This document shows positions 1-64,000 of a stretch of DNA of 64,000 nucleotides, piece after piece. This stretch comes from Flammeovirga pectinis (GTDB taxonomy: Bacteria; Bacteroidota; Bacteroidia; Cytophagales; Flammeovirgaceae). Both the position numbers and the translations under genes were made by a program. The stretch covers positions 935,501 through 999,500 of the forward strand of contig NZ_CP034563.1 of the NCBI RefSeq assembly GCF_003970675.1, read 5' to 3'. Position 1 is the first letter of the stretch; every line of letters begins with the position of its first letter. The notes beneath the pieces are model-generated. The model was not told the origin of the DNA and ran no database searches. It worked only from the letters and a program-made list of their open reading frames with translations.

Positions 1-1
1 T

Positions 2-118
2 GGTGACTTAAAAACACCATATGCAATAGCAAAATTAAAAGAACTCTCATTGTCAGATGATGAAATGATCAAAGGATATTGTACTTATCAGTTAAAACGC
101 ATTGGTGAAATAACTTAA
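2..118 (+). CDS. C-terminal fragment of an unidentified protein
   Basis: An open frame enters from the left edge and ends at TAA 116-118, giving the last 38 residues of a protein whose start lies outside the window. The fragment is charged and probably helical (it contains IAKLKELSLSDDEM and ends QLKRIGEIT). I do not recognise a family from so little sequence. Its stop codon overlaps the stop of the convergent DUF4291 gene, the two sharing the palindrome TTAA at 115-118. Confidence 0.5.
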   Translation, partial: GDLKTPYAIAKLKELSLSDDEMIKGYCTYQLKRIGEIT

Positions 119-666
119 TAAATCCCTTCATGAGGAAGTGATTCTATTGCTTCCTCCATCTTTCCGTTTAATATTAATTGATGTATTGCTTTACAATAAT
201 CTGTAATGTCAGAAATTTCTGTCATCCATTCATTTACATAAAGCGAAACAGCTTCTCCAGACAAGCCAACTTGAATGGCTCTATACTCTAATTTTTTCAG
301 ATTTATATCACGTTCAGGGTCCCATTGAATACGAACGGGAGAATTTTGTACACTTTCTTTCCAAGCTTCATGCGATTTATGAATAGAAGTGTCATAGTGT
401 GATAAGCAAGCATTTTTTAGAGCCCATTCCCAACCTTCACGTTTAATTTTTATTGCCAAAACATGTTCTTGTCCTTTTTTTTGAGCCCAACCACATCGAT
501 ACATCATCCATAGAAATGAAGGTTTAATCCAAGTCATTCTTTCCATTTTAAATGGAGGGACAAATTTTTGATTTTTAACTGCTGGAATTGCTATTTCTGG
601 AGAGTATGCTTGATAAACTGTTATAGTCTCTTTATCAAAAATCCCTCTAATTTCTTTGTTATTCAT
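115..666 (-). CDS. DUF4291 domain-containing protein
   Basis: This 183-residue cytoplasmic protein matches the conserved DUF4291 pattern: TVYQAYSPEIA, FVPPFK.ERMTWIKPSFLWMMYR.GW, an EGWEWAL block, SPVRIQWDPERD and IQVGLSGEA followed by Y.NEW. The biochemical function of the family is unknown as far as I know. I chose the ATG at 666; an in-frame GTG at 693 would add nine residues but would overlap the upstream gene, and family members normally begin just before the IRGIFD segment. It lies 11 nt downstream of the AAA-ATPase/PD-(D/E)XK gene on the same strand, so co-transcription is likely. Nothing suggests export. Confidence 0.85.
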   Translation of the reverse strand: MNNKEIRGIFDKETITVYQAYSPEIAIPAVKNQKFVPPFKMERMTWIKPSFLWMMYRCGWAQKKGQEHVLAIKIKREGWEWALKNACLSHYDTSIHKSHEAWKESVQNSPVRIQWDPERDINLKKLEYRAIQVGLSGEAVSLYVNEWMTEISDITDYCKAIHQLILNGKMEEAIESLPHEGIY

Positions 667-677
667 TTTAAGATAAA

Positions 678-2360
678 TTATTCCATCACACACCCAACTT
701 CCTTACCATCAAAAGCCACACCCACAAGCATTATTTCCGTTTTTCCAAGTTCTTTCAATGTCGTCAAATACTTAGAAGAATGAATTTGTTGCATAGCCTC
801 TTGAGCAATTTCCTCTAAAGATTGTTTTTGATAAGGCTTCTTTGCTTTAAACTCAAGAATCCACCCACGAGCATCATTATTATCCTTAGGATAGATCATT
901 AAGTCAGCTCTGCCAAGACCCGTTTCGGGGTTCGACTTCACGATAAATTTATTAGAAAGATGTGCCATTAATCCTAATACAAAAGCATGATAAACCCTTT
1001 CAGGGAAGCTTTTCATATTAAAGTCATTATAGCTAAAAGCGTTCATTAAATATTGCGAAAGGTAATATTCAAAAGCAGGGGTATCTTGCTCCAAAAGAGC
1101 CGTTAGAATTTCACTGCTGTTTACATTTTTGGCTTTGTTGAGCAGGCGTTCCAACATCTGCGTATAAACCATTTTCACCTCATTGTTTGGAATTTTCAAT
1201 CCATATTCAAAGAAGCCACTATCTTGTTGATTTTTAGAAACAGTAGTGAGGTAACCATTAAAAAGAAGAAGACCTAACACCGTTTTTTCGTGTCCTGCTT
1301 CCAAATCTTTAAAGATAGTCGTTTCCTCAATTTCACAAGTCACCACTTGCTCATCAATAAAACCAGTTAGTTTCTTTTCGAGGTCTGCATTTGCGTTGGT
1401 GAGCAACTCTTCAATCAATTCATTGGCAGAGGTGTTAACCCAATAAGGTTTTAACCCTTGAGAAGGTTTGTCCGCGAAATTTAAAATGGACCAAGGGTTG
1501 TACATACCTGTTTGCAAACCGATAGTATATCCATTGTACCATTTTTTAACATCATTAAAAGCAGTCTGAATATTGGCATCCTCTAAAAGTTTTTTAACTT
1601 CACTTTCTGTCAGACCAAATTTATCCGCCACACTATGATCTAAAACAGTAAATACATCAAGATTATTCAAACCCGAAAAGATACTTTCTTTAGCCACTCT
1701 CAAAATACCTGTGATGACCCCTTTGTATAAAGAATCATTATCTTTGTATCCCCCCGAAAGAAAATCACGCATAAAATCGATCATCTCTTTTTGATAGCCC
1801 TCACTCCAAGATTTAATAATGCAAGAGTCGTATTCATCAATAAGTATTACAACTTTTTGGTTGTAGATTTTTTCTAAAGCTTGAGAAGTAGTTGCTAGAA
1901 ATTCGCCAAGGTCAACAATGGATGCTGTCTTACTCGCTACATTTTGAAAATATTCTATTTCATTATTTTCTGAAATAGAAGAATCTAAAAGTATTGGAAG
2001 ATTATTTTTGAGACATTTAGAACATATACTTCTTATTTTATCAATTGAAGCCTCAAACGTCCTTTCCTTCACATCCTTAAAAGTAAGGAAGATCACAGGA
2101 TGTTTTCCTTGGTGCTTCCAAGTATCAGATTTCCTAATTTTTAATTCCTCAAATAATTCATCATTTTTTTGTGTGACACCAAAAAAGGCATGAAGCATTG
2201 ACATATTGATTGTTTTCCCAAAACGCCTAGGTCTAGGGATAAGAATAGATGAAGCGTTACTATTTATTATTTCTTCAATGAATAAAGACTTGTCAACAAA
2301 GTAGTAATCATCTTTTCTAACTCTCTTAAAATCTGATATGCCAATTGGGAATTTTCTCAT
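678..2360 (-). CDS. AAA-ATPase-like protein with PD-(D/E)XK nuclease domain
   Basis: 560 residues, the usual length for the Bacteroidota family that joins an N-terminal AAA-ATPase-like domain to a C-terminal PD-(D/E)XK nuclease-superfamily domain. The Walker A region reads PRPRRFGKT near residue 50 and Walker B reads VVILIDEYD near residue 170. The C-terminal part carries GRADLMIYP and then WILEFKAKK (D...ExK), the PD-(D/E)XK core. Such proteins occur in many paralogues per genome in gut and marine Bacteroidota; their biological role is not established, though nuclease or defence roles have been proposed. The start ATG at 2360 directly precedes the conserved KFPIGISDFK opening. Probably the first gene of an operon with the DUF4291 gene. 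Confidence 0.85.
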   Translation of the reverse strand: MRKFPIGISDFKRVRKDDYYFVDKSLFIEEIINSNASSILIPRPRRFGKTINMSMLHAFFGVTQKNDELFEELKIRKSDTWKHQGKHPVIFLTFKDVKERTFEASIDKIRSICSKCLKNNLPILLDSSISENNEIEYFQNVASKTASIVDLGEFLATTSQALEKIYNQKVVILIDEYDSCIIKSWSEGYQKEMIDFMRDFLSGGYKDNDSLYKGVITGILRVAKESIFSGLNNLDVFTVLDHSVADKFGLTESEVKKLLEDANIQTAFNDVKKWYNGYTIGLQTGMYNPWSILNFADKPSQGLKPYWVNTSANELIEELLTNANADLEKKLTGFIDEQVVTCEIEETTIFKDLEAGHEKTVLGLLLFNGYLTTVSKNQQDSGFFEYGLKIPNNEVKMVYTQMLERLLNKAKNVNSSEILTALLEQDTPAFEYYLSQYLMNAFSYNDFNMKSFPERVYHAFVLGLMAHLSNKFIVKSNPETGLGRADLMIYPKDNNDARGWILEFKAKKPYQKQSLEEIAQEAMQQIHSSKYLTTLKELGKTEIMLVGVAFDGKEVGCVME

Positions 2361-2820
2361 AGTGTAAATTTAGGGATAAAATATGAAAAGGGTATAAAAC
2401 TGAATTTTTAATTAAAAATGTTATTTCTCTTTTGATTTTATATGGTATAAGCTTAAAAAGATAGTAATAGTAGAAGGTGTTCAAGTGGATTTAGAATATG
2501 CTAGAGATTTAATTTCTCAAAATTATTATAAAGTAGATCAAGTGGTTTATGATTGGGTAACTTATTGGTATGAAAGAGCACGTAATTTTGTAAGGTTAAA
2601 GGAAAGTGACAGAAAGTTTTAAGGAAATTATTCAAACAAAAGAAACTTGGAAAAAAGACTACCTCGTTTTCCAAGAACTCGACCTTACTTTCCTTTCCAA
2701 ATAAATAAAAAAGGAGATAAACTACCGTAACTTTTCTGCTTTTTATTTAAATTATTCCTCTAATTTTTTGATAATATTTAAAATAAAAATAACTTGAATG
2801 CAGAACTAAAACTATTACAT
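2361..2820. other. Intergenic stretch with possible gene remnants
   Basis: The stretch lies between two divergent genes. On the + strand one frame is open from 2416 to TAA 2620-2622 and contains a protein-like segment (VQVDLEYARDLISQNYYKVD and on) but has no ATG. A second frame overlaps it from GTG 2606 to TAA 2702-2704 and encodes 32 residues (TKETWKKDYLVFQELD near the middle). Both look like real protein sequence, so they may be pieces of a decayed or frameshifted gene. I do not recognise the family. Confidence 0.3.
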
Positions 2821-3870
2821 ATGCCTAATAAATTTCTACTGACTTGTTTACTTACATTATTAAGTTTCAATACCTTTTCACAAGCACATTATACTCTATA
2901 TGATAAAGTAACGGTCTTTAGTTTAACCACAGAAGCAAATAAAGATAGTATCAAATTTTTAGTAGTTGATACTGAGATTACACAAAAAAAGCCTGTTTTT
3001 TTATTCTGCCAAGGTTCTTTACCGTTACCTATGTTTATGGGGTTAAAAGGTATGGAAACACCATTTTTCTTTGGAGGAGGAATTTCTAATTTCAATATAA
3101 ATTCTATTACTCAAAAATATCATTTGGTTGTTATTTCAATGCCTCATACACCCATTGTTGTGGATAGTACACATTTAAGTCCTTATGGAAATTATTATAT
3201 ACCAGATCCTAAGCAACCTCAGCAACTTTTAAAAGCATTTACTGATGCAGATTATATAGATAATTACGTAGATAGAAGTTTGGAAGTATTAGACTTTTTG
3301 AAAAAGCAACCTTGGGTAGATTCCTCTCAATGCGTTGTTTTTGGTCATTCTCAAGGTAGTAAAGTAGCTACTAAATTAGCTCTAAAAAATAAAGATATTT
3401 CTCATATTGGTTTAAGTGGAGCAAATCCTTTTGGTAGGGTAGATCAGTATATAAGAACAACAAAACAAGATGCTCGAAATAATAAGATATCTTGGGAGGA
3501 AGCCGAAAAGCGAATCAATTTAAATTATAATAATTATGAAGATTCATTTAATCCTGATTCGGTTAAAGTACATAGTTATCTAAGGAGTTATAATTCATTT
3601 TCAGAACCTCTATTTGACGATTGGTTAGCTTTAGATATTCCAATTTTTCTAACCTATGGTACAGAAGATAATGCATCTGAGCTTTGTGATATCATTCCTT
3701 TATTTTTTATAGAACAAGGAAAAAAGAACCTTACCGTTCGTCGTTGGATTAATTGTGATCATAATTATTTTCCTTTAGACGAAAATAAACAACCTAATTA
3801 TAAAAAAGGACATTGGAAAGATGTTATCATAGAATTTCTAGCACAAGTAGAAGAGAAAGAAGTCAATTAA
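2821..3870 (+). CDS. Secreted alpha/beta-hydrolase
   Basis: 349 residues with a clear signal peptide (hydrophobic LLTCLLTLLSFNTFSQA) and a serine-hydrolase triad: nucleophile elbow GHSQGS with Ser177, an acid in the LTYGTEDNAS segment, and a histidine in NCDHNYFP near the C-terminus. The fold and motif spacing fit a prolyl-oligopeptidase- or dienelactone-hydrolase-like esterase/peptidase; substrate unknown. An upstream in-frame TTG at 2794 would put nine residues before the signal peptide, so I take ATG 2821. It stands alone, followed by a strong terminator at 3915-3958. Likely periplasmic. Confidence 0.75.
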   Translation: MPNKFLLTCLLTLLSFNTFSQAHYTLYDKVTVFSLTTEANKDSIKFLVVDTEITQKKPVFLFCQGSLPLPMFMGLKGMETPFFFGGGISNFNINSITQKYHLVVISMPHTPIVVDSTHLSPYGNYYIPDPKQPQQLLKAFTDADYIDNYVDRSLEVLDFLKKQPWVDSSQCVVFGHSQGSKVATKLALKNKDISHIGLSGANPFGRVDQYIRTTKQDARNNKISWEEAEKRINLNYNNYEDSFNPDSVKVHSYLRSYNSFSEPLFDDWLALDIPIFLTYGTEDNASELCDIIPLFFIEQGKKNLTVRRWINCDHNYFPLDENKQPNYKKGHWKDVIIEFLAQVEEKEVN

Positions 3871-3914
3871 TTTACTCTATTCTTTATAAAATTAGTAGAA
3901 CGAAATTCATGTGA

Positions 3915-3958
3915 AAAACCCTTTTAATTTCCTATTTGGGTAGTTAAGAGGGTTTTAC
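3915..3958 (+). terminator. Hairpin terminator after the alpha/beta-hydrolase
   Basis: A 13-bp stem (AAAACCCTTTTAA with TTAAGAGGGTTTT, one G-T pair) closes a 16-nt loop, and the T-rich side makes it a plausible factor-independent terminator. It is 45 nt past the hydrolase stop. Confidence 0.75.
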
Positions 3959-4051
3959 ATAAAAGCATATTTTATTATTTTTTTGTTGAAATCTATAATT
4001 ATTAAACATTAAAAACTCGTTTATATAATTATCTCATCAAAAAATCTATAA

Positions 4052-4705
4052 ATGAATCGCACCCTAAATATATTAATTGCTTCTCTAAGCTATATAGCAT
4101 TTACATCTTGTTCTTTAACAAATGATGCTCCCTCAGATATTTCTGATTATGATAATGTGATTACAATAAAGAATAATGAATTTTTAGAAAGTTTTGATAA
4201 TTCTACTACGTTCATGTTTCAAAATGGTGTTATACATCTCAATTCTGATGATAGTATATCAACTTACGGAAACAGTAACACAGATGTATGGATTATGGAA
4301 AAAGCAATGGAAGAGATGAGAGCTGTAGGTTATGTTTATAATAAAACTAAGGGAATTAACGCTGCAGATTTGAGTGTATTGATGTATATAAATAACCAAA
4401 AAATTAATGCAGTAACCGCATGGCCTGCATCATCTTTATGGGATAAAGTATGGGGGAATTACGGATATTACCCATATTATAGCTATTCTATGGTCAGTAA
4501 TTTTGTCTACGAGCAAGGAGCGATAATCATAGAGTTAGTAGACAATAGAATAGATTTAAAAATAAATAATAGAATTGAGCACCCTGTAATTTGGCAGGGG
4601 TTTTTAGCTGGTGCTAATGATGCAGACACAGTTATTAATCAACATAGAATAGAAGATGGTATACATTTAATGTTTACAATATCACCTTATATTTCTGTAA
4701 AATAA
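4052..4705 (+). CDS. DUF4136-type lipoprotein
   Basis: 217 residues. The N-terminus is a lipoprotein signal with the lipobox cysteine at position 20 (YIAFTSC). The central part (VWIMEKAMEEMRAVGYV, then DLSVLMYINNQ) and the tail (GAIIIELVD..., NNRIEHPVIWQGFLAG) follow the DUF4136 pattern of a predicted small lipoprotein domain. A tyrosine-rich run (YGYYPYYSYSM) sits before the conserved I.IELVD segment. Function is unknown; probably membrane-anchored in the periplasm. It lies 22 nt upstream of the outer-membrane barrel gene on the same strand and is likely co-transcribed with it. Confidence 0.75.
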   Translation: MNRTLNILIASLSYIAFTSCSLTNDAPSDISDYDNVITIKNNEFLESFDNSTTFMFQNGVIHLNSDDSISTYGNSNTDVWIMEKAMEEMRAVGYVYNKTKGINAADLSVLMYINNQKINAVTAWPASSLWDKVWGNYGYYPYYSYSMVSNFVYEQGAIIIELVDNRIDLKINNRIEHPVIWQGFLAGANDADTVINQHRIEDGIHLMFTISPYISVK

Positions 4706-4727
4706 TAAGTACATAATTCCTGTTATT

Positions 4728-5327
4728 ATGAATAAATTACAAATTTTAATACTCACATTAGGTAGTATTTTGGGATGTAGTCAAATAACTTTTTCTCAAG
4801 ATTTTATTGGGTTATCCTACAGCATTGGTATTCCGACAGCTGCGGTAAATAATGCAATTACAGACGCCTCCTTTACAGGGACGGATATAGAATATAGACA
4901 TTTTTTTACAGATAACATCTCAGGAGGTATTAATATAGGAATGCGTAATTTTTCTCAAGGATTTGGTAATCAAGTATACACATCGGATCTAATATCTTTG
5001 GCTGGAGAAACATTTAAGGATGCGACAACATTGTCGACCGTTTTCACATCACATTATTACTTTCCAAAGTTTAAATTTATACAGCCATATGCTGGTTTAG
5101 GGATAGGAGGTGCAGGAGTATTTTATAATGCACAAGTAGGTGGGGTAGCAACATCCGATACGTATTGGGGTTTTACTTTTGTTCCAGAAATAGGTATCCT
5201 TATTCCATTAGGAAACAGTGAAACATCTATATTGTCGAGTGCTAAATATAATTATCAGACTGGTTCTAAAGGACATGATAATGTTGGTTATTGGGCATTT
5301 AATATTGGTATTGCTTTAGATTTTTAG
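4728..5327 (+). CDS. Outer-membrane beta-barrel protein
   Basis: 199 residues with a signal peptide ending near SQITFSQ and then alternating hydrophobic, glycine- and aromatic-rich strands typical of a small eight-stranded outer-membrane barrel (IEYRHFFTDNISGGINIGMR; FIQPYAGLGIGGAG; EIGILIPLG). It ends in an aromatic residue (ALDF), as barrels recognised by the Bam machinery do. The IQPYAGLGIG segment resembles the OmpW/OmpA-like barrel superfamily. Substrate unknown. Paired with the upstream DUF4136 lipoprotein. Confidence 0.7.
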   Translation: MNKLQILILTLGSILGCSQITFSQDFIGLSYSIGIPTAAVNNAITDASFTGTDIEYRHFFTDNISGGINIGMRNFSQGFGNQVYTSDLISLAGETFKDATTLSTVFTSHYYFPKFKFIQPYAGLGIGGAGVFYNAQVGGVATSDTYWGFTFVPEIGILIPLGNSETSILSSAKYNYQTGSKGHDNVGYWAFNIGIALDF

Positions 5328-5330
5328 CTG

Positions 5331-5365
5331 TAAATTAGATAATGCATGTATTATCTGTTAATTTA
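5331..5365 (+). terminator. Hairpin after the barrel gene
   Basis: The perfect stem AGATAAT/ATTATCT around GCATGT is extended by outer TAAATT/AATTTA. No long T run follows, so termination is likely but weaker than at the other sites. Confidence 0.5.
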
Positions 5366-5442
5366 TTAAACTTAAAAAAACAGAAAAGCGTATAAAAGTA
5401 AAGCTGTTACATATAAAGAGCAGTTATAAACAAAAAGATAAA

Positions 5443-6363
5443 ATGAAAATCACGGAACGTAACATAATGTCCATCTCATTAGGAGCAAATGCTTTACTAG
5501 CATTATGTGGAATGTACTTTGGTTACACTGCGCATTCTTCTGCTATTTTGATTGACGGAATGTATTCAACATTACTTACGGTAATGTCTTTCTTATCGTT
5601 AGGTGTTATTCATTTATTAAAAAAGCCTGTATCTAAATCTCATCCTTTTGGGTATGCTTCTTACGAACCTCTAATAAATTTATTTCGAGGATTGTTAATT
5701 TTAATGGTTATAATTTTTGGTACTTTCGAGAGTGTACATTCAATAGCAGAAGGCGGAAATATTCCTGATTTTACAGCTTCAATGTATTATTTTGTATTCT
5801 GCATGACGGGGTGTATTATTGCTTATTTTATTGTTTTAATGGGGAGTAAAAAAATTAAATCACCCATTCTAAAAGTAGAGACCACCAACTGGTTAATGGA
5901 TACCCTTTTAACGGCAGGTATGGGGGTTTCATTCTTGGTAGCTTCTTTATTAAAAGAAAAATATCCAACTCTGATTGCCTATGTAGACCCAGTTATTACA
6001 ATAATATTAATGCTTTCTATTTTAAAAATGCCTTATAAGACCATCAAACAGTCTGTAAAAGAACTAGTTTTAATGGAAGCAAACGAAGATATAACAGATA
6101 AAGTACATACTGTTTTTGAACGATTTGATAGTACGGATGAAGTAAAAGATCATCATAAATCCATTACAGAAACTGGCAGAGAAGTTTATATATTACTAGT
6201 TGTTCTTTTAAATAAAGAGACTAAGGTTAGTAAAGAAAATCAACTGTTTGATACAATAGAAAAACACGATCATTTTAGAGCAGAATTATACAAAGAATTA
6301 AAAGATGTAGCAGATAGTGTTAAACTAGATGTTGCCTTTACATACAATAAAAAGTGGATGTAA
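5443..6363 (+). CDS. Cation diffusion facilitator-like transporter with degenerate metal site
   Basis: 306 residues with six predicted membrane helices, a CDF-type loop (KSHPFGYASYEPLINL) and a soluble C-terminal domain, as in cation diffusion facilitators. The canonical transport site is largely missing. In helix 2 the usual HxxxD is Tyr41...Leu45 (in IDGMYSTLL), and in helix 5 it is Asn149...Asp153 (NWLMD). In the helix 2-3 loop the second conserved His is also replaced (HPFGYASYE). The fold is clear, but transport of zinc, iron or manganese by the standard mechanism is doubtful. The gene is transcribed alone and ends before a bidirectional terminator. Confidence 0.75.
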   Translation: MKITERNIMSISLGANALLALCGMYFGYTAHSSAILIDGMYSTLLTVMSFLSLGVIHLLKKPVSKSHPFGYASYEPLINLFRGLLILMVIIFGTFESVHSIAEGGNIPDFTASMYYFVFCMTGCIIAYFIVLMGSKKIKSPILKVETTNWLMDTLLTAGMGVSFLVASLLKEKYPTLIAYVDPVITIILMLSILKMPYKTIKQSVKELVLMEANEDITDKVHTVFERFDSTDEVKDHHKSITETGREVYILLVVLLNKETKVSKENQLFDTIEKHDHFRAELYKELKDVADSVKLDVAFTYNKKWM

Positions 6364-6474
6364 TGGTAGATCAATAAAAGTCGTCATTATATAGAAATTA
6401 CCACGATTTTGTGTAGTCATCCAGACTATTAATAGAATCAAAAATACTAGATAGTTAGTTTACAATCCAAACTT

Positions 6475-6510
6475 AAACCGGTCTACCTATTTAAATAGGA
6501 GATCGGTTTT
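6475..6510. terminator. Bidirectional terminator between the CDF and GH16-fold genes
   Basis: Outer stem AAACCG/CGGTTT and inner palindrome CCTATTTAAATAGG form a hairpin flanked by A and T runs. It sits in the 163-nt gap between convergent genes and could serve both. Confidence 0.7.
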
Positions 6511-6526
6511 GTTGTAGTATACACAA

Positions 6527-7447
6527 TCAAATTGCATTAAGGTTAATAAACTGTTGAGAGAGTAAATTCTCCTTCTTTTTTTGCCATAAACGTATATAAT
6601 CTATTTCAAATTGAGAAGGTAATTCATTTTCCCTAGGCAATCCATAATTCAGTTTGGTTTGCATATCAATCCATAATTCTAAAGGGTTATTTAATACCCA
6701 AGCACCATTTAGGTCTTCTTTTTTTAGATGATATATTAATTTTCCATCAAAGTACAGTTTAATGTAATTTTCATTCCATTCACAACCATAAATATGATAA
6801 TCATTTGATACCATTTTTGGGAGATCATAAGTGTAATTAAAGTAGGTATCTAGCTTCTCTATGTTCATTTTTTCTCCATTATTTACAGCAACATTGTAGA
6901 AAGGTTTTGATAGTGTAGTCTTCGGTAATGGAATTTGCTGAAAAATATCTAAACCAGATTGTTTCCCTACTCCCCAAATAGAACTACATAGGCTAGAAGC
7001 AGCAGTTTTTGCCCGAACTTCTAAGTAACCGTTTAAAAACGTATGTTTACTAACAATTGCACCTGTAGTGACATTTTCGTAATTTCTACCCTCCATAGTT
7101 ACGTTACTAAAAGAATAGTTAGGCTCCCATAAAGCTTTGATAATAAGTTTTCCATCTTTCAAAAAAACATTATGTGCAGCGTATTCAGAAGGTGCATTAC
7201 CTTTCCATTTATAAAAAGTATTATTTTTACCTTGTACAAACCATTTAGTCGAATCTATTTCAGTTCCATTAAAATTATCACTAATTTCTTCATTAATAAC
7301 CCAATCGTTTGCAGGATCAAAATTAAATAAAGGCAATGGTTGGTTCTTCTCTTTTACATTTACATCTACAGTATCGTTTGATGTTATCTGATTGCATGAA
7401 AAAATATAAAGAAGGAATATAAATATATGAAATTTGTTTACTTGCAT
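6527..7447 (-). CDS. GH16-fold lipoprotein lacking the catalytic glutamates
   Basis: 306 residues: a lipoprotein signal with lipobox cysteine 18 (LYIFSC), then a GH16 (concanavalin-like) domain at about 45-292. Family landmarks are present: NFNGTEIDSTKW, GAIVSKHTFLNGYLEVRAK, YHIYGCEWNENYIKLYFDGK and IDYIRLW. At the active site, where GH16 enzymes have ExDxxE, this protein has G165-L-D167-I-F-Q170, so nucleophile and acid/base glutamates are both replaced while the middle Asp stays. It is therefore probably a binding protein rather than a hydrolase. The gene is divergent from the HTCS sensor across 222 nt, which suggests a role in capturing or presenting glycans for the neighbouring PUL. Confidence 0.8.
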   Translation of the reverse strand: MQVNKFHIFIFLLYIFSCNQITSNDTVDVNVKEKNQPLPLFNFDPANDWVINEEISDNFNGTEIDSTKWFVQGKNNTFYKWKGNAPSEYAAHNVFLKDGKLIIKALWEPNYSFSNVTMEGRNYENVTTGAIVSKHTFLNGYLEVRAKTAASSLCSSIWGVGKQSGLDIFQQIPLPKTTLSKPFYNVAVNNGEKMNIEKLDTYFNYTYDLPKMVSNDYHIYGCEWNENYIKLYFDGKLIYHLKKEDLNGAWVLNNPLELWIDMQTKLNYGLPRENELPSQFEIDYIRLWQKKKENLLSQQFINLNAI

Positions 7448-7669
7448 GTTCTCATTTTTTATAATTAAATGATGACCACAAATTAGTAACTGTACTACGT
7501 TTTTACTGTCTAATAATTATCTATTACAATTTTTTCTAGTTGTTTAGTTGGGTAATTTTGATGAAGTTTTAGTAATTTAATTTTTATAAATTGGTGTAAT
7601 TAGCAGTTATAACCGCTTAATTTATTTTTTTAATGAGAATATTGGAACAGAAATAGGAATTACTTTTTG

Positions 7670-10600
7670 ATGATTTTCAACTTTAGACAACACTCAATTC
7701 AACAACTATATCTACTAACTTACTTTTTACTATTAATGCTATGTGGAGTTTCCACAGTAAATGCTCAAAGGAGTGGTTTTGAAGTAGATATTTCTAAACA
7801 ATTAACAATAGAAAATGGACTATCTCATTTTGGGGTAACTTCTATTGCTCAAGATAATAATGGCTTATTATGGGTAGGTACTTTTAAAGGCTTAAATATT
7901 TATGATGGTTATGAATTTAAAACGTTTTATCACTCCACAGATTCCGGCTTAGTTAGTAATAGAATACACTCTTTGTATAAAGATGAAAATAATAATATTT
8001 TAATAGGAACTGAAAAAGGTGTTTCTGTTTACCTCTATCAAAAACAAGAATTTAGAACTTTATATACTAATAAAGGAACTATTGGAGAAGAGTTAGGACC
8101 ATACATTAATAAAATAATTGAAACTAAGAAATATATTATCTGCAATACACTTAAAAAAGGTGTTATTGTAATTGATAAAAATGGGTACTCTTTCAAGAAA
8201 ATAATTATTCCCAATTTTATAAATATAGGAAGTTTTAAATCTTTTAATATTGATAAAATTGATGACGATAACATTCTATTAGCAACCAATTCTGGGATAA
8301 TTATAGCTAACTTAAGTGCAGGAAAATGTAAAAGAATTTTAGAAGATAACTTTCCTTACTGTCTAGATATAGCCTTTGATGGAAATTCTACAATTTATGC
8401 CCTAAACTATAGGTTTTTAGGTATAATAAATATCAAAAATGGAAATTATACCATTAAAGCAAGAACTTTTGAAGGGGAAGATTATTCACAAATTCAACTT
8501 GGGAATGATGGAGAATTATGGTTAATGAAAAACAATAATGATTTAGCTGTAGTAGGAGATCCTACTTATATTAAAAACATTGATAAGCAGATTGTTAAGT
8601 TCTCTTTTACCTCTGATTTTACTCGTTTGAGTAGTATTTTATTAACAGATGAAGGAGGGTGGATTGGTACATTTAATCAAGGTCTTTTTAAGTTTAGAAG
8701 TGAAGAAAGACCGTTTAAATATTCGAACTTAAAAAATACAGATCAAGGAGAGAATAAGTCGAGTCAAGTAGTAAGTATGATCACCTTAGATCATGAAGAA
8801 ATATTAATTACATTGAATGCAAATAATGCAAAAGTTTTTAATATCAATAATAATACAATACAAGAGGTTAAGCAACCTGGTGTTTATAACCAAGTAATAA
8901 CAAGAGTTTTAAAAGATAACTATGGTACTATTTGGGGAGGTAGTTTAAGGGTTGGTGTTTTTCAGAAAAAGAATTTAGATGTTACTTGGAAACAATTAAT
9001 GAGTCCTGAATATCCTGTTTTAGATGGTGAATCTGTACGTGGTTTTACACAAGATAGATACAATGATATTTGGGTAGCAGGCTTAAGAAAGTTGTATCGT
9101 TATTCTATGAATTCAGATGGCTCTATCAAAAAAATAGAGGTAATAAATAATCTTGGTAGCGTACCATATAATTATAATTTAGCAACAAAAGTAATTTATG
9201 CAGATCCAATAAAAGATTGTATTTGGTTAGGTACCCAATCAGACGGTTTATTTAGAATAGATTATGTTAAAGATAAGCCTTTATCTGAAGTTACTTTTCA
9301 GCATTTTATTCCTATTAAAAATGATTCATCTTCTTTGCCTGTGTATGCCATTAATTGTATGCAACGTGTACTAAATGGAGACCTCTGGTTAGGTACTTTA
9401 GAGGGTGGGATTACAAAGGTGATTGAAGAAAATGATACTATAAAATTCAGAACATTTACAGAAAAAGAAGGGTTAGATGATAATGATGTAATGACGTTCC
9501 AATACGACAATAAAGGACGTTTATGGATTGCAACAAATCAAGGAATAAATCAGTTTGACCCCGTAACAGAAACCTTTAGAAATTATACTGCCGAAGATGG
9601 TTTAGTACCTGCTTCATTTGAAGTGAGCTCTACAAAATTATTAAATGGTATGATGGTTTTTGGGGGCAACAATGGGATATGTTATTTTAACCCAGATTTA
9701 GTACCCAATGAGAGTAATATCCCACCACTTTTATTTGGTGATTTGAAGGTGCATAATCAAATTGTAAAAGTAAAAAACAAGGGGGATAAAGCAGCTATTT
9801 TATTTAAACCTTTAAATGACTCTCATGAAATTACGTTGGAATACAATCAAAGAAGTATTGCCCTAGAGCTAATATCTTTACATTATTCCAATACTGAAGC
9901 CCATCATATTCGTTACAGGTTATTGCCAAAAGATACCTCATGGCTAGAAGCAACATCAAATAATAAAGTTGTAAACTTTAGCTTACTGCCTCCAGGCGAA
10001 TATATATTTGAGGCACAAGTATCGAATTCTAAGAATGAATGGTCTCCCACAAAAAGAATAAAAATTAATGTAAAATATGCTTGGTGGAATTCTAATGGAG
10101 CAAAAGGCTTGTATTTCTTGCTTATTTTCTTTGTGATTGCAATGGTAATGCTGACGTTATTACGAATGAAAACGCTTGAATATAATTTACAGATAGAGCA
10201 ATTTGACAAGAACCGTTTAGAAGAATTAGATGCTGCAAGATTAAAATTATTTATGAATATCTCGCATGAATTTAGAACACCTCTTACCTTAATTAGTGGT
10301 CCTATTTCTGTTCTTAAAGGGATGTTTGAAACTAATCAAGATGCCTTTCAGCATATAGATTTAATTCAAAGGCAATCAAAGAAAATGTTCCAGCTTGTAG
10401 AACAAGTACATGATGTTAGAAAGGCAGATGAAAATATTCTAAAATTGAAATATACCACTTTCGACTTTACAGATCTTGTTACAGATGTTAAGCAAGATTT
10501 TGATAAACTTGCTGAAGACTCTGGTAAAAAACTGATTTTAGAAGGAGATGCCAATCAATTATATGTACTTGCAGATGAGCATAAACTAGAAGTTGTTGTC

Positions 10601-11797
10601 AATAATTTACTAAATAATGCATTTAAATTTACAAGAGAAGGCGATCAGATTACAATTAATTATAAAGACAAAAATGGAGGATTATTTTTTAGTGTTTCAG
10701 ACACAGGAATAGGAATTCCAGAAGAAGATTTGGATCATCTATTTAAACGTTTTTATCAATCTAATAAAGGGGAGAAATACTCTGTAGGCACTGGTATTGG
10801 GTTGGAATTAACAAAAATGTTGGTAGAAATGCATCATGGTGAAATTACGGTGAGTAGTACCCTTGGAGAAGGAACAAAATTTGAGGTTTTTTTACCAATA
10901 GAAACACGTAAAGAAAATGTTTTAAGCGAGAAACGTATTGATGAAATTCATTCCTTAGAATCTCACGATGAAAGACAAAGGGTAGAAGATCAAGTAATTG
11001 ATTTATCAGAAATCATTAAAGAAAACGAACATAGTGATGTAACGATCTATTATGTTGAAGATAATACTGACCTTAGAAAATTTATATCTAAAATACTCAA
11101 TCAATATTTTGCTGTTGTAACATTTTCTAACGGTAAAGAATGTATTGATGCATTAGAAAATGAATGGCCAGATTTAATTTTGAGCGATATTATTATGCCC
11201 GAAATGAATGGAATTGAACTATGTAGATATATAAAAGGAGATGAAAAAACCAATCATATTCCGGTTGTTTTACTTACTTCTAGATCATCTACAGAAGAAA
11301 AAATTGAAGGTTTAGAGGTTGGGGCAGATATGTATATTACCAAACCGTTTGAGGTGAAACACCTTATTGCAAGTTTTAAAAATATTTTAAATAATAGGAA
11401 AACACTGCAAAATAAATTCCAAGCAGATGCTCCAATGCCATTAAAGAAAAAGCAAAAAACAGAAGAAGATAAAATTTTTGTAAATAAGTTTTACAAGCTC
11501 TTAGAAGAGAACCTTACAAATGAAAATATTGACTTAGAAGAGTTTGCTAAGGAACTATACCTGAGCAGAAGTCAGTTTTTTAGAAAAGTGAAAGCAATTT
11601 CAGATACAACACCTCAGGATTTAATTAGATCATATAAATTAAAAAAAGCTGCAGAATTGCTCTGCGAAGGAGAATACTCAGTTGCTGATGTAGTGGTTAT
11701 GGTTGGTTTTAAAAGTAGAACACACTTTAGTAAATCGTTTAAAGAAGTGTATGGAATTACTCCAAGTAAATATGCAATTGCAAAGAAAGAACAGTAG
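7670..11797 (+). CDS. Hybrid two-component system (HTCS) sensor/regulator of the PUL
   Basis: 1375 residues. In order: signal peptide (to about 34); periplasmic two-propeller sensor of Reg_prop repeats (for example GLLWVGTFKGLNIYDG, GRLWIATNQGINQFDP); Y_Y_Y Ig-like domain (about 700-800); one membrane helix (about 812-832); HisKA with H866 in NISHEFRTPL; HATPase_c with N and G boxes (LLNNAFKFT, SDTGIGIP); receiver with phospho-acceptor D1173 (LILSDIIMPEMNG); and a C-terminal AraC-type DNA-binding domain. This is the classic HTCS layout, which senses oligosaccharides in the periplasm and activates a PUL. A TTG three bases upstream is rejected in favour of ATG 7670. Likely regulator of the GH16/GH2/SusCD genes that follow. 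Confidence 0.95.
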   Translation: MIFNFRQHSIQQLYLLTYFLLLMLCGVSTVNAQRSGFEVDISKQLTIENGLSHFGVTSIAQDNNGLLWVGTFKGLNIYDGYEFKTFYHSTDSGLVSNRIHSLYKDENNNILIGTEKGVSVYLYQKQEFRTLYTNKGTIGEELGPYINKIIETKKYIICNTLKKGVIVIDKNGYSFKKIIIPNFINIGSFKSFNIDKIDDDNILLATNSGIIIANLSAGKCKRILEDNFPYCLDIAFDGNSTIYALNYRFLGIINIKNGNYTIKARTFEGEDYSQIQLGNDGELWLMKNNNDLAVVGDPTYIKNIDKQIVKFSFTSDFTRLSSILLTDEGGWIGTFNQGLFKFRSEERPFKYSNLKNTDQGENKSSQVVSMITLDHEEILITLNANNAKVFNINNNTIQEVKQPGVYNQVITRVLKDNYGTIWGGSLRVGVFQKKNLDVTWKQLMSPEYPVLDGESVRGFTQDRYNDIWVAGLRKLYRYSMNSDGSIKKIEVINNLGSVPYNYNLATKVIYADPIKDCIWLGTQSDGLFRIDYVKDKPLSEVTFQHFIPIKNDSSSLPVYAINCMQRVLNGDLWLGTLEGGITKVIEENDTIKFRTFTEKEGLDDNDVMTFQYDNKGRLWIATNQGINQFDPVTETFRNYTAEDGLVPASFEVSSTKLLNGMMVFGGNNGICYFNPDLVPNESNIPPLLFGDLKVHNQIVKVKNKGDKAAILFKPLNDSHEITLEYNQRSIALELISLHYSNTEAHHIRYRLLPKDTSWLEATSNNKVVNFSLLPPGEYIFEAQVSNSKNEWSPTKRIKINVKYAWWNSNGAKGLYFLLIFFVIAMVMLTLLRMKTLEYNLQIEQFDKNRLEELDAARLKLFMNISHEFRTPLTLISGPISVLKGMFETNQDAFQHIDLIQRQSKKMFQLVEQVHDVRKADENILKLKYTTFDFTDLVTDVKQDFDKLAEDSGKKLILEGDANQLYVLADEHKLEVVVNNLLNNAFKFTREGDQITINYKDKNGGLFFSVSDTGIGIPEEDLDHLFKRFYQSNKGEKYSVGTGIGLELTKMLVEMHHGEITVSSTLGEGTKFEVFLPIETRKENVLSEKRIDEIHSLESHDERQRVEDQVIDLSEIIKENEHSDVTIYYVEDNTDLRKFISKILNQYFAVVTFSNGKECIDALENEWPDLILSDIIMPEMNGIELCRYIKGDEKTNHIPVVLLTSRSSTEEKIEGLEVGADMYITKPFEVKHLIASFKNILNNRKTLQNKFQADAPMPLKKKQKTEEDKIFVNKFYKLLEENLTNENIDLEEFAKELYLSRSQFFRKVKAISDTTPQDLIRSYKLKKAAELLCEGEYSVADVVVMVGFKSRTHFSKSFKEVYGITPSKYAIAKKEQ

Positions 11798-12071
11798 CTT
11801 CACAGCAACTGTATCAACTTCAATCTGCCTACCAATTAATGCTACATTTGGAACAGGTATGAGGGTACTTGTTGGATATAATCCTCGTATCAAAATATTT
11901 TATTAATGTACATAATGTTCTACCATTAATATTACTTTTTATATAAATCGAATATATATTACCATGATTTATAGAAATATTTAGCTATAGAACCGATGTC
12001 TACTAATGATAAGATTTCGTTCTTTACTTTTACATACCATTATATAAAACATAAATTAAAAATTTGCTGGT

Positions 12072-12953
12072 ATGAAGTTTCTATTACTGTTTCTGATAGC
12101 TATAATTTGGGGTAGTCAATTTGTTTTAAACGATGACGCCCTACAAGTAATTACACCTTTTGAATTGGCATTTTATAGAGTTTTGTTTGGTTGCATAACC
12201 CTCACATTACTTTTAAAGTTACCGATGGTAAAAGAGCCAAAAATTAAATGGACAAAACAACTCATATATTTATTAATGGCACTAACATTATGTGAGAGTG
12301 TTGTTCCATTTATTCTTAATGGCTACGGACAACAGGAGGTTTCTAGTGCTGTAACATCTGTACTTATGGCAAGTATACCATTAATGACAATACTATTAGA
12401 GAGAATAATTAATAAAAGAAAAATAAAAGCAATAGAACTTATCGGGTTATTAGTAGGCTTTATTGGTTTGGTAATTTTAGTATATCAAGATTTAATTACA
12501 ACAGAAAATGTAAATGTTTTATCAATTGTCTTTATTCTTATTGGTGCCTTTAGTTTTTCTTTAGCATTAATATTAATGTCAAAAATACCAAGAGATATTT
12601 CTTCCTTACGTTTTACAAGAGCTATATTATTGAGTTCATCAATTGTAATTTTACCTTTAACACTATCAGAAAATCATTTCTCTGCAATAGACACAGATTT
12701 ATGGTTAAAACTTATCTTATTGGGTAGTTTTGCATCGGGTATTGTTTACTATATGTACCTTTCGTTAGTAAGAAGTTCTGGTTCTACATTTACAAGTCTA
12801 ACAAATTATTTAGTACCTGCAATTGGAATAACATTAGGGGTAATTATTCAAGGTGATAATTTTTCTATGGGTCATTTTGTTGGTTTTGTTGTAATAATTA
12901 TTGGGTTAGTATTGGTGAATGTACCAAATTTAAAAAAAGAGAAAAGCGAATAA
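12072..12953 (+). CDS. EamA-family (DMT) transporter
   Basis: 293 residues, about ten membrane helices in two homologous EamA halves. The first half begins FLIAIIWGSQFVLNDDALQVITPFELAFYRVLFG, a typical EamA opening, and the second contains GAFSFSLALILMSK. Members export amino acids, nucleotides or sugars through the inner membrane; the substrate cannot be read from sequence. It sits inside the PUL span between the HTCS and the MFS carrier, so a sugar link is possible but unproven. Transcribed alone, convergent with the MFS gene. Confidence 0.85.
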   Translation: MKFLLLFLIAIIWGSQFVLNDDALQVITPFELAFYRVLFGCITLTLLLKLPMVKEPKIKWTKQLIYLLMALTLCESVVPFILNGYGQQEVSSAVTSVLMASIPLMTILLERIINKRKIKAIELIGLLVGFIGLVILVYQDLITTENVNVLSIVFILIGAFSFSLALILMSKIPRDISSLRFTRAILLSSSIVILPLTLSENHFSAIDTDLWLKLILLGSFASGIVYYMYLSLVRSSGSTFTSLTNYLVPAIGITLGVIIQGDNFSMGHFVGFVVIIIGLVLVNVPNLKKEKSE

Positions 12954-12968
12954 AAGACATCAATTAAT

Positions 12969-13006
12969 ACATGCTCCAGTTGTAGTAAAATACAATTAGA
13001 GTATGT
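12969..13006. terminator. Imperfect hairpin between convergent transporter genes
   Basis: Arms ACATGCTC...TTGTA and TACAA...GAGTATGT pair with small mismatches around GTAAAA. It lies in the 73-nt gap between converging genes but has no T run. Confidence 0.35.
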
Positions 13007-13026
13007 ATATCATCATATGATTAATT

Positions 13027-14217
13027 CTATTGTGTATTTTCTATAGTAGAATTACTTTTCCTCATTAAAAATAGTAAACCAATTATTGGCCCAATTGCAA
13101 GAGTAACAAATAGGCTAGGTGTATTAAATAATAACCTGAGTTGGTCTACTAATTGAATACTGAAAATGGTAAGTAAAAAGCCAATTGAGTTAACTATAGT
13201 AAGTGCAGTACCTTTTAATGCTGAAGGAGCATTTTGTGCTACCAAAGTAGAAAAAAGTGGTGAGTCTGCAATAACAACCATTCCCCAGAAAAGGAGGAAT
13301 GTAATAAAGAGGACCTCTGAGTTTATCAAGAATAGTAAAGGAGATAGAAGGCAACAAATACAAGAGCATAGTAATGCTAATGTGGCTACTTTTTTTACAC
13401 TGATTTTATTTGCAAGGTATCCTCCAATTATACAACCTATACTACCACTACCTATAATTATAAACGATACTAGCGGAATAGTATAACTCGCTTCTTGATG
13501 TATATTTTTATAGGTTTGAAGCATATAAGGAACAAAAGCCCAAAAAGTATACAATTCCCACATGTGCCCAAAATATCCAAAGGCTGCAGTTCTAAATTGT
13601 GGCTTCTTAAATACATTTGGTATCGCTTTTAAATCTACATTAGCACTAGGTTTTCTATAAGGTCCATCAGGTACTAAAAAGAACATGAGTAACCCACCAA
13701 TAACAGCTAAAACAGAAGTGCTAATTAATACAAACTCCCAAGGTAGTGCTCCCTTTATATCTTTAAGTAAATGTGGAAAAGCAGTACCAATTACTAATGC
13801 ACCTACTAAAAAACTTAACGATTTCCCTAATCCTTTTTCATAATAATCTGCAGCTATTTTCATTCCTACGGGATAAATACCTGCTAGAAAAAAACCTGTT
13901 AGAAATCTAAAGCCAAGAATACTAGCATAGGTATTAACCTTTAAAATTGTACATACATTAAATAGAGCACCAAATAAAGCGCAGATAAAAAAGACTTTAG
14001 AAGGAGAGAAGCGGTCTGAAATAGATAATACTGCAAAAACTAATGTACCTCCTATAAATCCAAACTGAACACTAGAAGTAAGGTAGCCTAGAGCATTTTC
14101 TTTAAGATTAAAGTTTATCATCAAATCATACATTACCCCATTTCCTGCAAACCAAAGCGACGTGCAAAAAAACTGAGAAATGACAATTATAGGAAGAATG
14201 TATTTAGACGGTTTCAT
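13027..14217 (-). CDS. MFS transporter
   Basis: 396 residues with about twelve membrane helices. The helix 2-3 region (GFIGGTLVFAVLSISDRFSPSKVFF) carries a variant of the MFS loop motif, and LTGFFLAGIYPVGMKIAADYY in helix 4 resembles the CynX/nitrate-sugar type major facilitators. It ends with a short polar tail. The substrate is unknown. It lies within the PUL span and is divergent from an AraC regulator across a 640-nt gap, so it may take up a monosaccharide released from the locus substrate; this is inference from location only. Confidence 0.85.
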   Translation of the reverse strand: MKPSKYILPIIVISQFFCTSLWFAGNGVMYDLMINFNLKENALGYLTSSVQFGFIGGTLVFAVLSISDRFSPSKVFFICALFGALFNVCTILKVNTYASILGFRFLTGFFLAGIYPVGMKIAADYYEKGLGKSLSFLVGALVIGTAFPHLLKDIKGALPWEFVLISTSVLAVIGGLLMFFLVPDGPYRKPSANVDLKAIPNVFKKPQFRTAAFGYFGHMWELYTFWAFVPYMLQTYKNIHQEASYTIPLVSFIIIGSGSIGCIIGGYLANKISVKKVATLALLCSCICCLLSPLLFLINSEVLFITFLLFWGMVVIADSPLFSTLVAQNAPSALKGTALTIVNSIGFLLTIFSIQLVDQLRLLFNTPSLFVTLAIGPIIGLLFLMRKSNSTIENTQ

Positions 14218-14857
14218 TACTAAATTTAATATTGAAGTTGAAGATGTGTGCTAGATAGACTGTAAGATCAAAAAGTAAATTAGTCTACTTTAAAATGGAA
14301 AGCCAAAACTACCTACTCTTATTTTAAAAAATCACCTTAGAAAACCATAATAACGGTGATGATAGTTTACAAGTATAAGAATTGATATGGTTCTCATAAA
14401 TACAAATGATTTCACAAGTTATTAGTATGTAAATTGTATTATTCTAATATAATAGCACTATATGATTTAGGTCTGTTCTCATGTATACATTTAAATTACT
14501 TAGAGTCACCAATTCTACTAAAAAACGATGTACTTTTCCGTATCATCAATGTAACTCAACAATTAAACAACATTTTTTGAGGTACTGAGAAAGATATTGA
14601 CACGGAAAAATACTTTTTTGAGACGTAAAAAGGCGTACAGACTCTTAATAAGTGTGAAATTTACAGTAGGAAAACTCTCAAATACGCGAACTATTAATTT
14701 ATAACTAAAGCGAGAGGGTGATTTTTTAAAAGTAAGTGCTTCTAGTAATATAAAGAGCAGTATACATCTTTAAAACAACAAAGAATTACTTACCTACTTG
14801 AAATGAATTACTGTTGTTCTAATAGCTTTAGAACACTCCCACACTAACACTAAGAGG
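14218..14857. promoter_or_regulatory. Long divergent intergenic region with an inverted repeat
   Basis: No gene is visible in these 640 nt between the MFS and AraC genes. The notable feature is an inverted repeat: arm 14530-14550 (GTACTTTTCCGT then ATCATCAAT) pairs with arm 14596-14613 (ATTGA, then CACGGAAAAATAC) with a 3-nt gap and one mismatch. Near the inner side, TTTTTTGAG occurs twice (14573-14581 and 14614-14622). These could be operator sites for the AraC protein or the HTCS. Confidence 0.35.
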
Positions 14858-15703
14858 ATGAAATTAGTTTTTAAAAATTCCGACAGTCAAGTAAATAGAA
14901 AGATTGAAATTACGAAAAGAACTTTGGGGTGCCAGGATGCTACATGGCATTACCACCACCAATACGAACTGATTTATATAGCAAAAAGTCAGGGTGTACG
15001 ATTTGTCGGAGATAACGTTTCTCCATTCGAATCTGGTGATTTAGTATTAGTAGGTCCCAATTTACCACATCTCTGGAAAGATGAAGTGTTATTAAGCACT
15101 GATGATGTAAATATAATTGTGGTAAAGTTTGAAGGTGATTTTATCGGTAAGGGAACTTTTGATAGACCTGTTTTTAATAACATCAGTCACCTACTTGAAT
15201 TATCAAGATTTGGAGTGTGTTTTCCGAAAGCGAAAAGTTTGCAGCTGAAAGAAGAATTTGAAAATTTAGTCAAATTATCTCAGGCAGAGCAGGTAATTAA
15301 ACTTTTGGGGCTTTTAAATAAGTTATCTGAAATGGAAGGAAAAGAAATATTATCAACCTCTGATATGAGACAAAACAAAAACTGCAATTCTGAAAGGATT
15401 GATAGAGTGTTGTCTTATGTGTCAGACCATTATGATAAAGATATCGACCTCCAAGAAATAGCTGACATTGCTTGTTTAACAACAAATTCTTTTTGTAGGT
15501 TTTTTAAGAAATCAACAAAAAAATCTTTTAGACAATATTTAAACGAAGTACGTATAAAAAATGCAAGTCGATTATTAATACAAGAGAATTACCAGATATC
15601 TGATGTATGCTATGAAGTTGGTTTTAATTCTATCACCAATTTTAATAAGCAGTTTAAGCAAATTATTGGTAAAACTCCTAAAGAGTACCGTATGGCAATA
15701 TAA
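14858..15703 (+). CDS. AraC-family transcriptional regulator with cupin domain
   Basis: 281 residues: an N-terminal cupin (ATWHYHHQYELIYI, then the second cupin motif FESGDLVLVGPNLPHLW) and a C-terminal AraC double helix-turn-helix at about 180-280 (IADIACLTTNSFCRFFKKSTKKS..., VCYEVGFNSITNFNKQFKQIIGKTP). The cupin probably binds a small sugar or related effector. It is directly upstream of the GH16 and GH2 genes on the same strand (93 nt to the GH16 start), so it likely regulates them, perhaps on top of the HTCS. The start ATG at 14858 follows AAGAGG. Confidence 0.9.
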   Translation: MKLVFKNSDSQVNRKIEITKRTLGCQDATWHYHHQYELIYIAKSQGVRFVGDNVSPFESGDLVLVGPNLPHLWKDEVLLSTDDVNIIVVKFEGDFIGKGTFDRPVFNNISHLLELSRFGVCFPKAKSLQLKEEFENLVKLSQAEQVIKLLGLLNKLSEMEGKEILSTSDMRQNKNCNSERIDRVLSYVSDHYDKDIDLQEIADIACLTTNSFCRFFKKSTKKSFRQYLNEVRIKNASRLLIQENYQISDVCYEVGFNSITNFNKQFKQIIGKTPKEYRMAI

Positions 15704-15796
15704 TACAACAAATAAGACAACAACAATATTTACTTTTTAACAAACTTACTGACAAATATACAAGAAGTACTACAATCAGTAATTAAGATATTAACT

Positions 15797-17299
15797 ATGA
15801 ACATTTACAAAACATTTTTTTCTACTATACTATTTAATAGCTTCTTTTTTACAGCAATAGCTCAAGTACTACCTGCTGCTCACGAAGATAAAGTATGGGA
15901 ACTTCAAGAAGGCTTCTCTGATGAATTTGAAAATCTTGATCTTCAAAAATGGACAAATGATCCTGATGATTGGGGTGTTTGGTCGTGGGAGCCAGAATTG
16001 GCTTATGTAGACGATGGAACATTAAAGATTAAAATGATTCAGGAAACGCATAGACGTAATACAAACTACGGACAAAACGAAGAATTGTACTATAAATCTG
16101 GCATTATTAGAAATGCACAACCTATGACGTATGGTTACTACGAAGCCAAAATTAAAGGTTGTGATCGCTTTCCTGGTGCAAGTCCAGCTTTTTGGATGTA
16201 CAGTATAAATGCGCCAGATCCAACAGAAGATGGACAAGCAAAATATGCTGAAATTGATGTGGTAGAGTTAACACAAAGAGAGTGGAGTTCTGAAACAAAA
16301 GATTGGGAAGGTCCAGAAGCAATTGACATGAACTTACATGGTGTTGCTAGAGAAGATGGGCAACTCGTTCAAATAAGACCTCACTCTTCTAAAGATATTG
16401 CACAAAACAAGTGGTATGCTGATTTTGACCCAAGAGATGAATACCACACCTACGGAGTTTTAAACAGAGTAGATTCTATTTTTTGGTATGTAGATGGAGT
16501 GGAAAGAGGCCGTAAAGAAAACTTGTATTGGCATTTACCAATGTATGTTACGGTTTCTATGGGGTTAAGAACTCCGTTTGTAAAATATGTCAATGGAGTA
16601 CGTTTACCAGTACCAGAAGAAACAACTCAAGAAGGGTTCCCTACGGAAATGTTTTGTGATTATGTACGTGTTTGGGAAGCCCAGCCACAAGTAAATGCAA
16701 CTACTGAAGATTATACAACTAAGAAGTTTGGCAAGAATGAATTACTCACTTTTGAATGCAAAATAGATGCAGGAAGTGGGTTTCTTGCTAAAGAAAAATT
16801 AACGGTACGTTTGTTAGAAAAAGCTGCTGATGGAGATGTTATTAACGAGATAATAGTTACTGATAATTCTATAATTGGTAAAACTGTTGGTAATGCAGAA
16901 GCAGTATTTGATATATCTTCTTTAAGCACTACGGCAACCTTACCAACGGGTAACTATTATGCTATTGAAGCGAGTTTTGAAACAACAAAAAACGGTGGCG
17001 AAAAAGCAACACTAGTTGAGGAAATCAAAAATATTGAAATTGTTGATGAGGTGACTGCTTTAGATAGATTTAGAGAAAACATTTTTATTAGCCCTAATCC
17101 TGTAGAAAACGAACTTTCTGTAAAAGGAATTAATGGGGAGTATGAGTTATTCATTTATGATGTGATATGTAAAATCAAAATACAAACAACAACTAAAATG
17201 AGTACCTCAATAAATGTAAGTTCACTTTCTAAAGGACTTTATTTTATAAAGGTAGTTCAGAATGATGAAGAGTATGTGTGTCGATTTTTAAAGAAATAA
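15797..17299 (+). CDS. Secreted GH16 galactanase, kappa-carrageenase-like, with T9SS tail
   Basis: 500 residues: signal peptide (to about 22), GH16 domain (about 25-300), an Ig-like linker (about 305-425) and a type IX secretion sorting domain (ISPNPVENELSVKG onward, ending KGLYFIKVV). The catalytic motif is intact: E152-I-D154-V-V-E157 (in YAEIDVVELTQ). Segments such as WGVWSWEPE, LYYKSGI, GYYEAKIKGCDRFPGASPAFW, FDPRDEYHTYGV and EGFPTEMFCDYVRVW match the kappa-carrageenase branch of GH16 as I remember it, rather than laminarinase. It should cut an internal beta-1,4 galactose linkage of a carrageenan-type galactan at the cell surface. Furcellaran or another red-algal galactan is possible. It is followed 30 nt later by the GH2 gene. 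Confidence 0.8.
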   Translation: MNIYKTFFSTILFNSFFFTAIAQVLPAAHEDKVWELQEGFSDEFENLDLQKWTNDPDDWGVWSWEPELAYVDDGTLKIKMIQETHRRNTNYGQNEELYYKSGIIRNAQPMTYGYYEAKIKGCDRFPGASPAFWMYSINAPDPTEDGQAKYAEIDVVELTQREWSSETKDWEGPEAIDMNLHGVAREDGQLVQIRPHSSKDIAQNKWYADFDPRDEYHTYGVLNRVDSIFWYVDGVERGRKENLYWHLPMYVTVSMGLRTPFVKYVNGVRLPVPEETTQEGFPTEMFCDYVRVWEAQPQVNATTEDYTTKKFGKNELLTFECKIDAGSGFLAKEKLTVRLLEKAADGDVINEIIVTDNSIIGKTVGNAEAVFDISSLSTTATLPTGNYYAIEASFETTKNGGEKATLVEEIKNIEIVDEVTALDRFRENIFISPNPVENELSVKGINGEYELFIYDVICKIKIQTTTKMSTSINVSSLSKGLYFIKVVQNDEEYVCRFLKK

Positions 17300-17317
17300 A
17301 TTAATAAACTATACTAA

Positions 17318-20587
<3,270 letters not shown>

Positions 20588-20615
20588 TACTGGTTGATAG
20601 TTACAGTAATGATTC

Positions 20616-20649
20616 AAAAAAAGGAGGTATATTAAATGCCTCCTTTTTT
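20616..20649. terminator. Bidirectional terminator between GH2 and AGE genes
   Basis: GGAGG/CCTCC stem extended by a long A tract on the left and T tract on the right, in the gap between converging genes. It can serve both strands. Confidence 0.85.
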
Positions 20650-20696
20650 ATGATTTAAACAACTATAGAACTTCACAAAATGATAGATTAAACGTA

Positions 20697-21926
20697 TTAT
20701 TTATGTTCTATAAAACGTAACATTTCTATAGTGTGGTAAGTAGATTTACCAATGCTACCTTTAAGTTCTGTAGTAATTGGTTTATCATTTTCTGTTACAT
20801 AAAAATATTCACCACCAACTATACGGTCAGTAAAAGTAGTGTAGAAAAATTCTTCTAAATCTTCTTGTTCTCTTGTATACTTTTCTTTATATAACGATAA
20901 AGCAATAATAGCCTCAGCATGTTGCCACCACGTTTTTCTAGTATCAATAATTTTGTTTGTATTTGGATTAACTTCAGAATAGAAACCATTGCTAATATCA
21001 TTCAAATGAAAGATCTTTTTTTGCAGAGTGATATCTATTATATGTTTGCCTAATGCTTCATATTTTGTCTTGTTTTCTTTAGATATAAAATCAAAAGAAG
21101 CAGTTCTTAAAAGTAATGCTGCCAATTGGAAATTATGGCCAGGTGTTACAGTAAAAGCACATTTATTTTCTTCTGTTTTTTGTACTGTCCAATCATCATT
21201 AAATTTGACATTTGCCCAAGAAGTTTCTTCATTCCAAGCATGCTGATACAATAAAGCTATATTTTCAGCCAATTGATGTTCATAGTTAGTTTTGTGCACG
21301 GTATCTGCATTCCAAAGGTTGATCATATAGGCAGTCAATGGGTACAACAAAGACTGTAAAGATTTTGAACCAGTAACGCCTTGTCCGTTTTTAAATTCAC
21401 CCCAAAAACCTTTATGATTAGGGTCTCTAAATTTACGAATAAACCCCTTGTGTAGATCATGTATTGTAGGCAATAAGTCTATGTTTTTAGTAATTCTATA
21501 TAACTCTGATACGCCACAAAGTCCATATGCTTGTTGCCAAACATCAAAAGATGTAGGCGTTGGTTCTTTTGCAAAAGACAACGAATAATAGCCTTGCTTA
21601 TTAGTTCCTATCAAATGATTTTTTTGAAATTGAAAGGTTCTTGTTGCTTTCTCTAAGTAGTCTTGATTTGTTTGAGATGCATATGCTAAACCATAAATTA
21701 ATCGACTACTTGCAACGGTGTATACCTTATCAGAAACTATTTTTCCTTCGTTATCAATTTCAGAATAAAATGTTCCAATAGAATCGTTCCAGGCGTAGTT
21801 AATAAAAAATTGAAGTAGGTTATTTGACACGACGTATTTTTCACCTTTTGAAACTACTTTGTTCTGGTTACTCTGACAAGAAATTAGTACTACTACTAAG
21901 ACTGTAAATTTTATAATTTTAATCAT
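20697..21926 (-). CDS. AGE-family (N-acylglucosamine 2-epimerase fold) lipoprotein
   Basis: 409 residues. The (alpha/alpha)6-barrel AGE/mannose-isomerase family is recognised by TSFDVWQQAYGLCGVSELYR, TVTPGHNFQLAALLLR, KTWWQHAEAIIALSLY and the tail KGSIGKSTYHTIEMLRF; histidines in the PGHNFQ and WWQHAEA segments fit the catalytic positions. Family members normally interconvert sugars such as mannose/fructose or N-acylglucosamine/N-acylmannosamine in the cytoplasm. Unusually, this one begins with a lipoprotein signal (lipobox cysteine 17 in VVLISC), so it should act outside the cytoplasm on released sugars. Convergent with GH2 and divergent from SusC. It could be a hydrolase or other enzyme of the same fold. 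Confidence 0.8.
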   Translation of the reverse strand: MIKIIKFTVLVVVLISCQSNQNKVVSKGEKYVVSNNLLQFFINYAWNDSIGTFYSEIDNEGKIVSDKVYTVASSRLIYGLAYASQTNQDYLEKATRTFQFQKNHLIGTNKQGYYSLSFAKEPTPTSFDVWQQAYGLCGVSELYRITKNIDLLPTIHDLHKGFIRKFRDPNHKGFWGEFKNGQGVTGSKSLQSLLYPLTAYMINLWNADTVHKTNYEHQLAENIALLYQHAWNEETSWANVKFNDDWTVQKTEENKCAFTVTPGHNFQLAALLLRTASFDFISKENKTKYEALGKHIIDITLQKKIFHLNDISNGFYSEVNPNTNKIIDTRKTWWQHAEAIIALSLYKEKYTREQEDLEEFFYTTFTDRIVGGEYFYVTENDKPITTELKGSIGKSTYHTIEMLRFIEHK

Positions 21927-22265
21927 AAGCTTCTAAATTGATACTAGTTTTTTACAAAAATACATTTCAATTTCATCAACACAATAGCTATTAAATTTTA
22001 TCATCAAATTAAAGATTAAGGCATTGATTGTAAGTGAAAAATACCTCAAACTACACTAAAATTAACCCCACAAACAACATAAGATAATTGAGTGCAACTA
22101 AAGGGTAATTATTACACATAAATCGAGCCTTTAGATGCATAATATTGTAATACATGGTTACGGTAGAAACTATGATTGTTTAATCTCACAAAGAATAACT
22201 ACACTCAAAACAAACTATTCTAAGCTCTCTACAGTAGTTATTCCTTGTTTTTTAAAATTCAATTT
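21927..22265. promoter_or_regulatory. Divergent promoter region of the susC and AGE genes
   Basis: No gene is visible. The region must hold the promoters of susC (rightward) and of the AGE lipoprotein (leftward). I see no clear TAnnTTTG promoter box; activator-dependent expression through the HTCS would fit. Confidence 0.4.
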
Positions 22266-25200
22266 ATGAAAAGACTAAATTTTTTGCAGCGTACAAAGCT
22301 TAAGAAACTAGTTTTAGTATCAATACTAATGATATACTCGGGGTTAGCTTTTGCCCAAGAGAGAGTCATAAAAGGTACTATCACAGGGGAGGGAGAACCT
22401 CTTCCAGGTGTAAACGTTTTTGTTAAAGGAACTACTAATGGTACTGTTACAGATATCAATGGTGTGTACTCTATTAATGTTCCTGATGATGTAACACTAG
22501 TCTATAACTATGTTGGTTATATTGTAGTGGAAAAGGTTGTTAATAAACAAACTAATATTAATGTTGATTTAAAACCCGACTTAGAACTACTTGATGAGAT
22601 TGTTGTAATTGGTTATGGTGAACAGAAAAGAAAAGAAGTTACTGGTGCTGTAAATAATGTAACATCAGAAACGATTAGTAGAACTCCTTCTGCAGATTTA
22701 GCAAATGCACTTCAAGGACAAGTTGCAGGTGTGAACGTTCAAGCAGCAAGTGGTGCTCCAGGTGAGCCTGCAAACATTCAAATTAGAGGTGTTGGTTCTT
22801 TGGCAGGGTCAAGAGAACCGTTGTATGTAGTAGATGGTATTCCTTACCAAGGTAATCCAAATATTGCACCGAGCCAGATTAAAACTATCGATATCTTAAA
22901 AGATGGTGCTTCTGCGGCTATTTATGGTGTAAGAGCATCTAATGGTGTAATTCTTATTACAACAAAAACAGGTGATCCAGGAAGAGTAAAAGTTGATTTT
23001 ACAGCTTGGGGTGGTGTACAGAACATTACTTCTGGTACTGAATTAATGGATACGCACCAACAGTTTTACTACGATGAAGTAAGATCTGAAGCAAGAGGTA
23101 TTCCTTCTTCTGTTTTAGCAGTAAATCCAAGAGCATTAGAAAATAATACCGATTTTGTTGGTGGTATTCAAAATGATAATGCACCAATTCAGAATTACGA
23201 ATTAAATGTTTCTTCTGGAAAGGGAGGTTTACAAGTAAATGCAAACGTAAACTACTTTAACCAAGAAGGTGTAATTATTAATTCTGGTTATGAGCGTATG
23301 GCTACACGTTTAACGGGTAGTATAAATAAAGATAAATTTAAGATGTTCGCATCTGTTGGTTTCCAAAACGAAACTCGTCAGAGAGAACCTTGGGCAATTT
23401 ATGAAAATGCAATTCGTCAGAAACCTTGGAGTACACCAATTCAAGATCTTCCAACAAACGGAGATATTATTCAGGTGCCAGATCAGAACGAAATTACATA
23501 TAGTTACCTATCAGGTATTTTATCTAATACTGATGAGGAAAACATTAACAGATTGAACTTAGCGTTTAATGCTTCTTATGAATTCTTTAAAGGATTTACT
23601 TATCAATTAAGAGCAGGTAGTAACATCTACAATTCTAAGCGTAAGCAATTTCAGCCTAAATACATAGTATATGATGCAGCTGGAAACTACAGTCCTGGTT
23701 CATCTAGACCTCAAGCTCGTTTAGATGAAGGTTATGTTTGGAACAACAGATTTACTTTAGAGAATGTATTAAACTACAGCAAGTCTTTTGGAGACCATAA
23801 CTTAAATGTTACTGCTACCTATTCAATGGAGCAATTTGTAAATGAATATTCTGGAATTGGTGTAGCACATGCTACTAATGGTAACAATGATATTCAGGTG
23901 TTAGGTGCTGCAGCAGAAACGAGTAACCCAACAGGTGGTAGAAACGTGAATGCTCTTGTTGGTATGATGGGTAGATTACAATACAACTATAAGAGTAAGT
24001 ATTTACTATCAGTATCATTAAGACGTGACGGTACTTCGCAGTTCTCTGCTAATAACAGATACGAAGTATTCCCAGGTGTTTCTTTAGGTTGGAATATTGA
24101 CCAAGAAGAATTCTGGAATGTAGGTTTTATGAATGGCTTTAAAATTAGAGGAAGTTATGCTCAATTAGGTAACAATAGAGTTGGAGGTAACCCTTACGTA
24201 TCTATTCCAGTTATTGAAAGTGGTGTAAACTATTTATATGGGGCTTCTGGAACTTTAACACCAGGTTTAACACAAAGAAGGTTTGCTAACCCAGATTTAT
24301 CATGGGAAACAAGTATTGCTAAAAACATTGGTATTGACTTAGCTTTCTTTGAAAACAAGATTCAGTTTACTGCTGATATTTATGAGAATGACAAGCAAGA
24401 CATGATCCTTGGACAGCAATTACCATTATCTGCAGGTGCAAACGTAACACGTAGACAAGCAGAGTTAGTACAGTACAGAACGTATACGGTAAATGCGGGT
24501 AACATGGTGAACAGAGGTATTGAACTTTCATTAAACTATAATCATAAAACAAAGTCTGACTTTAGTTATAGTATTGGTGCAACGTTTACTAAAAACCAAA
24601 ACGAGATTACAAACTTAAATGGTATTGAAAGAGGTTATGCAGGTGGTAGACCATCATTAACGCACAACTGGATGGATAATACAACATTTATGGCTGTAGG
24701 ACATGAAGCGGCTTCTTTCTTCTTAGTAAAAACAGATGGAATTATTAAAACAGAAGAAGAGTTAGTTGCTTATCAAGATGCAATAAATCCAAACGCTCGT
24801 TTAGGAGATGTTAGATATGTTGATTACAACCAAGATGGTGTAATTGATGATAACGATAGACAATATGCGGGTTCTGGTCTTCCAGATTTTGAAGCGGGTA
24901 TTTCTGGTAACTTCGAATACAAAGGATTTGATTTCTATATCCAAGGTTACTATTCTCATGGTGCTGAAATTATTAACGGATCAAGATTATATGCTTACGC
25001 AGAAGGTAGACATACTGAATTAGTAGGTATGTGGAGTCCACAAAACTCAGCTTCTAATACGCCAATCTCTTTAGATAGACAATCAGAAAACGTAAGATCA
25101 TACTCAGATTTATGGGTAGAAGATGGTACTTACTTCCGTATTAGAACAATGACATTAGGTTATAATTTTGGTAAACTAATAGGCGAGAAAACAGGAATTA

Positions 25201-25364
25201 CTAGAGCTAGACTTTATGTATCATCTGTTAATCCATTCACTTTCACAAACTACACAGGTTATGATCCTGAAGTTGGTGGAGACGGACTATCTTTAAGAGG
25301 TGTTGACCGTGGAAATTACCCTGTTACAAGACAATTCTTGGTGGGTGCGCAAATTAGTTTCTAA
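22266..25364 (+). CDS. SusC-like TonB-dependent transporter
   Basis: 1032 residues from ATG 22266 (an upstream TTG at 22245 is rejected because it would precede the signal peptide). After the signal peptide comes a carboxypeptidase-like regulatory domain (about 33-110: GEPLPGVNVFVKGTTNGTVT), then the plug (VVIGYGEQKRKEVTGAVNNV; YGVRASNGVILITTKTG) and a large barrel ending in an aromatic (GAQISF). This is the outer-membrane importer of oligosaccharides in SusCD pairs, powered by TonB. It is followed 21 nt later by susD. Confidence 0.95.
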   Translation: MKRLNFLQRTKLKKLVLVSILMIYSGLAFAQERVIKGTITGEGEPLPGVNVFVKGTTNGTVTDINGVYSINVPDDVTLVYNYVGYIVVEKVVNKQTNINVDLKPDLELLDEIVVIGYGEQKRKEVTGAVNNVTSETISRTPSADLANALQGQVAGVNVQAASGAPGEPANIQIRGVGSLAGSREPLYVVDGIPYQGNPNIAPSQIKTIDILKDGASAAIYGVRASNGVILITTKTGDPGRVKVDFTAWGGVQNITSGTELMDTHQQFYYDEVRSEARGIPSSVLAVNPRALENNTDFVGGIQNDNAPIQNYELNVSSGKGGLQVNANVNYFNQEGVIINSGYERMATRLTGSINKDKFKMFASVGFQNETRQREPWAIYENAIRQKPWSTPIQDLPTNGDIIQVPDQNEITYSYLSGILSNTDEENINRLNLAFNASYEFFKGFTYQLRAGSNIYNSKRKQFQPKYIVYDAAGNYSPGSSRPQARLDEGYVWNNRFTLENVLNYSKSFGDHNLNVTATYSMEQFVNEYSGIGVAHATNGNNDIQVLGAAAETSNPTGGRNVNALVGMMGRLQYNYKSKYLLSVSLRRDGTSQFSANNRYEVFPGVSLGWNIDQEEFWNVGFMNGFKIRGSYAQLGNNRVGGNPYVSIPVIESGVNYLYGASGTLTPGLTQRRFANPDLSWETSIAKNIGIDLAFFENKIQFTADIYENDKQDMILGQQLPLSAGANVTRRQAELVQYRTYTVNAGNMVNRGIELSLNYNHKTKSDFSYSIGATFTKNQNEITNLNGIERGYAGGRPSLTHNWMDNTTFMAVGHEAASFFLVKTDGIIKTEEELVAYQDAINPNARLGDVRYVDYNQDGVIDDNDRQYAGSGLPDFEAGISGNFEYKGFDFYIQGYYSHGAEIINGSRLYAYAEGRHTELVGMWSPQNSASNTPISLDRQSENVRSYSDLWVEDGTYFRIRTMTLGYNFGKLIGEKTGITRARLYVSSVNPFTFTNYTGYDPEVGGDGLSLRGVDRGNYPVTRQFLVGAQISF

Positions 25365-25385
25365 TTAAGAGAAAGAATTTATAAC

Positions 25386-26318
25386 ATGAATACTTTTAAT
25401 AAAATAATAGCAACGACATTGGCGGCAGGAAGCTTACTAATGTCGGGGTGTAATCCAGACGATTTTTTAACTGAGGTTAATCCAAATGCGATTACAGAAG
25501 ATACATTTTGGAAAACGGAAGGAGATGCAGAAGCTGCTTTAACAACGGTATATGCTGCATTACAATATCCGTGTATTAGTGGGGGTAACCTTACTTATGA
25601 AATGGCAAAAAGTGATATCGTTGGTACAAACGATTGGACACGCCATTTTAGTTTTACTGAATTTACTACAGCAGATAATGAACATGCTGTTTTAGGTACA
25701 TGGGCGGAGTTATATTCTGGTATTTTTAGAGCCAACCAAGTGATTGATAATATTCCTACCATGGAAGCATTATCGGAGGAAAGAAAAATTGAAATTGTTG
25801 CTCAGGCAAAATTTTTAAGAGCTTTCTATTACTTTAATTTGATACATACTTATGGTCAGGCAGTAATTAAATTAGATTCAAAAGCTACGAATCATAATAT
25901 TGGGTTATCTACACAACAAGATGTGCAGGAGCAAGTAATATTACCTGATTTAGAATATGCGATAGAGCACCTTCCAATCTTATTGGAAAGTCAACAATTA
26001 GGACGTGTAGCTCGTGGAGCAGCAATCACTTTACTTGGTAAAACATATCTATATAACCAAGAATGGGATTTAGCAGCAGCAGAATTTAAAAAAGTAATAG
26101 ACTCAGGTCTGTATACTTTAGTGCCTAACTTTATGGATAACTTTAGAGGTGATATTGCTTTTAACTCAGAGTCTATTTTTGAAGTTCCTTACGATGGTTC
26201 TATCAATCCTGGTACTGCAAATGCAGACATGACAGATGATGACCCGAACAACTCTGGTGGTGAATCTTCAGGTATGTCTAGAACATACGGGCCTTACTCT
26301 TTAGGGGGTGGCAAATGA
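25386..26318 (+). CDS. SusD-like glycan-binding lipoprotein, N-terminal part (frameshifted)
   Basis: 310 residues: lipobox cysteine 22 (LLMSGC), then the typical SusD start DFLTEVNPNAITEDTFWKTEGDAEAALTTVYAAL with TPR helices (AKFLRAFYYFNLIHTYG). It ends prematurely at TGA 26316-26318 after YSLGG. SusD proteins run to about 500-570 residues, and the remaining part is encoded in another frame just downstream. Adding one G to the five-G run 26304-26308 would read YSLGGWQMIMP straight through. This is either a sequencing error, a mutation or a slippage site. Together with SusC it should bind and deliver oligosaccharides. Confidence 0.9.
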   Translation: MNTFNKIIATTLAAGSLLMSGCNPDDFLTEVNPNAITEDTFWKTEGDAEAALTTVYAALQYPCISGGNLTYEMAKSDIVGTNDWTRHFSFTEFTTADNEHAVLGTWAELYSGIFRANQVIDNIPTMEALSEERKIEIVAQAKFLRAFYYFNLIHTYGQAVIKLDSKATNHNIGLSTQQDVQEQVILPDLEYAIEHLPILLESQQLGRVARGAAITLLGKTYLYNQEWDLAAAEFKKVIDSGLYTLVPNFMDNFRGDIAFNSESIFEVPYDGSINPGTANADMTDDDPNNSGGESSGMSRTYGPYSLGGGK

Positions 26319-27079
26319 TTATGCCAACGTATTTTATGCACGAGTTAATGACAGCAGATTCTGTTGCAAACTCTACAGCACATTCTTCTAGATATACTGC
26401 AACTTTAGCTGGTATTGATGCGGAAGGTTTATACTACAATAAAACAACTGCAGAATTAAAAGCAGAAGTAGGTAGAAGATGGGCATTTGGTGAAAGTAGT
26501 TACATTAAAAAGTACTCTAATTGGTACCACCAAGATTTAGAAGATCCTGAATGGAGATCGTCTATTAATTACAAGCAATTCCGTTTATCTGATGTGTACT
26601 TAATGTATGCAGAAGCGGTATTAGAAGGTAAAGGTGATATTACTACTGCAATAGAATATATTGATAAAGTGAGAACACGTGCAGGCGTAGTTACTTTACA
26701 AGATTATATTGCAACAAATGGAACAATTCCTCAGTTGCATGTAAGTAAGGACCTATACGGAACACGCCCAGAAGTATCTGCTACTGTAGATAACGTTAGA
26801 ACTCACCTTAGAATGGTAGAAAGACCAACAGAATTGGCTTTCGAAAACTCTAGATGGAGAGATCTTGTAAGATGGGGGATTGTACAAAGTGTTTTTACAA
26901 AGCACCATGAAGATGAAGTAGTAAGAATTGATAGAGGTCCAGATCCTAACAAAGCTCCACTTTACATTCAGGCAAGAATACGCCCAGACTTTGTAAACAA
27001 CTATAGTTTTTATGTAGCTGAGAAACACGATTATTTCCCAATTCCAGCCGCAGAAATTCAAGCAAACGAAGCTTTATAA
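26315..27079 (+). CDS. SusD-like protein, C-terminal part (frameshifted)
   Basis: The second part of the SusD-like protein. The frame holds the conserved SusD C-terminal features: YKQFRLSDVYLMYAEAV, YIDKVRTRAGV, RPTELAFENSRWRDLVRWG and the ending FPIPAAEIQANEAL. Its first ATG (26315) overlaps the TGA of the first part, but it has no signal peptide and would not make sense alone. The two parts total about 565 residues, the normal SusD length. Independent translation is possible in principle through the ATGA overlap, but the product could not be exported. Confidence 0.9.
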   Translation: MIMPTYFMHELMTADSVANSTAHSSRYTATLAGIDAEGLYYNKTTAELKAEVGRRWAFGESSYIKKYSNWYHQDLEDPEWRSSINYKQFRLSDVYLMYAEAVLEGKGDITTAIEYIDKVRTRAGVVTLQDYIATNGTIPQLHVSKDLYGTRPEVSATVDNVRTHLRMVERPTELAFENSRWRDLVRWGIVQSVFTKHHEDEVVRIDRGPDPNKAPLYIQARIRPDFVNNYSFYVAEKHDYFPIPAAEIQANEAL

Positions 27080-27097
27080 AATTAAACGATTTTGATT

Positions 27098-28720
27098 ATG
27101 CAATCGAGACTAAGTAAATATAGTTACATATTTGCCATTGCACTTTTTGTCTTTGGTGCTTGTGGAACAGAAATGAATGTTCCTGAGTTAATTACACCTA
27201 ATCATAGTATAATTAAGGTGTCTCAGGAAAGTAACGAGAATACAATCAACATTGGTCAGCATATTGACTTTGCAGATGTATCTCAAGGTATTTCAACTAG
27301 AGAATGGATTTTTCCAGAAGATAGTTCTGTGGTTGTAGAAGGTAATCCTTTAGAACGACAAGTAAGAGGTTTCTTTAATAAAGTAGGTACTTGGGATGTA
27401 AAATTACATCAAGAGTTTAATGGAGAAGCTTACGTAGGTACAGAAACAATTAACCGTGGTACTAATATTATTGATACTACAATTACAGTAACAGTATTGC
27501 CACAGGTAGAAATTACAGCCTTAATGGCTAACCTTTTATCAGGTACTGGTGAAGTGGGTGATGAAATTCCTTTATCAGCTGAAACACCAACAGAAATACC
27601 ATTTGGTAGTGTATTAAGGTTTAAATACACAGCTGAAGGTGGACCGTCTGTAATAGCTGGTTTCTTTGATGGAGCTCAATTATTAGCAGAAGATGTAGCA
27701 AACAGTACTTTTGATATGAAGTTTGTAACGCTTGATAAAGTGTATAGCATTGCGCCAACTTTTACAAGACCATCTCCATTCAGTACAGATACTGTTTTAG
27801 TTACTCAATTTGTAAAGTGTGTACGTTCTGATGAGCCAGTTACACTAGATGCTGTTACAAACGATTTAGACAGAAATACAATTTTAGTATTCTCTAGAGG
27901 TTTAGATGCTGCTACTTTATTTAAAGAAGATTTTGTTGTAAAAATGACAACAGGTGGAGGGGCTAGTGTTATTCCAGAAATTGAATCTGCACAGTTAAAT
28001 CCACAAGATTTAAGTAATGTAGTCATTAAATTAGTAGATGATATGATTTACAGTGATGATATGGTTACTGTATCCTACATAGGTACTAAGTTAGCAACTC
28101 AGGATGCGGCATTAGTTACTCCATTTACTGATGAAGATCTATCAATAAAAGAGATAAATTTATTGGAAGAAGAAGAATTTGATTACAGCATGGAAAACAG
28201 TGCAGTAACATGGGTTGCAGGTCGTACGGGCTGGTTAGGTGGTGATTTTACAAACACACTTACTAAGACTACAGACAAAGCTACTGATGGTGCTACAAGT
28301 TTAAAAATATCTGTAAATGCTTACAACGGTGCTGGACCTTGGGGTAATGCTTCTATTATTGAACCAACAATTTTAGGAGAATTCCAAAAATTCCAATACG
28401 AGGCAGAAGGATCGAATAAATTACAAATTTCTTTCGATGTCTTTGTTGAAAGTAATGGAGGTGTAACAGATCCAACCGTACCAAACCAATTCTTCTCTAA
28501 TATGAGAATGCATGTAATGTGGGGCGCAGGTGGTGCAGAACAAGCACACCCACTTGGTGGAACGGTAGAAGGAGAATGGAGAAAATTAACAGATGTAGTA
28601 ACAGTAGATCCAGGTAATGCTCCTTTCCATATGGGAATTAAAGTTGCACAAACTGGTTCTGAAAATCTTACATTCTACATAGATAATATTGTAGTGTCTA
28701 GATGGAATCCAAGACCTTAA
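27098..28720 (+). CDS. Surface glycan-binding lipoprotein (SusE/F position)
   Basis: 540 residues from ATG 27098 (TTG at 27092 rejected). Lipobox cysteine 22 (FVFGAC) marks a lipoprotein. An N-terminal PKD-like segment (IDFADVSQGISTREWIFPED) and Ig-like domains are followed by a C-terminal carbohydrate-binding-module-like beta-sandwich (about 365-540: TDGATSLKISVNAYNGAGPWGN, FYIDNIVVSRW). Location right after susD, 18 nt away, is where surface glycan-binding proteins are usually encoded. It should help hold the polysaccharide at the cell surface. Transcription ends at the strong terminator 28800-28847. Confidence 0.8.
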   Translation: MQSRLSKYSYIFAIALFVFGACGTEMNVPELITPNHSIIKVSQESNENTINIGQHIDFADVSQGISTREWIFPEDSSVVVEGNPLERQVRGFFNKVGTWDVKLHQEFNGEAYVGTETINRGTNIIDTTITVTVLPQVEITALMANLLSGTGEVGDEIPLSAETPTEIPFGSVLRFKYTAEGGPSVIAGFFDGAQLLAEDVANSTFDMKFVTLDKVYSIAPTFTRPSPFSTDTVLVTQFVKCVRSDEPVTLDAVTNDLDRNTILVFSRGLDAATLFKEDFVVKMTTGGGASVIPEIESAQLNPQDLSNVVIKLVDDMIYSDDMVTVSYIGTKLATQDAALVTPFTDEDLSIKEINLLEEEEFDYSMENSAVTWVAGRTGWLGGDFTNTLTKTTDKATDGATSLKISVNAYNGAGPWGNASIIEPTILGEFQKFQYEAEGSNKLQISFDVFVESNGGVTDPTVPNQFFSNMRMHVMWGAGGAEQAHPLGGTVEGEWRKLTDVVTVDPGNAPFHMGIKVAQTGSENLTFYIDNIVVSRWNPRP

Positions 28721-28799
28721 CAACTTAACTAAATCAAGCTTATCACGTGGCAAGGTAAAGTTTTTTAATTTAACCAGCAGGCGCTAAGTATATAAAATT

Positions 28800-28847
28800 G
28801 GTACTACAAGAAAATGATTAAATCATTGGAATGTAGTACCTTTTTTT
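28800..28847 (+). terminator. Strong terminator after the SusCD operon
   Basis: GGTACTACA...AATGATT pairs with AATCATT...TGTAGTACC, and seven T residues follow at 28841-28847. Confidence 0.9.
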
Positions 28848-29121
28848 ATCGTATATGAATAAATCCAATCCCTTTTTAGTTGATATAAGTGTATGAAATA
28901 CTTTTGATAAATTAGTCTTATTGTGAGGTAATTTAGAGGAATAATTGACTCCCATTGAGCAGTAATTTGCAGTATGCATAGGAGTAAAAGTAAATGGGTA
29001 TTTTAATCAAATTATTATTAAATGAGGAAATGATAAACCTGTATGTATATACATTTTATCAAAGGGGAAAAATCAATTAAAATAAGAAAATTAAACAACC
29101 AGATATTATTTCTCTTTGCAG

Positions 29122-29146
29122 AAAAGATCGATCAGCTAGATCTTTT
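29122..29146 (+). promoter_or_regulatory. Hairpin in the leader of the second GH16 gene
   Basis: Perfect 8-bp inverted repeat AAAAGATC / GATCTTTT around nine bases, ending 28 nt before the ATG. In the mRNA it would form a hairpin near the ribosome site; in DNA it could be an operator. Confidence 0.4.
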
Positions 29147-29174
29147 AAATAAACCAACTATAATTAAATAAAGT

Positions 29175-31520
29175 ATGAAATCACCAAGACAACATTTTAG
29201 AACTAACTTTCTAAAACACCTCGTAACAGGGATTATGAGTTTGTTGATCATAGGATCGGCAGCAGCTCAGCAACCTCTAAAAACTGAAAATGCTTCTGAC
29301 CAATGGTCAATTAAATGGAATGCTTCTGATGAATTTAATAGCTCCACTCCAGATTGGGCAAAATGGATTCGTACGGGCAACTTACCAAACACAACAGCAT
29401 GGAAATGGGACAATGCTAACAATGTAGTTATCAATAATGGTGTTGCAGAACTTACAATGCGCCAAAATGCTAACAATGCAAATGATGGTAATACGTTTTT
29501 TAAATCTGGTATTTTAAAAACGTACAACACTTTTACTTACGGTTATTTTGAAGCAAAAATTAAAGGAGCTGATATTGGTGAAGGTGTTTGTCCATCTTTC
29601 TGGTTGTACAGTAACTTTGACTATTCTGTAGGAGAAGGTAAAACTGTTTACAGCGAAATTGATGTTGTAGAATTGCAACAATTTGATTGGTATGAAGGGC
29701 ACCAAGATGATATCCAAGATATGGATTTAAACCTTCATGCTGTCGTAAAAGAAAATGGACAAGGTGTTTGGAGACGTCCTAAAGCATATCCAGAAGCACA
29801 ATTAAATAAATGGAGAGCACCATGGGACCCTACAGAAGACTACCATGTTTATGGTTGTGAAGTAAACGAAGAAGAGATTATTTGGTATGTAGATGGAGTA
29901 GAAAGAGGAAGAAAGCCAAATACTTTCTGGCATAGACCAATGAACGTAACTTTGTCTTTAGGACTTAGAAAGCCTTTTGTTAAGTTTTATGATAACAGAA
30001 ATAATGCTGTTAATCCAGAAACGGATCCTCAAGCTGCAGCAAAACTTTCTGGAATGCCAACAACAATGTATGTAGATTATGTACGTGTTTGGTTAAAATC
30101 AGATGAGGTAACCCCTCCACCTCCAAGTTTAGGAGTGGGTGTTATTGGTAACCCAAGTTTTGAAACTGGAGATCTTACAAACTGGGATGCAAGTTATGGT
30201 GTTGCTTCTGTTGTAAATAATAATGCACAAGATGGTTCTAAAGCAGGAACTATTGATAATGCAAGTATTGCACAAATCGTTACATTAAAAGCGAATACAT
30301 CGTATACTATTTCTAGTTATTCAAAAGTAGGAGCCTCAGGAACTAAAGCATTTATGGGTGTGAACAAAGCATCTACTAATGAGTTTATTCAAAACTACGA
30401 ATTTGCGTCTACTACATATTCTAAAGGTGAAATTACAATAACAACAGGTGCTACTGAAGAAACCTACCGTATTTGGTTCTGGTCTCAAGGACAAGCCTAT
30501 TGTGATAACTTTACTTTGGTAGAAGTAGATGGTGAAGATAATGGAGGTAATGAAGGGCCAACTGATATTGCAGTAACTGGCGTTACTATTAATTCATCAT
30601 CAATCACTTTAAATGAAGGAGATACTCAATCATTATCTGCAACTGTATTACCGTCTAATGCAACAAACAAAGCCGTTACTTGGAGTGTAGTAAATAATAC
30701 TATTGCTTCTGTAAACAACAATGGTTTAGTTACAGCATTATCAGAAGGTACAACATCAGTACGTGTTACTACTGCAGATGGAGCAAAACAAGCAGTTTGT
30801 ACAATTACAGTTAATTCAACATCTACTGGTGGAGGAAATGGAACATTACCAGAAGTTGGTCAGGTAATCTCTTTAATAACAAATGCAGGTAATTATGTAA
30901 CAGTAAATACTGGTTCTGGTACAGCTTTACAAGGAACGCAATCTTCTGTAAGTACAAAAGAACAATTTAGAGTTGTAGACGGTAATGGTTATTTAGGATT
31001 ACAATCTGTAGCAACTAGTAAATATGTAACTACTGCTTCAAATAACGCAGTAAAATGTGGAGCATCTGGTGTTTTTGAAAGACAGAAATATACCATTGAA
31101 TTAAGTGGAAATGGTATAATTGTTAAATCAAAAATTAATGGTAATTATTGGTCAGTAAATACATCTTCTTCAAATGCTTTAAATGCAGATGCTTCATCAG
31201 CTAATGGTGCTGAAGTATTTACATGGGAAGAAGTGGGTTCATCGGCAAGAAAGTTAGATAACTATGTTGCATTAGAACAAGAAATTAGTATTTACCCTAA
31301 CCCATATACAATGGGACTATTAATGATCAATTTTGGCCAAACTATTAATGGTAAAGTAAATATTATTGATTTAAGTGGAAAAGTAGTATTCACTTCGTCA
31401 ATAACAGATCAACAATCTATTACAATTTCTAAATCAGAATTAGCAGTAGATAAAGGTTTGTATATCATTCAATTAATTGGAGATAACTTATCAACATCGA
31501 AAAAATTAATTATCGAATAA
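29175..31520 (+). CDS. Multimodular secreted GH16 enzyme with CBM, BIG2, fascin-like and T9SS domains
   Basis: 781 residues. Signal peptide (to about 32); GH16 domain (about 38-310) with intact E161-I-D163-V-V-E166 (YSEIDVVELQQ) and segments FFKSGILKTYNTFTYGYFEAK and WHRPMNVTLSLGLRKPF of the kappa-carrageenase-like branch; a carbohydrate-binding-like domain (about 322-450: NPSFETGDLTNWDA, WSQGQAYCDNFTLVEV); a BIG2 Ig-like domain (about 461-545: VTGVTINSSSITLNEGDTQ); a fascin-like beta-trefoil-type domain (about 557-690); and a type IX sorting domain (IYPNPY onward). It should be exported by the T9SS to the cell surface and cut the locus substrate. It is separated from the SusCD operon by a terminator, so it has its own promoter. 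Confidence 0.85.
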   Translation: MKSPRQHFRTNFLKHLVTGIMSLLIIGSAAAQQPLKTENASDQWSIKWNASDEFNSSTPDWAKWIRTGNLPNTTAWKWDNANNVVINNGVAELTMRQNANNANDGNTFFKSGILKTYNTFTYGYFEAKIKGADIGEGVCPSFWLYSNFDYSVGEGKTVYSEIDVVELQQFDWYEGHQDDIQDMDLNLHAVVKENGQGVWRRPKAYPEAQLNKWRAPWDPTEDYHVYGCEVNEEEIIWYVDGVERGRKPNTFWHRPMNVTLSLGLRKPFVKFYDNRNNAVNPETDPQAAAKLSGMPTTMYVDYVRVWLKSDEVTPPPPSLGVGVIGNPSFETGDLTNWDASYGVASVVNNNAQDGSKAGTIDNASIAQIVTLKANTSYTISSYSKVGASGTKAFMGVNKASTNEFIQNYEFASTTYSKGEITITTGATEETYRIWFWSQGQAYCDNFTLVEVDGEDNGGNEGPTDIAVTGVTINSSSITLNEGDTQSLSATVLPSNATNKAVTWSVVNNTIASVNNNGLVTALSEGTTSVRVTTADGAKQAVCTITVNSTSTGGGNGTLPEVGQVISLITNAGNYVTVNTGSGTALQGTQSSVSTKEQFRVVDGNGYLGLQSVATSKYVTTASNNAVKCGASGVFERQKYTIELSGNGIIVKSKINGNYWSVNTSSSNALNADASSANGAEVFTWEEVGSSARKLDNYVALEQEISIYPNPYTMGLLMINFGQTINGKVNIIDLSGKVVFTSSITDQQSITISKSELAVDKGLYIIQLIGDNLSTSKKLIIE

Positions 31521-32089
31521 TAGAATAGAGTAATCTTAGGGCGTTATAGAAATATGGCGCCCGCCAACATTCCGTTTCAACTTGGTGTTATCCATAACAT
31601 TCAAGAAGAGACAAAAAGCATTCTTAATTACTAATTACATTTCAAGCGAATGTAAACCCTAAAGTTAAATTTATTTTAAACTTGGTTTTGGGTAATTCGT
31701 ATCTCAATTAAAAAAGTAAATTCAGAAGGGGCATCGTTCTACGGTGTTCCTCTTTTTGTTTTAAGAAAATTCGGGAGTTTATAACGTTTTACATTACGTT
31801 ATTTAAATTAAAGTAATTATAAGATCAATTAATAAAGCTTAATCAAACTGACTACTAAAAAAGGACGATTGTCATTTATGTAGGTATTTAAAATATCTAC
31901 TTAACATTTTACTATAAAGATGAAAACTCTATATAAAAAAAATTACAAACTGCTCAGCTTTTCAAGCTTGATTACATTAATGAATGATAATCAGAAACTT
32001 TATCCATAAGCAACTTATAATTCGGCCCAAAAGATAATAATTATTACAATATCATGAATAATATAAAGACCTAAATACGTATTACAAAT
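31521..32089. other. Gene-free stretch after the second GH16 gene
   Basis: No convincing gene. It contains a terminator at 31727-31762 about 200 nt past the GH16 stop, so the transcript may have a long 3-prime tail, and a 29-codon frame (31920-32009) that I do not accept as a gene. Confidence 0.4.
31727..31762 (+). terminator. Terminator downstream of the second GH16 gene
   Basis: AGGGGCATCG pairs fully (with G-T pairs) with CGGTGTTCCT around TTCTA, followed by CTTTTTGTTTT. Confidence 0.8.
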
Positions 32090-35000
32090 ATGAAAAAATA
32101 CTACAATTCTATCCTAATAATAGCTATATTAATTATAGCTTTAACTAATTTATCGTATGCACAATTTATTACAAAATCTGTAACCGGTGGAGTTGAAATA
32201 GTAGGTTATACTGGTAAAGTACCTAAGAAATTGGTAATACCTAAAAGTATAAAAGCAAAGAATGTGATTCAGATTGGAGATAATGCTTTCAAAAACAAAA
32301 ATTTAGAGAGTGTTGATATGAGTAAAGCTATTCATTTAAAAAGTATCCAAATTGGTGCATTCAGTAAAAATTTAAACTTAAAGCAAGCTCTTTTTTCTTC
32401 AAGTTTAGAAGAATTATATGCTAATGCATTTAATAATACGGGTTTGACCGATGTAGATTTAACTAGTGCAAAGAATTTAAGACTCATTGGAAATATGGTG
32501 TTTAATGATACTATAATAAATGCCATTTGGCTACCGAATACAGTAGATTTACCTGTTTATGCAAAACTCGATAATAATATTCAAACTTTTAGTGTTTCAC
32601 TTAATGCAAAAAATGAAGCTACAATTACAAATTATTATAAAGGAAGACAACATAAAAAGAGTAATTATTTAAAGATTAATATTCCTGCCCTAATACCTAC
32701 TTCTAAGAAGAAAATTGTAGCAATAGGAGAAAAAGCTTTTATGACTAAAGATTATAAAAGTATATCAACACAACCTGAAAGATTTCGAAATTTAATGAAC
32801 ATAATCAATTTGAAAGAGTTGGATATGAGTAATGCTATTTATTTAAAAAGTATTGGCGCTAATGCATTTAACGGTAATATTAATTTAAAATCTTCAATTT
32901 TCTCAAAATTCCCTCCTAAAATTGAATCTATAGGTGATAGTGCTTTTTGGAAGTGCAATAGTTTAACGAATGTAGATTTGACAAGCTATAAATCTTTAAA
33001 AACTGTTGGTAAAGATATTGCTGGAGGAACTAATCTTTATGAAGATATTTGGCTACCAAGTTCAGTTAAATCTAAAGGTGTTCATATACATAGTAACCTT
33101 ATAGTTGCTGAATTAAATGGAGATAAAGTGAAAATTACAGGTTTTGAGTTTAGAAGTTTAAATCCTAATTTTAAAATTATAATTCCTGCCGTAATCCCTA
33201 CTTCTTCTAAAAAAATTGAAGCAATTTCAAGTAATGTTTTCAACGGGAAAAATTTAGAGAGTGTTGATATGGGTAAAGCTATACACATAAAAAGATTTGG
33301 CTCAGGAGTATTCCAAAAAAATAAACAATTAACTAAAGTTATTTTTCCGCCTAATATTGAAGAAATAAAAGCGAATGTATTTCAAGAAACAGGTTTGATT
33401 GATATTGATTTATCAGGATTAAAGAAACTATCTTTTATTGGAAAAGCTATGTTTTCTGGTGATAATTTGAATTCAATTTGGTTACCTTCTACTCTTGACC
33501 AAGCAGATTATTTATCGAAATTCAATCACTACCAAACTTTTTGGGTTTCACTAAAAAATAATGATGAAGAAGCTACAATTATAGGCTATGCTACTGGAGC
33601 GAAACATGTTATTGGAGATAAAAGTGGAAAATTAATAATTCCAGAATTGATTCCAACATCTTCTAAAAAAATTGTAGCAATAGGTGATAAAGCTTTTATG
33701 ACCAATCAATATATAGATACACGTACTAAAAAAAAAACTACAAATAACATCAATTTAAAAGAGTTGGATATGAGTAAAGCCACTCATTTAAAAAGTATTG
33801 GAGCTAATGCATTTAATGGTAATAAAATATTAAAATCTTCAATTTTCTCAAAATTTCCTCCTAGTATTGAATTTATAGGTGATAGTGCTTTTTGGAAGTG
33901 CAATAGTTTAACGAATGTAGATTTGACAAGCTATACATCTTTAAAAACTGTTGGTAAAGATATTGCAGGCGGAACTAAATTTCATGAAGATATTTGGCTA
34001 CCATCTTCAGTTACATCTAAAGGTGTTCATATTAACAGTAATCTTATCATTGCTAAGTTAAATGGTGATAAAGTAACAATTACAGATTTTGAGTTGAAAA
34101 GCTTGACAACCAATTTAAAGCCATTAATAATGCCTGCAGTAATACCAGGGTCGTCTAAAAAAATTGAAGTAATTGGCGAAAATGCTTTCAAAGGAAAATT
34201 TAATTCTACTTTTAATACATCAATTATAAAAATCGATTTTAGTAATGCAATTCATCTTAAAGATATTAGAAAATATGCATTTAGGGGTAATTTTGGGATA
34301 TCAGAAGTTATCTTGGAGGATTTAGGTGAACTTAAAATGATAGGAAAGATGGCATTTTCGGGATTGCATAATTTAACAAGAATTAGTCTTAAAAAGTTAC
34401 CAAAGTTGACTAAAATAGAGGACAAAGCATTTGCTCAAAATACAAAATTAAAAACAGTAGAATATGATTGTGCTATAGATGGAGACATTATAGATAAAAC
34501 AGCTTTTAGTGGTACAAATTTTCAGCAATTAGATAGGGATTTAACTAAGGGAAGAAATAAAATTGTTCTTGCAAAAGATAAATCTGGTAACCCAAAAGTA
34601 AAAAATGAGATATATTCATCTGCTAAAAAACATTTAATTTTTGGTACTTATGGAGGTGTTTCTCAAAGTAAATATGAAGGTGGTTTTACAACTAATTCAA
34701 AATTAGCTTCTTTCAAAAAGAATCTAATTAGCCCAGAAGGGAATTGTTTGTTAATTGATTTACCGGTCGAATTAGCTTATTTTAAAGTAAATAGTACTGT
34801 TAACTTTGTAGAATTAGAATGGGAAACTGCTCAAGAAATAAATAATGATTATTTCACAATTGAAAGGTCTATTGATGGTAGAAATTTTGAATTAATCAAA
34901 AAAATTGATGGGCAAGGAAATTCTAATACTGTTACAAACTATCAGTTTGATGATCTGAAATTAACTGGTAAGGTTACTTATAGATTAACTCAGTTTGATT

Positions 35001-35308
35001 TTGATGGTAAGTCAGAATCATGGTTACAAGAAGTGTTTAGTTCTGAATTTGATAAAATAAATATTATAACTTACCCTAATCCATTCGTAAGAAATATAAA
35101 AGTAAGGTGTCTAAATATTGAAGATTTAGATACTATCAAATTTATCTTTGTAGAAGTAGAAACAGGTAGGAGAATTAATGTTGACTATATCCTAAACGGA
35201 AATGAATTTGAATTTGATACACGTAATATTGGAAAGGGAATTTATATACTTCAAGTATTTGTTGGTCAGAAAATCAATAAACAATTGAAAATTATAAAGG
35301 CATCATAA
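32090..35308 (+). CDS. BspA-like leucine-rich-repeat surface protein with T9SS domain
   Basis: 1072 residues. A signal peptide (to about 24) is followed by many LRR_5 (BspA/Treponema-type) repeats, seen as LKSIGANAFNGN, IESIGDSAFWKCNSLTNVDL and similar units. Past about residue 890 comes a fibronectin-like region (VELEWETAQEINNDYFTIER), then a type IX sorting domain (YPNPFVRNIKV to the end). BspA-type proteins are surface-exposed and bind host or matrix proteins in oral Bacteroidota; in a marine strain adhesion is a guess. A 315-residue block is duplicated at high DNA identity. It stands alone between a gene-free stretch and a strong terminator. Confidence 0.85.
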   Translation: MKKYYNSILIIAILIIALTNLSYAQFITKSVTGGVEIVGYTGKVPKKLVIPKSIKAKNVIQIGDNAFKNKNLESVDMSKAIHLKSIQIGAFSKNLNLKQALFSSSLEELYANAFNNTGLTDVDLTSAKNLRLIGNMVFNDTIINAIWLPNTVDLPVYAKLDNNIQTFSVSLNAKNEATITNYYKGRQHKKSNYLKINIPALIPTSKKKIVAIGEKAFMTKDYKSISTQPERFRNLMNIINLKELDMSNAIYLKSIGANAFNGNINLKSSIFSKFPPKIESIGDSAFWKCNSLTNVDLTSYKSLKTVGKDIAGGTNLYEDIWLPSSVKSKGVHIHSNLIVAELNGDKVKITGFEFRSLNPNFKIIIPAVIPTSSKKIEAISSNVFNGKNLESVDMGKAIHIKRFGSGVFQKNKQLTKVIFPPNIEEIKANVFQETGLIDIDLSGLKKLSFIGKAMFSGDNLNSIWLPSTLDQADYLSKFNHYQTFWVSLKNNDEEATIIGYATGAKHVIGDKSGKLIIPELIPTSSKKIVAIGDKAFMTNQYIDTRTKKKTTNNINLKELDMSKATHLKSIGANAFNGNKILKSSIFSKFPPSIEFIGDSAFWKCNSLTNVDLTSYTSLKTVGKDIAGGTKFHEDIWLPSSVTSKGVHINSNLIIAKLNGDKVTITDFELKSLTTNLKPLIMPAVIPGSSKKIEVIGENAFKGKFNSTFNTSIIKIDFSNAIHLKDIRKYAFRGNFGISEVILEDLGELKMIGKMAFSGLHNLTRISLKKLPKLTKIEDKAFAQNTKLKTVEYDCAIDGDIIDKTAFSGTNFQQLDRDLTKGRNKIVLAKDKSGNPKVKNEIYSSAKKHLIFGTYGGVSQSKYEGGFTTNSKLASFKKNLISPEGNCLLIDLPVELAYFKVNSTVNFVELEWETAQEINNDYFTIERSIDGRNFELIKKIDGQGNSNTVTNYQFDDLKLTGKVTYRLTQFDFDGKSESWLQEVFSSEFDKINIITYPNPFVRNIKVRCLNIEDLDTIKFIFVEVETGRRINVDYILNGNEFEFDTRNIGKGIYILQVFVGQKINKQLKIIKAS
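32816..33152 (+). repeat. Internal tandem block, copy 1
   Basis: First copy of a duplicated block in the LRR protein. Its partner lies 945 nt (315 codons) downstream. Bases 32931-32990 are identical to 33876-33935, and the flanks stay very similar. Confidence 0.85.
33761..34097 (+). repeat. Internal tandem block, copy 2
   Basis: Second copy of the LRR block, 945 nt after the first. Near-identical DNA suggests recent duplication or gene conversion. Confidence 0.85.
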
Positions 35309-35357
35309 TTGGATGTTAAAAGTAAATTTACTGACCTAGAATTTAGAGGTCATCACA

Positions 35358-35399
35358 AAAAAAAACCACCTTCTACAAAATAGAAGGTGGTTTTTTTTT
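35358..35399. terminator. Bidirectional terminator between LRR and carbonic anhydrase genes
   Basis: Perfect CCACCTTCTA/TAGAAGGTGG stem around CAAAA, with a long A run on the left and nine T residues on the right. Confidence 0.95.
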
Positions 35400-35431
35400 A
35401 ATATATTCTTAAGTAGAATAGTAGGTGTTTC

Positions 35432-35998
35432 TTATAAGAAATCAACTTTACCAGAATCAAGATTATAGTAAGCAGAAACAACTTTTACTTTGCCACTATT
35501 TACAGCGTCAGAAATAATGTTAGATCTTTTTACTAGTTCTTCAGCATTTAATTCTGCATTCTTTTTTACTACATCGTTTACGTCAGCACCTTTTTCAGAA
35601 GCCTCAACAGCTGGAGTAATCTGACATAATAAGTGATTTAGGTTGTAACCGTTGTCTCCACCATTTACTGCTGCAGTAACAGCACCACAACTTTGGTGAC
35701 CTAAAACAACAATTACTTGAGAACCTAGGTGAGCGACTGCATATTCTATAGATGCAATGCTGTCTGTATTTGCAATGTTACCCGCAACACGTACAACAAA
35801 CAATTCTCCTAAACCTTTATCAAAAGCTAATTCAGGAACCACTCTACTGTCTGCACAGCTTAACACAATTGTGTCAGGATTTTGTCCAGTAACAAGTTCA
35901 TTTCTTCTTGTCTCATTTCTTAAACCGCCTTCTGCTTTATCAGAAACAAATTTATCATTTCCAGCAACTAGGCTATCAATAATTTGTGATTGTGTCAT
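35432..35998 (-). CDS. Beta-carbonic anhydrase
   Basis: 188 residues, the usual size. Zinc-binding and catalytic residues are all present: C48-x-D50-x-R52 (VLSCADSRVVPE) and H101-x-x-C104 (LGHQSCGAVTAA). It interconverts CO2 and bicarbonate in the cytoplasm; there is no signal peptide. A well-formed promoter lies upstream (TATCTTCG box at 36036-36043 with TTG 20 nt further out). It is monocistronic, ending at the terminator shared with the LRR gene. Confidence 0.95.
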   Translation of the reverse strand: MTQSQIIDSLVAGNDKFVSDKAEGGLRNETRRNELVTGQNPDTIVLSCADSRVVPELAFDKGLGELFVVRVAGNIANTDSIASIEYAVAHLGSQVIVVLGHQSCGAVTAAVNGGDNGYNLNHLLCQITPAVEASEKGADVNDVVKKNAELNAEELVKRSNIISDAVNSGKVKVVSAYYNLDSGKVDFL

Positions 35999-36035
35999 AA
36001 TTTAGTCTTTTAAAGTTATGTAAATTGAAAACTTC

Positions 36036-36066
36036 CGAAGATAATTTATTGCTTATTTATTTTCAA
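36036..36066 (-). promoter_or_regulatory. Promoter of the carbonic anhydrase gene
   Basis: On the minus strand, TTG (36066-36064), 20 nt, then TATCTTCG (36043-36036). This fits the Bacteroidota housekeeping promoter (TTG, 19-20 nt, TAnnTTTG and variants). The box is about 38 nt before the start codon. Confidence 0.65.
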
Positions 36067-36087
36067 ATAAAATACTATGAAATAAAA

Positions 36088-36115
36088 AAGCATCTACTTA
36101 GAAAGTTGATGCTTT
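36088..36115 (-). terminator. Hairpin downstream of the TonB receptor gene
   Basis: AAAGCATC/GATGCTTT stem with an extra ACT/AGT step. Read leftward it ends in a T run, so it probably stops transcripts from the TonB receptor about 290 nt past its stop. Confidence 0.6.
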
Positions 36116-36405
36116 AACCATGTTTACGTAAAATAAACTCTAAACTGAAAACTAGCAATAAGCGGGTTTTACCCCGTATCTAATCATTTAACTATTAATG
36201 TATCTTTATTGTAAAAATGCTTTTATCCTTTTATTAAATATTTTCTATAGTGTAATTATTTATGGTTTCTATTTAGTAAATGGATAGGACTTTATTTTGT
36301 ACTCATTTTCTAAATATTTTTTTATAAAAAAGTCTTATTATTTCTAATTAAAATTAAAACTGATTGAAAATCAGCTCTATATGTATTTGTGACTTGAAGT
36401 TCATT

Positions 36406-38751
36406 TTAAAAAATTATTTTATAAGCAATGTTAGGTAATACCAAAGTATCAGTATTCTCTTCTATTTTTCCTTCTTTAGTCATTGTGTAGCCAAAGTACT
36501 CAGGGTTGCCTAAGGCATTTATTATTTGGAAAGTCCATAAAGAAGTATGTGTGGGTTTATTTCTTTGGTAGAGAAAACTCATACTTAAAATCTGATTACT
36601 AGGGTACTGTTCTCCGTAAGCATTCTGATAATCATACACAATTTCACCTGTAACATTACTTGCCTCTTCATCTAAAGGGTGTTTCCTATCGCCCCCCATA
36701 AATGTTATCTTCCCGTTCATACTAAAAGTATTGTTTTTCTTTTTCCCAACTTTCCATTCTTTTCCTGCAAGGAAATTGAATACATAATTCTTATTAAAAA
36801 TAGCCTCTCTTTCAATGCCATCTCCACCTGTATATTTAGAATCAAAAATTGAGGCTGTTGTAAGGAAATAAAACCCATTTTTAATGAATTGCTCTAAGGT
36901 TAAATCAATACCAACATTCTTACCTGTTCCTGTATTCTCCAACCCAAAAGGAATGTACCATTCATTGGTTATATTTTGCATAGAAAAATAACTTCCATCC
37001 ACTACAGGAATATTGAATAAATGTTGGTAGAAAATTTCAGATTTAAATCGTAAAGATTCAGAAATATTCCAATCGTAACCTACTACAAAATGGTGTGCTT
37101 TAGAAAAACCTAAATCATTATTAGGGTAGGTGGTTGTCCCTTCGTTATTAGTAATAGGTAGCATATAGTAATGCAATTGCTCTATCTGACTGTGTAATCC
37201 ATAGCCTAAAGTAATGCCATGCCAAGGATTAATTTGGTAACGAGCACCAACACGTGGTTCAATAGAAATTTCTTTATTGATATCAAAATATTGGAGATGC
37301 AATCCAGCATTTAAAGTCCAATGATTACCTAGATTAAATTGAGATTGCGTATACCCTTGTAATAAATAACTAGTTCCTGTACCATTCGCAAAATTATACA
37401 TTGGTTCTCCGTAATCATCCGCCTGATTCATATTTATAGTGTAATGCAACTGCTTTACAGTAAATCCAGTTCTGTTGGTATGCTTTTTTCCAAACTGATA
37501 ATTTATGTAACTATTAAGAGCAAGGTTCCATTGTGTGTTTTCAAAATCCTCTTTTTGTTCTACAACATTCTCATTATTTAATCTGCCTTCCTCCCAAAAC
37601 ATACTATTTCCAGATGCAGAAAGTGATGTTTTCCAATATCCACTTTTATTTATAGTATGTTGGTAGTTAATGCCAGTACCACCAAAAAGGATATTTGTTT
37701 TAAAGGCAACATCAGCTTCTTCAAAAGTTCTAGTAGAAGAGTCACTTTCAGCAGCTCTATGTTGAGTATCTTGTCCGCCAACACCCCAAATACTTAATGT
37801 GCCATTTTTACTTGTAGGTATATTCAATTTAAAAGAAAGATCTTGATACCCTAAAAAACCCATTTCTGGAGGTAGTATTGGGCTAAGCAAAGCATAAGTT
37901 GAATACCTATAATTAAACAGAAAAGAGGCATCAGTACCTTTTTTTAACGGACCTTCTGCAGCTAGATCAATACCATTAATGCCAACTTGAGTGGCAAAAG
38001 CATAATCATCTGTACTGCCATTTCTTAATGATAAATCAAAAACTCCAGCAAGTGCGTTTCCATATTCTGCGGCAAAAGCACCCGTATAAAAATCAGAATT
38101 ATCGAGTACATGGTTACTCAAAGCAGTAACACTACCTCCACCAAAAGCAATAATGTTAGATAAGTGGTTAGGGTCAGGAATATCAACACCTTCAACCCTC
38201 CATAACATTCCTTTTGGCGAGTTTCCTCTTACAACCATTCCATTACTTCCTGTTTCGCCAGCTACTCCAGCAAAGGAAGAAGCCAATCGGGCAGGGTCAT
38301 CAAACCCACCTGCATACCTGCTGGTTTCCTCAACCGTAAATTTTCTACCGCTCACAAAAGCCATACTATTGTTGGTTTCGTCTTTACTAGAAACATAGGT
38401 AACTTCTATTTCATTAAGTACAGTAGTCTCTTCTGTTAAGGCAATATTCAGTTGGTATTCTTTTGCACTATTAATTATAATTTCTTTCGCTACATAAGGT
38501 GTATAACCAATAAGTTTAAAGAATACATCATGTCGTCCAATTGGAACATGAAGTACAAAATTTCCTCTTTCGTCTGTTAAGCAAGAAATCGCTTTGTCAT
38601 TTGTATTTACCCAAACGGCAACACCAATAACTTCTTGGCGAGTAGTTTTATCTACAACTTTTCCATACAACTTCTGATGAATAGTTTGCGCTTGTGTTGA
38701 GAAAGATAAATAGCAGAAGAAAAAGAGTAAGTAAGCGTAAATAGATTTCAT
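36406..38751 (-). CDS. TonB-dependent receptor with carboxypeptidase-like N-terminal domain
   Basis: 781 residues: signal peptide (ends about FSTQAQ), a carboxypeptidase-regulatory-like domain (about 27-110: LYGKVVDKTTRQEVIGVAVW, DVFFKLIGYTPYV), a plug (about 125-240: GMVVRGNSPKGMLWRVEGVD; AAEYGNALAGVFDLSLRNG) and a barrel to the C-terminus. It is shorter than SusC and has no SusD partner, so it more likely takes up a metal complex, siderophore or peptide. The divergent neighbour is a PAS-LuxR regulator, which might control it. Substrate unknown. Confidence 0.85.
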   Translation of the reverse strand: MKSIYAYLLFFFCYLSFSTQAQTIHQKLYGKVVDKTTRQEVIGVAVWVNTNDKAISCLTDERGNFVLHVPIGRHDVFFKLIGYTPYVAKEIIINSAKEYQLNIALTEETTVLNEIEVTYVSSKDETNNSMAFVSGRKFTVEETSRYAGGFDDPARLASSFAGVAGETGSNGMVVRGNSPKGMLWRVEGVDIPDPNHLSNIIAFGGGSVTALSNHVLDNSDFYTGAFAAEYGNALAGVFDLSLRNGSTDDYAFATQVGINGIDLAAEGPLKKGTDASFLFNYRYSTYALLSPILPPEMGFLGYQDLSFKLNIPTSKNGTLSIWGVGGQDTQHRAAESDSSTRTFEEADVAFKTNILFGGTGINYQHTINKSGYWKTSLSASGNSMFWEEGRLNNENVVEQKEDFENTQWNLALNSYINYQFGKKHTNRTGFTVKQLHYTINMNQADDYGEPMYNFANGTGTSYLLQGYTQSQFNLGNHWTLNAGLHLQYFDINKEISIEPRVGARYQINPWHGITLGYGLHSQIEQLHYYMLPITNNEGTTTYPNNDLGFSKAHHFVVGYDWNISESLRFKSEIFYQHLFNIPVVDGSYFSMQNITNEWYIPFGLENTGTGKNVGIDLTLEQFIKNGFYFLTTASIFDSKYTGGDGIEREAIFNKNYVFNFLAGKEWKVGKKKNNTFSMNGKITFMGGDRKHPLDEEASNVTGEIVYDYQNAYGEQYPSNQILSMSFLYQRNKPTHTSLWTFQIINALGNPEYFGYTMTKEGKIEENTDTLVLPNIAYKIIF

Positions 38752-38793
38752 AATGGTATTTTAAATCATGTTTTTTGTATTGTTACAAAGAGA

Positions 38794-38801
38794 TATATTT
38801 G
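38794..38801 (+). promoter_or_regulatory. Promoter box upstream of the PAS-LuxR gene
   Basis: TATATTTG matches TAnnTTTG exactly, 64 nt before the start codon. TTG elements upstream are closer (16 nt or less) than ideal, so the outer element is uncertain. Confidence 0.45.
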
Positions 38802-38865
38802 TAGGATAAAGTTCAATACTGATTTATAATGATTTTTTGATCTATTCGCTTAAAAAAGCACTTAA

Positions 38866-39561
38866 ATGAATACTATCTTACAGAAACATACTGCCATAGC
38901 TAAGCAAATTGAAAAAATTCAGAGTAGTTGTATCACAATATTAGATTTTACTAAAAGAGAACACGTTTTTGTCTCAGATAATTTTGCACCTTTATTAGGT
39001 TGGGATATTGAAAAAGCCTTTGGTAAAGCAGCGTCGTATATAGACAAGAAAGTTCACCCAGATGATATTGCTAAACTTGAAAAAATGTCTTTCTTTTTTA
39101 TCAATATTTTTAATGAATTTGATGATAAAGAAGAAGTGAAAAATTATAAGTATTGTACCGAATACCGTATTCAGAATAGCTCGGGTGATTTTGTTTGGGT
39201 AACGGAACAACATACTGTTTTAGAATTAACAGCACAAAAAGAATTATGGCTCGTTATGGGTATACTTGATCTATCTCCATCAAATCATCAGTACAAAACC
39301 TGTAATGCAATGCTTACAAATATAAAAACTGGAGATGTTACTATTTTTCCTGATGAGAAACCATCCATTATTTTATCTAAAAGAGAAATTCAAGTTTTAG
39401 AAGAAATAAGTAAGGGGTATGTAAGTAAACAAATTGCTGATAGATTACACATTAGTATTAATACTGTAAATACACATCGTCAAAAAATAATTGATAAAAT
39501 GGATGTAAGTAATACTACAGAAGCGGTACAAAGAGCAACAGAGGTTAATTTATTTAACTAA
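38866..39561 (+). CDS. PAS domain LuxR-type transcriptional regulator
   Basis: 231 residues. An N-terminal PAS domain of the PAS_3 type occupies about 20-140 (FAPLLGWDIEKAFG, VHPDDIAKLE, TEYRIQNSSGDFVWVTEQH), followed by a LuxR/GerE helix-turn-helix at about 165-228 (LSKREIQVLEEISKGYVSKQIADRLHIS, then NTVNTHRQKI). It has no receiver domain, so the PAS domain probably senses a ligand or redox state directly. Cytoplasmic. It is divergent from a TonB receptor, an arrangement that suggests local regulation. Confidence 0.85.
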   Translation: MNTILQKHTAIAKQIEKIQSSCITILDFTKREHVFVSDNFAPLLGWDIEKAFGKAASYIDKKVHPDDIAKLEKMSFFFINIFNEFDDKEEVKNYKYCTEYRIQNSSGDFVWVTEQHTVLELTAQKELWLVMGILDLSPSNHQYKTCNAMLTNIKTGDVTIFPDEKPSIILSKREIQVLEEISKGYVSKQIADRLHISINTVNTHRQKIIDKMDVSNTTEAVQRATEVNLFN

Positions 39562-39655
39562 CTACTAGGGGGATTTAAAGCAATTAAATATATCGTTTCT
39601 CTTCATCGATAAAAACAAAAAGATGACTTAAGTCAATATTATTCCTTAAAACGTA

Positions 39656-39685
39656 TTGCTTTTACAATAAACGATTCTATTTTTG
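39656..39685 (+). promoter_or_regulatory. Promoter of the copper-acquisition operon
   Basis: TTG at 39656-39658, 19 nt, then TATTTTTG at 39678-39685, a textbook Bacteroidota promoter. The start codon is only about 20 nt further on. Confidence 0.75.
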
Positions 39686-39705
39686 CAGTAAATAAACTAA
39701 ATGTA

Positions 39706-40104
39706 TTGTTGAAAACAGATAAGTTACATATCGTCTTAAACATTCTGTGTGCAGGAGTAATCCTCTTCAATGCATTTTCTGTGTCTTTATTAAAATTAGA
39801 CTTAGAACGCCAACGTGCGTTTATAGAAAAGGTTTTTTGTATAAATAAAGACAAACCCGAAATGTCTTGTCACGGACAATGTTTCATTAGTAAAGAGCTT
39901 GAAAAAGAAGCGAAGAAACAACAGCAGACATCTGAACAATTATCGAAAGAGTATGTTTTAGATTTACCTGTAGTACGACAAGAATTTGTTGGCATTCACT
40001 TTACTGATTTTGAGGAACAGTTGAAAGTAACTTTCCCAGAAGTTACCCTGACCTCTAAAGAACTACTTGATAGAGCACTTCGTCCTCCCATATTTTCTGT
40101 ATAA
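39706..40104 (+). CDS. Small membrane-anchored protein with Cys motif, head of copper operon
   Basis: 132 residues with one N-terminal hydrophobic segment (IVLNILCAGVILFNAFSVSLL) and a short cysteine motif, FCINKDKPEMSCHGQCFISKEL (C-x10-C-x3-C), facing the periplasm. No ATG is available in frame; the start must be TTG at 39706 or 39709, 20 nt after a strong promoter. I know no function. It heads a group whose next genes are a Met/His-rich lipoprotein and an OprC-like copper receptor, so a metal-binding or assembly role fits. Small proteins of this shape often sit beside metal-uptake genes in Bacteroidota. Confidence 0.65.
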   Translation: MLKTDKLHIVLNILCAGVILFNAFSVSLLKLDLERQRAFIEKVFCINKDKPEMSCHGQCFISKELEKEAKKQQQTSEQLSKEYVLDLPVVRQEFVGIHFTDFEEQLKVTFPEVTLTSKELLDRALRPPIFSV

Positions 40105-40336
40105 TTTTTTTATAGTTAAATCTACAGCGTACTTATGTCTATAGATTTTAACACAGTACCCTCAATTTTTATTATAGCTCACTTTACGTAGACAATTAAT
40201 TTACTGTCTCTTTAGTGCATGACTTATAATTGACTGTACACTACTTTTTAATCAATTATTATCTTTTTGAGCCTTATAAATTGTTCCTTTTAGAAACAAA
40301 TACAGGAATAACTACGCTCATTTTTTATACAGAACA

Positions 40337-41212
40337 ATGAAAAATCTATCATATATCGCTTTATTTTTACTCTCATTTATCTTTATTGGTTGTAACAATG
40401 ATGACAATGAAACGGTTACTCCAAACAATCCATCTTATGATTTTGAAATCACTAACGTAAAAGACGAAACGAGTGGTTTAACGTTAAAATTGATGGCAGC
40501 TAAAGAAAACCTATCTGAAGGTGTAAATAACGTTGCCTTTGAAGTTGAAGGAACGTCAACACTTACAACAGGTGGAACTTGGCAAATTGTACCAAAAATG
40601 ACAATGATGATGAACGGTATGACGCACAAACACTCTACACCAATTAGAGGTTTTGAAGACGCTACAGAATCATTTTCTGGCAAAGGACAAATACTATTTG
40701 TGATGCCTACAGTAGAAATGGGAGTATGGGAAATAGAAGTACAATACATTTTAGAAGAAACTCCTTTAGCTACCTGGACAATGCCATTAACTGTAGCTGC
40801 AGTTAAATTTTTAACAGAAGATCCAGCATACAAAACGGTCATAAATTTACCAATAGCAGACTCAGATAATAAAATTATTATGGGTTATAATTTTATAGAA
40901 AATGGAAATAACCCAGCAGTGGGGTCTAATAACTACGAAATTTTAGCCTTTAAAAGAATCCCAAGTATGGGGCACGGTCATTTAGAAACCTATGTGCCTT
41001 ATACAGATTTAACTTTTGGTGTTACACCTCATATGCCTTCAATGGATCATGGTTCTCCAAATAATGTTGATCCTGTAGCAAGTACAGATGGTGTGTATAC
41101 AGGTGTTGTTAATTTCTCTATGTTAGGAGATTGGCAATTAAAGTTAAATGTTGTAGACAACGATACAGTACTTTTAGACGAAGAGGGAGTTTCATTTTAC
41201 CTTGAATTCTAA
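40337..41212 (+). CDS. Met/His-rich lipoprotein, probable copper-binding partner
   Basis: 291 residues with lipobox cysteine 19 (FIFIGC). Two Ig-like halves resemble YtkA/FixH-type domains. The first carries PKMTMMMNGMTHKHSTP and the second SMGHGHLETYVP and HMPSMDHGSPNN, so methionine and histidine clusters sit at matching places, as in periplasmic copper carriers. Its TAA is immediately followed by the ATG of the TonB receptor, showing tight coupling. It likely receives or presents copper ions at the outer membrane. Confidence 0.7.
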   Translation: MKNLSYIALFLLSFIFIGCNNDDNETVTPNNPSYDFEITNVKDETSGLTLKLMAAKENLSEGVNNVAFEVEGTSTLTTGGTWQIVPKMTMMMNGMTHKHSTPIRGFEDATESFSGKGQILFVMPTVEMGVWEIEVQYILEETPLATWTMPLTVAAVKFLTEDPAYKTVINLPIADSDNKIIMGYNFIENGNNPAVGSNNYEILAFKRIPSMGHGHLETYVPYTDLTFGVTPHMPSMDHGSPNNVDPVASTDGVYTGVVNFSMLGDWQLKLNVVDNDTVLLDEEGVSFYLEF

Positions 41213-43198
41213 ATGAAAATCTTTATAAACAGTATGGTGCAGATTGCTTTTATCTGCACCATCAACTGTTCAATATCTTTTGCTCAAGATTCTTTAAAAA
41301 CAGTTTACCTTGGTGAGGTTATTATTTCTAGTGATACGATAACCGACCAAGATTATCAGTTAACTGCAGATCAATTATTAGAAGCAAATAGAAAATTGAA
41401 CGTTGCAAAGCGTGGTAATTTTGCTTGGGAACCTGTTATTGATGGTTTTACAGATGGTCAGATTACTGTTGCAATTGATGGTATGAGAGTATTTGGTGGT
41501 TGTACCGATAAAATGGACCCTGCAACTTCTTATTTAGAACCCGTTAATTTACAGAAATTACAAGTTTTACATGCTTCAGGTGCTCAACAATATGGTACAT
41601 CTTTAGGTGGTGCAATTAATGCAGAAATGCGTTACCCAACACTTGGGAAACCACTAAGTTTAGGGGCACAAACAGCGTATAGTAGTAATACTAATGGTAC
41701 AGATACGAATGTTTTTTTAGAGAAATCGTATAAAAAAATTGGCTTTAGATATTCTGGAGCCTACCGTCAGCACCAAAGCTATACAGATGGAAATGGAAAC
41801 CTAGTACCTCACACACAATACCGTAAACAGAACCATACATTTACTACCTTATTTCAGCAGAACCCATCTACGCAATGGACGGGTTTATTTATGTTTGATG
41901 AGGGTAGAGATATTGGTTATCCTGCTTTACCGATGGATGTAAGTTCTGCAACGGCCTACATGGGTAATTTGGGTTTTAAAAAGAAGTTTGAATCATCTTT
42001 TTTTAGTGTATTAACAGCAAAAGTGTATTATAATTCTATTACTCATATAATGGATGATACACAGAGAGAAAATGTTGCAATGCATATGGATATGCCAGGT
42101 AAAAGCCAAACGGCAGGTATCTGGACAACTTTAGAGCACAAGTCTGCTAAACATCAATTTAAATTAAAAGGAGATGTTTATATCAATACATTATTTGCAG
42201 ACATGACCATGTACTCTCCAACAGGAGGAGTAAATATGTATTTACAAACATGGGGTGATATTCAGAGAAATTCTGTGGCAATTTTTGTTGAAGATATTTG
42301 GCAATTAGATCCTAGATTAAAATGGAAAAATAGTCTTAGAGTAGAAGCAGTGTCTACAAATTTAACAAGTGATGTAGCTCGTAAGCAATTCGAAATATTA
42401 GGGTATTCTATTACTAGTCCTGAAAGTGATCTTGGAGGAGATTTCTCTTCTCTATTTTTATATCAATTGGATGAAAAATGGTCTGCTTCTTTTGGAGGAT
42501 CTTACACGCAAAGATTTGGAACAGCATCTGAATTGTATGGTTTCTATTTATTTAATGCAAGAGATCAGTATGATTATATAGGCAACCCAAATCTAGAAAA
42601 CGAGAAAGCGACTTCATTTACTTTTGATTTAAATTATAGAAAAGGTGTTTGGAATGTAGGAGCAAGGGCTAGGAAAACGTATATCAAAGATTATATAGTT
42701 GGAATAGTAGATGAAAATCTAGATGCCATGACTCCAGGAGCCTTGGGCGTAAAAGAATATCAAAATGTTGATAATGCACAATCTTCTCACCTAGAATTGT
42801 ACGGTTCTACCAAGTTTACTAATTGGTTAGGTTATAGGTTATCTGCTGTTGTAGAAAATGGATATATAGAAGCTTTGCATTCTCCAATGCCGTATATGCG
42901 TCCTTTTACATTAAAACAGGATGTTAGGGTTTTAATCAAAAAGTTTACAATAGGTGCACAACATGAATACTCTGCAGGTATGAGTTCTCCAAGTACACTA
43001 TTAGGAGAAGTAGAAACGTCACCTTATCATTTAGTAAATCTATATCTTGACTATAATTTGCCACTAAGAAAAGGAAATCTACAATTTGATATTGCAGTCA
43101 ATAATCTTTTAAATACATATTATATCGACCCGTTTGCATGGAATTCAATTCCAAATATGGGTAGAAATATTAAGGCAGGAGTAAACTATAAATTTTAA
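41213..43198 (+). CDS. TonB-dependent copper receptor (OprC/NosA-like)
   Basis: 661 residues with a signal peptide (to about 25), plug and barrel ending in YKF. The plug has DGMRVFGGCTDKMDPATSYLEP, the cysteine-containing GGC..(R/K)MDP signature of OprC/NosA copper receptors, with conserved Met and Cys for Cu(I)/Cu(II). It begins directly after the stop of the Met/His-rich lipoprotein. The end is also unusual: its stop TAA (43196-43198) overlaps the stop of the convergent YdcZ gene. It should import copper across the outer membrane, powered by TonB. Confidence 0.8.
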   Translation: MKIFINSMVQIAFICTINCSISFAQDSLKTVYLGEVIISSDTITDQDYQLTADQLLEANRKLNVAKRGNFAWEPVIDGFTDGQITVAIDGMRVFGGCTDKMDPATSYLEPVNLQKLQVLHASGAQQYGTSLGGAINAEMRYPTLGKPLSLGAQTAYSSNTNGTDTNVFLEKSYKKIGFRYSGAYRQHQSYTDGNGNLVPHTQYRKQNHTFTTLFQQNPSTQWTGLFMFDEGRDIGYPALPMDVSSATAYMGNLGFKKKFESSFFSVLTAKVYYNSITHIMDDTQRENVAMHMDMPGKSQTAGIWTTLEHKSAKHQFKLKGDVYINTLFADMTMYSPTGGVNMYLQTWGDIQRNSVAIFVEDIWQLDPRLKWKNSLRVEAVSTNLTSDVARKQFEILGYSITSPESDLGGDFSSLFLYQLDEKWSASFGGSYTQRFGTASELYGFYLFNARDQYDYIGNPNLENEKATSFTFDLNYRKGVWNVGARARKTYIKDYIVGIVDENLDAMTPGALGVKEYQNVDNAQSSHLELYGSTKFTNWLGYRLSAVVENGYIEALHSPMPYMRPFTLKQDVRVLIKKFTIGAQHEYSAGMSSPSTLLGEVETSPYHLVNLYLDYNLPLRKGNLQFDIAVNNLLNTYYIDPFAWNSIPNMGRNIKAGVNYKF

Positions 43199-43656
43199 TT
43201 ATTGTCTTTAAGGATAAGGAGTAAACCAGTACCCAATAAAGTAACGCCTATAATTTTTTGGAGAGTAATTGGTTTAACAGGAACGCCCATCAACCCAAAA
43301 TGGTCGAAAAGTAAAGAAGCCACAATTTGGCCCGCTATTATTGATGCAAATACATTCAATGCACCAATACGAGGGACTAGAAATAAAGAAGTTGTTACAA
43401 ATACGACCCCTAGAATACCACCGAGGTAGTAATATGGAGGAAGTTGTTGTAACAACTCTTTTGTAGGCAACTGCGGACGAACTAAAACTAAAATAATAAA
43501 AACAGTAAGCAGTGTGCCTCCCATAAAATTAATAATAGTACCTAGGAAAGGGGATCCTAATGTTGATCCCACTTTTGCGTTTAAATTACTTTGCAAAGGC
43601 ATCAACGCACCGGCTGCCAACGCAAGACTTATATATAAAAGATGTTCTATTTTCAT
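43195..43656 (-). CDS. DMT-superfamily transporter, YdcZ (DUF606) type
   Basis: 153 residues with about five membrane helices. The pattern GALMPLQSNLNAKVG, SPFLGTIINFMGGT, PPYYYLGGILGVVFV and ASIIAGQIVASLLFDHFGL matches the DUF606/YdcZ inner-membrane family. Members usually work as half-size transporters; the substrate is unknown. It is transcribed leftward, converging on the copper receptor with overlapping stop codons. Confidence 0.9.
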   Translation of the reverse strand: MKIEHLLYISLALAAGALMPLQSNLNAKVGSTLGSPFLGTIINFMGGTLLTVFIILVLVRPQLPTKELLQQLPPYYYLGGILGVVFVTTSLFLVPRIGALNVFASIIAGQIVASLLFDHFGLMGVPVKPITLQKIIGVTLLGTGLLLILKDNN

Positions 43657-43956
43657 GTGCTTTAATATTGCACGAAAAATAAAACAATAGAATTAATTAT
43701 CCAATGTTTAACAAGAACAACTATTTACAAAGGTTAAACACCGAACTTCAAGAAACATTCTTTTGACTAGTGCCAAAGTACAAATAGAACACAGCACCAC
43801 TAAAAATAATTCATTCACACTACAGAAAAACTCAATTATTAACATATTTAGTGATAATAATAAATTAATTAGTGCAACATCTTTGAATAATTATATATTA
43901 ACCATTAATATACTACTATTTGTAAGGTTACATAGTATGTATTATTTAAACAAATT
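43657..43956. other. Gene-free stretch between YdcZ and porin genes
   Basis: 300 nt, strongly AT-rich. I see no gene, promoter box or strong hairpin. It must hold the YdcZ promoter and the porin transcript end. Confidence 0.4.
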
Positions 43957-45099
43957 TTATTTATTTAGTGGGTCTAACATATTGAAACCAAACCTACAAC
44001 CAAGAAGAATTTGGTATTGAGAAACGTAATGATGTCTTGAGTTTGGATCATATTCAGGATTTAGTTCATCTGTAAAATTATAATTTGCATGATTTGCATA
44101 AGAGGCTACCAAATGAAACCTTATGTTATGGTGATCCCATGGATAGTACTCTAAAGCAATTTCACCAGTTAGCATTTCAGTATTATTTACCGTAATAATA
44201 GAGCCATCTTCTGGATCTACAACAGAGGGTCTATCATTTTCATTGTCAAATTTAACGGCATCATAAATAAATTTTATGTAAGGTCTAAACTTATTCCCCA
44301 TGTATTGAATTTTGATAGGAGAAGAAAGGTACCCTGCATTTTTATACAGATTAGGCATATTTCTAGCCACTATTACATCTGTATCAATAATAAAATCATT
44401 AAAAAACCACTGTAAACCAATAGCACTAGAAAATGCTTGAGAATCATAGTCTTTATAATGTGTTAGTGTAGTTGCATTAGCATAGATATCAATCTTATCT
44501 TTTAATAAAGTACCATTCCAATAGGCATTGTACTGTAAAGCAACCTGATTTCCTAAAGAATCTAGCGCACCATTTACCATTTGTATACCAATATCTTGTC
44601 CACTTTCAGAAGAATATAAAAAGCCAATACCCGTTTTCCAACACGCTAGGTTATTGTTTAGAACACTATATCTATAAACATCACTTGGATCGTACTCTTG
44701 TTCTACAGAACCAAGGTTTAAGAAAAATTTACCCCCAGTGAATGTCCATTTTTTATTCTTAGAATTTAAAGACAACGATGCTACTTGAATATTATCGCTA
44801 ATATTAGCTGTACCAATACTGTTATTATTAAATACTTGTCTGTAATTAAAACTCATCTGATCTGTAAGCTTACCATTTACTTTAAATAAAAAAGTAGAGA
44901 ATTGGAAGCGAGAGTCTTTGGTAAAATCATCAAAATTTTCATCGTAGTTAAGGAATCTGTAATCCATCCTACCATTAATTGGAATTTCAAGGTTTTCTTT
45001 AAAAAACTCCCAACCTCTTTTTTTATTTTGTGCAAAAATAGAGGTAGTAGTTAGCCCAATAATTAATAGACTAAAAAAGACAGTATTTTTTAAGTTCAT
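43957..45099 (-). CDS. Outer-membrane porin (phosphate-selective porin O/P type)
   Basis: 380 residues with a signal peptide (ends at SIFAQ). The sequence is an alternating beta-strand barrel with typical porin O/P features: INGRMDYRFLNYDENFDD, FRVNG/FKVNGKLTDQMSFNYRQ, KWTFTGGKFFLNLGSVEQEY and a C-terminal ILLGCRFGF strand region. It probably lets small anions or other solutes cross the outer membrane; the ligand is unknown. It stands alone. The C-terminal residue is not the usual aromatic, the chain ending MLDPLNK. Confidence 0.75.
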   Translation of the reverse strand: MNLKNTVFFSLLIIGLTTTSIFAQNKKRGWEFFKENLEIPINGRMDYRFLNYDENFDDFTKDSRFQFSTFLFKVNGKLTDQMSFNYRQVFNNNSIGTANISDNIQVASLSLNSKNKKWTFTGGKFFLNLGSVEQEYDPSDVYRYSVLNNNLACWKTGIGFLYSSESGQDIGIQMVNGALDSLGNQVALQYNAYWNGTLLKDKIDIYANATTLTHYKDYDSQAFSSAIGLQWFFNDFIIDTDVIVARNMPNLYKNAGYLSSPIKIQYMGNKFRPYIKFIYDAVKFDNENDRPSVVDPEDGSIITVNNTEMLTGEIALEYYPWDHHNIRFHLVASYANHANYNFTDELNPEYDPNSRHHYVSQYQILLGCRFGFNMLDPLNK

Positions 45100-45257
45100 G
45101 TTAATAGAGAAGAGTATAGTTTTGAAATTGTTATAAAGTATGATTTACTAATCAATAAGTTAATTTAAAATGTAGTACAAAAGCAATGTTTTTTTTGCTA
45201 AATTATTGTCATTATTAAAATATTACAGAATATAATATTTACTTTACTATAAAATTA

Positions 45258-45265
45258 TACTTTTG
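45258..45265 (+). promoter_or_regulatory. Promoter box upstream of the VLRF1-like gene
   Basis: TACTTTTG fits TAnnTTTG and lies 42 nt before the start codon. No TTG element is seen at the usual distance. Confidence 0.45.
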
Positions 45266-45307
45266 ATGGTGAGGTGAAATGAATTATCATCTCTTGAAAT
45301 TAAAGAA

Positions 45308-45964
45308 ATGCAATCACGATTAATCCCTTCAGAAAAGTTAGAAGATTTGCTTCACTATTTTACTTCTTCACAAAAAAAGTATGATGAAGAAAAGCATACT
45401 GTACAAATCAATACCGAACAACTTAGCTTTACTTTAAGATTACCTTGGCAACTCGACATTAATTTATTGCCTAAGAATAAAACCTATATAATATGCTTAA
45501 TACAGACAGAAAGTGCTGTAGTAGGTTTAGTGAAAAATGGAGAGTTGACATTACATAAAACATTTTCTACGTATGCAGTTAGAAAAAAGCAAGGCAAATC
45601 TCAGATCAAATATTTAAAAACGAGAGGTAAATCTAAGGCTGGGTCACGTTTAAGATTAGCAAATACAATCAATTTCTTTGAGCATATAAACGAGCGTTTA
45701 ACAAGCTTCTTTAATACAGAAGAGGTGACGAATATTGTATTTAGTTGTTCAAAAATACTGATACCTTATTTATATACTTCTAAAGTCCCTTGTCCGTTCG
45801 AGAAGAAAGATAGCCGTTTATATAAGTTACCTAAATATGTGCCTAATGCTAATTTTGAAGATTTAAAAGACACTGTGAAATTTCTTAGCAGAGGCGAACT
45901 ATCTTTTGAAGATACCGATTTACCTGCAATGGAAAGCCTATTGAAAGACTTATTTAATAACTAA
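45308..45964 (+). CDS. Bacterial Vms1/ANKZF1-like (VLRF1) release-factor-fold protein
   Basis: 218 residues, no signal peptide, cytoplasmic. The segment YAVRKKQGKSQ (about 89-99), followed by TRGKSKAGSRLRLANTINFF, matches the core of the eukaryotic Vms1/ANKZF1 domain, where KQGGSQ carries the catalytic glutamine and the KSAGS(S/Q)LRR block follows. Q99 would be the equivalent glutamine; one glycine of the GGxQ-like loop is Lys. In eukaryotes the domain cleaves peptidyl-tRNA on stalled 60S subunits. Bacterial relatives have been reported by comparative genomics, as I recall, but their function is largely untested. It is 3 nt upstream of an esterase lipoprotein gene, probably a chance partner. 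Confidence 0.7.
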   Translation: MQSRLIPSEKLEDLLHYFTSSQKKYDEEKHTVQINTEQLSFTLRLPWQLDINLLPKNKTYIICLIQTESAVVGLVKNGELTLHKTFSTYAVRKKQGKSQIKYLKTRGKSKAGSRLRLANTINFFEHINERLTSFFNTEEVTNIVFSCSKILIPYLYTSKVPCPFEKKDSRLYKLPKYVPNANFEDLKDTVKFLSRGELSFEDTDLPAMESLLKDLFNN

Positions 45965-45967
45965 ATA

Positions 45968-47017
45968 ATGAGTAAACTATTAATAATTTTATTTACACTG
46001 ATAACAAGTTGTACACCAACTAAAAATACAAACAATTTGACGAAAGGGTATTGTGAAGGGAGGGTAATAACTACTTCTGAAGGAATTGAATTGATGTGGC
46101 CAGGAAGTGCTGTAACATTTAAAATAAAGGGTAAATATTTAGATGTCAACTTAATTGATGACAAAGGAGAAAATGACTATTCTATCATAATTGATGGAAA
46201 GGAAACAGGTTTTATTACTCCATCAAAAGAAGTAAAGACCTATAGATTATTAGAAACATCTACTTTAGCAGAACATACAATTACGTTACATAAAAGAACA
46301 GATTATTCTAGAGGTACAACTCTTTTATCTTCTGTAGAAACTGATGGTGAATTGCTACCCGTTCAACCAAAGAAAAAACATATAGAATTTTATGGTAACT
46401 CTATTACTGTTGGATATGCTAATATAGATACTACAGGAGAAGATAATTCTGAGTTTACCAATAATTACGTTGCCTTTTCTGCTTTAACGGCAAGACATTT
46501 TAATGCAGAACTAACTTGTATAGCAAAAAGTGGAATTGGTGTTATGGTGAGTTGGTTTGATTTGATTATGCCAGAATTATACGATAGGCATAACCCAAAT
46601 GATGCAAATAGTAAATGGGATTTTACACAAAAAACACCTGATGTTGTTGTTGTAAATCTTTGCCAGAATGATTATTGGATCTTAGGTATTCCTAATAACG
46701 AATTTTATATCAAGAAATTTGGCAGACAAGCACCAACTCCTGAATTTATTATCAACGCTTATCAAGAATTTATTGAGAATTTAAAAAGTAAATACCCATC
46801 AACTCCAATAGTGTGTGTATTAGGAGTAATGAATATTGTTGATGAAGGGTCTCCTTGGCCTAGCTATATTACAAAAGCAGTCGAGAATATTGGAGATGAT
46901 ACAATCCATACTTTAATATTGCCCTATTTAGCAGATAGTGCTCATCCTAATGTAAAAGAACATAAAAAAATGTCTGAATTATTGATTTCATTCTTAGAAG
47001 ATAAGGAGTTACTGTAG
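45968..47017 (+). CDS. SGNH-family esterase lipoprotein, CE2-like
   Basis: 349 residues with lipobox cysteine 15 (LITSC). The N-terminal half (to about 130) is a jelly roll (VTFKIKGKYLDVNL), the rest an SGNH hydrolase: Ser145 in FYGNSITVGY (block I), NLCQNDYW (block III) and D323-x-x-H326 (DSAHPNVKEH, block V). This two-domain layout is that of CE2 acetyl esterases, which remove acetyl groups from polysaccharides. It should act in the periplasm or at the surface. No carbohydrate genes adjoin it, so the substrate is open. Confidence 0.8.
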   Translation: MSKLLIILFTLITSCTPTKNTNNLTKGYCEGRVITTSEGIELMWPGSAVTFKIKGKYLDVNLIDDKGENDYSIIIDGKETGFITPSKEVKTYRLLETSTLAEHTITLHKRTDYSRGTTLLSSVETDGELLPVQPKKKHIEFYGNSITVGYANIDTTGEDNSEFTNNYVAFSALTARHFNAELTCIAKSGIGVMVSWFDLIMPELYDRHNPNDANSKWDFTQKTPDVVVVNLCQNDYWILGIPNNEFYIKKFGRQAPTPEFIINAYQEFIENLKSKYPSTPIVCVLGVMNIVDEGSPWPSYITKAVENIGDDTIHTLILPYLADSAHPNVKEHKKMSELLISFLEDKELL

Positions 47018-47151
47018 ATAGGAAAATAAGCTACTTTTTATGGAATATATTGTGATGTAGAAACTTAATGAAGGATTTACTATACAACTTATTAAGCAAT
47101 TTATTAATTTCTATATTATTGATTTAATAAAAATATTCAAAAACATAAGCT

Positions 47152-47694
47152 ATGTACGGTATTGTAAATAAAGCCATTGAAGGATTAGTAACTGAAAATT
47201 TTGGTGCTGAAAATTGGAGGAAAATTAGAGAGAAAAGTGGTGTTGAAATTGAAGTGTTTTCAGGTAATGAACTCTACGATGATAAAATTACTTTCGATTT
47301 AGCTATTGCAGCAGCCGATGTTTTAGAATTACCATTAGAAGATGTTTTAATTGCCTTTGGAAAATATTGGGTTTTAACAACAGCCAAAAAACATTACGGT
47401 TCTTTAATGGATACTGGTGGGAATACACTAAGAGAATTTTTTGTGAATCTACCCAACTTTCATAGTAGAGTAATGCTTTTGTATCCAAATATTCAACCTC
47501 CAGAATTTGATGTAGAAGAGGTCGGAGAAAAGGAATTAAAATTAAAATATTTTTCTAAACGTGAAGGACTAACGTTTTTTGTTCATGGTCTAATTTTAGG
47601 ACTTGGAGAGGCTTTTGATATGGTTGTAGAAACTGAATTGATCCAAGGTAGAAAAGATGGATTAAAATATGATGAGTTCTTAGTTAAATGGTAA
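47152..47694 (+). CDS. H-NOX heme nitric-oxide-binding sensor
   Basis: 180 residues, the standard size of a stand-alone H-NOX protein, cytoplasmic. It begins MYGIVNKAIEGLV, has the proximal heme ligand at H104 (NLPNFHSRVMLLYPNIQPPEF region) and the propionate-binding YxSxR motif at Y133-S135-R137 (KYFSKR). The PNIQPPEF segment resembles the soluble guanylate cyclase type more than some proteobacterial forms. It should bind heme and sense NO, then change the activity of its partner kinase. The partner is encoded 4 nt downstream. Confidence 0.9.
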   Translation: MYGIVNKAIEGLVTENFGAENWRKIREKSGVEIEVFSGNELYDDKITFDLAIAAADVLELPLEDVLIAFGKYWVLTTAKKHYGSLMDTGGNTLREFFVNLPNFHSRVMLLYPNIQPPEFDVEEVGEKELKLKYFSKREGLTFFVHGLILGLGEAFDMVVETELIQGRKDGLKYDEFLVKW

Positions 47695-47698
47695 AAAT

Positions 47699-50600
47699 AT
47701 GTACGCAGAGATAGGAAATACGAAATTAGACTTCAATCTATTATCACCTTTTTATTTTATTGTAGATAAAAATTTAACTATAATTTCTAATGGTAAAAGC
47801 TTTGAGAAATTATTTCCTGATAGTTGTTTCAATAAACTAGAGAATTACTTAAAACTAGCTAGACCTTGGAGTATTGATTTTACATATGATGATATTAAAA
47901 ATCAACTTAAAAAGGTATTTGTATTTCAAAATTCTGAACGAGATTTGGTTTTAAGAGGGCAGGTGGTTTTATTGGAAGAAGACGAACTTATCCTATTTTT
48001 AGGCTCACCTTGGATGAAAACTACAGATGAGCTTATAAAACATAAATTATCGCTAACAGATTTTGCACTTAATGATCCGACTCCAGATGCCGTTCAATTA
48101 CTAAAAATGAACGAAATCAATATGATGGAGCTTCGTGAGATGACGGATCGTTTGGAGCAACAAAAACATGATATTGAGCAAAAAGAAATGCTCTACAGAG
48201 GTTTGGTAGAAAATGCCTCTGAAATGATTTACCAAGCTGATGTAGATGGTAAACTTCTTTATGTTAATCCTGCAACATTAACCATAACTGGCTACTCATC
48301 AGAAGAAATTATTTCAAAAGAATTCTTCGATTTAATAACTCTTGATATGCGAGAGGAAGTTACATTAAAGTTTGAAGAACAAAAGAAGAACGGTACGCAT
48401 AAAGAAACGTATGAGTACAGTATAAATAATAAGGAAGGGGCTGAAGTTTGGATTTATCAAACACTAATTAGCATCACTAATAAACAGAATGTAATTATTG
48501 GTTATAGCTCTGTTGGGGTAGATATATCTCTTAGAAAAGAAATGGAGCAGACGCTAGAAACTGCCCGTCAGAAAGCACTTGAATCTGCAAGAATCAAAGA
48601 GCGTTTTATTGCCAATACGAGTCATGAATTAAGAACGCCAATGAACGCAATTATTGGTTTATCTAATTTATTAACCAAGACACCATTATTACCAAAGCAA
48701 TCAGAATTTATAAATGCCATTAAAACATCATCAGAAAACCTTTTAGTAGTAATTAATGATGTTTTAGATATGTCTAAAATTGAGTCAGAAAAGTTAGAAA
48801 TTGAGTTTATAGAATTCAATTTAAAAGATAAGATTGCTCAGTTTATGACTGCCTTAGAAATTAAGGCAAGCGAGAAGAATATTTTATTACTGCACGAATG
48901 GAAACCTGAAGTTCACGAATATATTTTGGGTGATCCCTATAGGCTTAATCAGGTACTTACAAATTTAGTGAGTAATGCTATTAAGTTTACTACAGATGGA
49001 GAAGTGAAGTTAACAGTGGAGTTAGATAGAATTGATGAAGAAAATAATGTGCAGTACCTCAACATTAAAGTAAAAGATACTGGAGAAGGTATATCAGAAG
49101 AAAAACATAAAAGTATTTTTGAAGGATTTTCGCAAGCTGACGCATCAATTACAAGAAAGTTTGGAGGCACTGGGCTAGGTTTAACAATTAGTAAAAGCCT
49201 TGTGGAATTAATGGGCGGTGTAATTACATTAGAAAGCGAAGTAGGCAAAGGTTCTACTTTTAGCGTTTTGATTCCATTTAAAAAATGTGAGGATATTGAT
49301 ATTGTAAAAGAGCCATTACGCTTAGATGAAGATATAGATTGGAGTGAGTATAAGGTCTTATTAGTAGAAGATAATCAGTTCAACCAGTTGTTAGCAGAAA
49401 ATATTTTGGGGCAATGGAAAGTTGATGTCGAAATTGCGGATAATGGTAAAATAGCTATTGAAAAAATTCAAAAATCTAATTTTGATGTTATCCTAATGGA
49501 TATTCAAATGCCAGAGATGGATGGAATTGAAGCTACTCAATATATTAGGGGGAAGTTGCAGATAGCAACGCCAATTATTGCTTTAACGGCAAATGCCATG
49601 AAGGATGATTTGGACTACTACGAATCTATTGGAATGGATGCGTGTATTACTAAACCTTTTAAGCAAGATGACTTACAAGATGTACTTTACAGACTTTTCT
49701 CTAAAGAAGAAATTGTTATTGAGCATGAAGTGAAGACAACTTCTTGGCATGGGAAAAAGATATTATTAGTTGAAGACAATGAATACAACCAACTTTTAGT
49801 TGTAAATATTCTAAGAGACTGGGGACTTGAAGTAGACACGGCTAATAATGGGTACGATGGTCTAGAAAAATTGAACGAAGAAGAATATGATATGATCTTG
49901 ATGGATATACTAATGCCCAAAATGGGTGGAGTAGAAGCCACAAGGTTAATTAGGAATACACTCAAAAGAGACACTCCAATTGTTGCTTTTTCTGCACACT
50001 TGACATCTAAACTAGAAAAAGAATTTTTGGAAGTAGGGATGAACGGTTGTATTCCAAAACCGTTTAAAGTTGGTCAGTTAAAAAAGACAATAAATGATGT
50101 CTTTAATTTTAACAACAAAAAGACCCGTAAAAAAGAACTGCATAGACCTTCTGAAGGATGGAAAGGAAAGAAAATTTTAGTAGTAGAAGACAACCCGTTT
50201 AACCAGTTACTTGTAGTAAATATATTAGAAGGCTGGGATATGGAAATTGAAACTGCTGAAAATGGAGAAGACGCCATAAATAAAATCAAAGAAAATAACT
50301 TCGATCTTATTCTAATGGATATTCAGATGCCAATAATGGATGGTGTAGAAGCAACTAAGTTTATTAGAGAAGATTTAAATAATGATATTCCAATTATTGC
50401 TTTAACAGCAAATACATCTAAAGAAGAAAAAGAGTTGTACGAAGTGGTAGGTATGAATGCTATTGTCTCTAAACCCTTTGATTTAGAGGTGTTTGAGGAG
50501 ACAATAAAAGAGTTTTTATCTACAACAACAGATAACGATTCTATTATTGAAGAGAAGAAAGATATAAACGGAATATCTGTACTTATTGTAGAAGATAATC

Positions 50601-50926
50601 CATTTAATATATTATTACTTAGAGGTATTTTAGACCAGTGGGATATTAGTATCGATGAAGCAGAAAATGGTAAGATTGCTGTAGAGCTAGTAAAAGAAAA
50701 TAAATATGATTTGATATTTATGGATATTCAGATGCCAGTGATGGATGGAGTTCAAGCTACCAAAATAATGAGAGAAGAACTTCAGTTGAAAACACCAATA
50801 ATAGCAATTACTGCAAATACAGAAGACGAACTTGTAAACCAATACTTTGCTGTAGGAATGAATGCTTGTATTCCAAAACCATATGGACAAGAAGAATTGC
50901 AACAATCAATAATGAAACTTTTATAA
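47699..50926 (+). CDS. H-NOX-associated hybrid histidine kinase with four receiver domains
   Basis: 1075 residues, no membrane helix. In order: an HNOBA domain (about 1-130; SPFYFIVDKNLTII, VLRGQVVLLEEDELILFLGSPW), a coiled coil (to about 160), PAS (about 165-285), HisKA with H309 (NTSHELRTPMNAI), HATPase_c (NLVSNAIKFT, GGTGLGLTISK), then four receivers. Their phospho-acceptors are D601, D736, D874 and D1009, each in a (M/F)MD(I)xMPxM(D/G)G context, and each has a downstream Lys-Pro. HNOBA proteins are the established partners of H-NOX. No HPt or output domain is present, so the phosphate must pass to an unseen partner. Four receivers in tandem is unusual. Confidence 0.9.
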   Translation: MYAEIGNTKLDFNLLSPFYFIVDKNLTIISNGKSFEKLFPDSCFNKLENYLKLARPWSIDFTYDDIKNQLKKVFVFQNSERDLVLRGQVVLLEEDELILFLGSPWMKTTDELIKHKLSLTDFALNDPTPDAVQLLKMNEINMMELREMTDRLEQQKHDIEQKEMLYRGLVENASEMIYQADVDGKLLYVNPATLTITGYSSEEIISKEFFDLITLDMREEVTLKFEEQKKNGTHKETYEYSINNKEGAEVWIYQTLISITNKQNVIIGYSSVGVDISLRKEMEQTLETARQKALESARIKERFIANTSHELRTPMNAIIGLSNLLTKTPLLPKQSEFINAIKTSSENLLVVINDVLDMSKIESEKLEIEFIEFNLKDKIAQFMTALEIKASEKNILLLHEWKPEVHEYILGDPYRLNQVLTNLVSNAIKFTTDGEVKLTVELDRIDEENNVQYLNIKVKDTGEGISEEKHKSIFEGFSQADASITRKFGGTGLGLTISKSLVELMGGVITLESEVGKGSTFSVLIPFKKCEDIDIVKEPLRLDEDIDWSEYKVLLVEDNQFNQLLAENILGQWKVDVEIADNGKIAIEKIQKSNFDVILMDIQMPEMDGIEATQYIRGKLQIATPIIALTANAMKDDLDYYESIGMDACITKPFKQDDLQDVLYRLFSKEEIVIEHEVKTTSWHGKKILLVEDNEYNQLLVVNILRDWGLEVDTANNGYDGLEKLNEEEYDMILMDILMPKMGGVEATRLIRNTLKRDTPIVAFSAHLTSKLEKEFLEVGMNGCIPKPFKVGQLKKTINDVFNFNNKKTRKKELHRPSEGWKGKKILVVEDNPFNQLLVVNILEGWDMEIETAENGEDAINKIKENNFDLILMDIQMPIMDGVEATKFIREDLNNDIPIIALTANTSKEEKELYEVVGMNAIVSKPFDLEVFEETIKEFLSTTTDNDSIIEEKKDINGISVLIVEDNPFNILLLRGILDQWDISIDEAENGKIAVELVKENKYDLIFMDIQMPVMDGVQATKIMREELQLKTPIIAITANTEDELVNQYFAVGMNACIPKPYGQEELQQSIMKLL

Positions 50927-51007
50927 TAATTGTAAACTTGCCTTTTGTCATCAGAACTTATTGAAGTATACTCTTATTTTTATATAAAATTAAGAATACT
51001 ATCAATT

Positions 51008-52216
51008 ATGACAAAAATGAGCAACTTAAGCCAAACACTTAATAGATCGACTTCTAAGAAAAAGAGTAGACTTGATGTAATAGATGTGTTAAGAGGATTT
51101 GCTGTAATGGTAATTATGCTTCTCCATAACATAGAGCATTTTAATTATTACCATTACCCAATGAAAACAGTTACACCAGATTGGTTAATTGATTTGGATG
51201 CAAATGTATTTAGTACAATGTTTTTTCTTTTTGGTGGAAAAACCTATTCTATATTTGCTTTACTTTTTGGTTTTACATTCTATCTAATGTATGAAAAACA
51301 AAAGAAATTAGGGAAAGATTTTGGCTACAGATACTTATGGAGGTTATTCTTATTGACTATTTTTGCTGCTTTTAATGCCATGTTTTTTGCAGGAGAAGTA
51401 TTATTAATGTACGCCGTTACAGGCTTGATTTTATTTCTAGAACGAAAATTAAATGCAAAAGTAATTTTAATTATTGCTTGTGTATTACTTTTTCAGCCAG
51501 TAGAATGGTACCGTTATTTAAACTATTTATTTGTAGATGGGTATTCAATTGGTAAAAATATTTCATCAGACATGTGGCTGCCGGTACAAACTTATCTAGG
51601 TGGCGACTCCATGTTAACTACATTTTATAAAAACATATCACTAGGGCAAACATGGTCGTTTATGTGGGCTTTAGAAAATGGTAGGGTAATGCAAACAGCA
51701 GGTTTATTTTCTTTAGGTTTTTACTTCGGGAAGGTGAAAATATTTGAAAGTGATAATCAAAAGAAATGGTTAAGCATACTTATTACTGCCGTTCTAATAA
51801 GCATACCTTTATATTTCCTTAAAGATACTTATTTAGTCAATCAATCAGTTGTTACCTTAAAGAGAACATTAGGAGTAACTTTTGATATGTGGTGGAAACT
51901 AAGCTTTACATTTATATGGGTAAGTAGTATTGTGCTACTATATCAATATAAAACATTTCAGAAACTGACAAAGTATTTAAAAGCGTATGGCAGAATGAGT
52001 CTTACAAATTATATAACACAATCTATGGTAGGAGGGTTTCTCTATTATGGATACGGTTTAAATTGGGCAGATAAATATGGTGTTACAATTAGTTTAGGTA
52101 TTGGAATAATTTTAATGATTATTCAAGTAACCATTTGTAATTGGTGGATAGAAAAATACAAACAAGGTCCTTTCGAGAAATTGTGGCATCGTTTAACATG
52201 GGCACCAAAATTCTAA
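51008..52216 (+). CDS. DUF418 family membrane protein
   Basis: 402 residues from ATG 51008; a TTG at 50945 would add 21 residues and is less likely. About ten membrane helices. The opening RLDVIDVLRGFAVMVIMLLHNIEHF and the late LKAYGRMSLTNYITQSMVGGFLYYGYGLNW are typical of the DUF418/DUF1624 group, which is related to membrane acyltransferases. The function is unknown. The gene follows the H-NOX kinase by 81 nt on the same strand and may be co-transcribed, but it is not known to be linked to H-NOX signalling. Confidence 0.85.
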   Translation: MTKMSNLSQTLNRSTSKKKSRLDVIDVLRGFAVMVIMLLHNIEHFNYYHYPMKTVTPDWLIDLDANVFSTMFFLFGGKTYSIFALLFGFTFYLMYEKQKKLGKDFGYRYLWRLFLLTIFAAFNAMFFAGEVLLMYAVTGLILFLERKLNAKVILIIACVLLFQPVEWYRYLNYLFVDGYSIGKNISSDMWLPVQTYLGGDSMLTTFYKNISLGQTWSFMWALENGRVMQTAGLFSLGFYFGKVKIFESDNQKKWLSILITAVLISIPLYFLKDTYLVNQSVVTLKRTLGVTFDMWWKLSFTFIWVSSIVLLYQYKTFQKLTKYLKAYGRMSLTNYITQSMVGGFLYYGYGLNWADKYGVTISLGIGIILMIIQVTICNWWIEKYKQGPFEKLWHRLTWAPKF

Positions 52217-52226
52217 TTTTACTTAC

Positions 52227-52265
52227 AAAAAAATCATTTTATTAATAAATAAAGTGATTTTTTTT
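52227..52265 (+). terminator. Terminator after the DUF418 gene
   Basis: A AAAAAAATCATTTT arm pairs with AAAGTGATTTTTTT, followed by T residues. The stem is AT-rich. Confidence 0.7.
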
Positions 52266-52327
52266 GTTTGACACTATACATACTATTATATTACTCCAAT
52301 TTAAAATTAATATTTCACTAGTTCTTT

Positions 52328-53161
52328 ATGATGAGTAGCTCTATTAATAAATCATTTCTATTAGCAATAGTGTTATTGATGTTATCCACATTAGGAAATT
52401 CATCAGAAAAATATCTTTGGAGAGTATTAGAGAATACGGATTTCTTAAAAGGAGAGAAGTTAATTTATGTGGCTGGTTATTCTTTTGTAGATGCTGGTAT
52501 TGCAGAAGTTTTTTTAGATGATTCTATGTACACTATAGACGGACACAAATGTTTTCATGCTAAAATAACAGCTGAAAGTATAGGTGTTGTAGGTGCGGTA
52601 TTGAATGTACATGATTCATGGGAAAGCTATTTTGATTCTGCTTCAATTCTTCCACTAAAATTTAGAAGAGATGTAATTGAAGGCAAGTATACTTTAGAAG
52701 AAAATATAACTTTTGATCAAGACAGTCAGAAAGTATATGTGAATTGGAAGAAAAAAGATAAGCCAGAAATTCATTACGAAGAATACCCTGGTATGAAAGA
52801 AACAATTGATGTGATTTCAGGCTATTATTTTTTAAGAACAATTAATTTTTCAAATTTAGAAAAGAATGCAAGAATTAATTTCAATGGCTTTTGGGAGAAG
52901 AAGGCTTATAATTTTGATATTATTTATTTAGGCGAGGAAATCTGTAAAACTAAATTTGGTAATATTAAATCGTTTGTGTTTTCTCCTATTGTTCCAGAAA
53001 ATTCTTTCTTTAGAGGAGATAACCCTGTACGGTTTTGGATATCTGATGATGAAAACAGAATACCACTAAAAATTAAAGCTAATTTGAAAGTTGGGTCTGT
53101 TAAAGTAAACTTAACTGATATAGAAAAATCAAAATCGAAACTTCAAGAAGTAAACAATTAA
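52328..53161 (+). CDS. DUF3108 domain-containing protein
   Basis: 277 residues with a signal peptide (to about 25). GEKLIYVAGYSFVDAGIAEVFLDD, then DSWESYFDSASILPLKFRRDV and the late PVRFWISDDENRIPLKIKANLKVGSVKVNLT match DUF3108, a periplasmic or outer-membrane domain of unknown function widespread in Bacteroidota and Proteobacteria. It stands alone, ending at a strong terminator. Confidence 0.85.
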   Translation: MMSSSINKSFLLAIVLLMLSTLGNSSEKYLWRVLENTDFLKGEKLIYVAGYSFVDAGIAEVFLDDSMYTIDGHKCFHAKITAESIGVVGAVLNVHDSWESYFDSASILPLKFRRDVIEGKYTLEENITFDQDSQKVYVNWKKKDKPEIHYEEYPGMKETIDVISGYYFLRTINFSNLEKNARINFNGFWEKKAYNFDIIYLGEEICKTKFGNIKSFVFSPIVPENSFFRGDNPVRFWISDDENRIPLKIKANLKVGSVKVNLTDIEKSKSKLQEVNN

Positions 53162-53202
53162 AAAAAGGGTTATTCAATTTATATATTGAGTAACCCTTTT
53201 TA
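53161..53202. terminator. Bidirectional terminator after the DUF3108 gene
   Basis: AAAAAGGGTTATTCAAT pairs with ATTGAGTAACCCTTTTT, with A and T runs at the ends. It lies between convergent genes. Confidence 0.9.
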
Positions 53203-53207
53203 CAATT

Positions 53208-53495
53208 TTAATTGAAGTCAACTTCAGAATGTGCTTCCTTACCTCTATAGTACCAAAGGATACCAGCAAAGATACCTACAATTCCTAATGCGTGGTATAG
53301 CCTAAAACCTCCTAATGACATGGTTTGAATAAACCAATAAAAATCACTCAAAACTGGTGTGAAGAAACTTATTATTGCTACTAAGATTCCATCAATTCTA
53401 TATGCCTTATGAACAAAAAATAGATGGTAAAAAATTGCAATAAACGGAAAAACACCTATAATAAAATTTAATAGGTAATCTAATAGCTTTTTCAT
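53208..53495 (-). CDS. Small membrane protein of unknown function
   Basis: 95 residues with probably three membrane helices (LLNFIIGVFPFIAIFYHLFFV; ILVAIISFFTPVLSDFYWFI; ALGIVGIFAGILWYY) and a charged C-terminus (RGKEAHSEVDFN). I do not recognise the family. It is monocistronic and shares a terminator with the DUF3108 gene. Confidence 0.55.
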   Translation of the reverse strand: MKKLLDYLLNFIIGVFPFIAIFYHLFFVHKAYRIDGILVAIISFFTPVLSDFYWFIQTMSLGGFRLYHALGIVGIFAGILWYYRGKEAHSEVDFN

Positions 53496-53923
53496 GTTGG
53501 TAGTGCTTTTATAATTACTGAATAATCAAATATGGTTAATGTTAAACATAGAAGCAAATCTACATAACTAACATCTGTTAATAATAAGTGTATAAAATAC
53601 AATCTGATAAAATAATTTGATTTTCACTAAAAGTAGGAAGGCTATAAAACAAAAGAATTCCACCACAAGTATGGTGGAATTCAATAAAAAGTGTCCACCC
53701 CGTAGGGTGGCACTGCTTAACGATTCATACTTCAAATATGAAGTTTTTGATTCTATTATGCAAGAAATGTTATATAAATTTTTAAATATTTTTAAATAAC
53801 ATTAAACACAATGTTAATGCTCGAAATTCTGTGTTTTATATTCAGTAATGCTTTTTTCCATTTCAACTAGTATTAAAGTTGTTTGAGTCGGGGTCTTCAT
53901 CAAAATTATAGCAATAGGAGTTT
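53496..53923. other. Gap with a cluster of three hairpins upstream of the RND operon
   Basis: No gene is accepted here. The stretch carries three hairpins in a row at 53655-53748 and the start region of the RND operon. Its 3-prime part has an AGGAG just before the adaptor ATG. Confidence 0.4.
53655..53748 (+). other. Three consecutive hairpins, possible structured RNA or mobile-element remnant
   Basis: Hairpin 1: GAATTCCACCA (53655-53665) with TGGTGGAATTC (53672-53682), perfect 11 bp. Hairpin 2: GTG-T-CCACCC (53691-53700) with GGGTGGCAC (53705-53713), one bulge, loop CGTA. Hairpin 3: ACTTCA (53729-53734) with TGAAGT (53739-53744), then T residues. An alternative TTCATA/TATGAA pairing (53724-53729 with 53737-53742) competes with hairpin 3. 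This dense structure is unlike the neighbouring gaps. Confidence 0.5.
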
Positions 53924-55015
53924 ATGAATAGAACTTATATTGATTACATAATTTACGACTTAATGAGACTTTCAAATTTTATCATACTATCTATCTTTTT
54001 TATTTCTTGCGCTACAAAAGACAAGGTAGAGAAAGAGAACAAAGACCAATTAGTAAAAATTATTCAAGTAGATGTTGGGAATTCTAACGACATAAAAATT
54101 GTAACGGGAGTAACATCACCTAATAAAGAAGTTAACATGTCTTTTAGGGTAAGTGGACCTTTAGTCAATTTTGATTTAGAAGAGGGACAAAAGGTAGTGA
54201 AAGGACAGTTTCTAGGAGCAATAGATGCTAGAGATTTTAAGTTGTCGCTAAAAAAAGCAGAAGCAAATTTTAGATTAGCAAAAACTGAAAACGAAAGAGC
54301 AATTAGGTTGCATAAAAGCAATAATGTCTCTTTACAAGTACTTGATAAAGCAAAGTTGACATTTGAAGAAGCACAAACCAATTTAATTTCATCAAGAAAT
54401 GCTTTAAGTGATACAAAACTATATGCTCCATTTACGGGGTACATAAAATCTGTACATACAGAGAAAGGGGAACATGTAAATGCAACACAAAAAATAATTG
54501 TATTGCAAGATTTTTCTAAGGTGAAAGTAAAGTGTAATGTACCAGAAGCAGTTGTATTAAACGCTAAAAATATTGAGAGAATTCACGTAGTTTTTGACTC
54601 TAAACCATCACAAAGGTTTTCTGCAGAAGTTTTAGAAATACTACACGATACTGAAGGTATAAATTATGCATACCCAATGATCTTGGCATTAAATCAGAAT
54701 AACGAGGACATAATTGCAGGAATGACTGCAGAAATTTATCTAACACTATCTACAACAAAATCTACTACTAGTTTACTACCTACTAACGCAGTGATGGGTA
54801 AACCAAACGGAGATAGCTTCGTTTGGGGAATCCGTCCAGAAACGCAAACATTAAAGAAAGTACCTGTAAGTATTAAAGGATTAAAAAATGATGACAAATT
54901 TATTGTTGAAATAATGGACAAGATAGAATGGGTAGTTGCTACAGGTGGTACTTATTTAGTGGAGGGCCAGAAAGTACGTGTGAAATTAGATAATACCATT
55001 GTTTCTTTAAACTAA
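53924..55015 (+). CDS. RND efflux periplasmic adaptor
   Basis: 363 residues from 53924, where AGGAG lies three bases before the ATG; a second ATG at 53963 gives a neater lipoprotein signal with lipobox cysteine 16 (FFISC), and could be the true start. The membrane-fusion-protein fold is seen: lipoyl halves (VSGPLVNFDLEEGQKVVKGQFLG and LYAPFTGYIKSVHTEKGEHV), an alpha-hairpin between them (about 110-160), then beta-barrel and proximal domains. It joins the RND pump to TolC. The next gene starts 6 nt after its stop. Confidence 0.9.
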   Translation: MNRTYIDYIIYDLMRLSNFIILSIFFISCATKDKVEKENKDQLVKIIQVDVGNSNDIKIVTGVTSPNKEVNMSFRVSGPLVNFDLEEGQKVVKGQFLGAIDARDFKLSLKKAEANFRLAKTENERAIRLHKSNNVSLQVLDKAKLTFEEAQTNLISSRNALSDTKLYAPFTGYIKSVHTEKGEHVNATQKIIVLQDFSKVKVKCNVPEAVVLNAKNIERIHVVFDSKPSQRFSAEVLEILHDTEGINYAYPMILALNQNNEDIIAGMTAEIYLTLSTTKSTTSLLPTNAVMGKPNGDSFVWGIRPETQTLKKVPVSIKGLKNDDKFIVEIMDKIEWVVATGGTYLVEGQKVRVKLDNTIVSLN

Positions 55016-55021
55016 TACCAA

Positions 55022-58000
55022 ATGAACTTAACGAAATTTACTATTGATAATAAACCGTTTAGTTGGTTTATACTGCTATTAATAATTCTTGGAGGTGTAA
55101 TTGCCTATAACAAAATTGGTAAGCTAGAAGATGCTCCTTTTACAATTAAACAAGCAGTTGTACTTACTTCATATCCTGGAGCTTCTGCAAAAGAAGTGGA
55201 ACAACAAATAACAGATAAGTTAGAAGAAGCTATACAATCCATGGATGGTTTAGATTATTTAGATTCTGATAGCAGACCTGGTGTATCTCGTATTCTTGTA
55301 GTTCTTAAAAAAACAATAGCTGCTGATGATATTCAGCAGATGTGGGATTTACTTAGACGTAAGGTAGGTGATGCACAATCTTCTTTACCTGCAAATGCAA
55401 ATCCTTCTATTGTTAACGATGATTTTGCTGATGTTTTAGGTCTTTTTTATGGAATTTATGGTGAAGGATACAGTTATAGAGAGCTGAATGATTATGCTGA
55501 TGATATTAAAAAGGATTTATTAAAAGTTGATAATGTAGCAAAGGTCTCTTTATTTGGTAAGGCACAAGAAAGTATAGATATCAAATTATCGTATACAGCC
55601 ATGAATCAGTTAGGGGTTTCATTGGAGGATATAATGATAACTTTAAATCAGCAAAACAGTTTAGTAAATGCAGGTTTTATCAATACTAATAAGCAAAGAA
55701 TTAGAGTTAAAGTAGGTGGCGATTTTGCAGATGTTAAAGAGCTAAATAGCTTTTTGGTAAATACTAAAAATGGGCAACAGGTTAAACTTAGTGAAATTGC
55801 ATCAATTGAAGAAGGGTATGTAACACCATACACAACCAAAATGAAAATTGAAGGGCAATCTGCTGTTGGGATTGCCATTTCTGCATCTGCTGGGGCAAAT
55901 GTTGTAGAAGTTTCTGAAGGTATAAGAAATAAGTTATCGCAAATAAAAACGGATTTACCTGCAGGGCTTCATATTCAAAATATCTACGATCAAGGAAAAG
56001 AGTCGCAAGAAGCGAACAATGGTTTTATTTTTAATTTAGTGGCTTCTGTTGTAACAGTAGTCGTTATCTTATTATTTTTCATTGGTTTAAAGAACGGAAT
56101 ATTAGTAGGCTCTGGATTGGTATTTTCAATATTAGCCACAATAATTGTAATGTGGAGTTTTGGTATCAATATGGAACGTGTATCATTGGCAGCACTTATT
56201 ATTGCAATGGGTATGCTAGTAGATAATTCTATTGTAGTTGTGGAATCTATTTTAATGAAAATGAAGCAAGGCGTTCCTAAACAACAAGCTATTATGGAAG
56301 CAGCTAAGGCGTCTTCATGGCCATTGTTAGGTGCTACAATTATTGCAATTCTTACCTTTTTACCGATCAGAATATCACCTGATGCTACAGGAGAATACTT
56401 ATCTTCATTATTTTCTGTTTTAGCGATTTCGTTGTCATTAAGTTGGGTATTTGCCTTAACACAATCTGCTTTAGTATGTGATGTTTTCTTAAAAGATGAA
56501 CCAAAAAACGAAAAGTCATCAGACCTATACCAAGGGAAATTATATGATAAGTTTAGAAGTTTATTAGGACTAAGTATTCGTTATAAATATATATCACTGG
56601 GTATTTTCTTGACAATATTTTCAGTATCACTTTTCACCGCAAAATACATGTCTGTTGTATTTATGCCTGAACTAGAAAAAAATCTATTTAAGATAAATGC
56701 TTTCGCTCCGGAGGGTACAAGAATTGATTACACAGAAGAGGCAGCAGATGAAATATACAATTGGCTTAAAAATCAAAAAGAAGTAAAAGAAGTTACGGTA
56801 ACTATAGGCATGACGCCACCACGTTACTTTTTAGCATCCTCTTCATATGGACCTCAATCAAATGTTATGCATTTCATTATTAAATGTGATGATTTTGATA
56901 ATGTAGAAAAGGTCTTTAATCGATTAGAAGAACAGAAAAGAGATTTATTTCCTGAGTTATTTGTTCGCCCTGAATTGTACTCTGTAATGTCACCTTTAGA
57001 TGGAAAAGTAGAAGTACGTTTTATGGGTAATGATATTCTAGTTTTAGATTCCTTAAATCATGTAGCAATGGATATCATGAGGGCAACTCCTAAAGCAAGA
57101 CATGTACATAGTAGTTGGTTCAATATGTCGCCTATTTGGAATGCAGAATACTCTTCTAATAAAGTAGCAAGGGCTGGCGTAACTAGAGTCGATATTGCCA
57201 ATTCATTTAAAATTATAAATGAGGGCTTAGTTGTAGGTATATATAGAGAGGAAAATGAGTTAATGCCGATAATGCTAAAAACCGATGAAGGAAGTACGGC
57301 AGATATCACTAAAGTTGAAAATATGTCGGTACTCTCTAAAAGTAAAACTGTACCGTTACCACAATTAGTAAATGATTTATCTGTTGATTATGAATATCAA
57401 TTAATACAAACATACAACCGACATAGAGCTATTTCTGCACTTTGTGATCCAGTAAAAGGAGTAACAACGGGAGAGTTACAAAAAGAAATTGTAAGTAAAA
57501 TAGAAGCAATGGAACTTCCAGAAGGGTATACAATGATGTGGGATGCTGAAAAGAAAAATCAGAAGGAAGCAGTTGATGCAATTGTAACTTTCTTTCCTCT
57601 TGCTTTTCTATTGATTATAGCCATTCTAATTGCTCTTTTTGGTAACTACAAGCAACCGTTAATTGTAATGGTTTTACTACCATTCTCACTTATAGGTGTT
57701 GTATTTGGTTTAGTAGGTTTAGGCAGGGCATTTGATTTCATGTCGTTTATTGGTTGGATAGGTTTATTAGGCATGGTTATAAAAAATGTAATTGTTCTTT
57801 TAGACGAAGTAAACATTCAAAGACAAGAGGGATTATCTCATTACACAGCAATTATAGCAGCAACGGTATCTAGAACACGACCTGTACTTATGGCGGCAAT
57901 CACTACCATGTTTGGCATGATTCCACTTATACCAGATAGCGTTTTTGGAGCAATGGCTGTAACCATAATCTTTGGCTTAGGCTTCGCTACATTCCTCACA

Positions 58001-58054
58001 TTATTAGCAGTGCCAGTCTTCTATGCACTTTTCTACAATATTAAAACCAAATAA
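55022..58054 (+). CDS. RND efflux pump, inner-membrane permease
   Basis: 1010 residues, standard for AcrB/MexB-like HAE-type RND permeases, twelve helices and two large periplasmic loops. Helix 4 carries IIAMGMLVDNSIVVVESI with the first of the two proton-relay aspartates kept and the second as Asn; helix 10-12 has the usual FMSFIGWIGLLGMVIKN. The N-terminus (GVIAYNKIGKLEDAPFTIKQAVVLTSYPGASAKEVEQQITD) is typical. It expels drugs, detergents or similar compounds with proton exchange. Second gene of an operon with adaptor and TolC. Confidence 0.95.
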   Translation: MNLTKFTIDNKPFSWFILLLIILGGVIAYNKIGKLEDAPFTIKQAVVLTSYPGASAKEVEQQITDKLEEAIQSMDGLDYLDSDSRPGVSRILVVLKKTIAADDIQQMWDLLRRKVGDAQSSLPANANPSIVNDDFADVLGLFYGIYGEGYSYRELNDYADDIKKDLLKVDNVAKVSLFGKAQESIDIKLSYTAMNQLGVSLEDIMITLNQQNSLVNAGFINTNKQRIRVKVGGDFADVKELNSFLVNTKNGQQVKLSEIASIEEGYVTPYTTKMKIEGQSAVGIAISASAGANVVEVSEGIRNKLSQIKTDLPAGLHIQNIYDQGKESQEANNGFIFNLVASVVTVVVILLFFIGLKNGILVGSGLVFSILATIIVMWSFGINMERVSLAALIIAMGMLVDNSIVVVESILMKMKQGVPKQQAIMEAAKASSWPLLGATIIAILTFLPIRISPDATGEYLSSLFSVLAISLSLSWVFALTQSALVCDVFLKDEPKNEKSSDLYQGKLYDKFRSLLGLSIRYKYISLGIFLTIFSVSLFTAKYMSVVFMPELEKNLFKINAFAPEGTRIDYTEEAADEIYNWLKNQKEVKEVTVTIGMTPPRYFLASSSYGPQSNVMHFIIKCDDFDNVEKVFNRLEEQKRDLFPELFVRPELYSVMSPLDGKVEVRFMGNDILVLDSLNHVAMDIMRATPKARHVHSSWFNMSPIWNAEYSSNKVARAGVTRVDIANSFKIINEGLVVGIYREENELMPIMLKTDEGSTADITKVENMSVLSKSKTVPLPQLVNDLSVDYEYQLIQTYNRHRAISALCDPVKGVTTGELQKEIVSKIEAMELPEGYTMMWDAEKKNQKEAVDAIVTFFPLAFLLIIAILIALFGNYKQPLIVMVLLPFSLIGVVFGLVGLGRAFDFMSFIGWIGLLGMVIKNVIVLLDEVNIQRQEGLSHYTAIIAATVSRTRPVLMAAITTMFGMIPLIPDSVFGAMAVTIIFGLGFATFLTLLAVPVFYALFYNIKTK

Positions 58055-58059
58055 TAGTC

Positions 58060-59373
58060 ATGACGTTATTCAAACAGATAATGAGTGCCATAGTATTGGT
58101 ATTTCTTTTAGGAGATGTTTACGCACAAGCCAACGATCCCTATTTAGGCGAGTATAGAAAAGATGCTTTAGCACACGAACAATATGTGAAGATTGCAGAA
58201 AATAGGGTAGAAATTAGACATAAAAATTACAAAGCAGCAGCAGCAGACCTTCTTCCAAAAATTTCTGCATCAGCAGATTATTGGTATGTGCAAAACCCTC
58301 TATTAATGGCTTTTCCAGAAGACAATAGGTTAGGAGAATTATCGGGAATGTCTTTAGGAGAAGGTGCAAATAACCAATATGGTGTTTATACCACATTAAC
58401 TCAGCCTATTTATAGAGGTGGAATGTTAAAGGAGAAGCAAAAAAGAGCACAAGTAAGAGAACAAATGTCTTACGATGAATTACAAATTACTAAACAGGAT
58501 ATTGTAATGGCTACAGATTTACAATATTGGCAATCTGTTGCACAGAAAGAATTAGTGTATGCTATGCATAACTACAGAGATGATTTAACTAGAATTTCTA
58601 ATTTAGTAGCACATAAAGTAGAAGTTGGAACAGTAAACAAAAGTGATCATTTAATGACGGAAGTACGTGTAAACCGTGCAAAGTTAGCTGTTATACAAGC
58701 AGAAAATGATTTAAAAGTTTACAGTATGTCTCTAAACAGACTTCTAGGTAGAGGTTTTGAAGATACTTTGCCTTTAAGTGATTCAATTGTTTTAGAAGCT
58801 TTTTTCTTACCGACAATAGATCAGAAAGTACGCCCTGAATACACATTAGCAGAGCACAAAGTAAAAAGTAGTGTGCATGAACTAAATATGGTAAAAAGTA
58901 CTTACAAGATGCAACTAAGTGGTATCGCTACTGGTTCTTATTCATCTCCTGGTTATGATTTTAACCCAGGAGCATTACCAAATATTCAATTAGGAATGAT
59001 GCTTAGTATTCCAATTTATCAAGGACGCAAGAAACATCAAGTAGTAGGTGCACAACAAATTAGACTGCAGAATAGAGAATTAGAATTAGAACGTACACAA
59101 GAGATTTTAAACTTAGAAGTTGCGCAGAAAAAAGTTGCATGGCAAAATAGTATTAAAGAAACAGACCTTGCCAAAACATCAGTAGATAAAGCGAAAGAAA
59201 ATGCGTTGGCTATGGAAGAACGCTTTGAGGAAGGAATGATTGATATTTTAGAAGTGATCGACTCGCAACTTTATTTAGAACAGGCAGTAATAGAATTTAT
59301 TCAAAGTAAATTAAAAGCACAGGTCCAATGGACACATTATTTACGTGCTATAGGACATCTAACAATTAACTAG
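58060..59373 (+). CDS. TolC-family outer-membrane efflux protein
   Basis: 437 residues with a signal peptide (ends about GDVYAQ) and two homologous OEP halves made of long helices and barrel strands (AENRVEIRHKNYKAAAADLLPKISAS; GVYTTLTQPIYRG; MMLSIPIYQGRKKHQ). It forms the exit duct of the RND system encoded upstream; its start is 5 nt after the pump stop. A clear terminator follows. Confidence 0.95.
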   Translation: MTLFKQIMSAIVLVFLLGDVYAQANDPYLGEYRKDALAHEQYVKIAENRVEIRHKNYKAAAADLLPKISASADYWYVQNPLLMAFPEDNRLGELSGMSLGEGANNQYGVYTTLTQPIYRGGMLKEKQKRAQVREQMSYDELQITKQDIVMATDLQYWQSVAQKELVYAMHNYRDDLTRISNLVAHKVEVGTVNKSDHLMTEVRVNRAKLAVIQAENDLKVYSMSLNRLLGRGFEDTLPLSDSIVLEAFFLPTIDQKVRPEYTLAEHKVKSSVHELNMVKSTYKMQLSGIATGSYSSPGYDFNPGALPNIQLGMMLSIPIYQGRKKHQVVGAQQIRLQNRELELERTQEILNLEVAQKKVAWQNSIKETDLAKTSVDKAKENALAMEERFEEGMIDILEVIDSQLYLEQAVIEFIQSKLKAQVQWTHYLRAIGHLTIN

Positions 59374-59387
59374 TTGCTATATTTTAA

Positions 59388-59423
59388 GAAGTGGGTGCGT
59401 TGAACAACATGCCCACTTTTTTA
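59388..59423 (+). terminator. Terminator after the RND operon
   Basis: AAGTGGGTGCGTTG pairs with CAACATGCCCACTT around AA with two small mismatches, followed by TTTTT. It separates the efflux genes from the two-component pair. Confidence 0.85.
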
Positions 59424-59477
59424 TTTCTCATATTATACTAATCTTTGTCTTATTAGGGCGTATTAAAAAACTATCAA

Positions 59478-60518
59478 ATGATTCTTCTAGAAAGGAATTA
59501 CAAATGGCTACAACCGGTATTAAGTATATCGATTTCATTACTATTATTAGTATTTACATACTGGTCAATTAATATCAATTTTGATATGACCCAGATGTTC
59601 TCCTATATGAGCACCTATTTGTATTTACTATGGTTTAATGGCTTTGTGTTTTTAAGTACAAAGTTTACACAGTTTTTTGATAAATACTTACCTTTTGAAA
59701 AACATTCAAGTTTGCGTTTAACGGTAGAATTGGTCTCTCTGTTTTTAATGGCCTTTATCTTCTTTTATATTGTAATGGTAATTCTTAATATATATGGTGC
59801 AATAGATGAGCCTCACGTGCTGAATAAAAACAATACAATAATTGGTATCTTCCATAGCTTAGTTTTATTGCTCTACAGTTCGCTTACAATTACGGATGAT
59901 TTTTTAAGGAAATGGAGGACAGATTCTTTAAAAATTGAAGCTTTAAAACAAGATAAACTAAGGGCGGAGAATAGAGCTTTACAAGCCCAACTCAACCCTC
60001 ATTTTTTATTCAATAGCTTAAATGTCATTATTTCAGAAATTGATCATGATCCTAAATTAGCAAAGCAATTTGCACTCGATTTGTCTCATACCTATAGATA
60101 TGTGCTACAAAGTAAAGATGTAGAATCAGTTACTTTCGAGACAGAATGGGAAGCCATGCAAGCTTATATACATTTGCATCAAGTTCGGTTAGGGGAAGGT
60201 TTAAAGGTTATAATAACGATAGATTCCGCTTCAAATCAAAAAAAAATACCACCATTAAGTATTCAGCTTTTATTAGAAAATTGCTTTAAGCACAATCAAG
60301 CAACATTAAGAAAACCGTTATCCATCACAATATTTTCGGATGGTAACCATTTCACTATTGAAAATAATAAACAGCCAAAAAATAATTCAGCAGATACATA
60401 CAACATAGGGATTCAGTATTTAAAAGAGAGCTTTAAGCAATTAGATACATACGCTTCTATTCTTGTAGAAGAAGATGATTCGACTTTTAAAATCACTATA
60501 CCATTAATAGAAGCATAA
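59478..60518 (+). CDS. LytS-like sensor histidine kinase
   Basis: 346 residues: four predicted membrane helices (to about 140), then a coiled linker (KIEALKQDKLRAENRALQAQ) and the His_kinase domain with H175 in LNPHFLFNSLNVI, then an HATPase-like tail (IQLLLENCFKHN). This is the LytS/YehU class, which pairs with LytTR regulators. The regulator gene starts 5 nt after its stop. Being next to an RND operon, it may control that operon or membrane stress in general. Confidence 0.9.
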   Translation: MILLERNYKWLQPVLSISISLLLLVFTYWSININFDMTQMFSYMSTYLYLLWFNGFVFLSTKFTQFFDKYLPFEKHSSLRLTVELVSLFLMAFIFFYIVMVILNIYGAIDEPHVLNKNNTIIGIFHSLVLLLYSSLTITDDFLRKWRTDSLKIEALKQDKLRAENRALQAQLNPHFLFNSLNVIISEIDHDPKLAKQFALDLSHTYRYVLQSKDVESVTFETEWEAMQAYIHLHQVRLGEGLKVIITIDSASNQKKIPPLSIQLLLENCFKHNQATLRKPLSITIFSDGNHFTIENNKQPKNNSADTYNIGIQYLKESFKQLDTYASILVEEDDSTFKITIPLIEA

Positions 60519-60523
60519 CAACC

Positions 60524-61285
60524 ATGAAAGTTCTTATAATTGAAGATGAAATTCCGGCTCAACGCTATCTTAAAAATATCATTAAAGAAATAAAACCGAA
60601 ATGGGAATTTCTTTTCCCTTTGCAATCTGTTGAAGAAGGAATAGAATTCTTTACGGAAGAGGAAGTAATGCCCGATCTGATTTTTATGGATATTCAGCTT
60701 ACCGATGGAATTAGTTTTGAAATTCTAGAGCAAGTGAATGTCAAAATACCAATCATCTTTGTTACAGCATATGATGAGTACGCATTAAGAGCTTTCCAAG
60801 TAAATAGTATAGATTATCTTCTAAAGCCTACTTTTGTAGACGCTGTTAAGGTTGCAATTGAAAGGTTTGAAGAGCAACTAAATTTACCACTAAAAGCAGA
60901 AGTGATTGAAGAGGTTTTAAGAACAGTGAAAACTTCTGATAAAGCATATAGAAAACGACTGTGGGCCATAAAACCTAATAGTTTAGATGTTGTTATTGTA
61001 GATGATATTGCGTGTTTCTATTCAGAAAATAAACAGACGCATTTATTATCCTTACAAAACGATAAAGCTAAAGTAGATATTACAATGGATAAATTGGAAG
61101 ATGAACTCTCACCAGAAAGGTTCTTTAGAATTAACCGTCAGTACATAATTAATATTAATGCCGTGCAAGGCATAGAACCTTATTATAATAGTAAATGGGT
61201 GCTCCGTTTAAAAATTGATCCATCTATAGAAATCGTTATTCCGAAAGATAAAGTAACAAAGTTTAAAAATTGGGTAGTGGATTGA
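60524..61285 (+). CDS. LytTR-family response regulator
   Basis: 253 residues: receiver (to about 120) with phospho-acceptor D56 (LIFMDIQLTDG) and conserved Lys-Pro later (DYLLKPTF), and a C-terminal LytTR DNA-binding domain (about 145-250: YFSENKQTHLLSLQND, ERFFRINRQYIININAVQGI). It is the partner of the LytS-like kinase, co-transcribed. Such pairs control membrane, biofilm or efflux genes; the target here is not shown. Confidence 0.95.
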   Translation: MKVLIIEDEIPAQRYLKNIIKEIKPKWEFLFPLQSVEEGIEFFTEEEVMPDLIFMDIQLTDGISFEILEQVNVKIPIIFVTAYDEYALRAFQVNSIDYLLKPTFVDAVKVAIERFEEQLNLPLKAEVIEEVLRTVKTSDKAYRKRLWAIKPNSLDVVIVDDIACFYSENKQTHLLSLQNDKAKVDITMDKLEDELSPERFFRINRQYIININAVQGIEPYYNSKWVLRLKIDPSIEIVIPKDKVTKFKNWVVD

Positions 61286-61356
61286 TGCAACTAAAAGCAA
61301 CAAATAATTTATTTATCCAAAAAAGTCTTGATTCAGTTCAAAAAAAGCGTGAAATA

Positions 61357-61387
61357 TTGGTGTATTTAAATTGAGCAGTTAATTTTG
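61357..61387 (+). promoter_or_regulatory. Promoter of the pyrophosphatase gene
   Basis: TTG (61357-61359), 20 nt, then TAATTTTG (61380-61387), 43 nt before the start codon. It fits the Bacteroidota consensus. Confidence 0.65.
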
Positions 61388-61430
61388 CATGTTTTTAAAA
61401 TTATAGTTAACAAAATACTAAAAGAAGACA

Positions 61431-62369
61431 ATGAGTTTTCAACTATCTTTTCCTAGTAATGCTTTATTTGTAGGGCATAAAAATCCAGATACAGATTGTA
61501 CTTGTAGTGCTATTGCAGCAGCAAATTTATGGGGAGGTACTCCAATTATTCAAGGAGAATTAAACCCAGAAACAGAATTTGTGTTAGCACAATTTAAAGT
61601 TCAAAAACCTGCTTTCGAAGATAATTTTGCAGGAAAGGATGTAGTTATTGTTGACCATAACCAAACTACACAATCTGCTCCATCTGTAGTAGAAGCAAAT
61701 ATTCTTTCTATTATAGATCATCATGCAGTACAGGATAACTTCTTTTTCCAAAAAGGACCAATCCACATTGATATGCGTACTGTAGCATCATGCTGTACTA
61801 TTATTGCAGATTACTACAAAGAAATGAATGTAGAGATTTCTGCGCAAATGGCAGGGGTTATGTTAGGTGGTATTCTTTCTGATACTTTAGGCTTAACTGT
61901 ACCACATACAACGGATATTGACAGAGAGATTGCTGCTCAGTTAGCTGAAATTGCTGGTATCGATAGCGTTGAAGGTTTTGCAAACGAAATGTTAGCGGCA
62001 AAATCCGACCTGTCTAAATACACTGCAGCAGAAATCTTAAACTTAGATTATAAAGATTTTATCTTCGGAGATATCAAAATTGGTTTTGGTGTTTGCGAAA
62101 GCTTATTAATTGATAAAGTTATTGCTAAGCAAGAAGAAATTAATGCAGCAATGATTGAAAATAAGAAAGGTGGTTACGATGCTATCTTCTTTGCATATGT
62201 AGATTTGGTAACTAAGAACTCTGTAGTTGTTGGTGCTGATGATGCAGACTTTGCTGTTTTAGAAGAAGCATTTGGTGTTGCTAAAGGTGACTTAGGTGTT
62301 ACTTTAGAAGGAAAAATTTCTCGTAAGAATGATTTTATTCCTCCGGTTTCTGAGCATTATAACGCTTAG
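61431..62369 (+). CDS. ppaC: Manganese-dependent inorganic pyrophosphatase
   Basis: 312 residues of the DHH superfamily (family II PPase). Metal motifs are clear: GHKNPDTDCTCSAIAA at the start, VDHNQ, IDHHAVQ (DHH) and the C-terminal DHHA2 domain ending in SRKNDFIPP (the substrate-binding SRKK/SRKN motif). It hydrolyses pyrophosphate in the cytoplasm and drives biosynthesis. It is monocistronic with its own promoter and terminator. Confidence 0.95.
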   Translation: MSFQLSFPSNALFVGHKNPDTDCTCSAIAAANLWGGTPIIQGELNPETEFVLAQFKVQKPAFEDNFAGKDVVIVDHNQTTQSAPSVVEANILSIIDHHAVQDNFFFQKGPIHIDMRTVASCCTIIADYYKEMNVEISAQMAGVMLGGILSDTLGLTVPHTTDIDREIAAQLAEIAGIDSVEGFANEMLAAKSDLSKYTAAEILNLDYKDFIFGDIKIGFGVCESLLIDKVIAKQEEINAAMIENKKGGYDAIFFAYVDLVTKNSVVVGADDADFAVLEEAFGVAKGDLGVTLEGKISRKNDFIPPVSEHYNA

Positions 62370-62454
62370 TTTTCAAAATTATAATTGATACTTGCAACTG
62401 CTTTTATTCATTTATAGAATGAGATAAGTCTACATATCAATAAAAATATAATAA

Positions 62455-62490
62455 GAAGGTTATCTTGTTTTGAACGAGATAACCTTTTTT
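62455..62490 (+). terminator. Terminator after the pyrophosphatase gene
   Basis: AAGGTTATCTTGTT with AACGAGATAACCTT form a near-perfect stem, followed by TTTT. Confidence 0.95.
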
Positions 62491-62564
62491 GTAGTTAATT
62501 ATTTAGTAATGGTGTCATTTAGTGATTAAAACGATTATTAACTATCAATGAATTTACTTTTTAC

Positions 62565-62572
62565 TATCTTCG
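62565..62572 (+). promoter_or_regulatory. Promoter box upstream of rlmF
   Basis: TATCTTCG, the same variant box as before carbonic anhydrase, is 23 nt upstream of the start codon. The outer TTG element is not obvious. Confidence 0.5.
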
Positions 62573-62595
62573 CTAAAATTCAAAAAAAATAAAGA

Positions 62596-63483
62596 ATGCA
62601 TCCTAATAATCTTCATATAGAGGGTTATGATTTTGAAAAATTGACAAAATCATATCCTAAGTTAAAAGACTTTGTAATAGATGGAAAGGCAGGGCGACCT
62701 ACCATTTCATTTTCTAATCCTGAGGCAGTAAAAAGCTTAAATGCAGCATTACTTAAAGCCTATTACAAAGTAAATTATTGGGATATTCCTGAAGGATATT
62801 TATGTCCGCCAATTCCTGGTAGAGCAGATTATCTATTAGCAATAGAAGATATTTTAGATACAACAACAGACCTAAAAGCAAGCATGATTAAAGGGCTTGA
62901 TTTAGGAACTGGAGCAAACCTAATCTATCCTTTAATTGGTAAAGGAATGTTAGATTGGAGATTTGTAGGTACTGAAGTAGATGATGTAGCTATTGAAAAT
63001 GCTGTTAATCTAATTAAGAAAAATAAAATTAATCCAAAGGATATTTCTGTTCGTAAACAAGAAGATTCTAAACATATTTTAGAAGGTATTTTACGAAAAG
63101 AGGATCGTTTTGCATTCTGTATTTGTAACCCTCCTTTCCATAAAAGTGCGAAAGAAGCATTGGCAAGTTCTCAGCGTAAGGTGAGAAACTTAACTGGAAA
63201 GCGTACGAAGAAGCCAAAATTAAACTTTGGTGGACAAAGTACTGAACTTTGGTGTGAAGGTGGTGAATTGGCTTTTATCCATCAATTAATAGAAGAGAGT
63301 AAAGACTTTGGAGATCAAGTAATTTGGTTTACTACTTTAGTTTCTAAATCTTCTAATATGGGAGCTGTTCAAAAGTTTCTAAGAGGAGTGAAGCCTGCTG
63401 AATCTCATATTATAGACATGGGACAGGGGCAAAAGAAAAGCCGATTTGTAGCATGGACTTTCAATAAAGAGTTAAAGAAATAA
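62596..63483 (+). CDS. rlmF: 23S rRNA (adenine(1618)-N(6))-methyltransferase RlmF
   Basis: 295 residues, the standard length. S-adenosylmethionine motif I is GLDLGTGAN, and the N6-adenine catalytic motif is N178-P-P-F181 (ICNPPFHKS). MHPNNLHIEGYDFEKL, FSNPEAVKSLNAALLKAYY and VRNLTGKRTKKP are RlmF landmarks. It methylates A1618 of 23S rRNA. Monocistronic with a strong terminator. Confidence 0.95.
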   Translation: MHPNNLHIEGYDFEKLTKSYPKLKDFVIDGKAGRPTISFSNPEAVKSLNAALLKAYYKVNYWDIPEGYLCPPIPGRADYLLAIEDILDTTTDLKASMIKGLDLGTGANLIYPLIGKGMLDWRFVGTEVDDVAIENAVNLIKKNKINPKDISVRKQEDSKHILEGILRKEDRFAFCICNPPFHKSAKEALASSQRKVRNLTGKRTKKPKLNFGGQSTELWCEGGELAFIHQLIEESKDFGDQVIWFTTLVSKSSNMGAVQKFLRGVKPAESHIIDMGQGQKKSRFVAWTFNKELKK

Positions 63484-63490
63484 ACTATAG

Positions 63491-63522
63491 AAAAGACAAA
63501 GTGTAAAAGCTTTGTCTTTTTA
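63491..63522 (+). terminator. Terminator after rlmF
   Basis: AAAAGACAAAG / CTTTGTCTTTT stem around TGTAAAAG, followed by a T. Confidence 0.9.
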
Positions 63523-63540
63523 CTGACTACATTTTTACTA

Positions 63541-64000
63541 ATGCAAACAACCTCGCTTCAAGGATATACTTTTATAGATCTTTTTGCAGGGATAGGCGGT
63601 TTTCACCTTGCTTTATCCTCTTTAGGTGCTACATGCAAGTTTGCAGCAGAATGGGATGAAAAATGCCAAATTACTTATGAAACCAATTTTGGTATAAAAC
63701 CGGCTGGGGATCTTACAAAGATTGATGTAGCCGCTATTCCTATGCATGATATCTTGTGTGCAGGTTTTCCTTGTCAGGCTTTTTCTATTTCAGGTAGACA
63801 AAAAGGTTTTGAAGATACTAGAGGAACGTTGTTTTTTGATGTTGCCCGAATTATTGAGGCTAAGAAACCAAAGGTTGTTTTTTTAGAAAATGTTAGAAAT
63901 CTCATTCGTCACGATAAAGGAAATACACTTAAGGTAATAACAAAAACATTAGATAATTTAGGTTACGATGTAAGCTATAAATTATTAAATGCGAGAAACT
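63541..64000 (+). CDS. DNA (cytosine-5)-methyltransferase, partial (runs off the window)
   Basis: The first 153 residues of a C5 cytosine methyltransferase. Motif I is FIDLFAGIGGFH, motif IV AGFPCQAFSISG (catalytic Cys in PCQ) and motif VI FLENVRN. The first ATG (63541) is 19 nt after the rlmF terminator. The target-recognition domain and any restriction partner lie beyond the right edge, so it may be part of a restriction-modification system or an orphan methyltransferase. Confidence 0.9.
   Translation, partial: MQTTSLQGYTFIDLFAGIGGFHLALSSLGATCKFAAEWDEKCQITYETNFGIKPAGDLTKIDVAAIPMHDILCAGFPCQAFSISGRQKGFEDTRGTLFFDVARIIEAKKPKVVFLENVRNLIRHDKGNTLKVITKTLDNLGYDVSYKLLNARN

Follow-up and report, generated by a model that had tools for sequence, protein, structure and literature searches.

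The H-NOX and kinase genes

The analysed stretch of Flammeovirga pectinis DNA (64,000 nucleotides; hereafter the window) carries the gene for a predicted NO sensor, paired with that of a histidine kinase bearing four apparently working receivers in tandem (Table 1). The two genes are separated by 4 nt (AAAT), with the kinase ATG at position 47699. The sensor scored 151.6 bits with the Pfam HNOB profile (cut-off 25.5), covering profile positions 1-162 of 163, and its YxSxR motif reads YFSKR, with His104 as the proximal His. His104, Tyr133, Ser135 and Arg137, which we take to be the heme-binding residues, were invariant in all 19 aligned H-NOX sequences. By pairwise alignment Phe143, the sole pocket position inspected, falls opposite Met144 of the Nostoc H-NOX Alr2278, presumably the distal Tyr site of O2-binding members. 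The distal pocket therefore appears to be non-polar at position 143, as is typical of NO-selective members. A first-pass annotation, made by reading the sequence, had proposed an H-NOX gene with this histidine and motif 4 nt upstream of the kinase, and Pfam, the alignment and the coordinates all agree with it.

Table 1. Features of the H-NOX/kinase locus (positions in the window)
Feature	Position	Strand	Details
H-NOX sensor gene	47152..47694	+	180 aa; His104, YxSxR 133-137, Trp73, Phe143 in distal-pocket position
HNOBA hybrid histidine kinase, four receivers	47699..50926	+	1075 aa; Pfam; layout in 9/9 genus genomes searched
HNOBA domain, residues 1-165	47699..48193	+	Pfam HNOBA, two stretches; alignment
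PAS domain, about residues 166-280	48194..48538	+	Pfam PAS, 54.1 bits
HisKA, residues 300-364	48596..48790	+	phospho-acceptor His309 (HELRT); Pfam and sequence motif
HATPase_c, residues 411-528	48929..49282	+	Pfam and sequence motif
Receiver R1, residues 553-665	49355..49693	+	Asp601, Lys652; clusters with single receiver of short HNOBA kinases
Receiver R2, residues 688-800	49760..50098	+	Asp736, Lys787; Ser replaces Thr; invariant KPFKVGQLKK stretch
Receiver R3, residues 826-938	50174..50512	+	Asp874, Lys925; invariant LVVNILEGW stretch
Receiver R4, residues 961-1073	50579..50917	+	Asp1009, Lys1060; profile match stops 2 residues short of C-terminus

The HNOBA domain of the kinase scored 74.4 bits (Pfam cut-off 23.4), the HisKA and HATPase core was complete by Pfam and by motifs, and strings that we take to be the N, G1 and G2 boxes were present. 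Pfam Response_reg matched four stretches. The reading of this ORF as a HNOBA/PAS/HisKA/HATPase kinase of 1075 residues with four complete receivers was thus upheld, down to the Asp (601/736/874/1009) and Lys (652/787/925/1060) of each receiver. When the receiver array was modelled (6 sequences; mean pLDDT 78.8, pTM 0.49), the secondary structure comprised four (beta-alpha)5 units, with a linker between R1 and R2 that was predicted to be ordered and R2-R3 and R3-R4 linkers of low confidence; given the pTM, the relative placement of the receivers was not taken from the model. A promoter scan was uninformative (22 promoter-like sites versus 20.9 in shuffles), a terminator scan found no terminator-like site, and an Rfam scan gave no match at the gathering threshold.

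Receiver number and conservation

To place this layout, receivers were counted in HNOBA ORFs with a profile built on the HNOBA loci themselves, in a survey that took in the best 80 of 310 relatives from one of its searches. Judging by record titles, Bacteroidota made up most of the survey, alongside a few Verrucomicrobiota, Acidobacteriota and others, and no Pseudomonadota were seen among the titles; further genomes belong to the window's own phylum. Most matches confined to about the last 40-55 profile positions were left out; three such partial matches (L091-L093) did not match the HNOBA profile used here and were not counted. Twelve of 130 unique ORFs (i.e., not letter-identical to another) touched the end of the fetched stretch and were dropped. 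Among the remaining 118, 48 had no receiver (a class that still includes frame-broken fragments), 60 had one, 1 had two and 9 had four, the last all from Flammeovirga. Such kinases usually carry one receiver, versus four in the Flammeovirga protein. Of the 71 receiver matches in its own genome, four lie in this kinase; no other ORF has more than two, found in a single ORF, and the other listed frames have one each. In one census, in which four-receiver hybrid kinases are very rare, four of 43,426 two-component proteins combined one transmitter with four receivers, and one more had two transmitters and six receivers. The layout had been flagged as unusual in the first-pass annotation, and it did not prove to be common and described within the HNOBA ORFs and literature searched. 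We regard the protein as a genus-wide variant of a known kinase kind, the four-receiver layout being the new part.

The H-NOX/kinase pair and the four-receiver layout were common to all nine Flammeovirga genomes searched, and the layout is therefore not due to chance. The acidic pair, Asp, Thr/Ser and Lys-Pro were kept in 36 of 36 receivers from these genomes, and no receiver had been lost in any of them. All four receivers look able to take phosphate, and it is likely that each can be phosphorylated. For the closest pair that includes the window, dN/dS was 0.018 for R1, 0.033 for R2, 0.036 for R3 and 0.068 for R4, and a second pair gave receiver values of 0.010-0.035; the other three of five pairs had saturated dS in at least some of the receivers, and even usable dS was mostly 0.5-1.3. 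The receivers thus look to be under purifying selection, and decay of the extra copies is ruled out by the intact residues and by the low dN/dS where measurable. The same observations bear on the idea that the additional receivers work through docking or control of the dimer rather than through phosphotransfer, or that they represent a near-neutral expansion. RodK, which in the account given by PMC3868531 requires all three of its receivers for fruiting while phosphate reaches one, provides a precedent, but the retention of every acceptor and catalytic position, the low dN/dS and the absence of receiver loss make this explanation quite improbable.

Origin of the extra receivers

In a receiver tree, built after removal of three duplicates among the receivers of the window's genome, R1 grouped with four single-receiver kinases (support 98/89), R2-R4 grouped together (84/84), and all of these fell into one clade (99/91). 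A second tree on a smaller row set (94 instead of 112 rows, without the 17 most distant of this genome's receivers and without the first receiver of L103, which has a long branch) returned the same groups with 97/88, 89/88 and 96/91, respectively. R2-R4 thus form one clade with moderate support, and a single clade of R1-R4 excluding the single-receiver kinases was not rejected (p-AU 0.133). Since R1 clusters with the single receivers of short HNOBA kinases from the same order, and R2-R4 lie beside it, the extra receivers most likely derive from this kinase's own receiver. The trees thus point to local duplication, which the first-pass annotation had raised as a question. Recruitment from other kinases is less likely, as none of 24 other receivers sampled from this genome (out of 67 outside this ORF, 43 being left out) fell inside the clade of R1-R4 and the single-receiver kinases.

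Each receiver formed a separate clade across species, which indicates that the copies are not being homogenised. Together with a mean identity between receivers of 44-54%, these separate clades across nine genomes led us to reject recent gene conversion or an assembly repeat. Compared across the genus, individual receivers averaged 72-78% identity, and each had its own invariant columns; column 13 of the alignment, which we read as lying in helix 1, is A, V, V and L in R1-R4.

Output, proposed working and known systems

Inspection of the C-terminal tail and Pfam found no fused HPt in the four-receiver kinase. In the survey, a C-terminal HPt recognised by Pfam was present in 35 of the 51 other HNOBA kinases with receivers; the Flammeovirga kinase has no such domain, so its output would leave in trans by way of a free HPt. 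Where relatives with receivers had long tails, 35 of 37 of these matched Hpt (drawn from 114 unique ORFs, without the 19 stretches added later). The first-pass annotation had noted no HPt in the window and pointed to the rest of the genome; indeed none of six genome-wide HPt matches lies in the window or near the operon, and three free HPts were found elsewhere (at C1:387 kb, C1:1577 kb and C1:4651 kb of this genome). Two of these lie beside sigma-54 activator genes, one of which pair falls below the Pfam cut-off (22.8 versus 24.6 bits). The two free HPts that were searched for across the genus were present in nine of nine genomes. The further statement that the window holds no output gene stands for the immediate neighbours of the operon but not for the window as a whole, which encodes a hybrid one-protein regulator at 7667-11797 and, at 59478-61285, a LytTR regulator with an adjoining kinase.

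Against a profile built from the relatives' tail HPts, both sigma-54-linked HPts scored 83-84 bits, the third free HPt 29 bits, and the HPts of two other hybrids in this genome 21-25 bits; by sequence the third free HPt would be a different subtype. As a control, HPts that belong to other proteins in genomes of the genus Xanthocytophaga reached up to 111 bits with this profile. The subtype is thus not special to HNOBA kinases and is weakened as proof of partnership. A genome of the same family (G010) that has no HNOBA match likewise carries the HPt/sigma-54 pair.

We propose that NO would bind the H-NOX heme and that H-NOX would dock on the HNOBA domain, changing (most likely lowering) phosphorylation of His309. 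In known hybrid kinases linked to H-NOX, as described in PMC6769237, NO-bound H-NOX inhibits the kinase and the signal passes through an HPt, and gating of this kinase by NO is very likely. Phosphate would go first to R1 as the ancestral partner of the kinase core, a step that we somewhat favour. R2-R4 would remain functional acceptors, each with an interface of its own, holding, draining or relaying phosphate in a tethered array; branching or sink roles would be plausible. Output would exit through a free HPt, the likeliest candidates being the two with sigma-54 activator genes as neighbours, although we consider this HPt/sigma-54 output doubtful. The four receivers would have arisen when a single ancestral receiver multiplied in place before the known Flammeovirga species diverged. 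The whole chain, i.e., an NO-responsive kinase, in-place receiver multiplication, R1 as first acceptor and free-HPt output, is put forward tentatively.

In a first alternative, one receiver would provide the output and the other three would drain or store phosphate, setting both the threshold of the NO response and how long it lasts. Phosphate sinks formed by tethered receivers are on record for CheA3 and H. pylori CheAY2 (PMC3868531), catalytic residues are kept in all four receivers, and the predicted linkers would fit a flexible array; a pure sink, however, requires no receiver-specific invariant surface, yet each receiver has one, and we judge this reading rather unlikely. Those surfaces, including column 13 and the region surrounding the conserved Lys in R2, would instead suit a one-to-many hub in which tandem-copied receivers with specialised docking faces feed separate HPts or regulators, so that one NO signal reaches several pathways. 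The divergence between receivers relative to their conservation across the genus fits such a hub, and the presence of three free HPts makes several HPt outputs possible. Against it, the free HPts number just three, fewer than the four receivers; no free HPt is linked to the operon, one belongs to a different subtype, and RodK is described as transferring to only one of its three receivers (PMC3868531); we consider it unlikely. Our preferred reading remains the tethered array with R1 as first acceptor.

In our view, the reason why some kinases have more than one receiver is an open question. Here one can identify the likely one-receiver ancestor, the four-receiver derived form, the partner sensor and the probable input, and the receivers could be removed singly, so the need for multiple receivers becomes directly testable within one genus.

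Among the closest counterparts are short HNOBA kinases found in the same order (L047, L048, L192 and L207; 667-678 aa, with an adjoining H-NOX gene), which share the domain order through R1 but have one receiver and lack R2-R4; those of L047 and L048 are about 46% identical to the Flammeovirga kinase. The HNOBA-kinase-receiver-HPt proteins, mostly from Bacteroidota, also share HNOBA, kinase core, receiver and usually an adjoining H-NOX gene, but differ in their C-terminal HPt and in having one receiver (two in Terrimonas L103). Kinases of the Vibrio HqsK/HahK type presumably carry one receiver, and we know of no H-NOX or HNOBA link for Myxococcus xanthus RodK. In the description of PMC6769237, HqsK/HahK and relatives are likewise hybrid kinases acting with an H-NOX, and HqsK is cytosolic and signals through an HPt, LuxU, whereas the Flammeovirga kinase has four receivers and a candidate HPt only. 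RodK resembles it as a hybrid kinase with several tethered receivers, in that case three rather than four (PMC3868531). Finally, Methanosarcina acetivorans MA4377 has more than one C-terminal receiver and, as reported in PMC11784639, transfers phosphate to each in vitro, but it differs in having two fused receivers plus a separate one, and a membrane CHASE4 sensor.

Anatomy and distribution of the four-receiver kinase

The first-pass annotation described an H-NOX gene followed 4 bases later by an HNOBA kinase bearing four receivers (R1 to R4, in N- to C-terminal order), and profile searches confirmed both genes. The H-NOX protein aligned over its full length with Nostoc H-NOX Alr2278, with the proximal His104, the YFSKR motif and Trp73 all intact. 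Its distal pocket position, which we take to be significant for NO selectivity, is occupied by Phe143, opposite Met144 of Alr2278, and this suggests an NO-selective member of the family. Searches of the genome (6.68 Mb, three contigs) found a single HNOBA ORF and a single H-NOX. Of 71 receiver matches genome-wide, four lie in the HNOBA kinase ORF, two in the next ORF, and one in each of the others.

Features of the window
Feature	Coordinates	Description
AAA-ATPase	678-2360	predicted; PD-(D/E)XK nuclease domain (PF09820/PF08011); near left edge
Hybrid one-protein regulator	7667-11797	Reg_prop, Y_Y_Y, HisKA, HATPase, one receiver, AraC-type HTH; beta-galactosidase and GH16 genes also in the window, as in polysaccharide-use loci
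Release-factor and esterase genes	45308-47017	bVLRF1-type (Bacteroidetes) and CE2-type; directly upstream of the H-NOX pair
H-NOX gene	47152-47694	Pfam HNOB, 151.6 bits
HNOBA hybrid kinase	47699-50926	1075 residues; HNOBA, PAS, HisKA (His309), HATPase, then four receivers
RND-efflux-type genes	53924-59373	precede the kinase/LytTR pair; one outer membrane efflux protein (Pfam), other two by eye
Sensor kinase and LytTR response regulator	59478-61285	His_kinase type; adjoining, separate two-component pair

In all nine Flammeovirga genomes compared (that of the window and eight others), H-NOX was directly followed by a four-receiver kinase of 1071-1077 aa. The two genes 5' of the pair are common to all eight other loci, while the 3' genes differ. 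Homologues of the bVLRF1-type and CE2-type genes occur in each of these loci with their order kept.

A census covered 130 unique HNOBA-domain ORFs from a mostly Bacteroidota, non-exhaustive sample (the best 80 of 310 relatives, plus matches from further searches); 118 of these ORFs did not run into the edge of the sequence retrieved. Of the 118, 48 had no receiver, 60 had one, one (from Terrimonas) had two and nine, all from Flammeovirga, had four. The four-receiver protein is real, conserved and rare, and represents a new form of H-NOX/HNOBA hybrid kinase; its mechanism, past its anatomy, we infer.

Other arrangements were also seen. The Terrimonas kinase carries an HPt besides its two receivers, the first of which forms a long branch apart from the Flammeovirga copies. 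At six Bacteroidota loci (L077, L079, L081, L082, L085, L088), H-NOX is closely preceded on its 5' side by a stand-alone receiver protein of 137-156 aa, while the profile built here finds none in the HNOBA kinase: the receiver is in trans and not fused. Genome G394 has two H-NOX operons (L082 and L083) separated by about 57 kb. Their match scores are equal, and in one of them the kinase ORF is only 214 aa long. Two further loci, L105 and L198, each have two H-NOX matches and a single HNOBA kinase ORF.

Origin and state of the receivers

Receiver trees were built from 112 receivers and from a smaller set of 94 rows. In the former, R1, R2, R3 and R4 each formed their own clade across nine species. 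R1 grouped with the receivers of four short, single-receiver HNOBA kinases from the same taxonomic order (98/89 with 112 rows, 97/88 with 94), R2-R4 formed one group (84/84 and 89/88), and R1-R4 together with the short-kinase receivers, forty rows in all, were separated from the rest (99/91 and 96/91). Given these groupings, the most likely source of the extra receivers is the one already present in this HNOBA kinase lineage, in keeping with the local duplication considered in the first-pass annotation; a clade of R1-R4 alone was not rejected (p-AU 0.133, 94-row set). The copying may have taken place in the Flammeovirga lineage itself, or it may be older, with the copies since lost in other lineages. 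Since the four short relatives end 5-15 aa past their receiver, the Flammeovirga kinase resembles a short kinase to which three receivers were added.

The acidic pair, Asp, Thr or Ser, and Lys-Pro were kept in 36/36 receivers of the nine genomes. Between the window and its nearest relative, dN/dS was 0.018, 0.033, 0.036 and 0.068 for R1-R4, and in another pair 0.010-0.035; the other three of the five pairs compared were saturated for at least some receivers, and the dS values that could be used were high. Mean identity within the genus was highest for R1 (78%; 72, 74 and 76% for the other three), as against 44-54% among R1-R4, and invariant stretches were receiver-specific (KPFKVGQLKK in R2, LVVNILEGW in R3). 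Taken together, these data are better explained by maintenance and specialisation of all four domains than by decay. AlphaFold modelled the array as four (beta-alpha)5 units in secondary structure. The linker between R1 and R2 was ordered (pLDDT ~73-89), and confidence was low in those between R2 and R3 and between R3 and R4 (partly <50); with a pTM of 0.49, the relative arrangement of the units is not read from the model.

Candidate HPt partners

The kinase ends two residues beyond the R4 profile. The set in which tails were compared, 114 unique ORFs, included 51 further HNOBA kinases with a receiver; 37 of them had a tail of at least 100 aa, and the Hpt domain was matched in 35 of the 37. 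A genome-wide search returned six HPt matches, five above the cut-off: one in a 601-aa frame, presumably CheA, two in large hybrids and three in free proteins. The free HPts at C1:387 kb and C1:1577 kb lie directly 3' of sigma-54 activator genes. The activator at C1:387 kb has a clear receiver, whereas the N-terminal region of that at C1:1577 kb (L053, 4995-6687) lacks a Pfam receiver match and the HPt after it is the one match below the cut-off (22.8 bits against 24.6); here the receiver may have degenerated while the HPt was kept. The third, at C1:4651 kb, precedes a gene that we take from its sequence to be queG. Both the HPt at C1:387 kb (113 aa) and that at C1:4651 kb (122 aa) occur in 9/9 Flammeovirga genomes, the former adjoining the sigma-54 regulator in every one.

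The two sigma-54-linked HPts resembled HNOBA tails at 83-84 bits, compared with 21-29 for the other three proteins tested. They are no more than first candidates as output partners of this kinase, because HPts of other proteins in Xanthocytophaga-genus genomes reach 111 bits in the control, and the HPt/regulator pair also occurs in one genome without an HNOBA match.

Comparison with published systems

Within the sample, the layout proved not to be common (9/118 ORFs), and in the literature searched it was not found described. No paper there speaks of four receiver domains in connection with a hybrid histidine kinase; the one that uses the phrase means a ratio of domains. Nor did any pair Flammeovirga with H-NOX. 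Titles and abstract openings of HNOBA or H-NOX/HNOBA/Bacteroidetes literature, most subscription journals lying outside coverage, held no four-receiver HNOBA layout. For proteins with one transmitter, a 2010 census gives counts of 3919, 588, 88 and 4 for one, two, three and four receivers, respectively (PMC3018481). RodK is reported to need all three of its receivers for fruiting, the third being the one to which transfer occurs (PMC3868531), and MA4377 passes phosphate to both of its fused receivers (PMC11784639). For H-NOX signaling, PMC6769237 reports that NO-bound H-NOX inhibits the hybrid kinase HqsK, which signals via the HPt LuxU.
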